42,396 bases of DNA. It comes from a virus. Below are positions 1-42,396 of the stretch, one piece after another. How positions within the stretch are numbered: the first letter of the stretch is position 1; the number at the start of each line of letters is the position of its first letter. Under the pieces are notes generated by a model. It was not told the DNA's origin and searched no databases. It saw only the letters and a list, made by a program, of their open reading frames with translations. The stretch is from IMG/VR virus record IMGVR_UViG_2199352024_000002, positions 1 through 42,396 of that record; one strand, 5' to 3'. The translations under genes were made by a program, and so were the position numbers.

Positions 1-244
1 AAATGCAACGATTCATTTGTTAGGTGCTTTAACGCCTAATGCGGCAGCTGACAAAGTAATGCTCCGAGTAAATGGCTCCAGCGCTACTGCCGGTAATAGT
101 TCCTTCTCGGGAAGTGTTGCCTCAGTTGTTCAAACAATGCCAATAGATGTTGAAACAGATGCTAGTGGTATTTTTGAATACGCTTTAACAAGCGCATCTG
201 ACGCAGTTACATTGAGTGTTGTTGGATTTAAAGATGCTCTTTAA
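1..244 (+). CDS. C-terminal part of virion protein continuing from 41906 (probable decoration protein)
   Basis: The frame is open from base 2 and ends at TAA 242-244. No ribosome site precedes the first internal ATG (17), so this is a gene tail, not a gene. Joining the last two bases of the window (GG) to base 1 (A) makes a Gly codon and keeps the frame of the gene starting at 41906, giving a 244-residue protein. The part here is rich in Ala, Ser, Val and Thr and looks like a beta domain. It lies directly downstream of the coat gene and before the head-tail genes, so a head decoration or minor capsid role is inferred. No family was recognised. Confidence 0.75.
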   Translation, partial: NATIHLLGALTPNAAADKVMLRVNGSSATAGNSSFSGSVASVVQTMPIDVETDASGIFEYALTSASDAVTLSVVGFKDAL

Positions 245-264
245 TGGGTTAAGGAGTCTTCATC

Positions 265-987
265 ATGGCCAAAGTTGCTCTAGAGGTTATCACCGATGCC
301 TTCGGTTTATCTCAAATCTATGGCGAAGACTTCGAGAACTTAACTGATACCCAGCTTAGGAAGGGGCTTCAAGCCCTTTCCTATGTTGTAGCTGAAAAGA
401 CTTACGATGATTCAAATAATCCATACTATGAAAAAATAACCTTCACTATGGATTATGCACAACCTGTTAAATTTATAGATAATTTAATAGGAGTGAGCAC
501 CCTTACCTTCGATTTAGAATCAGTTCGTTATGCCGTCTATGAAATGACTCGTGAAGAATTTGATGGCTCTTTTAGGGCCAATCAAGTTTACACCTTACCA
601 CTTACCTACTTCATGGAGCGGGCTAAAGGAGGGGGCAATCTGTATGTTTATCCTTTCCCAAACCAAACCTATGAATTTGATTTATGGGGTAAGTTTTCAT
701 TAACGAGCGTTACAAGTTATTACCAAGATTTATCTTTAAGTTTTGATGATACTTATATCGATTATTTAACTTTTTTAACCGCAAGGAGATTATGTCTATC
801 TTACTCATTTGAGGTTCCAGTTACAGTAACGCAGGAGATAATGCGTAAAGAAGCGATTATGTCAGATTCTGTCGGTACATTAGATACCAAGAGTGTTGTC
901 GTTCCAACAGCTTGCAGACCTACTGTAATTAATTACGCTCAAGTTAATTTTTCACCTAATGGATATGTACCAAGTGGCAGTTTCTAG
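265..987 (+). CDS. Putative head-to-tail adaptor (position of P22 gp4)
   Basis: 240 residues, start supported by AAGGAG 8 bases upstream. The protein is mixed alpha/beta and soluble, with no membrane segment. It sits between the coat and decoration genes and the gp10-like gene, where P22-type phages carry the head-completion adaptor gp4 that binds beneath the portal. It is longer than P22 gp4 (166 residues), and the call rests on gene order plus a helical N-terminal third (about residues 10-45), not on a clear sequence match. The end overlaps the next gene by 29 bases. It could be another connector or tail-tube protein. Confidence 0.5.
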   Translation: MAKVALEVITDAFGLSQIYGEDFENLTDTQLRKGLQALSYVVAEKTYDDSNNPYYEKITFTMDYAQPVKFIDNLIGVSTLTFDLESVRYAVYEMTREEFDGSFRANQVYTLPLTYFMERAKGGGNLYVYPFPNQTYEFDLWGKFSLTSVTSYYQDLSLSFDDTYIDYLTFLTARRLCLSYSFEVPVTVTQEIMRKEAIMSDSVGTLDTKSVVVPTACRPTVINYAQVNFSPNGYVPSGSF

Positions 988-2647
988 CATTCAAACTATA
1001 GGTGTTCCTATAGTGGGTTCTTCCACTTTTGGACGCAATAACAAGATATCTGACCGACGAGTCTACAACATGTATGAATCGGATGGCTGGATGGTTGGTT
1101 ATGCTGGATATCAAAAAGTTCTTGAATTGGTTAATTCTAGCAATCAATTTGTTGAAGGGCGCCGTATTTTTGTGAGCTCAAGAAGTGTGTTGGTTGTAGC
1201 TGTTGTTAATTCCTCTGTGTGGAAGATTGATGACCAAATAGGAAAATCTCTAATTGGCACAATTGAAACATCCACTGGTCCTGTTTATATAGACGAGAAT
1301 TTAAATGGTCAAATTGCTATTGTCGATGGCATTAATCTTTATATTTATAACAAGTTTAATAATTCTTTAACGAAGCAAACTGGAAGTTTGTACAATACTT
1401 TAATTCCAAATTATGTGAGATTCCATAATACCTATTTCTTGGTTGGAAATGGCAACTTAACCAGTAATGGTGCTAAATTTTATGCTTTAAGTTACACAAC
1501 TGATGAGACAGTTGATGTCGCTATTGGTGGCGAACTAGCTTTAGAAACAGCGCCTGATTATGCGTTGGCTGCAGTTCCTTTATCTGAAAAAGGGAATAAC
1601 ATTTTAGTTTTTGGTAAGACCGTTACTGAAATTCAGAACAATAGTCCATTAACAAAAGGTGCTCAAGTTCTTTTATATCAGCGCGTATCTACTATTAATA
1701 TTTCTTATGGGGTTGCGAGCCTTGAAACAATAGATTCCACCGATGGAATGGTTTGTTGGCTTGCAATTAATAAGAGCAGCCCTCCTGTGATTATGTATTT
1801 TGATGGTAATTCACATCATACCATTTCAACAGATGGCATTAATTATTTGCTGGGTAAATTGGTTAATCCTCGTCAATCATTTGGTTTTTTCTTTAAGCGT
1901 GATGGTCATTTATTTTATCAAATAACTTTTTATTCTGCTGAAGACAATATGTCTTTGGCATATGACTTTACGACAGATAAATTCTACAACTTATCTAATT
2001 ATGATATGAATTATCATCCTGCGCGCAATCTTATTTATTTTAATAACAGAAGTTATTTTATATCAATTAAAGATGGCGCCATTTATGAAACCAATACTGA
2101 TATTACGACGTATGATGAGAATATCGTAAGGAGAACTCATAGAAATTACAATCCAGTTAAAAACCATTTAATACCTCGCCAAATAATTGGTGATACCTAT
2201 CGCTTAGGAAAGATTAGTACGAAACCATTTTATGTTAGGCGTTTTTCTTTGTTAATGGAGCAGGGAGAGGATTTATCTTATACAGAATTGTTTTATGAGT
2301 CAGATAATTTCTTGCCAATCTTAACTGAAGAAGGGGAGAGAATGGTGACTGAAAATAGAGATTCTTATTTGGTTGTAGAAGGTTCTGGCAACAATAACTC
2401 TGGAAGTGGGGCTGTTCAATTTAATAGGCCAGCACAATATACGCCTGGAGCTGACTTTTCTTATTCTCGAGATGGGGCTTCTACCTGGAGTTATGAAGTG
2501 CGTCGTCCTTTGAATTTTACTGGGAAAAGACAAAATATTGTTAAATGGTTGCAGCTTGGTCGTATGAATGAAATGACACCGAAATTAAAGTTTTGGAGTT
2601 ATTACAGAGTGATAGTTGGGAATGCTGAAATTGAAGTGGCGATATAG
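959..2647 (+). CDS. Packaged-DNA stabilisation / tail accessory protein, P22 gp10-like
   Basis: 562 residues, predicted beta-propeller-like tail accessory factor that plugs the portal vertex after packaging. Family features seen: an N-terminal NMYESDGWMVGYAGYQKV stretch comparable to the YLPVNML...GYLRSFPG region of gp10, a central NILVFGKTVTEIQNN segment matching the family's FGSSTIEYF region, and a C-terminal KWLQLGRMNEMTPKLKF segment like gp10's WKRVGRIRRLIGFKL. It is about 90 residues longer than P22 gp10 (472). Extra length includes an ILTEEGERMVTE-like patch near residues 447-470, a motif type common in phage tail proteins. The ATG at 959 overlaps the previous gene and has no good ribosome site, so translation is probably coupled, or starts slightly downstream (ATG 965). 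Confidence 0.82.
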   Translation: MDMYQVAVSSIQTIGVPIVGSSTFGRNNKISDRRVYNMYESDGWMVGYAGYQKVLELVNSSNQFVEGRRIFVSSRSVLVVAVVNSSVWKIDDQIGKSLIGTIETSTGPVYIDENLNGQIAIVDGINLYIYNKFNNSLTKQTGSLYNTLIPNYVRFHNTYFLVGNGNLTSNGAKFYALSYTTDETVDVAIGGELALETAPDYALAAVPLSEKGNNILVFGKTVTEIQNNSPLTKGAQVLLYQRVSTINISYGVASLETIDSTDGMVCWLAINKSSPPVIMYFDGNSHHTISTDGINYLLGKLVNPRQSFGFFFKRDGHLFYQITFYSAEDNMSLAYDFTTDKFYNLSNYDMNYHPARNLIYFNNRSYFISIKDGAIYETNTDITTYDENIVRRTHRNYNPVKNHLIPRQIIGDTYRLGKISTKPFYVRRFSLLMEQGEDLSYTELFYESDNFLPILTEEGERMVTENRDSYLVVEGSGNNNSGSGAVQFNRPAQYTPGADFSYSRDGASTWSYEVRRPLNFTGKRQNIVKWLQLGRMNEMTPKLKFWSYYRVIVGNAEIEVAI

Positions 2648-2656
2648 GAGTAAATA

Positions 2657-2893
2657 ATGGCTTTAATACCAACGTACATGAAAGGACAAGATATAAATCT
2701 ATATCAAGATGAGCTTAATGTAGCATTGCAACAAAATATTAGTGATAACGGATTGGTGACTCCAAGTCAAACCACGGTTTCTATCACAGATTTAGCAGCT
2801 GTTATGCCTGATGGCACTTCATGGGTAGATAGTGATACGAATGAGCTTAAGATTAAACTTGGCGGCATTATTAAAGTGGTTCAAACAGTATAG
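2657..2893 (+). CDS. Small tail-region protein, unknown function
   Basis: 78 residues with ribosome site AGGAG 7 bases before ATG. The C-terminal half has a phage-structural look (MPDGTSWVDSDTNELKIK, then a G-I-I-K-V-V ending), like short beta-rich proteins beside tail genes. It sits between the gp10-like gene and the ejection genes, where P22 has its tail needle gp26. It is far too short for a needle trimer and has no heptad repeat, so it is probably not one. Confidence 0.6.
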   Translation: MALIPTYMKGQDINLYQDELNVALQQNISDNGLVTPSQTTVSITDLAAVMPDGTSWVDSDTNELKIKLGGIIKVVQTV

Positions 2894-2902
2894 AGGTTAA
2901 TT

Positions 2903-3499
2903 ATGTTTTTATTTGGCGGACATCATCATTCTTACGAAAATCCTGCAGATGCAGCTATGCCTTACATGGAGCAAATTCCAGGAACTGTCACACCACAATA
3001 TCAGTCTTATATTAATCAAGGTCAGCAAAGTGGCAATATTTTGTCGCAGGGATATGGCGATATGGCGACTAATCCAAGCGGATATTTTGACACTATTATG
3101 CAGGGTTATGAACCTTCAGCGGCTTATCAATACAACAAAAAGCAATTAATGGGGCAAGATGCTGCTGCGGCTGCTGCAGGGGGATTTTCTGGTACGGCTT
3201 ACGATAGAGGTGTGCAAGACCAGGATGTCAATGGTTTGTTAGCTCAAGATGAGCAGCAATATTTTAACAATATATTTGGCATTAACGATTACGGATTAAG
3301 AGGAGAGCACCAGTTATATAACACAGGGTATCAAGCTTCTAGCTCCTTGGCGGATGCTTTGGCTAGTAACTTGGCAGCGGAAGCTGGTCTTCAATATCAA
3401 GGTACGGCCGGAAAGAATCAATATTACCAACAAAGACGCAATAATCGTAATCAGGCATTAGGTTTAGGTATTGGCGCGGCTGCCGGGAGGTTCTTTTAG
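2903..3499 (+). CDS. Ejection (internal virion) protein, P22 gp7-like
   Basis: 198 residues, ribosome site AGAGG 6 bases upstream. The composition is rich in Ala, Gly, Gln, Tyr and Asn, with an HHH cluster near the N-terminus, an Ala-run DAAAAAAGGFSGTAYDRG near residue 85-105 and a Gly-rich GLGIGAAAGRFF end. P22 gp7, the smallest of three proteins ejected into the cell with the DNA, has this kind of sequence and the same place ahead of two longer ejection genes. The call rests on composition and gene order. Confidence 0.65.
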   Translation: MFLFGGHHHSYENPADAAMPYMEQIPGTVTPQYQSYINQGQQSGNILSQGYGDMATNPSGYFDTIMQGYEPSAAYQYNKKQLMGQDAAAAAAGGFSGTAYDRGVQDQDVNGLLAQDEQQYFNNIFGINDYGLRGEHQLYNTGYQASSSLADALASNLAAEAGLQYQGTAGKNQYYQQRRNNRNQALGLGIGAAAGRFF

Positions 3500-3502
3500 A
3501 TA

Positions 3503-4705
3503 ATGGCGATTCAATATCCTAATTTTCATTCTGATCCAAATGATGTCCCACAAACTAATGGTATTCCTGGTGTTATTGACGCCGTTCAAAAAGGGTATCT
3601 ATTGGCGAAATTACCGGCAAAGATGAAGCAAGAATCGGCATTGGCGGCAGCTAAGCTAGACAGTGAAAAATCTTTGGCAGATTATAGGAAAGCGCAAGCT
3701 GCTGCTTATCCGGAGCTATATCAATCATTGGTTGCACAAAGACAAGCTCAGACTGATTTGCAAAGACAACAAGCAGCTGGATTGCCTGACAAACAAGCTG
3801 CTGATTTAGCGGTAGCTCAAGCCCATGCTAATTTATATAATGCACAGACTCAAAATGCCAATAATCCTATGACAAAATTAACGGGTGATGCTGGAAATGC
3901 TTATAATTTAGAGCGTTTAAGACAGCAGGCAATAAAAGACCCTTCTTTACAACCATATTATGATGAAGCTAAAAAAGCTTACGATCTAACACAGAATAGC
4001 CAAAAGACTCTTAATAATTACAGGGAAAATCTAAATGAAAGCATCGGTAAAAGATATGCTACACCTCTCGGTAAATTATATGATGAAGCAGCAGAAGTTC
4101 AAGAAGGATTCAGACCTGGAACTAATCGTACTGAAAAATTAACGCCTGAAGAACAAGAAGATTTAACTGATAAATACAAACTAGATATAAATAAGAAAAC
4201 AACTGATGCAGCCTTACGAAAACGGGCTATATTTGGAGCGCAGTTAGATAAGACTTTATCATTGATTAATCCCAAAATATTAACTAGTTACAGTGGTGTT
4301 AGTGGTCAAGCTAAATACAATGCGGATAAATTAAAATCAGCCATGGGAAATCCTTCTCCTGAATTTTTGGCTTATCAACAAGAAATAACTAAAGCAACTC
4401 AAGCAGCCAAGCAATTAAGACAATACCTGGGAGATACTGTTAAAACTGAAGGCCAAAATGAATTAAAAGCACTTGTTGACCCGTCTACTTGGTATAACAA
4501 TCCCGAAGTGGCGCTAGCTAAATATAATACGTTTGTGGATACCTTCCACAATGAGCAAGATATTTCTACCGAAGCATTGCAAGGTCCTTCTATATATGAA
4601 CGTACTGCTGGTAAAAATACGGCAACTGAAAAGCCCAAATTAACCCCTGAACAAGCCGCGGAGATGGCCAAGCAAAGACGGTTCAAAGAACGAGGGCTTA
4701 TATAA
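3503..4705 (+). CDS. Ejection (internal virion) protein, P22 gp20-like position
   Basis: 400 residues, almost entirely helical and Gln/Ala/Lys-rich, with a long probable coiled coil around residues 35-105 (ALAAAKLDSEKSLADYRKAQ and following). No catalytic motif or membrane segment. It is the second gene of the three-gene ejection cassette and its TAA overlaps the ATG of the next gene by one base. In P22 this place is held by gp20, which helps form the DNA channel across the cell envelope. Function is inferred from position and helical character. Confidence 0.6.
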   Translation: MAIQYPNFHSDPNDVPQTNGIPGVIDAVQKGYLLAKLPAKMKQESALAAAKLDSEKSLADYRKAQAAAYPELYQSLVAQRQAQTDLQRQQAAGLPDKQAADLAVAQAHANLYNAQTQNANNPMTKLTGDAGNAYNLERLRQQAIKDPSLQPYYDEAKKAYDLTQNSQKTLNNYRENLNESIGKRYATPLGKLYDEAAEVQEGFRPGTNRTEKLTPEEQEDLTDKYKLDINKKTTDAALRKRAIFGAQLDKTLSLINPKILTSYSGVSGQAKYNADKLKSAMGNPSPEFLAYQQEITKATQAAKQLRQYLGDTVKTEGQNELKALVDPSTWYNNPEVALAKYNTFVDTFHNEQDISTEALQGPSIYERTAGKNTATEKPKLTPEQAAEMAKQRRFKERGLI

Positions 4706-6765
4706 TGGCTGATTACGAATATTCAGATGAAGAAGTTTTAGAAGCGCTGGGGAAAAAAGGTTCCTCATTGCCAGAAAATCATCACGAATATAGTGACGAA
4801 GAAGTTTTAGCTGCATTGCCACAGCAACAACCTTCTTTGCTAGATAAGACTAAGAACTTTCTTAAAGCCATCCCTCCTGAATTTGCCGCTGCTTACCATC
4901 AAGCAAGAACTAATCCTTCTCGTGCTGGCAAAGTTGCATTAGGAGAGCTTTTAAATACTGCGCAAGGCGCGGCTAATTATTATAAAGATAATGGGTTTAT
5001 TCCATCTTTTAATAAAGAGCCACAAGGAAAAATGAATGCAGATTACACCAAAGTATTGGGTGCAGGCCCTTCGCAACAAGGTGATATTGTTTTGGGTGGT
5101 GCACCCTTTTTAGCTGCTCCTGAATTGTTAGAAACTAAAGGCGCAGGAGCTCTTCAAAGATTAATGGCAAAAGCAGTTGAAGGTGGTCTTACTAGTAAGT
5201 TTATGGGTGGAGATACTGAAACAGGCGCATTATTAGGAGCTGCTCCCTATGCCCCGAGAGCTCTAAAAGGTGCGGGAAGAGAAATTAAAAGCATTCCGGC
5301 CAATTTACTCCGAGGCACTGCAACCCCAGAAGAATTAGAAGCTAATCTAGCAGCTAGCGCAGGAAAAGAAGTTCCTCTTGGCGAAGTAACGAAAGGTCCA
5401 TTAACTAAGCAATTCTTTGAGAATGCTTTGGTTAACACTCCTGGTTCAGGAGGCCAAAAAGTATATGCCAATATGCGTGAGCAATTAGATACGGAGGGTA
5501 AAAAATTATTATATAACTTAGCCGGCTCTGAAGATATTGCTCGGTCTGAGCCTAATGCTATTGTGAAAGATGCGCTGCTATCTGTACAGAAAGAATTGCG
5601 TAAAACTAAAAATAATATGTATAACGATGTGGATAAAGTGGCCCAAGAAGAAAACCATGAATTAAGTTTACCTTCTTTTAAAGAAAAATCTAAAGGCGCA
5701 ATAGATTTAATTGAGAATTCTCCATTGCTACAAGCTAATCCAAAAATTAGGTCATTTTTTAACAAGGTTTCTGGATACAATGCTGCAGTTAGCCCAAAAG
5801 AATCTAAAGAAACTTCTCAAATATTACAAGCTTCTGGGAAACCTTTTGAAACTATTTCGGAAATAAAAGCACCGACTATTAAAGAAGCTAATTTAGTTAA
5901 AAACGAATTGTGGCATACTGGTAATCAACTTGACCATCCATTGGCGTCGGCAACTGACAAAATGATGGGGCTTAAATTTAAAGAGCTATCTTCAGCTATT
6001 GGTAATGATATTGGTCAAAGCATTGAAGAAAATGGCTCTAAGAAATTAAAACGAGCTTATACAAGTGCTACTGCTAATTATAAACATAGTTTTGCACGAT
6101 TAGCTGACAAAGATATTTACAAATATTTTGATAAAGATAGAACTTCAGATTCTATTGCTCGCGATATTATTAATCCATCACGTGAGAATGACCGATTTTC
6201 AAAAATAAAGAAAATAAATGATTTATTACCAGACTCTAAAAGAAATCTTCTTGGATTTGCTTATTTGCGAAATGCAGTTGATAGAGAAGGCAATTTAGAT
6301 GTTAAAAAGATGGCTCAATTATCACAAAAACTAGGCCCGCGCCAATTTAATGCATTGTTTAGCCCTGAGATGCGTGAGCAAGTAAATAATTTTGGTCGCC
6401 TTCGTGGGATGAGTGAAGATGCCTTAAACGCGATGCATAACCCGAAGACGGGTGCTCGTGGCGTTAAGTCTTGGGCAACCATTCTTTTACCAGCTTACGA
6501 AGCGGCTAAATATGCAACTGCTGCCGGTGGCCCCGTTGTAGGGGGCGCTGCTGGTTTGGCAACTGCTGGGGCAATTCCTTTGGCTGCTCGTCATTTTACC
6601 CAATATCTCACTGACCCAGCAGTACGCGCCAAGCTTGTGAAGCAAATGATAGAAAATGAACGATTAAAAAATACAGCACGCCCTGACAATAAATTAATTG
6701 AACAGTTATCACGACAATTACCCAGGATTGCGGCTTCCTCACAAAATAATAGGAATAGACAATGA
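4705..6765 (+). CDS. Ejection (internal virion) protein, P22 gp16-like position
   Basis: 686 residues, the largest of the ejection cassette. The N-terminus carries the same peptide twice, YSDEEVLEAL (residues 5-14) and YSDEEVLAAL (28-37), joined by a polar linker. The middle is helical and charged. Near the C-terminus (about 590-630) is a hydrophobic Gly/Ala-rich stretch, ATAAGGPVVGGAAGLATAGA, that could insert in a membrane, as expected of a protein that carries DNA across the inner membrane. No lysozyme or peptidase motif was seen. Its end overlaps the next gene by four bases (ATGA). Confidence 0.62.
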   Translation: MADYEYSDEEVLEALGKKGSSLPENHHEYSDEEVLAALPQQQPSLLDKTKNFLKAIPPEFAAAYHQARTNPSRAGKVALGELLNTAQGAANYYKDNGFIPSFNKEPQGKMNADYTKVLGAGPSQQGDIVLGGAPFLAAPELLETKGAGALQRLMAKAVEGGLTSKFMGGDTETGALLGAAPYAPRALKGAGREIKSIPANLLRGTATPEELEANLAASAGKEVPLGEVTKGPLTKQFFENALVNTPGSGGQKVYANMREQLDTEGKKLLYNLAGSEDIARSEPNAIVKDALLSVQKELRKTKNNMYNDVDKVAQEENHELSLPSFKEKSKGAIDLIENSPLLQANPKIRSFFNKVSGYNAAVSPKESKETSQILQASGKPFETISEIKAPTIKEANLVKNELWHTGNQLDHPLASATDKMMGLKFKELSSAIGNDIGQSIEENGSKKLKRAYTSATANYKHSFARLADKDIYKYFDKDRTSDSIARDIINPSRENDRFSKIKKINDLLPDSKRNLLGFAYLRNAVDREGNLDVKKMAQLSQKLGPRQFNALFSPEMREQVNNFGRLRGMSEDALNAMHNPKTGARGVKSWATILLPAYEAAKYATAAGGPVVGGAAGLATAGAIPLAARHFTQYLTDPAVRAKLVKQMIENERLKNTARPDNKLIEQLSRQLPRIAASSQNNRNRQ

Positions 6766-8924
6766 CAGATTTAGATACACGCTATGTAGCAACTAAAAGT
6801 TTAACTGAATATTTTGTTAATAAAACGACAGGATTTCCTATTACTGGTGGGGCAATAAAATTTTGGCAAGATGACAATCGCAGTCAGCCAAAATTGGTTT
6901 ATCAATTAACTGGCTCCCCCCCTAATTATCAGTTTACAGCTCTTCCCAATCCTATGGCTATTTCGGTTGGCTCGCCTATGAATGGAGATTTCCCAGCTGA
7001 AAATACGACTATTTATTATTACCCTTATGATGAGGATGGAGATGTTCAATTATATTATATACAGATATACGATGAAGATGGTATTTTACAAAAAGAATTG
7101 CAAGCGTGGCCTCCAGGAATTGCCGACGGAACTCAACCAATAGATGTCGGCAATTTCATTAACAATCAAATCTCCAACTCTCAATTTGTGACGGTTGATT
7201 TTGAAGACGATTTTGGCGTTGAAATTGAATTAAGCGGTCCAACTTCCGGGTTAGAAGCTCAAATTGGTCCTGATTGGTTTTTACGTATATCTAGTAATGA
7301 TGCTGGTAGTGTAATTGTTAATAGAACATTGTTAGCTGGCTCTTTAAATATTGAAACCAATCCACCTTATCGATTAGATATTTTGCCTACTGGTGGCACC
7401 ATTACTTCTCTTCAGTTAGTACAAAGATTAACTAACAATCCTGATATTTGGGCTACTCAATTTTTAAGTGGTGGAATGCTTATTACATCACTAGATGGTA
7501 ACGATCATACCGTTATTATGTCTTATGCTCCCAATATTGCGCCATCTCCTACAGTTATTGCTGCTGGTGAAACAGATGTAGCCGGATATGTGTATGTGAG
7601 TGATACGGTTGAGATTGATCCAGGCGTTAACACTGACGGCCCTGATACCGGCTATGTTGATATCATTATCACATTGCCAGTGAATGGGGGTGTAGGCGTA
7701 ACCAGCGTTCAAGTGGCTGGGATGGATGTTGATCAGTCTTTAACATATGAACAAGAGCCAGTTAATAGGCAAAAAGACCATTTGGCTCATTATTATTTGC
7801 CGTTGGTTCAAGCTGTGCCAGTCCCAAGCTTATCTGTGGGATGGGACTTTAGAGTTAATCCGGCGCAATTTGGGGCAACGCAAGGAGCATCTACGCTCGC
7901 ATCTCGTTATATTTGGGATCAGACGATTGTCTGGCAAGGAGCTTCTAATCTCATTACAGCACAAAGAACCAGTAATAAATCAAGATTAAGGATAATTTTA
8001 ACTACCACAGGACAATTTGCTTTAGTGCAATATCTTGAGAGTTATGAAATGCGTCAACTTCTAACAAATCAATTCTCAATGATTATTGATGCTTTCAGTG
8101 ATATAGCGGGCGGTGTCGCTGGTACCGCTTCTGTGTGGGTGACAAGTGATGCAAACCTTCCCAATGTTGCGAGTCCTGCTGGATTATCATTAATATCAAC
8201 TTTAGATGCTAATGGTAAACCTGCAACATTCAACGGAAATTGGACTGAAATCCCGAGAAATTATAGAGGGGATGCAAGGTTTAATATACCATATTCAGCG
8301 GATAATTTATCTACCAAGACGGCGCTAGAGGGATGGAATCGTGTAGATAATTCCACTTTAACAAATGCAACTTTTTGTGCAATTGTAATTGGTTTTTCAT
8401 CTTCAATAGCAGGAGATGTTGGATTTGAATCTATTTCAGTAACCCCAGGTCCATTAGCTGTACCTTTTGCACCAATGTCTTATGATGCAACTTTATATAA
8501 TCTTCAAAGATATTACGAAAAAAGTTATGGGGAAGATGTTTATGGCGGCGATTTAACAACCAGTAATTCTTTAAATTTCTTAATGCAAAATACTCTTAAT
8601 ACTACTCTTTATGCAGCCTATCCTGGAATGTTTAACATTATTTGGAAATCTCAAAAAAGAAGCGCCTCGGGCATTGTCACCTTATATTCTCCAACAACTG
8701 GAGCATCTACAAATGTAAGAGCAGTCGTATTAAGTGGGGGTTCAGCCATATATGATGCAAATTTAGCTGCATCCAATTGGACGGTAAACGGAGGTGTTAA
8801 CGCTATTTATTATATCCAAAATAATACAACAGTTTTTTACAGTGAAACTCCCGTCACACATGTAGGATTGCAATCATTAATTCAACTTCATTATACCAAC
8901 GATAGCCGTCTTGGTATTGTTTAA
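6762..8924 (+). CDS. Tail fibre / tailspike-like protein with virion-binding N-terminus
   Basis: 720 residues, coupled to the previous gene by an ATGA overlap. Residues 1-120 (FPITGGAIKFWQDDNR ... YYIQIYDEDGILQKEL) have the layout of the P22 tailspike head-binding domain: a 'gift' of short beta strands ending in a YIxIYDxDG motif. The rest is beta-rich. The C-terminal third contains ATLYNLQRYYEKSYGE (about 580), a motif shared by many phage fibre tips. No endo-glycosidase signature is visible, so binding rather than depolymerisation is the safer guess. Confidence 0.72.
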   Translation: MTDLDTRYVATKSLTEYFVNKTTGFPITGGAIKFWQDDNRSQPKLVYQLTGSPPNYQFTALPNPMAISVGSPMNGDFPAENTTIYYYPYDEDGDVQLYYIQIYDEDGILQKELQAWPPGIADGTQPIDVGNFINNQISNSQFVTVDFEDDFGVEIELSGPTSGLEAQIGPDWFLRISSNDAGSVIVNRTLLAGSLNIETNPPYRLDILPTGGTITSLQLVQRLTNNPDIWATQFLSGGMLITSLDGNDHTVIMSYAPNIAPSPTVIAAGETDVAGYVYVSDTVEIDPGVNTDGPDTGYVDIIITLPVNGGVGVTSVQVAGMDVDQSLTYEQEPVNRQKDHLAHYYLPLVQAVPVPSLSVGWDFRVNPAQFGATQGASTLASRYIWDQTIVWQGASNLITAQRTSNKSRLRIILTTTGQFALVQYLESYEMRQLLTNQFSMIIDAFSDIAGGVAGTASVWVTSDANLPNVASPAGLSLISTLDANGKPATFNGNWTEIPRNYRGDARFNIPYSADNLSTKTALEGWNRVDNSTLTNATFCAIVIGFSSSIAGDVGFESISVTPGPLAVPFAPMSYDATLYNLQRYYEKSYGEDVYGGDLTTSNSLNFLMQNTLNTTLYAAYPGMFNIIWKSQKRSASGIVTLYSPTTGASTNVRAVVLSGGSAIYDANLAASNWTVNGGVNAIYYIQNNTTVFYSETPVTHVGLQSLIQLHYTNDSRLGIV

Positions 8925-8938
8925 CATAGGAGATTTTT

Positions 8939-9316
8939 ATGTCAATTAAAGTTTTAAATCAAAATTCAAATTCAAGATGTTTTAATGATTTCACTGCTGA
9001 ATTTGCAGATGTAAAGTATAACGTCAAATTAGCATCTGGTGTCGCCCAATCTGTAACAGCACCTTATGATGTTGGGTTAGCTTTACAGCCTAATGGGAAG
9101 AATGCTTATGACGTTCTTATTAAAACATCTCCTACAGCTTGCGTGTGGGTTGCTAAAAATACAACGGCTGTTGTGTCAGGCGCTTCATTTGCAGCTTGTG
9201 ACGAAGAATTAATAGCTGGGGTTACGTGTAGATTTGTGTATGCGGGAGATACCTTGTCATTCATTACTGAAGATACCAATGCTTTTGTTTGGGTTGGTTT
9301 TTACGCGGCCAGATAA
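8939..9316 (+). CDS. Small virion-associated protein, unknown
   Basis: 125 residues, ribosome site AGGAG 7 bases upstream. Predicted all-beta, with evenly spaced hydrophobic strands and Cys at about 13, 67, 85 and 95. It is placed between two fibre genes, so a fibre adaptor or capping role is possible. Not recognised beyond its general likeness to short beta proteins in podovirus fibre regions. Confidence 0.55.
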   Translation: MSIKVLNQNSNSRCFNDFTAEFADVKYNVKLASGVAQSVTAPYDVGLALQPNGKNAYDVLIKTSPTACVWVAKNTTAVVSGASFAACDEELIAGVTCRFVYAGDTLSFITEDTNAFVWVGFYAAR

Positions 9317-9328
9317 TAGGAATTTATA

Positions 9329-12300
9329 ATGACAGACGGTGTTCCTTTTAGTGAATTTATCGATGGTGAAGAACTTCAGCAAAACGATATAGTTGTTGGT
9401 TTGCGTGATGGCTTTGACACAAAATTTGATTTTCCAGGAGATGGAATAAAGGACGCATCTGGCAATTATCTTTTCAAATATTTTTCATCTGGTACTGATA
9501 ATACCAATAGTATTCAGTTAAGAAATTCACCTACTGGGACACCAGTTGCTATAATTCCGACGGGCTCTGATACGAATGCTAGCATTTTAATGTCATCTCG
9601 TAATGATGGAAATGTTTATATTATTTCACCGTCAAATGGTAATATATTTATCAGCAATATTGGTAATGGCAATACGACAATTGATATTCTTGGAATGGGC
9701 AATTTCAGAATTAATACCAATACGGGTTACATTGTTGTTAATAATACTGACCCATACAATGCCGTTTCTAACGACCCAACTTTATCTGCAGATAGCGCAG
9801 TTACTCTTCCAACTCAACAAGCTGTAAAGGCTTATGTCGATGGCAGTACGCCTTCCCTCGGCCAGACGTTTATTACCAATACAGATGAAACGGCATCTCT
9901 GCCTAATTCAGATCCCTTAGCATTAAAGCCAACCGGGATATTGGCGAGCACCACAGCTACAGGCGCGCTAGATACTAGAATATTAACCGGAACAGCCAAT
10001 CAGATTGATATAGCCAATGGGGATGGTTCAAGTGATCCAACTTTTACTTTATCTTCAACTATTGTAACGCCTGGAACATTAACATTAGGTGGAAACTTTT
10101 TTGTAACTAGTTACAATATAGAAGCAACCAGCGGTAACGTCACAATCATTACAGACAATTCAAGCGCAATTGACTTATCATCTCCCACCGTATTAATTGA
10201 GCAAGATTTAGTTCATGCAGGCGACCCTAATAATAAAATAACTTTTGGCACAGATACCCAGAATTTCCAAACGGGTGGCTCAAGTCGAATGGACATATCT
10301 GATAGTGGTATGCGCTTAGGAGGCGCGGACGCAAGAATAACCTCTATCCTAACTGATACGACTATGGCCGGGGCAAGCGACACAAATCTATATACGGGCC
10401 TTGCAATAAAAACTTATGTAGATACTTCGGGTGGCGCTGCTGTCACTTTAAGCAGTGCTGGTGGTACGGAAACATTAGTTAATGATGGCGTCGGACCTAA
10501 TCTATTTACCAAAGGCCTAACAGCAGGTACTGGCATCTCATTATCTAGTGATGGCGTAAGTGTCACTATTACAAACAGTGATGCTGGCGCAACAGTAACT
10601 CTTAGCAATGCGGGCACAACAACACTCGTTAATGATGGTATAGGGCCCAATTTATTTACAAAGGGTTTGGCCGTTGGAACTGGCATGGCTGCATTTGGCG
10701 TTTCTGCAACAGACGTTACGATAAATTTGGATGTGCCCGTATCCATCTCCAATGGTGGCACAAACACAACAAGCGCTATTGGAGCCTCAGGAACTATCGC
10801 CCAATCTGATGGAACAAAATATACATTCACAACGGCAACTTTCCCAAGCACAGCCACTAGCACAGGAACATTCTTAAGAGCTGACGGCACTAATTGGGTT
10901 GCAAGCACTGCAACATTGCCCAACACAGCAGCGCAAGGAGATCTGTTATATGGAAGTGCCACTAATGTATGGACCGCATTAGCTAAAAATACATCAGCTA
11001 CTCGGTATTTAAGCAATACAGGAACCAGCAATAATCCAGCATGGGCGCAAATTGATTTATCCAATGGCGTAACAGGAGTATTGCCAATAGCCAACGGAGG
11101 CACTAATACCAGCACTGCGATTGGAGCAAGTGGCACGATAGCACAGTCAGATGGAACGAAATATACGTTTACGACAGCAACTTATCCAAGTACCGCAGGA
11201 ACTACAGGAACAATCCATAGATCTAACGGGACCAATATTGTCAACAGTACAGCCACTTTTGCTGATACTTACACTGCTAGTAATCTGCTTTATTCTAATG
11301 GCTCTAATACGGTTACAGGTCTGGCTACCGCTAATAGCGCATCTTTAGTAACTAACTCCACCGGTGTTCCAGCATGGTCTTCTACTATGACCAATGGTCA
11401 AGTCATTATCGGCTCAACTGGGGCAACCCCGACAGCAGCTGCTTTGACTCAGGGTACTGGTATTACAATCACTAATGGGGCTGGAAGTATTACGATTGCC
11501 GCAAGTGGTGGCGGTTCACTTCCGACGATTACAAATAGCGCTGCATTAGTCTCAACAGCTGCAGGGGCCGCTGTTTGGACTTCAACTATGACGAATGGCC
11601 AGCTTGTAATAGGAAATACAGGTGGAACACCAACTACTGCAACCTTGACGCAAGGTACTGGCATGACCATTACGAATGGTGCCGGAACAATTACTGTCGC
11701 GTTAAGCACCCCTGTGTCTATAGCTAATGGCGGTACTAATACTACAAGCGCAATAGGGGCGAGCGGAACAATCGCCCAAAGTGACGGCTCTAAATATACC
11801 TGGACTACTGCCACCTATCCGAGCACAGCTGGCACAGCAGGTAAAATACATATTTCTGATGGCACTAATATTGTTGCTTCCACCCCTACATATCCCAATA
11901 GCGCAACAGGGACCGGAAAGATATTAAGAGCAGATGGTACAAATTGGGTAGCAAGTACTGCGACCTATCCTGATACGGCTACAGGAACAGGCACATTCTT
12001 AAGGGCGGATGGTACTAACTGGGTGGCCAGTACCGCAACTATTCCTGGCACAGCTGGTACTTCAGGAACTTTGTTGCAATCTAATGGTACAAACTGGGTT
12101 AATACAACAGCAACTTATCCAGGAACAAGTGGGACTAGTGGAACAATTCTTCGCTCCAATGGCACCAATATTGTAAACAGTACCTCTACGTTCGCAGATA
12201 CGTATAGTGCAAGTACTCTTCTTTATTCAAATGGCGCGAATACAGTTACGGGTCTTGCAACTGCTAATAGCGCAGTACTCGTTACCAATTCAAGCGGTGT

Positions 12301-12772
12301 CCCCGCTTGGTCCAGTACAATGACAAATGGGCAGCTAATTATAGGAAATACCTCTGGCACCCCCACTGCAGCTACGATTACAGCAGGTACAGGGATTTCG
12401 GTAACTAATGGCGCTGGAACAATAACGATCGCTGGGACAGGCGCTATAACCACAACCGAAGTAACGGGCACAAGCCAGTCTATGGCGGTTAATAATCGTT
12501 ACATCGCAAACAATGCCGGGCTTGTCACTTTAACACTACCAACAACTGCGGCTTTAGGAGATTTCGTAGAAATAAGAGGGAAAGGGGCTGGGTTATTTAA
12601 AATAGCGCAGAATGCGAGCCAACTTATTCGATGGGTAAGCTCTGTTACAACAACAGGAACTGGCGGTTCATTAACGGCAATTGAAAGATATGACGCTATT
12701 CGTATTGAATGTATTACTGCTAATACAGATTGGATAGTAGTTGATAATACAGGAACCTATACCATCGTATGA
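9329..12772 (+). CDS. Giant repetitive tail fibre
   Basis: 1147 residues, the largest protein in the genome. The N-terminal domain (VGLRDGFDTKFDFPGDGI, about 24-41) is a virion-attachment type seen in long podovirus fibres. The shaft is built of imperfect repeats: NGGTNTTSAIGASGTIAQSD occurs three times in near-identical form (about 474, 587, 797), FLRADGTNWVASTAT-type units at least three times, and GTGITITNGAGTITI-type units four times. A distinct C-terminal domain (about 1050-1147) follows. Ser and Thr are very abundant. The repeats are nearly identical as protein but very different at synonymous codon positions. The end overlaps the next gene by ATGA. Confidence 0.85.
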   Translation: MTDGVPFSEFIDGEELQQNDIVVGLRDGFDTKFDFPGDGIKDASGNYLFKYFSSGTDNTNSIQLRNSPTGTPVAIIPTGSDTNASILMSSRNDGNVYIISPSNGNIFISNIGNGNTTIDILGMGNFRINTNTGYIVVNNTDPYNAVSNDPTLSADSAVTLPTQQAVKAYVDGSTPSLGQTFITNTDETASLPNSDPLALKPTGILASTTATGALDTRILTGTANQIDIANGDGSSDPTFTLSSTIVTPGTLTLGGNFFVTSYNIEATSGNVTIITDNSSAIDLSSPTVLIEQDLVHAGDPNNKITFGTDTQNFQTGGSSRMDISDSGMRLGGADARITSILTDTTMAGASDTNLYTGLAIKTYVDTSGGAAVTLSSAGGTETLVNDGVGPNLFTKGLTAGTGISLSSDGVSVTITNSDAGATVTLSNAGTTTLVNDGIGPNLFTKGLAVGTGMAAFGVSATDVTINLDVPVSISNGGTNTTSAIGASGTIAQSDGTKYTFTTATFPSTATSTGTFLRADGTNWVASTATLPNTAAQGDLLYGSATNVWTALAKNTSATRYLSNTGTSNNPAWAQIDLSNGVTGVLPIANGGTNTSTAIGASGTIAQSDGTKYTFTTATYPSTAGTTGTIHRSNGTNIVNSTATFADTYTASNLLYSNGSNTVTGLATANSASLVTNSTGVPAWSSTMTNGQVIIGSTGATPTAAALTQGTGITITNGAGSITIAASGGGSLPTITNSAALVSTAAGAAVWTSTMTNGQLVIGNTGGTPTTATLTQGTGMTITNGAGTITVALSTPVSIANGGTNTTSAIGASGTIAQSDGSKYTWTTATYPSTAGTAGKIHISDGTNIVASTPTYPNSATGTGKILRADGTNWVASTATYPDTATGTGTFLRADGTNWVASTATIPGTAGTSGTLLQSNGTNWVNTTATYPGTSGTSGTILRSNGTNIVNSTSTFADTYSASTLLYSNGANTVTGLATANSAVLVTNSSGVPAWSSTMTNGQLIIGNTSGTPTAATITAGTGISVTNGAGTITIAGTGAITTTEVTGTSQSMAVNNRYIANNAGLVTLTLPTTAALGDFVEIRGKGAGLFKIAQNASQLIRWVSSVTTTGTGGSLTAIERYDAIRIECITANTDWIVVDNTGTYTIV

Positions 12773-13524
12773 CGACTATTAATAATTTTGGCAATAATTT
12801 TTCTGGAGTAACGGGAAGCGGTCTTTTCGTAGGCTCCGCATCGCCTGTATTCACTGGTGCTATTGATGCCGGGGGCGCAACAACATTAAAAATACCTAAT
12901 AGCGCGGCACCTACCGTTTCAACGAATGGTGATTTGGCAGTAGATACCACCTTCACCAATTTTAGCGGCATGATGACTTATTATAGCAGCTCACAGCAGT
13001 ACTGCCCCGCTATACTTCCAGCAGATATCAATGCAACAGACGCCTACCTCGTCGCTTATAATCTTGCATCAACAAAGTTTGTAATGCAAAAACAATCAGG
13101 ACTTGTCCAATTTGTTATTTTCACAGATAACGCAGATGGCGCAACAAGCTCAACAAGTATGGTTAATACTACTTTAACTGCCAATATAACGCCAAATAGC
13201 GCTAGCAATAAAATTTGGATAATGGCTTATGCCTGTGACATTAATACAATCGGCATTAATAATGTAGATGGCTATTCTACTTATGATTTAAGAAGAACGA
13301 CTGGAACAGCCACAACATTAGCTACTACTTTAGTGGGCGTTAATAATGGCGCTGTAGAAAACACAGACACAAGAAGCTTCATATCTCTCTATGGCTATGA
13401 AACAGCTCCAGACACAAGCGCACATACCTATGTTTTAAGGCATTCAGTTCCAGGAGCAAGCTTTACTTCAACTTATAAAGGAAGCTTCGCAGCCACAATG
13501 ATATTGCTGGAGATGTTGCCATGA
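12769..13524 (+). CDS. Fibre-associated receptor-binding-like protein, paralog 1 of 3
   Basis: 251 residues, ATGA-coupled to the giant fibre. The N-terminal half (NNFSGVTGSGLFVGSASPVF, then IPNSAAPTVSTNG and LAVDTT) is shared with the next two genes. The C-terminal half is a beta-sandwich-like domain (TANITPNSASNKIWIMAYA ... ILLEMLP) typical of fibre tips. Probably a separately made tip or side-fibre subunit. The receptor is unknown. Confidence 0.7.
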   Translation: MTTINNFGNNFSGVTGSGLFVGSASPVFTGAIDAGGATTLKIPNSAAPTVSTNGDLAVDTTFTNFSGMMTYYSSSQQYCPAILPADINATDAYLVAYNLASTKFVMQKQSGLVQFVIFTDNADGATSSTSMVNTTLTANITPNSASNKIWIMAYACDINTIGINNVDGYSTYDLRRTTGTATTLATTLVGVNNGAVENTDTRSFISLYGYETAPDTSAHTYVLRHSVPGASFTSTYKGSFAATMILLEMLP

Positions 13525-14297
13525 CTACCATTAATAATGTTGGTATTGGCTTATCAGGAACAACTGGAACCATAAACTTTGTTGGAAGTGCTAGTCCAAC
13601 ATTAACAGGGACATTAGATTGGAGTGGCGCATCATTTTTCAGATTACCAGTTAGCGCAACGCCAACAGTTAATGTAACTGGGCAAGTGGCATTAGACAGC
13701 AGTGTTAGCGGTTATCCTGGGCTTCTTAAATATTATGATGGCACGCAAGAAATGGCTATTCTAGGAATGGCAAGCGCTGATTTTAGCGCCACTGATAATT
13801 ATCAAATATCTTATAACAATGCATTTTCAAAACTCGCTATGACACAACAAGCTAACGGCAAGTTAATTAATTATGTTGTAGCAACCAGCACAACCAATGA
13901 TTCAACAACAAGTGTCAGTTTTGCATCATCAAGTTTATCAGCCTCTCTTACGCCTAGAAGTACTTCCAATAGTATTTACATATTAACAAGTTGTTATGCC
14001 AATGTTGGTGTAAATACAGGCTCTCAGACGGATATAACTTTCTACATGAGAATTAGAAGGACAAGCGGAAGTGCTGCAACTATCGCGCAAGCAAGAACAG
14101 GGAAAACAAATCTAACTGCAAATTCAGCGCCACATTCCTATAGAAATGTACAATTAATAGGTGCTGAAACAGTGCCTGCAACATCTTCTCAAACATATGA
14201 ATTGCAATATGGGCAATTGGCATCTACCAGCTATACCGCAAATATTGTTGGGAGCACTTATCCAGCATTTATGATATTAATGGAGATAGCGCCATGA
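13521..14297 (+). CDS. Fibre-associated receptor-binding-like protein, paralog 2 of 3
   Basis: 258 residues. Same plan as its neighbours: N-terminal IGLSGTTGTINFVGSASPTL and PTVNVTGQVALDSS, a linker with a YYDGTQEMAIL motif, and a C-terminal beta domain starting near residue 120 (SASLTPRSTSNSIYILTS) and ending MILMEIAP. It is joined by ATGA overlaps to the paralogs on both sides, so the three are expected to be made together. The N-terminal halves are better conserved than the C-terminal ones, as expected if the tips diversified. Confidence 0.7.
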   Translation: MTTINNVGIGLSGTTGTINFVGSASPTLTGTLDWSGASFFRLPVSATPTVNVTGQVALDSSVSGYPGLLKYYDGTQEMAILGMASADFSATDNYQISYNNAFSKLAMTQQANGKLINYVVATSTTNDSTTSVSFASSSLSASLTPRSTSNSIYILTSCYANVGVNTGSQTDITFYMRIRRTSGSAATIAQARTGKTNLTANSAPHSYRNVQLIGAETVPATSSQTYELQYGQLASTSYTANIVGSTYPAFMILMEIAP

Positions 14298-15076
14298 CAA
14301 ATATCAATGTGTTTGGAAGCAATTTATCAGGAGCTACAGGTACAGGCACAATTGTTGGGAGTGATTCACCCGTATTAACAGGAACAATTGATTGCAGTGG
14401 TGCTCTAACATTTGAAATACCAAATAGCGCAGCACCAACTACAAGTTCGGCTGGTCAAATAGCAATTGACACCACTATTACCAGCATGACGCCATTACCG
14501 CAATTTAACGATGGCTCAAATACGCTATACGCCTTTAGTATTCCTGCCGCGGATTTGTCAACAACAGATGGTAAAATCCTTACTTATAACTCTGGATCAA
14601 GTAAATTTACATTAAGTACGCCCCTAACGCAGAATACTAAAATTATAAAAGCAGCATATGCGACATCATCAGCAACTGATACCACGACAAGTTCTAGTCA
14701 GGTTAACACTTCGTTAACTATTAACTATACGCCGGCTGGAGGTAGCAATACTTTATGGATAATAGCTGGAGGTTTTGCTAAAAATGAAAGAACAGCCGCA
14801 AGCCCTGCAACCCGTATATTTAAATTTGATATTAATAGAAGTACAGGAACGCCGGCAGTAATAGCAACTGCTAACTGCGGAAGAGTTGTTAACAATAGTC
14901 CCGGAACTAATGCGGTTCCTCAATATGAATGCGTCAATGTATCTGGGACAGAAATATCTAATGACACATCTACGCATACTTATACATTGCGAATGGCTAC
15001 AAACAATACAAACACAACAACAACTTTTGATGGCTCAACAGTCCCGGCATTTATTATGGTTATTGAATTCGTTTAG
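14294..15076 (+). CDS. Fibre-associated receptor-binding-like protein, paralog 3 of 3
   Basis: 260 residues, ATGA-coupled to paralog 2. It shares the N-terminal block (SNLSGATGTGTIVGSDSPVL, IPNSAAPTTSSAGQIAIDTT) and the C-terminal sandwich (SLTINYTPAGGSNTLWIIAG ... FIMVIEFV). Closest by eye to paralog 1 in the N-terminal part. The last gene of the tandem series. Confidence 0.7.
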   Translation: MTNINVFGSNLSGATGTGTIVGSDSPVLTGTIDCSGALTFEIPNSAAPTTSSAGQIAIDTTITSMTPLPQFNDGSNTLYAFSIPAADLSTTDGKILTYNSGSSKFTLSTPLTQNTKIIKAAYATSSATDTTTSSSQVNTSLTINYTPAGGSNTLWIIAGGFAKNERTAASPATRIFKFDINRSTGTPAVIATANCGRVVNNSPGTNAVPQYECVNVSGTEISNDTSTHTYTLRMATNNTNTTTTFDGSTVPAFIMVIEFV

Positions 15077-15084
15077 GAGATTTT

Positions 15085-15438
15085 ATGAAATTAAGTACAT
15101 TATTTTCGTTTATGGGCATTGAGATGACAATCAAAGGCGATGTCGAATATGAGCATGGCATCAAACTTGAAGGATTAGATATTACATTCCACAAGCCTGA
15201 AACGCCACCAACTAATGAAGAAATGGAAAAGGCGGCCAATGAATTTATTGAGTTTCAAGGTAAACGTGATTTGGAACTGCAAAAAAATAGTGAGTTACCA
15301 GACATTTATGAATGGTTAAAAGCTATTACAGATGAGCTTGGAATGTTGGCAGATAGGTTTGAAACGCCACAGGTTGTTAGTTTTCTGACCATTCGGTCAA
15401 AACTGAGCGCAATTGAACAAAAATACAAAACGTTATAG
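15085..15438 (+). CDS. Hypothetical protein between fibre genes
   Basis: 117 residues with ribosome site AGGAG 5 bases upstream. Acidic and mostly helical (PPTNEEMEKAANEFIEFQGK in the middle), with no repeat and no fibre-like composition, so it differs from all its neighbours. It could be a fibre-assembly chaperone: such proteins are small, helical and encoded next to fibres. That is inference from position only. Confidence 0.6.
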   Translation: MKLSTLFSFMGIEMTIKGDVEYEHGIKLEGLDITFHKPETPPTNEEMEKAANEFIEFQGKRDLELQKNSELPDIYEWLKAITDELGMLADRFETPQVVSFLTIRSKLSAIEQKYKTL

Positions 15439-15491
15439 AATTAATATAATGTTAAGCATATTTATTATGTAGATAATAGGAGAAATTTAGA

Positions 15492-16457
15492 ATGGCAATT
15501 TTGTTAATAAACCCTTTAAACCCTGCGACTTTGCCCGGGCTTGTAAGTGTAGATCCATCGTGGGTTTACATCAAAACCAATGACACTGAAGCAACGGTTA
15601 CGACAGCCGGTTATTTGAACCAAAGTAGTGGCTCTTTCAGTGAATATCAGATGGCTCTTGTTTATACAACTGATAAGAAAACATCCGTTTATGGCATTTC
15701 CATAGATACTGCGGGCGTTATTAGTTTGATTCAGGAAGGAGCGCCTGGAACAGTGGTTGATTTGCCGGTTGTAACTAATGATGTTGTAGTATTTGCAGCT
15801 ACAGATGGTACTTTGAAAGATGGAGCATTAACGGTGCGCAATCCTCTGGGTAGTTTTCAGGCGGGTGCTTCTGGCGTTCCGGGACACTTTATTTCCTATC
15901 CTTTATCGCCGGCTTCTGGAACATTGCAATTTAAAGCTGTTAGCAATACAAATGATGATTATGATGTTGTGGTTAGCAATTCCGCAGATTTAAATCAAGC
16001 TACAGTCTATACATTAGGTGATGCGGCATCTGCAACTCAAACGATTTTAACCTCAAGTGTTGCTAATGTTGGTGATATTGCGGCATTAAAGACATATGAT
16101 ATTACTTTTACTCACACTGATTTAGCGAGCGCGCAAGCTTTAGGCATTGTTCAAGGTGGTGGGTATAAAGTACGTAATATGTGGTTAAATTCTGGTGGCA
16201 CTAATTTTTCTGGAGGTGGTGGCAATAGACTTATTCAGGTATCAGATGGGACTGGTGTTTATACGGTTATTCCAGCTGCAATTGCTCAAGCAGCAGTTAA
16301 TCTTGTATGGGGAACCGCGACTAATATGCCATTCCCAGCTTCTATCGCTATTGATAGGCAAACGACCGGTACTTTGTTTATTGCTTACTCTGGTGGCACG
16401 ACAGACTATACGGCTGGCAGCTTAACTTTGACCTTATTACTTGAAAAGGTGGCCTAA
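15492..16457 (+). CDS. Fibre-tip-like protein, paralog A
   Basis: 321 residues, ribosome site AGGAG 9 bases upstream. The N-terminal block (VDPSWVYIKTNDTEATVTTA, GYLNQ) and C-terminal block (GGTNFSGGGGNRLIQVSDGT, then AYSGGTTDYTAGSLTL) are both shared with the following gene. The C-terminal block belongs to a beta domain often found at the ends of phage appendages. A receptor-binding or neck-appendage role is likely but unproven. Confidence 0.68.
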   Translation: MAILLINPLNPATLPGLVSVDPSWVYIKTNDTEATVTTAGYLNQSSGSFSEYQMALVYTTDKKTSVYGISIDTAGVISLIQEGAPGTVVDLPVVTNDVVVFAATDGTLKDGALTVRNPLGSFQAGASGVPGHFISYPLSPASGTLQFKAVSNTNDDYDVVVSNSADLNQATVYTLGDAASATQTILTSSVANVGDIAALKTYDITFTHTDLASAQALGIVQGGGYKVRNMWLNSGGTNFSGGGGNRLIQVSDGTGVYTVIPAAIAQAAVNLVWGTATNMPFPASIAIDRQTTGTLFIAYSGGTTDYTAGSLTLTLLLEKVA

Positions 16458-17978
16458 ATGCCTATTCTACAGGTAACTCCATTACAGCCGGCAAGTCAAA
16501 TTGGTTTGAATAGTGTTAATCCGTCATGGATTTATATCCAAACTAATGATACTCAATTAACTGTTACAACTGCTGGATATTTCAATCAATATTCCAGCGC
16601 TACAATTAATGAATATCAAATGGCTTTGGTTTATACAACCGATACTAAAACGTCTGTCTATGGAGTTAGCGTAGATGCAGCAGGTATTGTTACTTTATCT
16701 CCTGATGCTGGTAACGGGAATGTCGTTGGCATTCCTGTGACTATAGATGATATTCCAACTTTTGCTAATACCAATGGAGCTTTAAAAGATGGCTCTATCA
16801 TTGCTAGGGCCATCGGATTTATTCAGTCGGGTACAAGGGACAGCCAAGGGGGGTTCATTGCTTTTTCTGGTGAAGGGGATGTTGGCACGACCATTTATGC
16901 GTCGCGTCCAAGTCGAGCGGATTCTGTTGTCATCATTAGCAATGATCATCATGATGCTGGGACATCCATTTTATTTCCGGATAGTGGTGCTGCTGAAAGC
17001 CACGTAATTTTATCTGATAGCCCAGATACGCAATACATTAATACTGGCAATGTAGAGATAACCCAAGGTGACTTAACAGTCCGCAATGGTACGGTTACTT
17101 TAATTAATGGAAATTTGACGGTTGGATTTATTACTCTTCATAGTAATGATGGTGTAATTTCGATGTTTCCTGGTGTGTTTGATGCTGGTAAATTAGATAT
17201 TATAGCAACTGCAAATGCTGATTCTGATGTGACGGTCTTGCTTACTAATGCGAGCCATGCCGCTTCGACTGTTGTTAGAATTCCTGATAGTGGAGCTACT
17301 TTTAGTAATTTTATTTTGTCTGAAGCGCCTGGTGACCAATTCATTAATAGTGGTGGTCTTTCCGTAAGCGGTGGTGATATTTCGACTGGTAGCAGTGGAA
17401 TAGCAGGGTCAGTCTTTATTTATCCAGCAGCTGCTCTGTCTGGCTCTTTCAGATTGCTTTGTTCTGATGCTGCTGGGAATTATAGAAGCACTTTAACCAC
17501 CTATCCTAATATAGGACAAAGCACAACTTATACGCTTGGAAATGCAGCAACCGCGAATCAAAGTGTATTAGTAAGTTCAGCTACTAATGTTGGTAATTCG
17601 GCCGCCTTAATTTCTATTGATCAAGTAATCACCTTCTCAGAATTAGCATCTGGGGGTGTTTTTGATATTACTTCAGGCGCAGGTTATCGAATTAGAGACA
17701 TGGTTTTAAATTTGGGGGGTACAAACTTCTCGGGAATTGGTGGTAATAGGAATATCCAAATAACCGATGGGACGACTGTATACACAGTTATTCCAGCTGC
17801 TGTTGCGCAAGCCTTGGTGAATGCTAAGTGGGGAACGGCTGTAACAATGCCATATCCAGTATCAGCCTCAGTCAATACTGAAACTGTTGCGGCATTAAAA
17901 GTTTCTTATTCGGGTGGTACAACCGATTATACCGCTGGCAGCTTAACGATTAGTTTTCTTTTAGAAAAGGTAACATAA
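16458..17978 (+). CDS. Fibre-tip-like protein, paralog B with central repeat insert
   Basis: 506 residues, beginning directly after the TAA of paralog A. N- and C-terminal blocks match paralog A (NPSWIYIQTNDTQLTVTTAG; GGTNFSGIGGNRNIQITDGT; SYSGGTTDYTAGSLTISF). The extra length is an internal duplicated unit: SVVIISNDHHDAGTSILFPD near residue 155 and VTVLLTNASHAASTVVRIPD near residue 259, each followed by SGA, a short stretch, LS and a QYINTG/QFINSG ending. The two genes thus arose by duplication, then gain or loss of shaft units. Confidence 0.68.
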   Translation: MPILQVTPLQPASQIGLNSVNPSWIYIQTNDTQLTVTTAGYFNQYSSATINEYQMALVYTTDTKTSVYGVSVDAAGIVTLSPDAGNGNVVGIPVTIDDIPTFANTNGALKDGSIIARAIGFIQSGTRDSQGGFIAFSGEGDVGTTIYASRPSRADSVVIISNDHHDAGTSILFPDSGAAESHVILSDSPDTQYINTGNVEITQGDLTVRNGTVTLINGNLTVGFITLHSNDGVISMFPGVFDAGKLDIIATANADSDVTVLLTNASHAASTVVRIPDSGATFSNFILSEAPGDQFINSGGLSVSGGDISTGSSGIAGSVFIYPAAALSGSFRLLCSDAAGNYRSTLTTYPNIGQSTTYTLGNAATANQSVLVSSATNVGNSAALISIDQVITFSELASGGVFDITSGAGYRIRDMVLNLGGTNFSGIGGNRNIQITDGTTVYTVIPAAVAQALVNAKWGTAVTMPYPVSASVNTETVAALKVSYSGGTTDYTAGSLTISFLLEKVT

Positions 17979-17979
17979 A

Positions 17980-18285
17980 ATGAGCGCATTAGATTTAAAT
18001 ACCCTTTTAACGAATGGCGGCGTTCCAGCTGCTTTAGTAGTCGTGGCATGGTTTTTGAAGAGCGCTGTATCAATTGGCGCTAAAACTTATTCAGCATATG
18101 TGCAATATACAGAAAAAACAATTGCTGCTTTAGACAAGATAAGTGATTCGGTAAAGAATCAAGAGGCAATGCAAGAGAAAACTTCTCAACAAATCTGCTC
18201 CAAATTAGATGACTTATCCCAGAAAATAAACTATAATTTTACTTTACCTGACCGACAGACCAAAACATCCAATGTTTCGATTTAG
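17980..18285 (+). CDS. Putative holin
   Basis: 101 residues with one clear hydrophobic segment near the N-terminus (VPAALVVVAWFLKSAVSIGA, residues 14-33) and a charged, probably coiled-coil tail. It overlaps the endolysin gene by 14 bases, the usual place for a holin. The single membrane segment resembles small class III-like holins or phage holin families with a cytoplasmic coiled coil. It might instead be a spanin-like or lysis-regulating protein. No Rz/Rz1 pair was recognised nearby. Confidence 0.55.
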   Translation: MSALDLNTLLTNGGVPAALVVVAWFLKSAVSIGAKTYSAYVQYTEKTIAALDKISDSVKNQEAMQEKTSQQICSKLDDLSQKINYNFTLPDRQTKTSNVSI

Positions 18286-18679
18286 CAAAGATTCCCTTAA
18301 TAAATTAGATTTAATTCATCCTGACTTAAAAAAAGTCATTATGCGCGCTCTAGAAATAAGCAAAATGGATTTTCATGTACGAGAAGGAATGCGCACATTA
18401 GAGCAGCAGAAGATTTATTTTCAACGAGGCACGAGCAAAACTATGGAAAGCCGCCATTTAACAGGACATGCAGTTGACTTAAATCCTGTTATTGATGGCC
18501 ATCAAATATTGGATAGCAAAATCCCAAACGTATATTTTGATATGATAGCCTCAGCAGTTAAAACAGCTGCCGAAGAATTAGATGTACCTATTATATGGGG
18601 TGGTGATTTCCCAAAATTATATGACACAAAGTTTTCAGATAAATATCATTTCGAGTTAGATAAGAAAGCTTATCCCTGA
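18272..18679 (+). CDS. Endolysin, M15-type L-Ala-D-Glu peptidase (T5 Lys-like)
   Basis: 135 residues, close to the 137 of T5 Lys. It cleaves the peptide stem of peptidoglycan at lysis. The zinc-site signature SRHLTGHAVDL (residues 60-70) and the C-terminal DKYHFEL are present, giving predicted ligands His62, Asp69 and His126. No signal peptide, so export would depend on the holin candidate just upstream. The last gene of the rightward late block, it overlaps the convergent nuclease gene by 10 bases with no obvious terminator between them. Confidence 0.9.
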   Translation: MFRFSKDSLNKLDLIHPDLKKVIMRALEISKMDFHVREGMRTLEQQKIYFQRGTSKTMESRHLTGHAVDLNPVIDGHQILDSKIPNVYFDMIASAVKTAAEELDVPIIWGGDFPKLYDTKFSDKYHFELDKKAYP

Positions 18680-19059
18680 TATTTATCCCAAGTAAAAGTA
18701 TATTTGCAATTTAAGAATTGATAGGTTTTTTGCATTGCATCCCTACAGCCCCAGCCAATAATTACATTATATTTTATTTTAAGAAGATAATTTATTTTAT
18801 TTATTTGTGTAGGGCTCAATCTGGATTTTTTAGTACGCTTCATTTCTACCCACAAAAGCCATTCTGGAATAAATAAATCCGGATAGCCAGCGCGCACCCC
18901 TTCTTTCTTTAATTTTGTAGCGGTTGCCCAATGACGCACGCCGCCATTTGGAATAGCCAATATTTCCACGCCAGAAAGTTTTGTAAATTGCGTTTCAAAC
19001 CAAAGGACATAGGCGCTGTGCTCATCATGTTCGCTAGGAATGATTTCACTAGCTTTCAT
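18670..19059 (-). CDS. VRR-NUC domain nuclease
   Basis: 129 residues. The PD-(D/E)xK-type catalytic set is visible: Asp61 in GVRAGYPDLFIP and Glu72/Lys74 in LLWVEMKR, preceded by IPNGGVRHWATATKLKKEG and followed by LSPTQI, the usual order in standalone phage VRR-NUC proteins. These act on branched DNA or as structure-specific nucleases. It is the promoter-distal gene of the leftward early block. Its ATG overlaps the stop of a 27-residue membrane peptide (ATGA), so it is probably translated by coupling. Confidence 0.88.
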   Translation of the reverse strand: MKASEIIPSEHDEHSAYVLWFETQFTKLSGVEILAIPNGGVRHWATATKLKKEGVRAGYPDLFIPEWLLWVEMKRTKKSRLSPTQINKINYLLKIKYNVIIGWGCRDAMQKTYQFLNCKYTFTWDKYQG

Positions 19060-19139
19060 CTAATGTCTTTACCTTGCGCCATTAAGGCTGCAATATAAAT
19101 AACTAACCCCACAAGAGTAAGAGCGCCTAATAAAATCAT
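19056..19139 (-). CDS. 27-residue membrane microprotein
   Basis: Begins MILLGALTLVGLVIYIAALM and ends AQGKDIR. This is one hydrophobic helix with a short basic tail, probably in the inner membrane. The stop overlaps the nuclease start as ATGA and the start lies 5 bases after the previous gene's stop, so it fits the tightly packed coding pattern. The ribosome site is weak. Function unknown. Confidence 0.5.
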   Translation of the reverse strand: MILLGALTLVGLVIYIAALMAQGKDIR

Positions 19140-19144
19140 ATTTT

Positions 19145-19354
19145 TTAATCCGATTGATTGTTGCATGTCCAGTATTTCTCAACAGTCCCATTAGGATGTT
19201 CTAATACCTGATAAATATAACAATTGTTTTTCGATACCAATTCCAAATAATTCTTATTTTTGTCTTCAATAGAATTATTGATATAGGTTTTTATCATCAC
19301 AGAAACAGTTATTATAGCGGCCAATAGTATACAACATTTCAAATAAAAATTCAT
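19145..19354 (-). CDS. Small membrane-anchored protein, two periplasmic Cys
   Basis: 69 residues, excellent ribosome site (AGGAGG 5 bases upstream). An N-terminal signal-anchor (CCILLAAIITVSVMIKTYI) is followed by a polar region with Cys in NCYIYQ and YWTC that could form a disulphide outside the membrane. Not recognised. Early envelope proteins of this type can be exclusion or lysis-control factors, but nothing here proves it. Confidence 0.65.
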   Translation of the reverse strand: MNFYLKCCILLAAIITVSVMIKTYINNSIEDKNKNYLELVSKNNCYIYQVLEHPNGTVEKYWTCNNQSD

Positions 19355-19362
19355 TTTTCCTC

Positions 19363-19719
19363 CTAATTAAAATTTGGATCTAATCCTAATAAAGCTTTAT
19401 ACCTTATCTTCTCATCTTCCCAAGAATCAATCATTGACCACAATTCCTTATCTTCCTCTCCTTGCAAATTAAGCACTCTATACTCCACTTCTCCTCCTTC
19501 AGGAGGAAAAGAATCATCGATACTAAATCCAATTTTACCAGGAATATAAACAGACCAACTTAGCACAGCTATCTCACACAAAGTTCCACGTAGAACGTAT
19601 TTGAATCTATGTAAAATAGGACGTCCATCTATATGCCAATAACGAGCCCATTCTTGCTGCCATACTGACTGACCCTCATCATCGGATGGATAGTAATAAT
19701 CATACTCACTTTTACTCAT
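19363..19719 (-). CDS. Hypothetical acidic protein
   Basis: 118 residues, rich in Tyr, Trp, Asp and Glu (SEYDYYYPSDDEGQSVWQQE at the N-terminus). It is strongly acidic with no membrane segment, the composition seen in some phage inhibitors of host enzymes. First gene after the promoter at 19753-19781, with ribosome site GGAAA 7 bases before ATG. Unknown function. Confidence 0.65.
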   Translation of the reverse strand: MSKSEYDYYYPSDDEGQSVWQQEWARYWHIDGRPILHRFKYVLRGTLCEIAVLSWSVYIPGKIGFSIDDSFPPEGGEVEYRVLNLQGEEDKELWSMIDSWEDEKIRYKALLGLDPNFN

Positions 19720-19752
19720 TTTAAATTTCCTTTTCTAGTTAATGACAAAGAA

Positions 19753-19781
19753 AATATAGTATAAGTAACGGTATTTGTCAA
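19753..19781 (-). promoter_or_regulatory. Leftward early promoter
   Basis: On the minus strand, TTGACA (19781-19776), 17-base spacer and TATATT (19758-19753). An A/T-rich tract upstream (AATATTTTAACAAATATCA, up to about 19806) matches that of the leftward promoters at 26482 and 31046. It should drive the genes from 19719 down to the VRR-NUC gene. Confidence 0.75.
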
Positions 19782-19800
19782 TGATATTTGTTAAAATATT

Positions 19801-19965
19801 TTAACTTTCATCATCTTCAAGGAAAGAAAAGCATATTTTATTAACTACTGATTTAATCTCTTCAACCAAAAGATTGGTAGGCCATCCTTCTTGATAAGAA
19901 TGCGCAAGAACAATAGGAGCTAATGTTTTGATTAACTCCTCTTTTGTTGCTGTGCTTACTATCAT
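19801..19965 (-). CDS. 54-residue hypothetical protein
   Basis: Starts MIVSTATKEELIKTLAPIVL three bases after the stop of the SSB-like gene and ends CFSFLEDDES, an acidic tail. Predicted helical and soluble. The reading frame stays open exactly to the promoter region at 19800, consistent with a real gene ending the upstream transcription unit. Function unknown. Confidence 0.6.
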   Translation of the reverse strand: MIVSTATKEELIKTLAPIVLAHSYQEGWPTNLLVEEIKSVVNKICFSFLEDDES

Positions 19966-19968
19966 CAA

Positions 19969-20397
19969 TTAGAAAGGAATTTTGTCGTTAAATGATTTGT
20001 CAGGAGCTGGGACTTTTAAAATGTCTGTAGCATCTAAAACATTCTTAATGTTGTTATATTTATCATTAATAATCACTTCAATTAGGGCTTTTCCGCCTAT
20101 AAATTGCTTATAATTGGTTTCAGCCTTCATGTCTAAAGCGCGCCTAATCTTATTAAGATTAACTTTAGCCATATTATGGGCACCATCAGTTTTACCTGAA
20201 TAATAAAGGCGTTGATTAACCGTATATTGCCCCTCGTCTGTCGCAACCCTCCATTTTATAAGGGTATATTCTGCGCCCATGGGTTCGATTTCATCTGAGA
20301 CCTCAGCAATAGTAGCCAAGTAATTTCCTGGCTCTAAAAGATGGTATTCTTTTTCCACTGGCTCTTGGTATTCTCCAGCCCAATCATTAACTGTCAT
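19969..20397 (-). CDS. Putative single-stranded-DNA-binding partner protein (DUF669-like)
   Basis: 142 residues, starting one base after the stop of the Sak4-like ATPase gene. The beta-rich core (GNYLATIAEVSDEIEPMG ... TLIKWRVATDEGQYTVNQRL) resembles the DUF669-like proteins that accompany phage recombinases. The last residues, FNDKIPF, resemble the C-terminal tip (DDIPF) by which SSB recruits partner enzymes, though one acidic residue is replaced by Lys. The pairing suggests it coats ssDNA or delivers the recombinase. SSB-like function is inferred. Confidence 0.6.
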   Translation of the reverse strand: MTVNDWAGEYQEPVEKEYHLLEPGNYLATIAEVSDEIEPMGAEYTLIKWRVATDEGQYTVNQRLYYSGKTDGAHNMAKVNLNKIRRALDMKAETNYKQFIGGKALIEVIINDKYNNIKNVLDATDILKVPAPDKSFNDKIPF

Positions 20398-20398
20398 T

Positions 20399-21286
20399 CT
20401 ATTCTCCTATCTTTAATAACTCAGTAAATTTATCATCCATTCGTGGTGACACGGGAACTGCATCTCTTAACGCGCCTGAACGCAATTCTTCCCATTTCTC
20501 AGCGCCAATTTCCTTCGAGATTATACCACTATTTATCTCTTCGTATAATTCTAACGCTTTCTCCCGAAATTTTTCAAAGAGAGCAATGGGCGCATCCTCT
20601 CCTTTATTAAGCCATTCTAGCAATTTAACTGCTATTTCACTGGTAAATGGCTCAGGAATATCAGGGTTATCAAAGATTTTGGTCCTATCTTTTGAACAGA
20701 TAAAATTATGGTTCTGGTCTAAACTAAATAAAGTTGTGAACTCATATTCCATTCCTTCACGCTGGACCGCTTCAACTCCCACCTTTTGCGGGCGCATTTT
20801 GCCATTAACTTGAACTGTGTCATAAGCTGTTTTAGCCCTTAATGTGGCTATAACATGGCATTTAGAATTTAGAATAGTTTCAATCAGCTTATTATGTTCT
20901 GGTGTTATTTTATTCCAGGCTGTATAACTATTACCACTATTAGATGATTTGGTTATATTACTAACCATATCTAAACAACCACCTACTCCAGACCATTCGT
21001 GGGTTAAGGAATCGATAACAATAACATCATACCCAGAGTTTTCTATTAACTTTATGGCTTCGATATATCTTTTAGGCTCAAAGGGAGCTCCAAGTGAAAT
21101 AGTATCGTATTCTTTAAATTGGTCGGCATATAAAGAAGCGCTGCCAGCTTCAGTATCAATAACGCATACTTTTTCACCTAATTCACACGCCAATAATAAA
21201 GAGCTGTAGGTTTTACCAGAGCCTGCAGCTCCCATAATACCGAGTCTTAATTTCTGTTTTCTTTTAATCGCACGTTCGATTTTCAT
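20399..21286 (-). CDS. Sak4-like RecA-fold single-strand annealing ATPase (phage AAA family)
   Basis: 295 residues. Walker A GAAGSGKT (19-26), Walker B DVIVID (87-92), and a VIATLRAKT segment before a basic region match the short RecA-core phage ATPases (AAA_24, Sak4 type), which promote annealing and recombination with SSB. I chose ATG 21286, not an upstream in-frame codon, because GGAAGC lies 5 bases before it and it forms an ATGA overlap with the previous gene's stop. The SSB-like gene follows directly. Confidence 0.85.
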   Translation of the reverse strand: MKIERAIKRKQKLRLGIMGAAGSGKTYSSLLLACELGEKVCVIDTEAGSASLYADQFKEYDTISLGAPFEPKRYIEAIKLIENSGYDVIVIDSLTHEWSGVGGCLDMVSNITKSSNSGNSYTAWNKITPEHNKLIETILNSKCHVIATLRAKTAYDTVQVNGKMRPQKVGVEAVQREGMEYEFTTLFSLDQNHNFICSKDRTKIFDNPDIPEPFTSEIAVKLLEWLNKGEDAPIALFEKFREKALELYEEINSGIISKEIGAEKWEELRSGALRDAVPVSPRMDDKFTELLKIGE

Positions 21287-21645
21287 TGTTTGCTTCCTTT
21301 GGTTGATTTGAAACATCTGGAAATATATCTACCTATATATCCATATTTAATTTTAAATTTAATTGTATCCTTCCATTTAGCCAATCTATTATTAACTGAT
21401 TGCAATTTAAATAATACTCGATTTTCTTCCAACTCCTCAATGCGGCCAGAAAGGTCTGCAATATCAATTAATCTCAATCCATTTAGCATTTTAGTATTTG
21501 CCTCAGTAGCTTTATACATGGACTGCAGCACTTCAATAGAGAACTTTAGGGCTTGCATATCATCTTTAAGGTAAGTCAGCTCCTTTCGAAGAGCTATATA
21601 TTGATTATCCGTTAGCTCATCACCTTTAACTTCTTCATTCTTCAT
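21283..21645 (-). CDS. Coiled-coil hypothetical protein
   Basis: 120 residues, mostly helical with heptad-like Leu/Ile spacing (LTYLKDDMQALKFSIEVLQS; LSGRIEELEENRVLFKLQSV) and a basic C-terminus. Start ATG 21645 has GAGGAG 7 bases upstream. Its stop overlaps the ATPase start (ATGA). The position suggests a role with the recombination genes, but no family was recognised. Confidence 0.65.
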   Translation of the reverse strand: MKNEEVKGDELTDNQYIALRKELTYLKDDMQALKFSIEVLQSMYKATEANTKMLNGLRLIDIADLSGRIEELEENRVLFKLQSVNNRLAKWKDTIKFKIKYGYIGRYISRCFKSTKGSKQ

Positions 21646-21865
21646 TTGGATGCTCCTCAAAATGCTTAATTAATTGTTTTTTAATTAATTCGATTGAACT
21701 GCATATTTCCGATAGCTCCTCGTCATATATTAAAATATTCAGATATCCGTTATGCATAGATAATGTCGCAATATCATAAGCATGTTCATCGCCATCACAA
21801 TCAAATCTAGTTTTCTGGAAGGTATATGTGCTTCTTGATTTTATTATTATTTTAGTATCGCTCAT
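21635..21865 (-). CDS. Hypothetical protein, 76 residues
   Basis: Begins MSDTKIIIKSRSTYTFQKTR and ends in an acidic EEHPNEE. It overlaps the next gene by 11 bases and starts directly after the stop of a 13-codon frame. Mixed alpha/beta, soluble, two Cys. Similar in size and flavour to the next small gene upstream (21898-22134). Not recognised. Confidence 0.6.
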   Translation of the reverse strand: MSDTKIIIKSRSTYTFQKTRFDCDGDEHAYDIATLSMHNGYLNILIYDEELSEICSSIELIKKQLIKHFEEHPNEE

Positions 21866-21907
21866 CTAATTTTCCTCATTGCAAATATCACATATAATTA
21901 AATGCAT
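21866..21907 (-). CDS. Possible 13-residue micro-ORF (MHLIICDICNEEN)
   Basis: A 14-codon frame fits exactly between two genes: its ATG overlaps the end of the upstream gene and its TAG is directly followed by the ATG at 21865. GGAGGAGAAG ends 2 bases before its ATG. It carries a CxxC pair. It may be a translated coupling peptide rather than a functional protein. Confidence 0.3.
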   Translation of the reverse strand: MHLIICDICNEEN

Positions 21908-22134
21908 ATCTTCTCCTCCTTTTTTTCAAATTCACATGATTCCACCCCGCAAATATCTTTGACGGCATCAAGAACAAAAGATATCTGTTGTAAATTTAAA
22001 TCATTTTCAAATCTAACAGTATAAATCCTTCCTTTACGAGAATCCTCTATTAAAACGGTACCTAAATATGAATTATGCTCACCATTGATATGATAGGTCT
22101 CACTGGTTTCTTTTAAATATTTAAATTTATTCAT
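21898..22134 (-). CDS. Hypothetical protein, 78 residues
   Basis: Starts MNKFKYLKETSETYHINGEH. The start ATG at 22134 overlaps the previous gene's stop by 8 bases. Two Cys in KDICGVESCEFEKKEEKICI near the end, where the tail is Lys/Glu-rich. Probably mixed alpha/beta. Not recognised. Confidence 0.6.
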   Translation of the reverse strand: MNKFKYLKETSETYHINGEHNSYLGTVLIEDSRKGRIYTVRFENDLNLQQISFVLDAVKDICGVESCEFEKKEEKICI

Positions 22135-22426
22135 TTGACTCAATCTTATTTTCTAATGGATCAATAATTTGAATATTAGGAATGCTATCTAATATCTCCT
22201 GAGTGGTGGCCATTTCTAATTTAATAATGCGTTGCTTTAAATGATTAAGGTCTGCGCAAGCCATTGCATGAGAATGTGATAAATCACTTAATAATCTTCC
22301 CGTGTTAATTATTCTAGAACTTAAAAGTTCTAAACAGCTTTTAATATATCTATAACAACTAAAAGCCGCTAATATTCCAAGAATATTTGTTAAAGTAGTT
22401 AGCATGAAAATAAATTCTGGTGACAT
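22127..22426 (-). CDS. Small membrane protein with coiled-coil tail
   Basis: 99 residues. An N-terminal membrane helix (FIFMLTTLTNILGILAAFSC) is followed by a helical, heptad-like region to about residue 75 and a short acidic end. No signal cleavage site was seen, so it should be a single-pass inner-membrane protein with a cytoplasmic or periplasmic coiled coil. Unknown function. Confidence 0.6.
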   Translation of the reverse strand: MSPEFIFMLTTLTNILGILAAFSCYRYIKSCLELLSSRIINTGRLLSDLSHSHAMACADLNHLKQRIIKLEMATTQEILDSIPNIQIIDPLENKIESNE

Positions 22427-22427
22427 T

Positions 22428-22619
22428 TTAATGCTCCTTATTAAAATTACGTATCTTTAACTCTGTATATTGCGCTCCTAATTCATTCAATCTTGCCATG
22501 GAGGCCAGAATAAATTGCTCAATTACATCAAACCCTTCTTTTAAATCACTCATTAATTCGACAACTTTTCTTCCAGCTTCATTTAACAGCATATCATTTT
22601 TAAAATCATCATCATTCAT
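22428..22619 (-). CDS. Small helical hypothetical protein
   Basis: 63 residues from ATG 22619, which has GAGG 9 bases upstream. An in-frame ATG at 22625 is too close to that site. Predicted all-helical (AGRKVVELMSDLKEGFDVIE). Its start overlaps the stop of the 47-codon gene upstream. Unknown. Confidence 0.55.
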   Translation of the reverse strand: MNDDDFKNDMLLNEAGRKVVELMSDLKEGFDVIEQFILASMARLNELGAQYTELKIRNFNKEH

Positions 22620-22755
22620 TTTCATAATCCTCTGTTTTTAATTTTTCTATTTCCTCTTTCAAAAAATTCAGATTAATTCTACTGATAGCAGCAAGTTTAT
22701 CAAGCTCATCTATTTTATTTATTATCTTTCCATATTTGTTATCACTAGTATTCAT
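22612..22755 (-). CDS. 47-residue helical hypothetical protein
   Basis: Begins MNTSDNKYGKIINKIDELDK, ends EKLKTEDYENE. A simple amphipathic helix or short coiled coil. It is ATGA-coupled to the Gp157-like gene upstream and overlaps the following start, so it lies in an unbroken series of coupled small genes. Function unknown. Confidence 0.55.
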   Translation of the reverse strand: MNTSDNKYGKIINKIDELDKLAAISRINLNFLKEEIEKLKTEDYENE

Positions 22756-23273
22756 TTTATTTCTATCCTTTTTGTTGTTACTAATTCTACGCCATCAATT
22801 ATAGCACCATCTTTTATCGCATTCTTCAATTTAAGCTTATTAGGACTTACAATTGTTCGAATCTTTATATATTCTTGTGGTAATTTTTCAACCTCACATT
22901 GAACCGCCACAGCGCTTGGATTATTCTTTACATAGATGGTAAATTCTGAGCATTCAAGACTTTTAATTCCGCTCTCATTAAATTTAGTTAATAAATATTC
23001 CTTGAATTTATCTAACTTATTTTTTAATCTAACCCTTTTCTCACGCATATTATCTTCTTTTTTACGCATTTCTATTTCATAATTCTGCATGGCTGTTAAT
23101 TCGGCTTCGATATTTTTGCAATAAGCCCCTAAATCTTGTGCCATTTCATTAGATAATGCGCCAAGTGTATCCTCTAATGCATCAGATGGTAAGTCATCCA
23201 TTTTTTGAAGGAGTTCTATTTTGCCAAGAAAATCATTCGTTACTTCATATATATTAAACATCTTCTGTTCCAT
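22752..23273 (-). CDS. Siphovirus Gp157-like protein
   Basis: 173 residues. The layout matches the Gp157 family: a helical N-terminus (MFNIYEVTNDFLGKIELLQK), a long charged coiled coil (EIEMRKKEDNMREKRVRLKN), then a conserved beta end (IYVKNNPSAVAV ... LPQEYIKIRTIVSPNKLKLK ... KDGAIIDGVELV). Family members occur next to phage recombination genes, as here, and have been linked to phage resistance or DNA metabolism without a settled biochemical role. Confidence 0.82.
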   Translation of the reverse strand: MEQKMFNIYEVTNDFLGKIELLQKMDDLPSDALEDTLGALSNEMAQDLGAYCKNIEAELTAMQNYEIEMRKKEDNMREKRVRLKNKLDKFKEYLLTKFNESGIKSLECSEFTIYVKNNPSAVAVQCEVEKLPQEYIKIRTIVSPNKLKLKNAIKDGAIIDGVELVTTKRIEIK

Positions 23274-23289
23274 TAATTACAACCTTTTA

Positions 23290-23487
23290 TTAAGTAAATA
23301 CGCGCCCATCTTCGCATAAGATTGCTATATTCTCCGCTCGTCCGGCAATTTGTTTTACCACGCATCCTTCTGGTGGTTTTTTTTCAAGCCAATAAGAATA
23401 GCTCTCAGATGAAGAACCGTCCGGAACACAAGCTACAATGCTTATCATTAAAAACATTAACATAATTAATTTCATTTTATTAATCAT
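23290..23487 (-). CDS. Predicted lipoprotein
   Basis: 65 residues. A Lys-containing N-terminus, hydrophobic stretch (LIMLMFLMISIVA) and lipobox-like S-I-V-A-C place a lipidated Cys at residue 20 (16 if translation starts at the second ATG, 23475). The mature part is short and polar (PDGSSSESYSYWLEKKPPEG) with two more Cys. Early expression of an envelope lipoprotein suggests superinfection exclusion or receptor masking, by analogy with T5 Llp. That is inference. Confidence 0.65.
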   Translation of the reverse strand: MINKMKLIMLMFLMISIVACVPDGSSSESYSYWLEKKPPEGCVVKQIAGRAENIAILCEDGRVFT

Positions 23488-23490
23488 CCA

Positions 23491-23973
23491 TTAAGTCATA
23501 TCCATTTCTGGAACATCAATTGTTATTACTTCACCATCAGCACATAAATAACTAGTTGCAATATTTAATGAAGAAGAAGCATTTCCTTTAGGTGCAGCTC
23601 TAAAGAATGATTGAGCTCCTCCAAAGATGGCTGCATCTTTTTTGGCGTATGTCATATTACAAAATCGCACATCTGCCCCAGTAAAATTTGCACATCGTAT
23701 ATCAGCCCCTTTAAATGAAGCTGTTCTTAAAATAGCCCCTGTGAAATTGGCATTATAACAATTAGAACCGTTGAATTTCGCACCTATTAAATTGGCTTCG
23801 CGTAAATCCACATTTTCTAATACGCAATCCTCCAAATTAACATCCTTTAGGTAAGCTCCTCTTAAGGATATCTGTTTTTCAGCGCACTCTTCGATGACAT
23901 CACTCAATGATTCGTAATCTGCCTCATAGAGGCGTATGATTTTTCCATTACAATTTAAAATTTGTTTTTTCAT
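23491..23973 (-). CDS. Pentapeptide-repeat protein 1
   Basis: 160 residues. An N-terminal cap (VIEECAEKQISLRGA, 26-40) leads into pentapeptide repeats A(D/N)LxX from about 40 to 112 (AYLKD VNLED CVLEN VDLRE ANLIG), predicted to fold as a right-handed square beta helix. Such helices can mimic DNA (Qnr, MfpA), but the repeat tract is short and the target is unknown. Paralog of the gene at 25552: both have ISL(R/K)GA and AKK(D/N)...SFF. Confidence 0.8.
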   Translation of the reverse strand: MKKQILNCNGKIIRLYEADYESLSDVIEECAEKQISLRGAYLKDVNLEDCVLENVDLREANLIGAKFNGSNCYNANFTGAILRTASFKGADIRCANFTGADVRFCNMTYAKKDAAIFGGAQSFFRAAPKGNASSSLNIATSYLCADGEVITIDVPEMDMT

Positions 23974-23996
23974 TTAATTAACCCTACCTTTTTGAT

Positions 23997-24167
23997 TCAT
24001 TTAAATTTTATCTCCATGCATGTTGGTGATACTTCATATATCATATCTTCAAATACACCCATACTTTTACCACAGACTTTGCAATTTCCCTCTAAGAGAG
24101 CAGGATAACAATCTACAACAACACCATTTGGTTCAAAGTTTTTTAGATTGCAACATTTTTCATTCAT
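23997..24167 (-). CDS. 56-residue Cys-rich zinc-binding-like protein
   Basis: Starts MNEKCCNLKNFEPNGVVVDC. Seven features favour coding: a near-perfect ribosome site (AAGGAGGTG ending 3 bases before the start), ATGA coupling to the preceding microprotein, and Cys at 5, 6, 20, 29, 32 and 50, with CKVC forming a zinc-knuckle half-site. Ends MEIKFK. Function unknown. Confidence 0.65.
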   Translation of the reverse strand: MNEKCCNLKNFEPNGVVVDCYPALLEGNCKVCGKSMGVFEDMIYEVSPTCMEIKFK

Positions 24168-24250
24168 TTCACCTCCTTATTATCATTGATGGTTATAAGA
24201 AATGCCGCTATTATCAAGTATTGGCTTTTTCGATAATAAGTAGCATTCAT
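24164..24250 (-). CDS. 28-residue membrane microprotein
   Basis: Begins MNATYYRKSQYLIIAAFLIT. A short hydrophobic core is flanked by basic and acidic residues. ATGA overlaps tie it to the 31-residue peptide upstream and the Cys-rich gene downstream, and the latter's ribosome site lies within its last codons. Too short for any family call. Confidence 0.45.
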   Translation of the reverse strand: MNATYYRKSQYLIIAAFLITINDNKEVK

Positions 24251-24342
24251 TTATTTACCTTTCTTGTTAACAAAATCATAATAACACCACCTATTCCTAA
24301 TATACTTAAGAAAGCCATTAAAAAACTTAGTGGCACGACCAT
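24247..24342 (-). CDS. 31-residue membrane microprotein
   Basis: Begins MVVPLSFLMAFLSILGIGGV, ends LLTRKVNK. A single transmembrane helix with a basic end, positive-inside. Ribosome site GAGG 6 bases before ATG. Its start lies inside a 32-bp repeat also found beside the tRNA gene. The stop overlaps the next start (ATGA). Confidence 0.5.
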   Translation of the reverse strand: MVVPLSFLMAFLSILGIGGVIMILLTRKVNK

Positions 24343-24364
24343 ACTGACCTCATTCTTCTATCTG
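24333..24364. repeat. 32-bp imperfect direct repeat, copy 1
   Basis: 28 of 32 bases match 24627-24658. This copy covers the 3' end of the gene at 24350 and the ribosome site and start of the 31-residue peptide. The other copy ends inside the CCA of the tRNA gene. Confidence 0.75.
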
Positions 24365-24568
24365 TTCTGGGGTGGGGGATGATTCCAAGTCCCATCGAGA
24401 AAAATAATGAGGATCTACTTTATCAATTTCGAGAACTGCAATAGAGATTAAATTTAATCCTTTACACATTTCCAAACATTTTTCTTTGCTAGAAAAAACA
24501 CCAAGAATACCGGTGTCAACATAATACCAATCTTCTACAGATTGATCTAAAGCAATGTATACTTTCAT
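24350..24568 (-). CDS. Hypothetical protein, 72 residues
   Basis: Begins MKVYIALDQSVEDWYYVDTG, then VFSSKEKCLEMCKG with two Cys, and an acidic end. The pattern (MKVYI.L......W...V...S..EK......) resembles small phage proteins of unknown role that report or modify host state. Ribosome site GAGG 8 bases upstream, within the 15-bp repeat also found before 24961. Confidence 0.6.
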   Translation of the reverse strand: MKVYIALDQSVEDWYYVDTGILGVFSSKEKCLEMCKGLNLISIAVLEIDKVDPHYFSRWDLESSPTPEQIEE

Positions 24569-24579
24569 TTATCAATCCT
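24565..24579. repeat. 15-bp perfect direct repeat, copy 1
   Basis: TCATTTATCAATCCT on the plus strand, identical to 24958-24972. Each copy holds the ribosome site and start of a small leftward gene. The segment between the copies carries the tRNA gene and one Cys-rich gene. Confidence 0.8.
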
Positions 24580-24626
24580 CATTTTTAATGCTCTTTAAAA
24601 CTTCATTCAGCTTATTCTTACATTCA

Positions 24627-24658
24627 GCACAACCATGCTCACCTCATTCTCCTATCTG
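24627..24658. repeat. 32-bp imperfect direct repeat, copy 2
   Basis: 28 of 32 bases match 24333-24364. It lies directly beyond the tRNA 3' end. It is followed leftward by about 22 codons (24643-24572) reading GEHGCAECKNKLNEVLKSIK and NED with no start codon, which look like the tail of a lost Cys-rich gene. Confidence 0.75.
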
Positions 24659-24741
24659 GTGGGGCGAGTTAGATTCGAACTAACGAAGGCAGAGCCAACA
24701 GATTTACAGTCTGCCACCTTTAACCACTTGGATATCGCCCC
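24657..24741 (-). tRNA. tRNA-Tyr (GTA)
   Basis: 85 bases including an encoded CCA. Acceptor GGGGCGA pairs with TCGCCCC; D-arm region TCCAAGTGGTTAAAGG; anticodon stem GCAGA/TCTGT around loop CTGTAAA with anticodon GTA; class II variable arm GGC-TCT-GCC; T-arm GTTAG-TTCGAAT-CTAAC. The layout matches bacterial tyrosine tRNAs. It is the only tRNA I found. It sits within the early leftward transcript and could supply Tyr decoding to the Tyr-rich fibre and early proteins, or be a relic of a host junction. Confidence 0.95.
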
Positions 24742-24745
24742 TATA

Positions 24746-24961
24746 TTATTTAAGCCATTTCTTCCAATCATCAGGAGCAATGATTTGCACATATGGCGCT
24801 CGAAAATCATCATTCCAAATTTGCAAATCCATACATTGCCGATGCTTTTCAATAAAAAAGCATACATTTCTTGCGGCACCAAAACATTCTATGAAGCCAT
24901 ACTTCCCAATGATTACACTTTCGCAGCAGCTATTACATTGTAAATGATAATCAATACTCAT
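24746..24961 (-). CDS. Cys-rich protein, EKHRxC family copy 1
   Basis: 71 residues. CNSC (9-12) near the start, then CFFIEKHRQC (34-43) and an APDDWKKWL end. Paralog of the gene at 26031 (CEAC, CYFIEKHRKC, PNDWNVWL). The Cys/His pattern suggests one zinc site. Ribosome site GGATTG within the 15-bp repeat. The tRNA gene starts 5 bases after its stop. Function unknown. Confidence 0.65.
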   Translation of the reverse strand: MSIDYHLQCNSCCESVIIGKYGFIECFGAARNVCFFIEKHRQCMDLQIWNDDFRAPYVQIIAPDDWKKWLK

Positions 24962-24972
24962 TTATCAATCCT
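24958..24972. repeat. 15-bp perfect direct repeat, copy 2
   Basis: Identical to 24565-24579. Holds the ribosome site and start of the EKHRxC gene at 24961. Confidence 0.8.
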
Positions 24973-25543
24973 TCTTTCTTCTGTATATATACAGTTCATC
25001 ATATATGCCTGTATAACAAGGAATAGAAATAGTTTCTATTAATTCCCATGATTTATTTAACTCATCATGGAATTTATCACACCCTGTACATCCTCCCGCA
25101 TCTTCTCCTATGTAAATTAAAGTATCACCTTGGTAAGTACTTAAACAATTAAAAGCAAACTTATTATCAAAGGGTGGCCAACATAGCATTAGAGCATAAT
25201 CTTTATATTTCTTTTTTTTCAATATTTCATAAGAGCCGACTTTTACTTTGTAAAATGCCTCTGCTTGATTAGTCGCCCCATTTTCAGCTACAACATATTT
25301 ATCAAAACATTCTATCGTGACGCCATATTCATTTAAAAGAGATGCCCAATAACCTTTACCCGCACCCATCTCAATTATCGGTTTATTTAAAGCAGCTATC
25401 GCTCGAATAGCTTTACTATTTGGAATAGCCCAGGAATATTTTCTTACCAATTCATCTCTCTCGCGCCAATGATAAACAGGATGACTGTCGCCAGGGAAAC
25501 ATGATATAAACTTATTGTATTCTTCCAAATATGGATTATTCAT
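24965..25543 (-). CDS. SAM-dependent methyltransferase-like protein
   Basis: 192 residues from ATG 25543; the longer frame would need a TTG start inside the pentapeptide gene. Motif I IIEMGAGKGYWASLL (56-70) forms the SAM-binding loop, and LMLCWPPFDN (118-127) resembles the catalytic (N/D)PP(Y/F) motif IV of amino-methyltransferases, with Cys-Trp replacing the acidic residue. VIYIGE-like LIYIGEDAGGCTGC follows. It may modify DNA, RNA or protein. The substrate cannot be told. No partner endonuclease lies nearby, so it is not a typical restriction system. Confidence 0.7.
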   Translation of the reverse strand: MNNPYLEEYNKFISCFPGDSHPVYHWRERDELVRKYSWAIPNSKAIRAIAALNKPIIEMGAGKGYWASLLNEYGVTIECFDKYVVAENGATNQAEAFYKVKVGSYEILKKKKYKDYALMLCWPPFDNKFAFNCLSTYQGDTLIYIGEDAGGCTGCDKFHDELNKSWELIETISIPCYTGIYDELYIYRRKKD

Positions 25544-25551
25544 TATGTATT

Positions 25552-26004
25552 TTACTTCTTTTTTGAGCAAGTAAAAGTATGATTTTCCGTCGATATTTCA
25601 CATATTTTTCTTTGCGCTTTATTGCCAAAAAATGAAATTCCATACCTATCGAAAGTTATGCCATTTTTTTTAGCATTCCTTAAATTGCAATTAATTATAA
25701 TAGAAGTTCGCAAGTCTGCCCACCTTAAATCAGCACTGGTTAAATTACAACTATAAAAGCTAGCGCCTCTTAAATTAGCCTCCATTAAGGAGGCTCCTGT
25801 TAAATTGCAACTATAAAAACTGGCACAATTTAAATTGATTTGGTTTAAATTCAGCCCTGATAAATCGTTTCCTCTGAAAACAGCTCCCTTTAACGAAATA
25901 TCGTGAGAAGCACAGTATTCGAGGGTTTTTTGAATGGAATTATCTTCAAAAAAGGATATAAGTAGTATTTCATTATACTGCTTATATATTACCACTTGTT
26001 TCAT
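25552..26004 (-). CDS. Pentapeptide-repeat protein 2
   Basis: 150 residues. Cap with CASHDISLKGA (32-42), then pentapeptides DLSGL NLNQI NLNCA SFYSC NLTGA SLMEA NLRGA SFYSC NLTSA DLRWA DLRTS, ending near residue 105, then a basic Cys-containing tail (STENHTFTCSKKK). The unit ASFYSCNLT occurs twice. Paralog of 23491. Ribosome site GGAG 7 bases upstream. A DNA-mimic or host-enzyme inhibitor role is possible but not shown. Confidence 0.8.
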   Translation of the reverse strand: MKQVVIYKQYNEILLISFFEDNSIQKTLEYCASHDISLKGAVFRGNDLSGLNLNQINLNCASFYSCNLTGASLMEANLRGASFYSCNLTSADLRWADLRTSIIINCNLRNAKKNGITFDRYGISFFGNKAQRKICEISTENHTFTCSKKK

Positions 26005-26030
26005 TACTTATCTCCCCTTAATTAAAACCG

Positions 26031-26306
26031 CTATAGCAATGATTCCGGACATCCAGAATCGGTATACTTTACCCATTCTGGGATAAGCCATACATTCCAA
26101 TCATTGGGAATGATAATATCGCTATACATCTTTGAATGACAGCATTGCTCAGTAGTGATCTTTATATTATTACACTTCCGATGTTTTTCAATAAAATAAC
26201 AAATAAATCTTATATAATAACTGACGGTACTATCCATTAAGCCATTTTCACCGAGAGGGGCTTGTTCATAACAAGCCTCACATATTATATAATAGTAAGT
26301 GGACAT
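26031..26306 (-). CDS. Cys-rich protein, EKHRxC family copy 2
   Basis: 91 residues and the first gene of the main leftward early transcript. CEAC (9-12), CYFIEKHRKC (36-45), CC (54-55) and a C-terminal CPESLL extension lacking in the copy at 24746. Shared core: CxxC, FIEKHRxC, II(A/P)xDWxxWL. Ribosome site GGAG 8 bases upstream. Being first behind the early promoter suggests early action in host takeover, but no function is known. Confidence 0.65.
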   Translation of the reverse strand: MSTYYYIICEACYEQAPLGENGLMDSTVSYYIRFICYFIEKHRKCNNIKITTEQCCHSKMYSDIIIPNDWNVWLIPEWVKYTDSGCPESLL

Positions 26307-26327
26307 CTAATTATCTCCAAATTAAAA

Positions 26328-26357
26328 CCGCTTCTTTTACCACTAGCGGCAAAGTGG
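26328..26357 (-). promoter_or_regulatory. Overlapping alternative hairpins (possible attenuator) before the first early gene
   Basis: In the leftward transcript CCACT (26357-26353) can pair with AGTGG (26344-26340), whose loop contains CCGCT. Alternatively CCGCT (26349-26345) pairs with AGCGG (26332-26328), followed by TTTTAATTT. The two stems exclude each other and the second has a terminator-like U tract. It lies 22 bases before the gene at 26306. Stems are only 5 bp, so this is a candidate only. Confidence 0.4.
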
Positions 26358-26417
26358 TGACATCACAACGTATTATCCCGCCGGATGTCGTAGATGCACA
26401 GGGCAGTGCGAATTAGT

Positions 26418-26475
26418 ACAGCATTAAGGATGTGGATTGTAACTCACAACAGATGGGAAGTTTCCCTAATGCTGT
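26418..26475. repeat. 12-bp inverted repeat at the 5' end of the early leader
   Basis: ACAGCATTAAGG (26418-26429) and CCCTAATGCTGT (26464-26475), 11 of 12 pairs. It starts where leftward transcription from the promoter at 26482 should begin, so it would form the 5' stem of a leader of about 170 bases (to 26307), or act as an operator. A smaller TTGT/ACAA hairpin lies inside. No gene was found in 26307-26582. Confidence 0.6.
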
Positions 26476-26481
26476 AATCAC

Positions 26482-26509
26482 AGTATATCATGTTAAAGAA
26501 AAATGTCAA
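26482..26509 (-). promoter_or_regulatory. Main leftward early promoter
   Basis: Minus strand TTGACA (26509-26504), 16-base spacer, TATACT (26487-26482), with the upstream A/T tract ATTTACAAAAATCA shared with the other two leftward promoters. Divergent from the rightward promoter whose -35 box is 19 bases away. Confidence 0.8.
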
Positions 26510-26528
26510 TGATTTTTGTAAATAAATA

Positions 26529-26557
26529 TTGATTATTTGAAAATTATGGCCTATACT
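26529..26557 (+). promoter_or_regulatory. Rightward replication-operon promoter
   Basis: TTGATT (26529-26534), 17-base spacer, TATACT (26552-26557). Transcription would start about 26564, just before the HTH gene at 26583. Close packing with the leftward promoter invites co-regulation. Confidence 0.72.
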
Positions 26558-26582
26558 TATTTTATCGATAGGAGAATAAGAA

Positions 26583-26798
26583 ATGAGGTTTGATTTTGCC
26601 ACAGAAAAAAGTATATTAAGCGATTACAGTGTTCAATATATATCATTAAATGTAGGAGTGAGTTTACACTATGTCAGAAGATTTTTAACGTCTAATAGAA
26701 ATACAACCTTTAAATTATATATTTTGGAAAAATTATGTAATTTTGCTAGGGATATAGAAGCTAATCCTGAAGCTCATGCTGAGGGCAAACGTAGATAA
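26583..26798 (+). CDS. Small HTH (Cro-like) DNA-binding protein
   Basis: 71 residues, ribosome site GGAGAA 6 bases upstream. The segment ILSDYSVQYISLNVGVSLHY then VRRFLTSNRNTTFKLYILEK has the spacing of a lambda-Cro/C1-type helix-turn-helix (turn around NVGVS, recognition helix LHYVRRFL). First gene after the rightward promoter and next to the divergent leftward one, so it probably regulates this switch region. No matching CI-type repressor was found. Confidence 0.68.
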   Translation: MRFDFATEKSILSDYSVQYISLNVGVSLHYVRRFLTSNRNTTFKLYILEKLCNFARDIEANPEAHAEGKRR

Positions 26799-26807
26799 GG
26801 ATGAAAA

Positions 26808-28310
26808 ATGGCTACATCTCTGCCATATTCACATGAAGCAGAGTGGGCGGTTTTGGGATCACTTTTACTAAACAATCATTGTTATAAAGATATAGCATCA
26901 ATTATTACGGTTTCTGATTTTGATAATGTTTTAAACATGAAGACATTTGAAGCCATAGAGATGTTATTGTCTAATAATAATGCGGTAGATGCGATCTTAT
27001 TAACGGAACACTTCAAAGACGATCCCTCTTTTGGGAAAACTCATTTTTTTGATTTGATTCGCCAACAAGTTTGTCCAACCAATATCCTTTATTACGCACA
27101 AATCATAAGAGATAAAGCCCTTCTAAGACATCTTTATCGCCTAACTGATACGGCAAAGAACAATATCTTTGAAACCAATATCAACCCAACCAAAATTATT
27201 AGCGAACTAACAACCGCTTTAGAGCATTTACAAACCAAAGCAAAAGCCAATGATAAAGACTGGTTAATGGATGCTAGCGAATGTTTAGAGCAACCTGCAC
27301 CCCAACATTGGCTTGTTAAGCATTGGCTTCCTAAGCGTTCTCTTTGCATGCTAGAAGCAAAACCCGCAGCTGGCAAGTCCTTTTTAGCCTTAGATTGGGC
27401 CCTAAGAATAGCCAATGGAGTGCCCTTCTGGCTTAATCATAAGGTAAGCAAAGGAATAGTGGTGTATCTAGCTGGAGAAGGCCACTATGGCCTTAGAAGG
27501 CGTGTTAAAGCCTGGTGCCAAGTTAACAAAGTGGAAACAAAAGATTTATATTTATCCCAAAGTGGCTGTCATTTAGATACCGAAGAAGGTTATCAAAAGG
27601 TTTTATCAACAATTAAAAAAAAATCCATTATTCCATCACTTATTGTTGTTGATACTCTACATCGCTTCCTCGCGGGACATGTTAATGACTCCCAAGATGC
27701 CAGCAAAATGATTACCGCTTGTGACAAATTAAAACAAGAATTTGATGCAACTATCCTTCTAATTCATCATGTAGGCCATAATGCCGACCATAAACACCGA
27801 GGTGTAGGCTCTATCGTTCTAAGCGCAGCTCTGGATATTGACTTAAATTTAGAAAACATAGAAGGTAAATTACATCTTACTCAGCCTAAGCCCAAAGATT
27901 GTGAACGCGCAGAAAAATTAATATTAGAATTAAAACAAATTACTATACAAAATTGGCTTGATGATGAAGGTGAGCCTGTTACGAGTGCTATTATAGTACA
28001 GGCTGAAGAAACGATAGAGCAAAAAGAGGCCAATATTACGCTTATTAATCATCAAAAAATGTTCAATCTAGCTTGGGAATTTGCTGGTAAAAAGCTAAAT
28101 TATGAACAAAAACCGTACATTTATCGCCATGAATTTTATGATTTTCTCGTCAATGAGCGTGGATTTTCCCCACGTTCTGCGCAACAATCTCTCAAAAACT
28201 CGGATACAAAAAGAACAATTGGCTTTCTTTTAGTAAATAAAATGCTCAGCATCTTCGGCGATGGCTGGGCAATATTTAATCAGGAATGGTTAAATAATAT
28301 ACTAAAATAA
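26808..28310 (+). CDS. Replicative helicase: DnaB N-terminal domain fused to RepA-like AAA ATPase
   Basis: 500 residues. Residues 1-120 (LPYSHEAEWAVLGSLLLNNH ... YYAQIIRDKALLRHLYRL) match the DnaB N-terminal helical domain. The ATPase part is of the RSF1010 RepA / AAA_25 type, not the DnaB C-domain: Walker A AKPAAGKSF (184-192), LAGEGHYGLRRRVKAW (221-236), Walker B LIVVDTLHR (278-286), NDSQDASKM (293-301) and H-motif LLIHHVGHNAD (317-327). It should unwind the phage origin and recruit host primase and polymerase. The C-terminal 100 residues are helical and variable. Confidence 0.87.
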   Translation: MATSLPYSHEAEWAVLGSLLLNNHCYKDIASIITVSDFDNVLNMKTFEAIEMLLSNNNAVDAILLTEHFKDDPSFGKTHFFDLIRQQVCPTNILYYAQIIRDKALLRHLYRLTDTAKNNIFETNINPTKIISELTTALEHLQTKAKANDKDWLMDASECLEQPAPQHWLVKHWLPKRSLCMLEAKPAAGKSFLALDWALRIANGVPFWLNHKVSKGIVVYLAGEGHYGLRRRVKAWCQVNKVETKDLYLSQSGCHLDTEEGYQKVLSTIKKKSIIPSLIVVDTLHRFLAGHVNDSQDASKMITACDKLKQEFDATILLIHHVGHNADHKHRGVGSIVLSAALDIDLNLENIEGKLHLTQPKPKDCERAEKLILELKQITIQNWLDDEGEPVTSAIIVQAEETIEQKEANITLINHQKMFNLAWEFAGKKLNYEQKPYIYRHEFYDFLVNERGFSPRSAQQSLKNSDTKRTIGFLLVNKMLSIFGDGWAIFNQEWLNNILK

Positions 28311-28329
28311 GAGCGTGGTCAAATAATAT

Positions 28330-28395
28330 ACGATTCGGGTACACGCCGTACACGCCGGTACATCGCGGTACACGTTTTCGATGTACCCGAATCGT
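28330..28395. repeat. 14-bp inverted repeat enclosing four iteron-like units
   Basis: Perfect arms ACGATTCGGGTACA (28330-28343) and TGTACCCGAATCGT (28382-28395). Between and overlapping them are four GC-rich units on a GGTACA(C/T)CGC theme: GGTACACGCC, GTACACGCC, GGTACATCGC, GGTACACGTT. It starts 20 bases after the helicase stop. It could be a replication-origin iteron cluster or operator. No U-tract follows, so it is not a standard terminator. Confidence 0.75.
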
Positions 28396-28482
28396 TCATT
28401 TCTTACTCTAGTTTTGTATTAAAAATAACACTCAATCGATCGGTTAATTACACTGTGATTATAATTTAATCTAAATTTGTTC

Positions 28483-28682
28483 TTTTTTGAGCGTTTTCGG
28501 TACATGTTTGGCCCAGCTCGCTACCATGCACGCAAGTTACTACACCCAGTATACCCTTACGGGTATACTAGGGGGTGTAGTATACACTTACCGCTTGTGC
28601 GTGGCACTAAGGTGCAGCACGCGGACGGTACCCTAGCGTTGCGATGGTATCTGCGCTAGCTCCCCCTCCGGCTCTCAAAAAA
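28483..28682. other. 200-bp structured non-coding element with stacked hairpins
   Basis: Bounded by TTTTTTGAG (28483-28491) and CTCAAAAAA (28674-28682). Inside: a hairpin at 28538-28582 with 19 paired bases (TACTACACCC and AGTATACCC, TTAC loop, 3-base bulge), flanked by further partial pairing of GCAC..AAG with CTTGTGC; a hairpin at 28599-28622 (GCGTGGCAC, TAAG loop, GTGC-AG-CACGC); and CTAGCG/CGCTAG (28633-28659). It is markedly GC-rich in an AT-rich genome. A TATAAT at 28460-28465 lies upstream. The stretch 28311-28776 has no convincing gene. Candidate origin, structured RNA or insertion. Confidence 0.7.
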
Positions 28683-28776
28683 AATAATTTTGAAGAAAGA
28701 ATTTTTGAGTTGAAAAAGTAAACAATTTGGGATAAGGTGAAAACTCAGTTTGGAAAATGAAAATTCAGGAGGAATG

Positions 28777-29268
28777 ATGAAGAAGATTGTCTATACGCAA
28801 GAATTGATTTTAAAAATTATAAGCGCAAGGAGGAATGGAGGATCTCTAGGGCTGGGGTATGTACTGGTAGATAATAAAACGCGTCTCCATGAGCCTGCAA
28901 TTGACTCTGGAGGCTATGAAAGTGCGGCATTTAAGGAGGCATTCTGGGAAACAAAGAGTAATTGCCAAGAATTGTGCAATTATAAGTTCCTGAGAATAGT
29001 CGATCACCACTTAGAAATTTATTTTACTATAAATGGAAGGGATTTGGAGGCCCTTGTTTGGAGCTTTATTGATAATTCATTTCTAAATACAGATTGCTAT
29101 AAAAAAGTCGTAAAGAAATTTTATGGTCATTTAAAAGACTGTTATGGCTTTTGCTCTAAATTACAATGCGACTTTGAGAAATATTGGATTTCACGTGAAG
29201 ATGCCTTGAGAGTAGCCAAATATAAACGCAAGAAAAAGAATTTAATAAAAGAAGGCGAAAATACTTGA
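28777..29268 (+). CDS. Hypothetical basic protein of the replication operon
   Basis: 163 residues from ATG 28777, with AGGAGG 4 bases before it; the adjacent ATG 28774 is too close to that site. Mixed alpha/beta, basic C-terminus (KYKRKKKNLIKEGENT), four scattered Cys. GYVLVDNKTRLHEPAI and DREDALRVAKYKR-type segments do not match a family I know. Its place after the helicase and the structured element, and before the terminator, suggests replication or its control. Confidence 0.6.
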   Translation: MKKIVYTQELILKIISARRNGGSLGLGYVLVDNKTRLHEPAIDSGGYESAAFKEAFWETKSNCQELCNYKFLRIVDHHLEIYFTINGRDLEALVWSFIDNSFLNTDCYKKVVKKFYGHLKDCYGFCSKLQCDFEKYWISREDALRVAKYKRKKKNLIKEGENT

Positions 29269-29322
29269 AATAATCTAAAGAATGGTTATACTTAAAATGT
29301 TAATGAATTGATGAGTCCCTTG

Positions 29323-29371
29323 TCGCCAAATGAGCCGGTTTTCTTCCTTTTCCGGCCTTTGGCGATTTTTT
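29323..29371 (+). terminator. Rho-independent terminator of the replication operon
   Basis: TCGCCAAA (29323-29330) pairs perfectly with TTTGGCGA (29358-29365), extended by GCCGG/CCGGC, followed by TTTTTT. It ends rightward transcription between the convergent gene blocks. On the other strand no U-run follows the stem, so it should work in one direction. Confidence 0.9.
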
Positions 29372-29375
29372 AGAG

Positions 29376-29738
29376 TTAGTCTGTGGGGTTGTATAATTCC
29401 ATTTTAAAGGTTTCCAGATTTACCTGCAGCCATCCATTTTTTTTGCAATCTTTTCTTAAATTGTTAATTCTTTCTATTTTTTCGTTGATTATTTTTAAAC
29501 GTCTCTTTTTTTGCATATCAGAGGCGGGATAAGTTTCCTCATCAAAAAGACGCTCTCTTTCTTCTTTAGACAGCCAAAAAGAACTTAGTTCAGCAATACA
29601 TTCCCCCATAGCCCGTAAATATGTTCCAATTTCATTATCATAGAAAGGATTTTTAAACGCTAATTCATCCAAGTTCCTCGTAAATAATATTAAAACTTGT
29701 AAATTTGTAATAATTGCATTTTTTTCGTTGTTATTCAT
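29376..29738 (-). CDS. Hypothetical protein, paralog of 29906
   Basis: 120 residues, helical. Shared with the gene at 29906: N(L)(Q/E)(V/L)L..(I/F)TR near residue 15-21, NPF.D/NPFYD (30-34), ECI.EL (49-54) and (F)LS.EE (58-63), then a charged helix with KRR. This is the last gene of the leftward block and its start overlaps a 54-residue gene (ATGA). No family recognised. Confidence 0.65.
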   Translation of the reverse strand: MNNNEKNAIITNLQVLILFTRNLDELAFKNPFYDNEIGTYLRAMGECIAELSSFWLSKEERERLFDEETYPASDMQKKRRLKIINEKIERINNLRKDCKKNGWLQVNLETFKMELYNPTD

Positions 29739-29899
29739 ATGTCGTTTTCTCCATCTATTTCTGATTCTAAATATAAGTCGGTAAGAAACATTCGAGCTTT
29801 ATCAATTTTTTGCTCGCATTCTCGAAGTGTTTGACCTAGAAAAGTTAATGCTTCCACTATATCTGATAATATAAGCCCTTCTGTCAAGGTTGTCTTCAT
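29735..29899 (-). CDS. 54-residue hypothetical protein
   Basis: Begins MKTTLTEGLILSDIVEALTF, then LGQTLRECEQKIDKARMFLT and an acidic end. Helical throughout. It starts 6 bases after the stop of the gene at 29906 and its stop overlaps the next start by ATGA, so it lies between the two paralogs. Unknown. Confidence 0.55.
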   Translation of the reverse strand: MKTTLTEGLILSDIVEALTFLGQTLRECEQKIDKARMFLTDLYLESEIDGENDI

Positions 29900-29905
29900 C
29901 GGATT

Positions 29906-30286
29906 TTAGTCTCTTTTATTGGGGGATGCCTCTACTTTAAGAGTATGCCAATTAATTCGCAGATTAGAGCGAGCGTCTATTATTTTGCCAATTCGAGCCA
30001 TCTTTTCTTTTAGGATTTTACCGCGGCGTTTTATGTGAAGAGCTTTAGTTTCTCTGTCATCCTCGTCTCCTTCAAAAAAATATCTCATTTGCTCTTCTGA
30101 TAAAAACATTTGAGCTAATTCCATAATACATTCTTGCGTGGAGATTAATGCTAAATCAAGGGGTTTATCTGAAAAAGGATTTTGCATTGTTTGGTGATAA
30201 GCCCCACGAGTTATAATTGTTAAAAGCTCTAGATTCATGATGATTTTATCTAAATCTTTTTTTGTGGTTGGAATAATTTTGTTCAT
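29906..30286 (-). CDS. Hypothetical protein, paralog of 29376
   Basis: 126 residues with ribosome site AGGAG 7 bases upstream. A helical core with NLELLTIITR, NPFSDKPL and ECIMELAQMFLSEEQ corresponds to the second paralog at 29376. The C-terminus is basic (HIKRRGKILKEKMARIGKII). Possibly nucleic-acid or partner-binding, but no motif is decisive. Confidence 0.65.
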   Translation of the reverse strand: MNKIIPTTKKDLDKIIMNLELLTIITRGAYHQTMQNPFSDKPLDLALISTQECIMELAQMFLSEEQMRYFFEGDEDDRETKALHIKRRGKILKEKMARIGKIIDARSNLRINWHTLKVEASPNKRD

Positions 30287-30326
30287 TGGTTCTCCTAATT
30301 TAATTTGAAAATATCATTTAACATGC

Positions 30327-30431
30327 TCAGATCTGTTTGACATGATGCACTGCTTGTTTATCTTGAATATCTATTGTTCCGACGATGCCATAAGCTATAA
30401 ATAAGATGCATATTAATAAAAAAGGTTTCAT
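30327..30431 (-). CDS. 34-residue membrane microprotein
   Basis: Begins MKPFLLICILFIAYGIVGTI, ends HHVKQI. A single hydrophobic helix then a polar tail. Ribosome site GGAAG 5 bases upstream and ATGA overlap with the previous gene's stop. The 41 bases between its stop and the next start hold only that gene's ribosome site. Confidence 0.5.
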   Translation of the reverse strand: MKPFLLICILFIAYGIVGTIDIQDKQAVHHVKQI

Positions 30432-30667
30432 TTTTCTTCCTTAAATAAAATACCAAGAGTAGCCGGATTTATCTTTATAACATGACATATAAACAGACTT
30501 ATCATAGTTCTACATTTACTATCTATTTCTTCGGCTGATAGATTTTCGGTAGAGAAAATACATCCTTCTATCGCTTGTTTTATAAGAGAGTCTTTTTTCT
30601 CCAAAAGGGACATCATAACCGTGCTTTTCATCTGCTCTACAAATTGATAAATGCTCATTTCATCCAT
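30428..30667 (-). CDS. Hypothetical helical protein, 79 residues
   Basis: Starts MDEMSIYQFVEQMKSTVMMS with AAGGAGG 6 bases upstream, and follows the AlpA-like gene after one base. Helical and soluble (KKDSLIKQAIEGCIFSTENL). May be a partner of the HTH protein. Not recognised. Confidence 0.6.
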   Translation of the reverse strand: MDEMSIYQFVEQMKSTVMMSLLEKKDSLIKQAIEGCIFSTENLSAEEIDSKCRTMISLFICHVIKINPATLGILFKEEK

Positions 30668-30668
30668 T

Positions 30669-30866
30669 TTAATCCTCCTTTTCTTCTATTTTTTTATTTA
30701 TCCAAGCATTTACTTCTGTTTCTACCCATAGATTGTTTCGTAGGCCAAACTTAACCGGTTTGGGACACAACCCATTTTTTAACATCTCGTAAAATGTACT
30801 TCTACTCATATGTATTTTATCTAAAACCTGTTGCAATTTTAAAAATTTAATTTCTTTTTCATTCAT
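30669..30866 (-). CDS. AlpA-type helix-turn-helix regulator
   Basis: 65 residues. LKLQQVLDKIHMSRSTFYEM (9-28) is a MerR/AlpA-like HTH, followed by a wing (GLCPKPVKFGLRNNLWVETE) and the usual VNAWINKK end. Proteins of this family act as transcription regulators or excisionases. With no integrase in the genome, regulation is the likelier role. It lies a short way from the repeat modules at 31103-31232, which could hold its binding sites. Confidence 0.82.
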   Translation of the reverse strand: MNEKEIKFLKLQQVLDKIHMSRSTFYEMLKNGLCPKPVKFGLRNNLWVETEVNAWINKKIEEKED

Positions 30867-31015
30867 TTTATTTGCCTCTCTATACCCATAGCTATTCCAC
30901 TTAAGATTAATACTTCCTCTTCGGTTAGCGGCTCTTCATCCGCAGGTCTGGAGGGAGAATGATAAATACCATCTTGATTCTTTAAATATTCCGCGAAGTC
31001 TGTGTAAACTTTCAT
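30863..31015 (-). CDS. 50-residue hypothetical protein
   Basis: Begins MKVYTDFAEYLKNQDGIYHS, then PSRPADEEPLTEEEVLILSG. Acidic, with an ATGA overlap onto the AlpA-like gene. First gene behind the leftward promoter at 31046-31074, with ribosome site GAGGGA 6 bases upstream. Unknown role. Confidence 0.65.
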   Translation of the reverse strand: MKVYTDFAEYLKNQDGIYHSPSRPADEEPLTEEEVLILSGIAMGIERQIK

Positions 31016-31045
31016 GATTTGTCCCTCTATTTGTACTGTAATGAA

Positions 31046-31074
31046 AGAATAGCTTAGTTAATGATATTTGTCAA
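31046..31074 (-). promoter_or_regulatory. Leftward promoter of the AlpA block
   Basis: Minus strand TTGACA (31074-31069), 17-base spacer, TATTCT (31051-31046). Upstream tract AATATTTTGCCAAAAACTA closely parallels the promoter at 19753. The leader to the first ATG (31015) is only about 25 bases. Confidence 0.75.
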
Positions 31075-31102
31075 TAGTTTTTGGCAAAATATTTTAATAT
31101 TA

Positions 31103-31137
31103 GTTTACGCGCGTAAACCGTAAATTTTTGCGTAAAG
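31103..31137. repeat. 35-bp repeat module 1 (word GCGTAAA)
   Basis: The 7-base word occurs at module positions 9-15 (GCGTAAA), 16-22 (CCGTAAA) and 28-34 (GCGTAAA), with its inverse TTTACGC at 2-8. GTTTACGCGCGTAAAC at the start is a perfect 16-bp palindrome. The module is abutted on both sides by the same 13-mer, TATTTTAATATTA (31090-31102 and 31138-31150). Confidence 0.8.
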
Positions 31138-31163
31138 TATTTTAATATTATTTTCACGGATAA

Positions 31164-31198
31164 GTTCACAATGTGAAATGTGAAAAAATTTGTGAAAG
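31164..31198. repeat. 35-bp repeat module 2 (word TGTGAAA)
   Basis: Same architecture as module 1 with another word: TGTGAAA at positions 9-15, 16-22 and 28-34, and inverse TTCACA at 2-7. All three direct copies are perfect. An A/T spacer fills positions 23-27, as in the other modules. Confidence 0.8.
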
Positions 31199-31232
31199 TT
31201 TCCCGGCGGGAAGCGGGAAGTTTTGCGGGAAA
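31198..31232. repeat. 35-bp repeat module 3 (word GCGGGAA)
   Basis: GCGGGAA at positions 9-15, 16-22 and 28-34, inverse TTCCCG at 3-8. It shares one base with the end of module 2. The three modules lie between divergent promoters, upstream of the terminase-small candidate. The rest of 31016-31324 holds the two promoters and no gene. Confidence 0.8.
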
Positions 31233-31258
31233 TTTCATGCATAAATATCTACCTAAAC

Positions 31259-31288
31259 TTGACAATTTGATGTTTTTATTCATAATAT
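31259..31288 (+). promoter_or_regulatory. Rightward packaging-operon promoter
   Basis: TTGACA (31259-31264), 18-base spacer, TAATAT (31283-31288); CATAAT at 31281 with a 16-base spacer is an alternative. It should drive the terminase and portal genes. ATGCAT lies upstream here (31237) and at the other late promoter (39727). Confidence 0.65.
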
Positions 31289-31324
31289 GGGTGGAAATAT
31301 TAATCAAGTTTCGGACGGTGCGCA

Positions 31325-31729
31325 TTGAATGAACAAATTATCCCATTAAATCAAGGGGTGGAATTTATCCCTACTGCCCAAGAGCGGGGTATTGTCATTG
31401 GAATGGCATTATCTGGACGCACTGTTGAAGAGATGGGCAAAATATTAAGAATTTCTGATGATACAGTTTGTAAACATTTCAAAGAAGAATTGAAATATAG
31501 CGTGGGCTTCTTAGAAGGCTCATGCTCTTACAAACTTTGGAACATTGTGCAAACAAGTGATGACTTAAAAGCAGTAGCAGATGCTGCTAAGTTCTTATTA
31601 CGCTTTAAATGTAAATGGAAAGAGGATAAGTCAGTTGATTTAAATGAACATTCTAATACGGTAGCGGTGGCAGCTCATGCCTTTGTTCAGGCTATTTTAG
31701 AAGAAAAGGAGAAGAAGTATGACCACTAA
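31325..31729 (+). CDS. Putative terminase small subunit (HTH protein)
   Basis: 134 residues. An N-terminal HTH-like region (GIVIGMALSGRTVEEMGKIL, RISDDTVCKHFKEEL; residues 23-57) precedes a helical part suited to ring assembly. It is the first gene of the packaging operon, about 900 bases before terminase large, the usual place for the subunit that recognises the packaging site. The sequence is not diagnostic and a regulator cannot be excluded. The repeat modules just upstream are possible binding sites. Confidence 0.6.
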   Translation: MNEQIIPLNQGVEFIPTAQERGIVIGMALSGRTVEEMGKILRISDDTVCKHFKEELKYSVGFLEGSCSYKLWNIVQTSDDLKAVADAAKFLLRFKCKWKEDKSVDLNEHSNTVAVAAHAFVQAILEEKEKKYDH

Positions 31730-31949
31730 TCAATGCCCACAATGCGGCTATTGTCCAACGTGCGGAAGAAGCAATACAGCATGGGGTGCTGGATGGAGCC
31801 CTGTTACTTTTACGACCACTCATAATGGTACTGGCCCTATTACTTCTGGATATGCGCAATCTGTATTTAAACCAGAAAATCTTCAGGCTGGTGACAAAGG
31901 AACCTCAACGCCTCCTTTATATCATTCTGGCCATTCGGTAGGTGGATAA
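31719..31949 (+). CDS. Small zinc-ribbon-like protein 1
   Basis: 76 residues, overlapping the previous gene by 11 bases. CPQCGYCPTCGRS (6-18) supplies four closely spaced Cys, then a Gly/Thr/Ser-rich, probably flexible tail. Similar short proteins occur beside phage terminase genes. Whether it binds zinc or a packaging component is unknown. Confidence 0.65.
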   Translation: MTTNQCPQCGYCPTCGRSNTAWGAGWSPVTFTTTHNGTGPITSGYAQSVFKPENLQAGDKGTSTPPLYHSGHSVGG

Positions 31950-31950
31950 C

Positions 31951-32115
31951 ATGATCATTAGCTGTGAGTGTGGGTCCCCTTTAATAATAGATACCACGAC
32001 GAGGTTAGTGGGTCGTCCTCCACGTTATAGAACAGAATGCTCAGGATGTGGTGAGGAAGGAGGTCCGATACATATTGAAAATGTTTTTATTAAAAAGGAG
32101 GGTTTTGATGGTTAA
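31951..32115 (+). CDS. Small zinc-ribbon protein 2
   Basis: 54 residues starting MIISCECGSPLIIDTTTRLV, one base after the previous stop. CECG (5-8) and CSGCG (30-34) give a classic two-knuckle ribbon. It overlaps the next gene by 8 bases. Function unknown. Confidence 0.65.
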   Translation: MIISCECGSPLIIDTTTRLVGRPPRYRTECSGCGEEGGPIHIENVFIKKEGFDG

Positions 32116-32308
32116 AAAATGTAAGTGCGGGGGCGTTTATGACTCTGCCTATAATGAGAGCATTAAGCCTATTACGAAATGGATTGTTGCTAACTGCAAC
32201 AAATGCGAGAAGGGGGTTTTAGTAAAATATACGGAATTTCTTAAGGAGACCCACGATGACCATTATGGCTGGGGTTCATCGCTTTGTTCAGGCGATAGGG
32301 GATTTTGA
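32108..32308 (+). CDS. Small zinc-ribbon protein 3
   Basis: 66 residues from ATG 32108, chosen because GGAGG lies 6 bases upstream. CKCGG (5-9) and CNKCEKG (30-36) form the two knuckles, then an acidic, His-containing tail. Its TGA shares a base with the next ATG. Function unknown. Confidence 0.68.
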   Translation: MVKKCKCGGVYDSAYNESIKPITKWIVANCNKCEKGVLVKYTEFLKETHDDHYGWGSSLCSGDRGF

Positions 32309-32502
32309 TGATTAAACTATGCAACTGCGGTCAGTTCTTACATGTCAAACACAACATTTCTACTAATGGCGTGACCCAACCACGATGCGCTATCTGTAAG
32401 TGCGGAGAAACAGCAGAATTGCCACCGTTAAATCCCCATGAAGAAAGAGCGTTCTGGAATGAATATATGAGGGAATTCAATGCTAACCCAACTTCCATCT
32501 GA
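32308..32502 (+). CDS. Small zinc-ribbon protein 4
   Basis: 64 residues: MIKLCNCGQFLHV, then CAICKCGE near residue 27-34, and a helical, acidic C-terminus (NPHEERAFWNEYMREFNANP). ATG 32308 has GGGGA 6 bases upstream. Same fold class as its neighbours by Cys spacing, but little other likeness. Function unknown. Confidence 0.65.
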   Translation: MIKLCNCGQFLHVKHNISTNGVTQPRCAICKCGETAELPPLNPHEERAFWNEYMREFNANPTSI

Positions 32503-32662
32503 TATCTGTCCTGATAACTTCCAATGCATTGATGGGGTGTTAATTCCGCAATCTCATCGTTGGCGTAAATTAGAAGATGCGCGCTCTGAAGTAGATCACC
32601 TTATTCGCTATGTATGCAGATTATGCGGCAAATACAGCGCGGTCAGTGATAATGTCAGCTAA
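32480..32662 (+). CDS. Small Cys-containing protein 5
   Basis: 60 residues, ribosome site GAGGGA 5 bases upstream. Cys in DICPDNFQC and a C-terminal YVCRLCGKYS knuckle. It is the last of five consecutive Cys-rich genes and overlaps the terminase start by 11 bases. Confidence 0.62.
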   Translation: MLTQLPSDICPDNFQCIDGVLIPQSHRWRKLEDARSEVDHLIRYVCRLCGKYSAVSDNVS

Positions 32663-34196
32663 AGTAGATGAACTAATAGATTTAAAAACAACTCTTCTCG
32701 CGTCCTTACTCACCTTTACCCGAGTCTTTTATAAAGAATTAACAGGCAATGAATTTCAAATCTCTAATCCAATCGGACGGGAATCTCATTTTATTACAGT
32801 ATGCCGTGAATTAACTTTATGTGCGAGAGAGCCAGGGCGTAAAACATATATCGGCATTCCACCCGGGCATGGTAAGAGCACAATGCTTATTATGTTTGTT
32901 TGCTGGACTATGGCGAGATATCCAGACAGTAAATATCTTTATATTAGCTATGCTGTTTCACTCGCATCTAAGCATACCGAGACTATCAAACGCATTATTC
33001 AATTACCGCTATATCGAAAATTATTTGGCATTACTATATCCAATGACGCTCGCGGTAAAGAGTATTTTCGGAATAATTTCGGTGGTGAAGTAGCAGCTTT
33101 TGGTAGTGGCGGCGGTATTATGGGTCGAGATGGCGGCATGCCATTTCTTGACAGATTCTCAGGATGTGTTTTGATGGATGACATGCATAAGGCTGATGAC
33201 GTGCATAGTGACACCATGCGAGAAATTCCTATTAGAACCTATATGGAAGGGATTTTAAAAAGGTTGCGTGGTGTGAATGTCTCAATGATTGGCATTGGGC
33301 AACGTTTGCATGAAGCGGATTTATGGGATTTTATTATGAGCGGCAAGGATGGCCACAAATGGCATTCCGTCATTCTTAAAGCTCTTGATGATGCACGTAA
33401 TGCTTTATATCCCGAGGCATTTCCTAAAGAATTATTAGAGATAGAAGAAGAATTTAACCCTTATGTACATGCCGCGCAAAATCAACAAAATCCATTGCCT
33501 GCTGGTGGCGGCATCTTTAAGCTGCATGACTTTCCTCGCTTAGATTTAGAGCCAAGGATACTGCATAGTTTTGTGACATGTGACACAGCTGAAACTGAAG
33601 ATACACGCCGCGATAAAACTGTCTTTAGTCACTGGGGTCTTTATAAGATTAAAATGGGGGAGCGTGAGCTTGACCAATATGCGCTGCATGTAATTGATTG
33701 TGAAGCTGACAATATAGACTCTGGTGATTTAGAAGAGCGATTTATATCATTCTGGCATAAGACTCAATTACATAGAGTGCCGCCAATTGAAGCTGCAATT
33801 GAAAAGAAAAGTACCGGTGTTACACTTGTCTCGGTATTAAAAAGAATACAAGGGCTTATTGTGCGCCCTATTGAGCGCAGTATCATTCACGGCAATAAAT
33901 CTAGTCGATTCTTAGCAATGGTCCCTTATGTGCGCCGCAAGTTAATTTCATTGCCGGCAGATGGTTACCATACAGAAGAATTTATTACTCATATGACGAA
34001 GATAACCGACAATGATTCACATCGTTTTGATGATATTTGTGACACTGCTTATGACGCTATTAAGATTGCATTAATTGATAAATCGCTTATTCGTAAAGTT
34101 GAAACAGTTGAAGATGATGTTAAATTGAAAGCTATTATTGCTCAAACCACCCGACAGACCCAACAGCACCACAGGAATATATACCATGGCTTCTAA
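32652..34196 (+). CDS. Terminase large subunit
   Basis: 514 residues from ATG 32652; an earlier in-frame ATG (32610) lies deep in the previous gene. The motor that pumps DNA into the prohead and cuts it. Walker A GIPPGHGKST (68-77), Walker B CVLMDD (172-177), coupling motif region near SMIGIGQRLHEADLW (211-225), and an RNase-H-like nuclease beginning at SFVTCDTAET (Asp311) with a closing RFDDICDTAYDA. The end overlaps the portal gene by 11 bases. Confidence 0.93.
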   Translation: MSAKVDELIDLKTTLLASLLTFTRVFYKELTGNEFQISNPIGRESHFITVCRELTLCAREPGRKTYIGIPPGHGKSTMLIMFVCWTMARYPDSKYLYISYAVSLASKHTETIKRIIQLPLYRKLFGITISNDARGKEYFRNNFGGEVAAFGSGGGIMGRDGGMPFLDRFSGCVLMDDMHKADDVHSDTMREIPIRTYMEGILKRLRGVNVSMIGIGQRLHEADLWDFIMSGKDGHKWHSVILKALDDARNALYPEAFPKELLEIEEEFNPYVHAAQNQQNPLPAGGGIFKLHDFPRLDLEPRILHSFVTCDTAETEDTRRDKTVFSHWGLYKIKMGERELDQYALHVIDCEADNIDSGDLEERFISFWHKTQLHRVPPIEAAIEKKSTGVTLVSVLKRIQGLIVRPIERSIIHGNKSSRFLAMVPYVRRKLISLPADGYHTEEFITHMTKITDNDSHRFDDICDTAYDAIKIALIDKSLIRKVETVEDDVKLKAIIAQTTRQTQQHHRNIYHGF

Positions 34197-36588
34197 ATAT
34201 AAAAAATCTCACAAATCAGAAGATAAACTAAAGTTAATCAAAGATAATATTTCCAGTTCTTATAGTTATTTTGCTGACAACTATAAGTCCTACAGAAATT
34301 ATACTTACTTTACGTTCGTCTCTAATTTAAGCTCTCAACAAGCATCATCGTTATTGTCAATGTCTAAAGCGCCGTTAGAGTTTAATATTATGGAGGCTTT
34401 AGTTAACAAACGATTGGGTGAATTTTCACGCTCTGAGCAATATATTAAAGTATCTGCTACTCCTACTGCAGATATTTCACAAAATCCTGCGTTGGCACAA
34501 CAAGTAGATATTACTGAAGCTCATTTACGTTATCGTTTAACAGGCTCTTATAACAATGATATGCGTTACCAGATATTTAAATGTATGGTGAGTGGTGGTT
34601 GGGGCGTGGGTGAGACTTATGTTGATTATGTGGATGAGAATACGTTTGAAAAAGAAATATATAATGTAGCGCATCCCAATCCATGTCTGGTGTTCTTTGA
34701 CCCGAATGCTAAGGAATCGCATAAAGGAGATGGTGATTATTGTGGTGATATTAATTTTGTAGGTGAGGAAGAGTTACGTCGTCGTTTTGGCGATGATAAA
34801 GCAGAAGAGATTATGGCATCTAGCTATCAACCTTTATCTAGTGCTGAAAGTGGATTTGGATGGGATAAGCTTATTAATGGACAACCTACCTGGACGATTG
34901 TTCGGTATTTTGAGAAAGAATATAAGCGCATCCGTAAAGTTGAGGTAGCGGATAATCCAATCACTGGGTCACGCCATACTATGACTGCTAAAGCTTATGA
35001 GATTATGTTGGCTGAATGGGATAGTCTGCACACATTTGCTCTTCCTCCAGAAGTTATTCAAAGTCGCTGGGTAATTGAAGAGACAATATGCGAATATACA
35101 GTTGCAGGGTGCGGTGTTTTGGAAAAGAAAAAGACTCCTTATCCATGGCTTCCCTTAGTATTCTTTGATGGGAATTCGGTATTTACTTCTGAAAATGAAT
35201 TGTCTTTGACTCAGAAGCAATTTACTCGTCCTCTTACTTATCAAGCTAAATCAACACAGAAGTTCTTAAACTCATTAGGGCAAACTATTCTGTTGGAATC
35301 TGATAGTTTATTGCAATCTGATATTATGATGTCTAAGGAGTCGATTGCGTCTGAGTATTTTGAAGATTGGAAGAAGCCACAGCAAAATAGGGTTTTAATT
35401 TACAATGGCTTTGTGGAAGGTGACCCGGAAAAGCAAGCACCTCCTCCACGAGAAGTAATTAGACCTCAATTACCTGCTTTTATTCCGCAGATGTTTAGTT
35501 ATGCACCAACTTTAATGCAGATTGTATTAGGTAGTTATGGCGCTCAAGAAGCGATTCAAAGTGATGATCCATCCGGAGTAGCCATTCAACATGGCGCTGT
35601 TCAATCTAGTTTGATTTCTGAGCCTTATTCAGTAGGTTTTTCTGCTGGATTAACTCGTATGGCTAATCTGAATTTAAAGTTAATGCCAGAGGTTTATGGG
35701 ACTCCACGTGTCATTCCTATTCAAATGAATGACGGCTCTATTAAGAATTTAGGTATTAATGGTGCGCCTAATCCGCAGTCAGTGCAAGCGCCTAATCAAA
35801 TGCAACAACCTCAACAAGCGCCCGGCGAACAACCTTTACCTGAAGGTGTTAAGATTAATTTCAAACCAACAGACATGGTAGTTCAAATTGAGCCAGGACC
35901 CAGTGTTGGTGTTCAGAAAGAAATGATGCTGAAACAAATGATAGCAATGGGTCAATTCTTGCCTAGCGTTGCGCAATTCTGGAATGAAAATCCAGAGCTA
36001 TTCTTTGAGAATATGGAGGGTATTGGTGTTGATAGGATGATTTCCAAATTCGAAGAATTTAAGAAAGCTAATGCTGAGCAACAAGCGCAACAGCAACAGA
36101 TGGTGCAACAAAGGCAAATGCTTGAATTGCAAAATATGGATGCTGTTAATAAGAAGCTTATCGCTGAATCGCAGGCCAAGATTTCTGATGCTGAGACTAA
36201 TGCTCGCAAAGTGGACAATCAGGAATCACAATTCGTTGCTGGATATATTCAGGAAGATAGTAAGCAAGCGAAAGAGCATCAGATAAAAGTTGCTCAAGTA
36301 TTGGAGAAAAACCGAGAAACTCATCTAGAGGCTGAGATAAAACAAGCTGAGCTATTAAATGAAACGATTGGTCATATGATGAAGAATAAAGAAATCAATG
36401 CTGAGAATAAAAGAACGGAAGTTGACTTGGCAATCGCCCATTCCTCGCATATAATGGATATTGACAAACATCATCATCAAAAAAATATGGAGCAAGAAGG
36501 TCTGGCTCTAGAAAAGGATAAGCACGAACATCAAAAGAAAATGGATAAGAAGACAGGAGAAAAGAACAATGGAGAGAGCCAAGTTTAG
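34186..36588 (+). CDS. Portal protein, P22 gp1-like
   Basis: 800 residues from ATG 34186, with AGGA about 10 bases upstream. It forms the dodecameric ring through which DNA enters and leaves. Length and layout resemble P22 portal (725 residues): the N-terminal core region (YKSYRNYTYFTFVSNLSSQQ ... EFNIMEALVNKRLGEFSRSE), central clip/stem region, and a long Gln- and Lys-rich helical C-terminus from about residue 630 (EQQAQQQQMVQQRQMLELQ), as in the P22 barrel. The last 50 residues are very His/Lys-rich. Confidence 0.9.
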   Translation: MASKYKKSHKSEDKLKLIKDNISSSYSYFADNYKSYRNYTYFTFVSNLSSQQASSLLSMSKAPLEFNIMEALVNKRLGEFSRSEQYIKVSATPTADISQNPALAQQVDITEAHLRYRLTGSYNNDMRYQIFKCMVSGGWGVGETYVDYVDENTFEKEIYNVAHPNPCLVFFDPNAKESHKGDGDYCGDINFVGEEELRRRFGDDKAEEIMASSYQPLSSAESGFGWDKLINGQPTWTIVRYFEKEYKRIRKVEVADNPITGSRHTMTAKAYEIMLAEWDSLHTFALPPEVIQSRWVIEETICEYTVAGCGVLEKKKTPYPWLPLVFFDGNSVFTSENELSLTQKQFTRPLTYQAKSTQKFLNSLGQTILLESDSLLQSDIMMSKESIASEYFEDWKKPQQNRVLIYNGFVEGDPEKQAPPPREVIRPQLPAFIPQMFSYAPTLMQIVLGSYGAQEAIQSDDPSGVAIQHGAVQSSLISEPYSVGFSAGLTRMANLNLKLMPEVYGTPRVIPIQMNDGSIKNLGINGAPNPQSVQAPNQMQQPQQAPGEQPLPEGVKINFKPTDMVVQIEPGPSVGVQKEMMLKQMIAMGQFLPSVAQFWNENPELFFENMEGIGVDRMISKFEEFKKANAEQQAQQQQMVQQRQMLELQNMDAVNKKLIAESQAKISDAETNARKVDNQESQFVAGYIQEDSKQAKEHQIKVAQVLEKNRETHLEAEIKQAELLNETIGHMMKNKEINAENKRTEVDLAIAHSSHIMDIDKHHHQKNMEQEGLALEKDKHEHQKKMDKKTGEKNNGESQV

Positions 36589-36811
36589 ATTTCACAAAGG
36601 CCCTTTAAGTGATTCAATGAAGACGGTGATGGAAGTAGATTCGTTAGATGATATCCGTGAAAAGATGTATTGGGGGTCTAGTGGCCGATTAACATGCAGT
36701 TTTATGATGTTTGACCCAAGGATTAATTGGAAGACGTATGTGATTTGTGATGGTCATGGCACAGTAGGGTTTTCTAATCGATTATTAAAATATAAAGGAT
36801 GGGTTTGTTGA
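36569..36811 (+). CDS. Hypothetical protein, 80 residues
   Basis: Overlaps the portal gene by 20 bases with GGAG 9 bases before its ATG. Beta-rich, basic, ending in GFSNRLLKYKGWVC. No motif recognised. First of a dozen small genes between portal and scaffold, where P22 has none. Confidence 0.6.
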   Translation: MERAKFRFHKGPLSDSMKTVMEVDSLDDIREKMYWGSSGRLTCSFMMFDPRINWKTYVICDGHGTVGFSNRLLKYKGWVC

Positions 36812-37099
36812 ATGACGGAAAAGAAAGTGACTGTTAGCGCAATAATAGGAATGCATCTTCCTTTTATGTATGCAATAAACCCTTTTATATTAAATTTAAG
36901 AGCAGAAAATAAAGACAAATTAGTTCATCGCAATATTTTGAATGGCATGAAAGAAAGAGGGTTAGAGCCTTTCCATAATATTTCGTGCAAAATGACAAAA
37001 GCAGAGTTTTTAGAGTTTGAGAAAAGTATTTATGAGTTTTTAAAAGAAGCTGAAACATTATTTGAGGACGTCAAGAATGATGACAGAAAAGAAAGTTAA
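36812..37099 (+). CDS. Hypothetical protein, 95 residues
   Basis: Starts immediately after the previous TGA. MTEKKVTVSAIIGMHLPFMY at the N-terminus, then a charged helical end. Two hydrophobic stretches are too weak for a sure membrane call. It overlaps the next gene by 20 bases. Its first six residues match that gene's start (MTEKKV), hinting at a partial duplication. Confidence 0.6.
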   Translation: MTEKKVTVSAIIGMHLPFMYAINPFILNLRAENKDKLVHRNILNGMKERGLEPFHNISCKMTKAEFLEFEKSIYEFLKEAETLFEDVKNDDRKES

Positions 37100-37229
37100 A
37101 ATAACATGGATTCTTGGCGAGGAGTGCGGCAGTCGACTTCCTGCATGGGTAAAATACAGGGATATTGATGCAATAATACAATTTTTAGAAGAGGTGCGGG
37201 ATGCCACTGATGATAGACGAGCCAGATGA
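37080..37229 (+). CDS. 49-residue hypothetical protein
   Basis: MTEKKVKITWILGEECGSRL then PAWVKYRDIDAIIQFLEEVR. Short mixed fold with an acidic-basic end. An in-frame ATG lies 3 bases earlier (37077). It overlaps the next gene by 29 bases. Unknown. Confidence 0.55.
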   Translation: MTEKKVKITWILGEECGSRLPAWVKYRDIDAIIQFLEEVRDATDDRRAR

Positions 37230-37497
37230 TGATTATATCCATATGGGTTCACCTTATACAGGCAACGCAAAATATTTTGATGGAAATTATGAGGGAATTC
37301 AATATAGCATGGGGCTGCATAGATGCGATAGGTGTAATACAGCTATAGATTATCCATGTTATTTTGCAGCTACGAGTTATAGAAAAGAGGGTAGCGAGCC
37401 AGGTTATTGCCTTGAATGTTTCGCTAAAATAATGACTAAAAAGATGGAGAATAATAAAAATGCCGCTAAAAAAAGGCAAATCGAAGAAAATAATTAG
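37201..37497 (+). CDS. Zinc-ribbon-like hypothetical protein
   Basis: 98 residues. CDRC (42-45) and CLEC (70-73) frame a compact zinc ribbon, then a Lys/Asn-rich tail. GAGG 9 bases upstream. It overlaps the next gene by 38 bases. One of several Cys-knuckle proteins in this late region. Confidence 0.65.
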
Positions 37498-37594
37498 TGA
37501 TAATATCAAAACAGAAATGGCTGCAGGGAAACCGCAAGACCAAGCTGTTGCTATTGCTATGAGTAAAGCTGGGAAGAGTAAAAAGAAGAAATAA
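37460..37594 (+). CDS. Small basic conserved phage protein ([10 protein letters not shown] type)
   Basis: 44 residues, about a third of them Lys. It starts [20 protein letters not shown] and continues [20 protein letters not shown]. This pattern (KxISxNIKTxMxxGKPxxQAVAIAxxKAGKS) is common in small phage proteins near head genes. It is highly basic and probably binds DNA or other acidic partners, but its role is not established. Its TAA overlaps the next ATG by one base. Confidence 0.82.
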
Positions 37595-37899
37595 TGGATA
37601 TTATTAAATTCCCTAAATACAAAAGAAAAGGCGAGAAAGACTCTTATCATATTCACTGGGATGAAATTAAAGATGAGATAGGCAGAATGTCTTTAGCTCA
37701 ATTACCCGAAGAGATATCATCAGAGGATTATACTTTACAAGGATTTATTCATTTACCATTTAGCGCTTCTTTAAGTGGTGATGATGCAGTTGAAGAAGAT
37801 GCATGTTATATACCCTGCATATGCTTTATGTCAGAAAATGGGTTGGTAAAATTGGTGGCCTTGAAGACATTAATGCCACATTTAGAATGTTTTAAATAA
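37594..37899 (+). CDS. Hypothetical protein, 101 residues
   Basis: [20 protein letters not shown], then an acidic middle with DDAVEEDACYIPCICFMSEN (three Cys) and a hydrophobic end. Soluble. No family recognised. It starts in the stop of the basic protein gene, so it is probably coupled. Confidence 0.58.
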   Translation: MDIIKFPKYKRKGEKDSYHIHWDEIKDEIGRMSLAQLPEEISSEDYTLQGFIHLPFSASLSGDDAVEEDACYIPCICFMSENGLVKLVALKTLMPHLECFK

Positions 37900-37914
37900 A
37901 TTAAGGCAATTAAT

Positions 37915-38361
37915 ATGCAGCTAATAATGGTAAATAGAAGTCAAAATCTAAGCGTATATGCTCCAATACACCAAATACGCGGCATTCAGGTTTCTCGGTG
38001 CGGATATGAGGAATTCGGCATTAAAATAACATTATCCAATGACGAAGGTATGCTTATTCCTGTTGGCTCTGAAATTATGGCTAAAGAATTGGCTAATGAA
38101 ATGCCTTCGTATATCAGCGGTCCTTTATTAGATGGCGCACCCTGTATTTATATAGATATTGATAGGTTTGTGGATGTACGCCGCCATAAACTATTCGATA
38201 TAGAGCAAATTAGATGTTCCTGTGGAGCGGATTTAAAAATTGATTTAAGAGTTAATTCTAATATTCTGCCTGAAAAATTCATTCTTCATTGCAAGGAATG
38301 TAGTAGTAAATATTCTGTCTCAACCGAAAATATGTTGGCATGGTGTAAAGATGATTCATAG
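37915..38361 (+). CDS. Zinc-ribbon-like hypothetical protein, 148 residues
   Basis: A beta-rich N-terminal 95 residues are followed by a ribbon: CSCG (100-103) and CKEC (122-125), with DLKIDLRVNSNILPEKFILH between. Ribosome site AAGG 8 bases upstream. Function unknown; the N-terminal part has no recognised domain. Confidence 0.62.
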   Translation: MQLIMVNRSQNLSVYAPIHQIRGIQVSRCGYEEFGIKITLSNDEGMLIPVGSEIMAKELANEMPSYISGPLLDGAPCIYIDIDRFVDVRRHKLFDIEQIRCSCGADLKIDLRVNSNILPEKFILHCKECSSKYSVSTENMLAWCKDDS

Positions 38362-38374
38362 TAAGGAGTAGAAA

Positions 38375-38665
38375 ATGTTAATAATAATAACCAGTAAAGC
38401 TGAAACAACAGCATTATTTATACAGGCAGAAGAACTAACCTATCTTCATGCCTGTCAGATTGACAATTATAAATGGGAAAGTGAAGAAATAGCCCGTGAA
38501 TCAGAATGGGGGATAGAATTTAATCTTAAAGATGCTTCATCTTTGACCGTGAAGTGTGGCAATGAAGAGAAAGCAAGGAATGCAGAGAAGAATATACCGC
38601 GATTAATTTATGAAGCCGTTAAACGCGGCGAGGAAGCATTGTGGGTTGAATTGGGTGATGAGTGA
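38375..38665 (+). CDS. Hypothetical protein, 96 residues
   Basis: Ribosome site AAGGAG 6 bases upstream. Alpha/beta, acidic (LIIITSKAETTALFIQAEEL at the N-terminus). Helical C-terminal part EEKARNAEKNIPRLIYEAVK. It overlaps the next gene by 8 bases. Unknown. Confidence 0.58.
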   Translation: MLIIITSKAETTALFIQAEELTYLHACQIDNYKWESEEIARESEWGIEFNLKDASSLTVKCGNEEKARNAEKNIPRLIYEAVKRGEEALWVELGDE

Positions 38666-38810
38666 TATGACTTTAGAGCAGCTGAAAGAGTTTTATGAGA
38701 AACCATACGGTGAAGGTAATGAATGCCCCGTTAGCAATCTTCCTGAAGGAAGTGAGGTATGGCTGATAGCCGCAGATGGTAAGAGTGCGAAATTTTGGTG
38801 GAAAGGATGA
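38658..38810 (+). CDS. 50-residue hypothetical protein
   Basis: MSDMTLEQLKEFYEKPYGEG, then PEGSEVWLIAADGKSAKFWW. Start 38658 chosen for its overlap with the previous stop; MTLEQL at 38667 is the alternative. Small alpha/beta. Unknown. Confidence 0.52.
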   Translation: MSDMTLEQLKEFYEKPYGEGNECPVSNLPEGSEVWLIAADGKSAKFWWKG

Positions 38811-39241
38811 TGAGTGATGAAGATCTTGCTAAGATAATATGGGAGGGTAAACTCCCTGGAACATTAACAATAATGCCTTATAAAAAGTGCGGAAAATGTG
38901 AGCAATGCTTACAGGAGGCGCAAGGGGATGAAATATTCCTAATCGAAAAGCTTTGTATAGACCAAATGGAAAATGAATTACGTGATGCTTGGACTTATGT
39001 AGTAGAAGGGTTTGTATATACACAGGAAGAAGCTGATGACATCGTAGCCGCTGGTGGTAAATACGACGGAACTGGTTGGCCTGTTGCGAAAGGGGTGAGT
39101 ATTGATTATTATAGGGCTTTCTATGTAGAGAAATTTAAAGCTCCCGCCAGTCAAATGGAGAATGAAGGAAAGCTTTCCGCATCCTCTAAAGCTAAGATTG
39201 ATGCGAAAGCTAATAAAGTTCTTGGTAAAAAGAAAAAGTAG
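38807..39241 (+). CDS. Cys-knuckle hypothetical protein with basic tail
   Basis: 144 residues from ATG 38807 (38810 is equally possible). KKCGKCEQCLQEA (about 27-39) contains three Cys in a knuckle. A WTYVVEGFVYTQEEADDIVA region and a Lys-rich C-terminus (KAKIDAKANKVLGKKKK) follow. It is the last gene before the leftward gene at 39243, the two stop codons being one base apart. Confidence 0.6.
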   Translation: MMSDEDLAKIIWEGKLPGTLTIMPYKKCGKCEQCLQEAQGDEIFLIEKLCIDQMENELRDAWTYVVEGFVYTQEEADDIVAAGGKYDGTGWPVAKGVSIDYYRAFYVEKFKAPASQMENEGKLSASSKAKIDAKANKVLGKKKK

Positions 39242-39242
39242 T

Positions 39243-39602
39243 CTAGTAAGTCAGCATTACGATGCTGGCATCATTGTCTGGTGAAAATTGTATCGATGCA
39301 ATTTTATCATTTTCAATAGTGGCAATGACAAATTTGTCTTTTAATAGACCAATATGAGCGCATCCTGACTTTTCCAATATTTCCATACTTTTCCAAAATA
39401 GTTGAGTACGTTCAGTTAAAACTTGAGTAGTTTCTCCTGTCTCATCAGCTATATTCTTGGTGGAATATATCAATTGATAAATCCCTTCCCTATCTGGTCC
39501 TCCAAAGTCAAACTGCATATAGAGACCACCATATAATGCAGCTTCATCTTTCTTTTGGATTAATCCATAATAAGCATTTTTAATTTGTCCTAAGATTTTC
39601 AT
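39243..39602 (-). CDS. Lone leftward gene in the late region (moron-like), unknown function
   Basis: 119 residues from ATG 39602, picked over an upstream start because GGAGA lies 7 bases before it. MKILGQIKNAYYGLIQKKDE, then beta-rich ending SIQFSPDNDASIVMLTY. The fold looks like a small alpha/beta sensor or profilin-like domain, but that is only an impression. It opposes all neighbouring genes and must have its own promoter, in 39603-39733. I found no convincing one. Such isolated genes are often host-benefit or anti-phage genes. Confidence 0.65.
   Translation of the reverse strand: MKILGQIKNAYYGLIQKKDEAALYGGLYMQFDFGGPDREGIYQLIYSTKNIADETGETTQVLTERTQLFWKSMEILEKSGCAHIGLLKDKFVIATIENDKIASIQFSPDNDASIVMLTY
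39252..39267. other. Tetraloop hairpin at convergent gene ends
   Basis: CAGCAT-TACG-ATGCTG, perfect 6-bp stem, two outer pairs possible, 11 bases beyond the stop of the rightward gene and inside the 3' end of the leftward one. No adjacent U-run, so perhaps an mRNA-end stabiliser or weak terminator. Confidence 0.35.
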
Positions 39603-39733
39603 ATATCGTCTCCAATATTTAACATTACAGTCCACTTAATCTATGGAATATAGCATCTTAGTCATTAACTTTCTACGTTATCAATTAACATAATCAACAA
39701 ATTTAATTAACAAATACTCCTAATTTATGCATA

Positions 39734-39761
39734 TTGACATCCAAAAAATATGGTATATACT
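39734..39761 (+). promoter_or_regulatory. Rightward late promoter for head genes
   Basis: TTGACA (39734-39739), 16-base spacer, TATACT (39756-39761), near consensus. It lies in the intergenic 39603-39893 before scaffold and coat. Confidence 0.78.
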
Positions 39762-39767
39762 TAATAC

Positions 39768-39893
39768 ATGCTTAATTGCATATTGCGACTGTTGCAATAA
39801 AAACTCACAGGCTTTACTGGCTATGCAGGAATCATAGACGTGACCTGACGTGCAGGGCTTACCGTAACGGGGTTAATAGTTAGAGGCTTAAAA
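39768..39893 (+). promoter_or_regulatory. Structured 5' leader of the scaffold-coat transcript
   Basis: About 125 bases without a gene. A 5' hairpin TATTGC/GCAATA (39781-39799), a near repeat CAGGCTTTAC ... CAGGGCTTAC, two GACGTG copies 10 bases apart and CCGT-A-ACGG suggest structure. It ends in the scaffold ribosome site AGAGG. Function (stability, translation control or protein binding) is not known. Confidence 0.45.
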
Positions 39894-40586
39894 ATGGATG
39901 AGATGGAAAATAGTTTACCGGAAAATGGATCTGTTGCTGAAACAGTAACTGAAAAGATGTTCACTCAGGATGATTTGAATAAAATTGTCGGAAGAGAAAA
40001 GCTGAAAGCGAAAGCCGAAGTGGAAGAACGTTTAAAACGTCAGTTCGAAAGTCAGCCAGTTGCGCAAGAAAGAGCCACCCCTCAAGGTGATGCCGATGCA
40101 ATCGCTCGAGAAGTGTGGTCAAAGATTCAAGCACAACAAGAAAAACAGATGCAAGAGGAAGCGGCAAGACGTGAAGCGGAAGAAATGAACCGTTTCAAAC
40201 AATCTTTCGACAAAAAACTTGCTCTTGGTAAAGCTGAATATGATGATTTTGATGAAGTAGTTAGTAAGTTTAATGGTAAAGCTTATCCTGCAGTCGTAAT
40301 TGCGGCAGCAGAATTACCTAATACAGCTGATGTAATGTACGATTTGTCTAAAAAGAAGGCTAAATGTGCTGAATTACAGATGATGGCTGTTTGTGGTGAT
40401 TATGAAGGGTTAGCTGATGCCCTTACTGATTTATCTACGTCAATTGAATCTAATAAGCAGGCTAAAAAAGCGCCTACTTATAATAGTTATCAACCATCCC
40501 CAAGATTAAAGCCCTCCGGTGCGGGTTCAGGTCAACGAGTACCTACGGCGAGTGAGCTAGATAATTTGGATTGGTTACGGCCGTAA
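39894..40586 (+). CDS. Scaffold protein, P22 gp8-like
   Basis: 230 residues, ribosome site AGAGG 8 bases upstream. Highly charged and helical: EKLKAKAEVEERLKRQFESQ and AQQEKQMQEEAARREAEEMN are scaffold-like coiled coils, and DDLNKIVGREKLKA is typical of phage scaffold N-termini. It shapes the prohead and leaves on maturation. Shorter than P22 gp8 (303). The C-terminal 40 residues are Pro/Ser-rich; no basic helix-loop-helix clamp as in P22 is obvious. Confidence 0.85.
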   Translation: MDEMENSLPENGSVAETVTEKMFTQDDLNKIVGREKLKAKAEVEERLKRQFESQPVAQERATPQGDADAIAREVWSKIQAQQEKQMQEEAARREAEEMNRFKQSFDKKLALGKAEYDDFDEVVSKFNGKAYPAVVIAAAELPNTADVMYDLSKKKAKCAELQMMAVCGDYEGLADALTDLSTSIESNKQAKKAPTYNSYQPSPRLKPSGAGSGQRVPTASELDNLDWLRP

Positions 40587-40596
40587 TATTCACTGG

Positions 40597-40628
40597 ACCC
40601 TAGGTTTAAATTTATTTAATTTTAGGGT
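40597..40628 (+). promoter_or_regulatory. Inverted repeat overlapping the coat-gene ribosome site
   Basis: ACCCTA (40597-40602) can pair with TAGGGT (40623-40628); the latter contains AGGG, the coat-gene ribosome site. The stem would hide the site in mRNA. The A/T loop is 20 bases, so the stem is weak. Confidence 0.4.
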
Positions 40629-40633
40629 TTAAA

Positions 40634-41890
40634 ATGTCAGCAGTAGTCAATAACTTATTTGTCACGGTTGCGACTTTCCAACCGTATGCGTGTCGTTATT
40701 TAAATAACGCCTATCCTATGATCCACGATTCTAACAAAGAATTTAACAACATGAACAATTTGCCTGCTCAGTTAGGCCAAACAGTTCAGTTTGAAAAACA
40801 ATTCTTGGTTAAATCTCAACGAAGCTTAGTAGCTGAGTGGGAACCAACTGTTCAACGTTTCATTACGTTAACGGTTGATAAACCCGCAATGGTTCCTTTG
40901 CAATATACCGCTGAACAATTAATGTTCTATGATGCTGAAGGCTTCATGAAGAAACGTGGTGGTATTGCATCTATGATGGCAATGGGCGCGCAAATCGAAG
41001 GCGATTTGGCTCAGTTGGCCATCGATAAAACTTTCCGTTTTTATGGTAATGGTCGCGACCAAATTACTCATGTCCAACAATTATCTGAAGCGTTACGAAA
41101 AATGCGTAACTATGGTAATGCAATGGATGTAGCTAAAGGTTATATCCCCGACTTTGCTATTGATAACTTTGTTGGTGATTCTTTGAATCAATTCGCAACC
41201 GACAGAAACAATCGTATGTCAATGAGTTGGGAATTAGGTAACTGGTCCATGTGTGATTGGCGTTCGTCTAACATGTTGCAAGAGCATATTGCAGGCTCCG
41301 AAGGACAAGCTAATTCCACTTTAACGGTGGTTTCAGTCCAAGAAACAGCAGGCGCTGTGACTTCGATTACTTTCTCTGGTACTGCATCTTCTAACGATCC
41401 ATTGTCAGTTAAGAAAGGGGATAAATTCCGTTTCAAAGACATCTCTGGCTATGCAATTCTACGCTATTTGGTATTAGGTACAGCGCAAGTTTCATACAAC
41501 CCAGTTGAGTTTACTGCTGCTGCTGATGCAGCTGCTGTTGGCGGCCAAGTGACTGTTACCGTGAACAATCCTTTGAAAGCTTCTTCTGGTGTTGACCAAA
41601 ACATCAATACTTCGATTGTTGCTGGTATGCAAGCTGAAGTTGCGGATAGCCATGTATGCGCTTTGATTACACAAGGTGATCCATTGTTCTTAGCAATGCC
41701 TCGTCTTCCTGACCAAACTCCTTTCCCAAGTTCTTCTTCTTATGATGAGAAGACAGGTATTTCAGTGCGGTTTAGTCATGGTGCTACTTTTGCTCAAAAT
41801 ATCTACGGTTATACCTTTGACACCATTTATGGTGAACAATTGAACCCAGATAACGCAATTGCACTGTTATTTCCACTTAAAAGATTTTAA
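40634..41890 (+). CDS. Major coat protein, P22 gp5-like
   Basis: 418 residues (P22 coat 430). The HK97-fold coat of the P22 family is recognisable from the N-terminal ALxxxxP-type helix region, QLGQTVQFEKQF then LVKSQRSL, VDKPAMVPLQYTAEQLMF (about 77-94), the helical AQIEGDLAQLAID region (about 120), an inserted I-domain-like beta stretch around 220-330, and a C-terminal SVRFSHGATFAQNIYGYTFD. Placed between scaffold and the decoration candidate. Probably the most abundant protein of the virion. Confidence 0.9.
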   Translation: MSAVVNNLFVTVATFQPYACRYLNNAYPMIHDSNKEFNNMNNLPAQLGQTVQFEKQFLVKSQRSLVAEWEPTVQRFITLTVDKPAMVPLQYTAEQLMFYDAEGFMKKRGGIASMMAMGAQIEGDLAQLAIDKTFRFYGNGRDQITHVQQLSEALRKMRNYGNAMDVAKGYIPDFAIDNFVGDSLNQFATDRNNRMSMSWELGNWSMCDWRSSNMLQEHIAGSEGQANSTLTVVSVQETAGAVTSITFSGTASSNDPLSVKKGDKFRFKDISGYAILRYLVLGTAQVSYNPVEFTAAADAAAVGGQVTVTVNNPLKASSGVDQNINTSIVAGMQAEVADSHVCALITQGDPLFLAMPRLPDQTPFPSSSSYDEKTGISVRFSHGATFAQNIYGYTFDTIYGEQLNPDNAIALLFPLKRF

Positions 41891-41905
41891 TAGAGGATTG
41901 TAAAA

Positions 41906-42396
41906 ATGGTTAATGTTGCTGTTGCCAATGCTGGCATAGAGTATATCTGGGGATTAGATGTCACGTATGTAAGTACGACCCAAATCACAATCGCAGCTGG
42001 TGCTGCACGCGAAAGCGGCAATGTGAACGACATCATTTTGACAGCCCCTCTTTCTGTTTATACCAATATTCAGGGAGCAGGTGGTATTGACCAAGGAGCT
42101 GTTGTTGCAAGCACTCTTTACAATCTCTACTTAGTAGGTGATTCGTTTAAGAACAATGCAACGACCGCGGTTTTATCCGCTAATGGTACGGCTCCAACGG
42201 CCACACCAGGCGGCTACGATATGTATCGTTTGATTGCTCGCGGTATTCGTGTTGATGGTTCGTCTCATATCCTACCGTTCGTAAGGACGGGTAGTGGGGT
42301 GAATCGTGAGCATAAATACAATACACCAATTGCTGTATTAACAGGTGGGACGTCTGCCACATTTGCTGATGTGAATGCTGCAGCTTATGTACCTGG
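41906..42396 (+). CDS. N-terminal part of virion protein continuing at base 1 (probable decoration protein)
   Basis: 163 codons plus two bases, ribosome site GAGGA 10 bases upstream. Starts MVNVAVANAGIEYIWGLDVT and remains open to the end. A central TPGGYDMYRLIARGIRVDGS, then SGVNREHKYNTP, is typical of secreted-looking but cytosolic virion beta proteins. Completed by bases 1-244 to 244 residues. It follows the coat gene after 15 bases, so coat-associated decoration or minor head protein is inferred. Confidence 0.75.
   Translation, partial: MVNVAVANAGIEYIWGLDVTYVSTTQITIAAGAARESGNVNDIILTAPLSVYTNIQGAGGIDQGAVVASTLYNLYLVGDSFKNNATTAVLSANGTAPTATPGGYDMYRLIARGIRVDGSSHILPFVRTGSGVNREHKYNTPIAVLTGGTSATFADVNAAAYVP

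Follow-up and report, generated by a model that had tools for sequence, protein, structure and literature searches.

A probable iteron-type replication origin with a conserved folding element directly downstream of a DnaB/RepA-like helicase gene in a 42.4-kb phage genome

Most phage origins are unmapped. SaPI and SCCmec elements are established cases of an origin placed just 3' of its initiator gene: the C-terminal domain of the helicase binds repeats just downstream of its own gene, and in SCCmec deletion of inverted repeats left Cch2 binding unaffected (PMC7581432). In the plasmid pRN1 of Sulfolobus, the replication gene is closely followed by an essential stem-loop of ~100 nt, whose structure is conserved without conservation of sequence, and a similar stem-loop is present in Bordetella phage BIP-1 (PMC4234260). 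The oriV of RSF1010 contains iterons together with the single-strand hairpins ssiA and ssiB, which are used for priming, and in satellite phage P4 a single helicase protein, alpha, binds repeats through its winged helix (PMC4234260). The probable phage origin described here joins features of pRN1 with those of SaPI/SCCmec, and has in addition a three-way junction and a helicase of another, DnaB/RepA-like kind. No description of such a folded, iteron-bearing origin beside a DnaB/RepA-like helicase was found in the open-licence literature.

The whole stretch of DNA analysed, called the window here, is the 42,396-nucleotide IMG/VR virus record IMGVR_UViG_2199352024_000002, which carries terminase, portal, scaffold, major head and tail genes and has a GC content of 38%. 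Its replicative helicase is encoded on the plus strand (26808-28310), directly downstream of a 71-aa ORF (26583-26798, plus strand) which has no PHROG or Pfam match and whose slot is taken by an XRE/Cro-like regulator in distant relatives. The folding element lies between the helicase gene and a 163-aa ORF (28777-29268, plus strand), which has no match in PHROG. A first-pass annotation, made from the letters of the window, had placed the element directly after the helicase gene. The element in fact starts about 205 nt past the helicase stop (28310), and an iteron cluster occupies the gap. Only one close relative was present in the viral collection, IMGVR_UViG_3300035170_000052 (L003), with a helicase 77% identical to that of the window. 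Gene order in L003 is the same, the counterpart of the 71-aa ORF is also 71 aa long, and the element could be aligned across the whole block.

Several copies of one short non-coding repeat, a hallmark of iteron origins, are present at this locus in both the window and L003. The iteron block of the window (28325-28400), enclosed by a 19-nt inverted repeat (28325-28343/28382-28400), contains GGTACA at 28338, 28357 and 28367 on the plus strand and at 28387 on the minus strand, along with GTACACG at 28348. Of the 18 GGTACA copies in the window, five fall within the 162 bp from 28338 to 28499 (Poisson P ~2e-9). In L003, seven copies lie between 12444 and 12821 (7 within 373 bp) and flank the fold on both sides, and in both genomes the clustering is confined to this region. 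As in iteron origins, an AT-rich region adjoins the repeats: the stretch 28405-28490 has 23% GC as compared to 38% for the genome, in keeping with the AT-rich surroundings noted in the first pass, and is strongly conserved in L003. It is a candidate DNA-unwinding element. A single iteron, CGGTACAT (28498-28505, plus strand), separates this stretch from the fold.

The block downstream is GC-rich and folds strongly, as originally noticed. GC content is 56% in 28513-28667 against 38% for the genome, and the folding energy of 28470-28700 was -83.5 kcal/mol as compared to a shuffle mean of -63.9 kcal/mol (z -4.3; 0/200 shuffles as good). For the element alone z was -4.3 against shuffles, and -4.4 with DNA parameters. 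Three separate hairpins had been proposed, but comparison with the relative supports instead one Y-shaped element, a three-way junction of 54 consensus pairs (28515-28661, plus strand), in which a closing stem (28515-28536 with 28633-28661) holds two arms. Arm A (28538-28582) comprises a lower stem (28538-28547/28573-28582) and an upper stem (28548-28556/28561-28569), with the loop TTAC at 28557-28560 and a 3-nt bulge, AGG, at 28570-28572; the hairpin of 19 paired bases with a 4-nt loop seen earlier is thus real (28538-28556 with 28561-28582), and no other 64-nt hairpin in the 42-kb window is as strong. Arm B (28591-28624) is formed by 28591-28600/28617-28624 and 28604-28607/28612-28615 around the loop TAAG (28608-28611). 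The 9-bp inverted repeat TTTTTTGAG/CTCAAAAAA, which had been taken as the frame of the block, is near chance level, as such a pair occurred in 52/500 dinucleotide shuffles of the intergenic region (10%), and it is not conserved in L003. The pair is therefore incidental, and the real boundary of the element is the inner closing stem (28515-28661). A coding explanation was ruled out, in agreement with the first reading, by a 2-nt indel in L003 which disrupts the 60-aa frame at 28477-28659.

A lack of compensatory changes among relatives had been named in the first pass as a ground for refutation, and this check did not refute the element. Between the window and L003, 20 of 25 substitutions fell at paired positions. 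In the joint fold of the two sequences 10 of the 54 pairs differ, and all 10 are double compensatory changes, two of them in the lower stem of arm A and two in arm B, with no one-sided change and no broken pair. When pairing partners were shifted by 1-3 columns, at most one double compensatory pair was left. When 25 random substitutions were placed on the window sequence and each trial was given its own best fold, the maximum was 5 double changes in 1000 trials. A fold built from the window only, without L003, still gave 7 double changes against a null maximum of 4. Thus, the fold of 28515-28661 is conserved, beyond what chance would give. The non-coding element is also better conserved between the two genomes than the 163-aa ORF downstream, the products of which share 48% identity.

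A large hairpin 3' of the replication gene, with its structure kept in relatives, is what characterises pRN1-type origins, and it is found here well beyond the closest relative. Related helicases occur in cultured phages (Idiomarinaceae phage 1N2-2, Alteromonas phage PB15 and Salicola phage CGphi29), all of which have an ATPase gene on the other strand, a small regulator and the helicase, followed by a repeat-filled intergenic region (GGTACA in 1N2-2, GGTTCA in PB15 and GGGACA in CGphi29). A scan with a helicase alignment gave 80 viral loci, and 46 regions downstream of the helicase were examined. Most of these regions carried, in the first 400 nt after the helicase stop, a lineage-specific 6-mer in 5-16 copies, and most related loci had a strong hairpin within a few hundred bases of the stop; both iterons and a clear hairpin were missing from a few relatives (L112, L127). 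The recurring pattern begins with a GGGGCAAAA-like motif and tandem repeats, after which come a long stem, with CCTTTAGG or CCTATAGG at its apex and a two-base bulge on its 3' side, and finally a CGATGCGG-like motif. In 15 of 30 own pairings the hairpin included the lineage's own repeat, as against 62 of 864 (7%) swapped ones, the lineages being not fully independent of one another. Family-wide, GGGGCAAAA and CGATGCGG flank the hairpin in many relatives (L068-L145, ~50-250 nt past the helicase stop).

Unlike the hairpins of many relatives, arm A of the window and L003 does not contain the iteron 6-mer, and its homology to the family hairpin therefore rests on position, bulge and apex; the apex CCTTACGG is common to the window and L144. 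A more diverged member, L067, encodes a helicase which is 44% identical and of the same DnaB-N type, followed by GGTAAC repeats, a fold and a small ORF. With almost no sequence identity to the window, the fold of L067 has the same topology, namely a closing stem, an arm A whose 3' side bears a two-base bulge, and an arm B. A small ORF thus comes after the fold in L067 too, as the 163-aa ORF does in the window. The Y shape was seen in three members only, two of which are close relatives, while relatives carrying a TOPRIM primase mostly have a single hairpin. From these two lineages we hypothesise that arm B accompanies the DnaB-type N-terminus. Helicase-based scans for further relatives of the DnaB-N type returned only L003 and L067, and 398 genomes of one phylum yielded three distant helicases. 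Searches with the element itself gave little more: blastn against phage and plasmid collections gave no match, the exact motifs GTATACCCTTACGGGTATACT and CTAGCG-N-CGCTAGCTCCCC matched L003 only among viral contigs, CACTAAGGTGCAGC occurred in 51 stretches of viral contigs of which that of L003 alone resembled the element, and a loose motif gave 4 matches in genome contigs, none of them resembling it.

Iteron origins further have, beside the repeats, the gene of a cognate initiator that carries a DNA-binding domain, and here the proposed initiator is the helicase (26808-28310). The protein comprises a DnaB-like N-terminal domain, a RecA-like (RepA/DnaB) motor and a predicted C-terminal winged helix (residues ~403-499). 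Pfam matches were to DnaB (1.1e-17) and AAA_25 (9.2e-39), and DnaB and RSF1010 RepA (1nlf) were among the Foldseek matches of the model. The N-terminal part of the full model is of low confidence, so the DnaB_N assignment rests on sequence. The C-terminus is confidently predicted to be a winged helix (AF2 pLDDT of 94.9 for the last 100 residues). Winged-helix proteins matched it with Z up to 6.8, values (Z 6-7) that speak for the general winged-helix arrangement only, and a Foldseek search with this domain by itself yielded nothing better than E 0.1. No primase family was detected among the window proteins scanned; given the DnaB-type N-terminal domain of the helicase, the primase is likely to be supplied by the host as DnaG.

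Comparison with the described systems shows likeness to each of them in part. Like pRN1 and BIP-1, the phage has the order repressor gene, helicase or replication gene, stem-loop, keeps structure while sequence diverges, and has a C-terminal winged helix, in its case a predicted one, on the replication protein (PMC4234260). However, pRN1 combines an archaeo-eukaryotic primase with an SF3 helicase and has one stem-loop and no iterons (PMC4234260), whereas the phage has DnaB_N with an AAA_25 RecA-type motor, that is a RecA-fold helicase of DnaB/RepA type, along with iterons and a three-way junction. With SaPI Rep and SCCmec Cch2 it shares the placement of iterons immediately after the initiator-helicase gene and a C-terminal domain for binding dsDNA, which is predicted in our case, but the helicase there belongs to another superfamily and no conserved large fold is described (PMC7581432). 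The motor domain resembles RepA of RSF1010, where, in contrast, the jobs are split over RepC, RepA and RepB' and the ssi hairpins are short and simple; no relative of RepC or RepB' was found among the subset of window proteins scanned. P4 alpha and the distant relatives of the phage carry a TOPRIM primase of their own, in place of which the window helicase has a DnaB N-terminal domain.

Taken with these likenesses, the data make it probable that 28325-28661 is an iteron-type replication origin that includes a folded DNA element and directly follows the gene of its own initiator-helicase. An origin had been among three suggestions of the first-pass annotation, and it is the best supported of them, by the iterons, the AT-rich stretch, the conserved position, the winged helix and a switch in codon skew. 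For plus-strand genes, third-codon GC skew is -0.04 to the left and +0.20 to the right of the region (Fisher p 2e-8), and for minus-strand genes to the left it is +0.13. The flip is compatible with two forks leaving this region, but skew places an origin no finer than ~26-32 kb and also differs with gene class. At such an origin, the helicase would bind the GGTACA iterons via its C-terminal winged helix, upon which the adjoining AT-rich stretch would open. Either as the single strand thus exposed or as an extruded cruciform, 28515-28661 could then fold in vivo into the three-way junction with bulged arm A and arm B, and the junction may position the helicase hexamer and/or mark the start of the first primer of the host primase.

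A covarying fold of 147 nt could also be expected of a structured RNA, which the first-pass annotation had proposed to be expressed from the TATAAT at 28460. Such an RNA would regulate the 163-aa ORF or prime replication, and could be either that ORF's 5' leader or a small RNA. The TATAAT is indeed present (28460-28465), within the conserved AT-rich stretch upstream of the fold, the ORF has a Shine-Dalgarno sequence, and the element is better conserved than the ORF, but a promoter scan revealed no recognisable -35 box. Rfam (4227 families at gathering score) gave no match either, the best sub-threshold hits having E 4 for the window and E 0.28 for L003, and relaxed thresholds brought up hits at chance level only. 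RNA folds tolerate G-U pairs, while DNA hairpins or cruciforms gain nothing from G-T. On the consensus, G-U pairs numbered 0/54 in the window and 0/54 in L003, i.e. none in 108 cells, with no one-sided change, and 0/42 in L067, as against 10-14% in shuffled sequences. The G-U share of the family hairpins was 3.7% versus 14% in shuffles. Consensus folding itself prefers strong pairs, which limits this argument, and the window's own MFE fold has 4 G-U pairs out of 56. G-U counts from 320-nt alignments of close pairs were dropped as too noisy, since unstructured flanks form spurious pairs. Since the consensus pairs are devoid of the G-U that RNA would tolerate, their composition favours folding as DNA over folding as RNA. 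The hairpin of relatives moreover shares the sequence of the DNA repeats, which is needless for an RNA. We therefore consider a structured RNA unlikely.

Sharing of iteron sequence by the relatives' hairpins, and the occurrence of iterons in inverted repeats, would also suit a double-stranded regulatory site, at which palindromes serve as operators for a phage regulator such as the 71-aa protein or the helicase and the fold merely reflects symmetric sites. Paired operators, however, need neither a bulge nor a junction nor a long-range closing stem with its arms ~100 nt apart, all of which covary here, and relatives have these sites after the helicase gene; this explanation appears quite improbable. 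Least credible is the remaining suggestion of the first pass, insertion of a miniature mobile element behind the helicase gene, in favour of which stand the compactness and GC richness of the block and its apparent 9-bp terminal inverted repeat. That repeat is at chance level and not conserved, the element is present as a single copy in the window, it occupies the same place in relatives with 77% and 44% identical helicases, and the phage and plasmid collections held no match. With neither conserved terminal repeats nor multiple copies, an inserted element is largely refuted.

If the region is indeed an origin, it would offer a rule for locating origins in a large group of cultured and uncultured phages with RepA/DnaB helicases, namely lineage repeats and a hairpin just 3' of the helicase gene. 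Repeat and hairpin would both be tied to the winged helix of one protein, the idea of a stem-loop origin known from pRN1 would extend to another helicase superfamily, and the mechanism of a folded-DNA origin would be open to compensatory mutation. More tentatively, Y-shaped single-stranded DNA and repeats may be recognised together by a DnaB-type winged-helix helicase, with the phage group keeping the structure while repeats and hairpin drift together into a private origin code for each lineage; a second arm might then have been acquired where the primase domain was exchanged for a DnaB N-terminal domain, perhaps recruiting the host primase.

Some further observations were made in and around the element. 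CTAGCG and CGCTAG (28635-28661 of the window) are unchanged in L003 and could pair locally, giving a hairpin incompatible with the outer closing stem, an alternative fold without covariation support. In L003, AGTATACCCTTACGG is present twice within 12648-12697 (28548-28595 in the window, where the second copy has one mismatch), and GGGTATACTA of L003 could pair with either copy, giving 9 bp inside arm A or an alternative 10-bp hairpin with a 7-base loop. A conformational switch is thus possible. Elsewhere in the window, a Mu Gam-like end-protection protein is encoded at 22752-23273 and a phage tRNA-Tyr (gta) on the minus strand at 24657-24741. A related-looking pair of pentapeptide-repeat proteins is encoded at 23491-23973 (recognised by eye only) and 25552-26004 (Pfam match), with a methyltransferase-like gene nearby at 24965-25570. 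An excisionase-like regulator at 30669-30866 hints that the phage is temperate.

Follow-up and report, generated by a model that had tools for sequence, protein, structure and literature searches.

The noncoding junction between two divergent operons of a 42,396-bp virus record (hereafter the window, meaning the entire stretch of DNA analyzed) contains an ordered array of three modules in which one geometry is repeated with three different words. The ordered array is real and far beyond chance expectation, and its 128 bp are rather likely, judging from the sequence, to serve as a cis-regulatory operator hub in transcription control. Operators and regulators normally change together, with one word per regulator; an operator that holds three dialects in one layout would be either a natural record of specificity change or a multi-regulator phage switch.

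The record encodes a P22-like portal (phrog_156), TerL (phrog_38), a scaffold, and a major head protein, and is probably a complete circle, since the head gene and the next conserved gene are 1,465 bp apart across the window's ends, nearly as in the relative L002 (1,468 bp). No integrase match was found in the 42,396-bp record; a tRNA-Tyr (GTA) gene is present at 24657-24741.

Layout of the array and its neighbors

The array lies in the region 31016-31325, bounded by the first leftward ORF (30863-31015) and TerS (31325-31729). The features of the junction, in window coordinates, are as follows.

30669-30866, minus strand: AlpA-like HTH protein, gene 2 of the leftward operon (PF05930, E 1.2e-11; PHROG excisionase and transcriptional regulator)
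30863-31015, minus strand: 50-aa open reading frame, first in the leftward operon
31046-31074, minus strand: predicted leftward sigma-70-type promoter, TTGACA-17-TATTCT, 10/12 consensus matches, serving the operon 31015-29376, of which the AlpA-like gene is part
31090-31102, no strand assigned: AT-rich 13-mer TATTTTAATATTA, first copy, flanking Module 1
31103-31136, plus strand: Module 1 (M1), inverted TTTACG at 31104-31109 and direct CGTAAA at 31112, 31119, and 31131; reads GTTTACGC GCGTAAA CCGTAAA TTTTT GCGTAAA
31138-31150, no strand assigned: AT-rich 13-mer TATTTTAATATTA, second copy, flanking Module 1
31153-31158, minus strand: extra 13th site, CGTGAA, before M2, intermediate between the M1 and M2 words
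31164-31197, plus strand: Module 2 (M2), inverted TTCACA at 31165-31170 and direct TGTGAA at 31172, 31179, and 31191; reads GTTCACAA TGTGAAA TGTGAAA AAATT TGTGAAA
31198-31231, plus strand: Module 3 (M3), inverted TTCCCG at 31200-31205 and direct CGGGAA at 31207, 31214, and 31226; reads GTTTCCCG GCGGGAA GCGGGAA GTTTT GCGGGAA
31259-31286, plus strand: predicted rightward sigma-70-type promoter, TTGACA-16-CATAAT, 11/12 consensus matches, serving the TerS-TerL late operon
31325-31729, plus strand: TerS, first gene of the rightward operon

Every module places the direct copies of its word at 0, +7, and +19, with a 6-bp linker separating the third; an inverted copy precedes them at an offset of -7, except in M1, where the offset is -8. 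The 6-bp cores, CGTAAA, TGTGAA, and CGGGAA, are perfect in all 12 copies and can be written in the common form YGKRAA, which occurs at 13 sites in 130 bp here, relative to 4.5 per kb genome-wide. The original prediction, made from the letters alone, described three modules of one layout, each built from identical 7-base words whose four copies change together at fixed spacing. The shared layout stands, as does the concerted change of all four copies at the level of the 6-bp core. The 7-base words are not all identical (the second M1 copy is CCGTAAA and the inverted M2 copy TGTGAAC), the spacing is not fully fixed for the inverted copy, and the inverted copy of M3 is shifted by one.

The 13-mer TATTTTAATATTA, rightly reported on both sides of M1, sits inside a 29-bp repeat (83%) flanking that module, and an AGTTT edge and a TTTTG linker are common to M1 and M3. 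Homogeneity within a module is limited to the core; flanks and linkers are not homogenized.

The modules had also been placed between divergent promoters, beside an AlpA-like HTH gene and a terminase-small candidate, and this setting was borne out on each count: the two predicted promoters are near-consensus, the HTH gene is matched by PF05930, and homologues of the candidate lie directly upstream of TerL in relatives, identifying it as TerS. The midpoint of the array (31167.5) falls 1 bp from that of the two -35 boxes (31166.5). Relative to the predicted starts, the nearest cores are at about -67 and -64, the nearer module occupying about 64-95 bp upstream of each; the sites do not overlap the promoters and lie upstream of both -35 boxes. 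Between TerS and TerL, small CxxC (zinc-ribbon-like) proteins are encoded in a run (31719-32502), and the late operon of many relatives begins with similar small CxxC proteins.

Chance expectation and comparison with other phages

When at most one mismatch is allowed among the direct copies, the layout is found at only these three places in 42 kb, on both strands, and in none of 40 simulated genomes. Simulation with the region's own composition gave 71 occurrences of three direct cores in 2.36e8 positions, and none in which the inverted copy was also present; triple patterns are not frequent in simulated sequence, a point on which the original prediction had made itself dependent. Likewise, the pattern YGKRAA-N-YGKRAA-N6-YGKRAA is matched three times in the window versus 0.00 expected, and never in 189 loci outside the window region, including loci with a homologous TerS. 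If the 12 words (four each of three kinds) are shuffled, every module is uniform by kind with P = 1/5775. The layout was defined post hoc, from the data, which is a minor concern given that the same geometry recurs three times in 130 bp.

The original prediction proposed looking in related phages for the same layout carrying other words. The layout is absent from about 1.3 Mb of other phage DNA. A strict scan of the TerL and major capsid protein (MCP) relatives and of loci with DnaD-like genes gave a sole match, in L082, attributable to chance; two degenerate scans of IMG/VR gave 14 chance matches, mostly in coding sequence and with words that do not agree, and the Y-G-T-R-A-A form of the layout had no IMG/VR match. 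Distant blastn searches of phages and plasmids returned weak, chance-level matches only. As for nearer kin, TerL and TerS peptide patterns recovered no close relatives in IMG/VR, an MCP search there found one 7-kb fragment that does not reach the array region, and a TerL scan of genome contigs yielded three distant loci with no helpful lead to the host.

In many of 80 TerL relatives at 44-52% identity, a divergent junction precedes the late genes, as judged by crude gene calls from a script that missed the window's own, real junction. In a minority, words are repeated at the late-operon junction, and the word differs per lineage: GTAATAA palindromes in L025, L028, L039, and L040, TTACCATGT three times in L014, TTTACAATTTA four times in L033, and GTGTGCT in L020. 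Such lineage-specific words support this position as an operator region with a drifting word. The module layout was not seen in L026 and L072, two relatives with an AlpA gene. Upstream of terminase genes, Fur-box-like palindromes (AATGAGAATnATTCTCATT) occur twice or more (L058:101-250, L037:1-60).

When 3,610 noncoding stretches of 240 bp were surveyed for several different word families, the present array and one in the distant relative L049 ranked at the top, once L012 had been set aside as mostly one family counted repeatedly. The L049 array (L049:10259-10540) is set between two divergent promoters, of which TTGACA-17-TATGCT reads leftward and TTGACA-18-TATGAT rightward; it lies upstream of a gene for a DnaD-like helicase loader, and at least four different words recur in it. 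It contains TATCCCG-GA-CGGGATA-TTTTC-CGGGATA-A-CGGGATA-TTTTT, followed by CTGGGAAG four times (the last incomplete), AAGCACATCAA three times, and, further on, AGTTGC three times. Its 12- and 8-bp steps, T-rich linkers, and inverted plus direct copies are reminiscent of the window's modules, and the 12-mer TTTTGCGTAAAG is common to both. Unlike in the window, its words and periods vary more among themselves (7, 8, 10, and 11 bp), and its left gene is the DnaD-like loader, with no AlpA match in L049; no shared DNA-binding regulator was detected between the proteins of L049 and the window. L049 is one partial parallel, and the resemblance of the two arrays is suggestive only. Elsewhere in L049 (11256-11585, PYEMHFNIMIYLSVKDALVFLSTNK) and in L189 (18969-19460, PYEILYQISFFMPVKDIASLKKTNK), F-box-like proteins were noted by eye; the pair is unusual for phage and may point to a host that lives within eukaryotes.

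A putative operator hub and its three dialects

The original prediction left operator array, packaging site, and origin side by side. The operator array is now the best supported, and the other two have been weakened. In the proposed operator hub, a phage DNA-binding protein, most likely the AlpA-like protein of the leftward operon or a related regulator, would fill the sites cooperatively as a multimer, and their occupancy would set the switch between the leftward operon and the rightward TerS/late operon. With the sites placed upstream of the two -35 boxes, the protein would be likelier to act by activation, or by wrapping or looping the DNA, than by directly covering the promoters; simple repression would be expected to involve promoter overlap, which the sites do not show. 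The AlpA-like protein is the first candidate binder of the array.

The nearest precedent comes from phage 186. Its Apl protein binds cooperatively, and with low specificity, to 6-bp direct-repeat sites that lie several in a row between the early promoters pR and pL, and sites of AlpA/Cox/Xis-type proteins are spaced 10-11 bp apart (PMC7498355). The window's array resembles the Apl operators of 186 pR-pL and the Cox boxes of P2 and W-phi in its consecutive, promoter-associated, direct-repeat 6-bp sites; the Apl/Cox systems are regulated by a small HTH protein encoded in the early operon, as the AlpA-like HTH candidate of the leftward operon would be. It differs from the Apl case in its 7- and 12-bp spacing, its inverted copy, and its separate word for each module, and its promoters diverge whereas pR and pL face each other. 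Direct-repeat sites beside promoters and a family gene in the adjacent early operon (PF05930, 30669-30866) are as found in RDF arrays; the sites are 7 and 12 bp apart in every module, not one helical turn (10-11 bp), and for this reason the array is not filed under the AlpA/Cox/Xis-type family. In the Gram-negative PICI EcCICFT073, AlpA activates its own promoter, and the portion of that report drawn on here describes no operator of the window's layout (PMC6092414). The window is similar in having a PF05930 gene beside a promoter that may be autoregulated. It differs from a PICI in being a phage genome that encodes virion proteins and yields no integrase match.

Heptad arrays, such as those of pSM19035 omega and the NarL heptamers, consist of 7-bp units, direct and inverted, upstream of promoters. 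They differ from the window's array in having one word per regulator. Further, no RHH or response-regulator gene was matched in Pfam or PHROGs among the leftward-operon proteins and ORFs tested, so the RHH gene found near such operators has no counterpart there; RHH genes were seen by eye in the relatives L022, L033, and L040.

Common linkers and a common AGTTT edge in M1 and M3 suggest that all three modules may go back to a single ancestral one; the words would then have diverged in concert into three YGKRAA dialects. Two routes to such concerted divergence can be envisaged: related regulators, the phage's own and those of co-infecting relatives, would read different dialects, or copies would be homogenized within modules while one tolerant protein reads them all. 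The second route, a single regulator of relaxed specificity (YGKRAA) for which the dialects have no functional meaning, is a plausible though somewhat doubtful form of the operator hub, with slippage or local template switching as the source of uniformity within modules. A single consensus covers all 13 sites, the hybrid CGTGAA at 31153 among them, and the shared consensus and hybrid site favor one protein family; low-specificity binding is also a property of Apl and RdfS, which are broadly comparable regulators. Against it, slippage or template switching would have to homogenize only the cores, sparing flanks and linkers, and to reach a third direct copy that stands behind a 6-bp linker. That flanks and linkers were not homogenized favors selection on the core.

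It is tempting to suggest, as a more doubtful form of the same operator hub, that three related regulators of different specificity, belonging to the phage itself and to competing phages or satellites, each have a separate array. The switch could then respond to several elements, and L049, with its four or more words, could be a second case.

Origin, packaging, and hairpin readings

It is unlikely that the modules are replication-origin iterons bound by an initiator. Like iteron origins (the lambda O-type, and the sets that follow helicase genes in phages), they combine short direct repeats and an inverted copy with a phage-specific word, and AT-rich 13-mers flank M1; the L049 array, moreover, lies just upstream of the DnaD-like helicase loader gene, and the cumulative GC-skew minimum falls near 31 kb. 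Iteron origins, however, have one word per origin and adjoin an initiator or helicase gene, whereas the array is 2.8 kb from the end of the helicase gene (26808-28310; DnaB N-terminal domain, AAA_25), and GC skew follows gene strand throughout. A separate set of iteron-like, GGTACAC-like repeats, four direct and one inverted, comes immediately after the helicase gene at 28336-28388, and this second set weakens the origin reading of the modules. The set after the helicase gene is, on sequence grounds, the probable replication origin of the phage. Different words in a similar arrangement occur right after the VirE-like helicase genes (VirE by eye) of L012 and L030.

A packaging site (pac or cosB-like), with TerS binding the modules and terminase cutting nearby, is improbable. 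Between the end of the array and the TerS gene downstream there are 94 bp, in keeping with packaging sites in or beside that gene, and the modeled TerS structure (pLDDT 70) is helical and has an HTH at its N terminus, its best PDB match being Sf6 TerS, a weak one (E 0.31). The reading is weakened, on the other hand, by relatives with a homologous TerS that lack such arrays upstream (among the 189 other loci), and the comparable L049 array adjoins the DnaD-like loader gene, not terminase; neither would one TerS be expected to need three dialects.

Hairpin or cruciform DNA, in which the inverted word would pair with any direct word and compensatory change would produce the co-variation, is very improbable. 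The inverted copy is complementary to all three direct copies in every module, and M2 joined to M3, as single-stranded DNA, outperforms shuffled sequence in folding (z -2.53), an excess that may come simply from the inverted copies. Individual modules show no such advantage over shuffles (z -0.33, -1.02, and -0.67), which weakens the stem-forming option offered in the original prediction; one direct partner would suffice, instead of three with fixed 7/12 spacing, and pure pairing does not require a consensus common to three words. An Rfam search matched only a tRNA, with no RNA family at the array.

Two further candidates were rejected: CRP sites (TGTGA) for M2, as the half-sites point outward, and an attachment site, given that the record has no integrase match.

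Several other elements were observed along the way. The GGTACAC-like set is enclosed by a longer inverted repeat (window 28325-28400). A strong hairpin at 28538-28579 (TACTACACCC...GGGTGTAGTA, with an inner GTATACCC-TTAC-GGGTATAC stem and no Rfam match) lies in a 440-bp noncoding stretch. Iteron arrays at L012:1126-1475, L030:826-975, and L008:26-175 differ in their words and are alike in having an inverted copy, a GC-rich core, and direct copies. Finally, four copies of a short hairpin are found at L081:101-250 (GTACTACGGAAACCGTAGTA) and L071:1876-2025, with a 3' flank that is partly shared.
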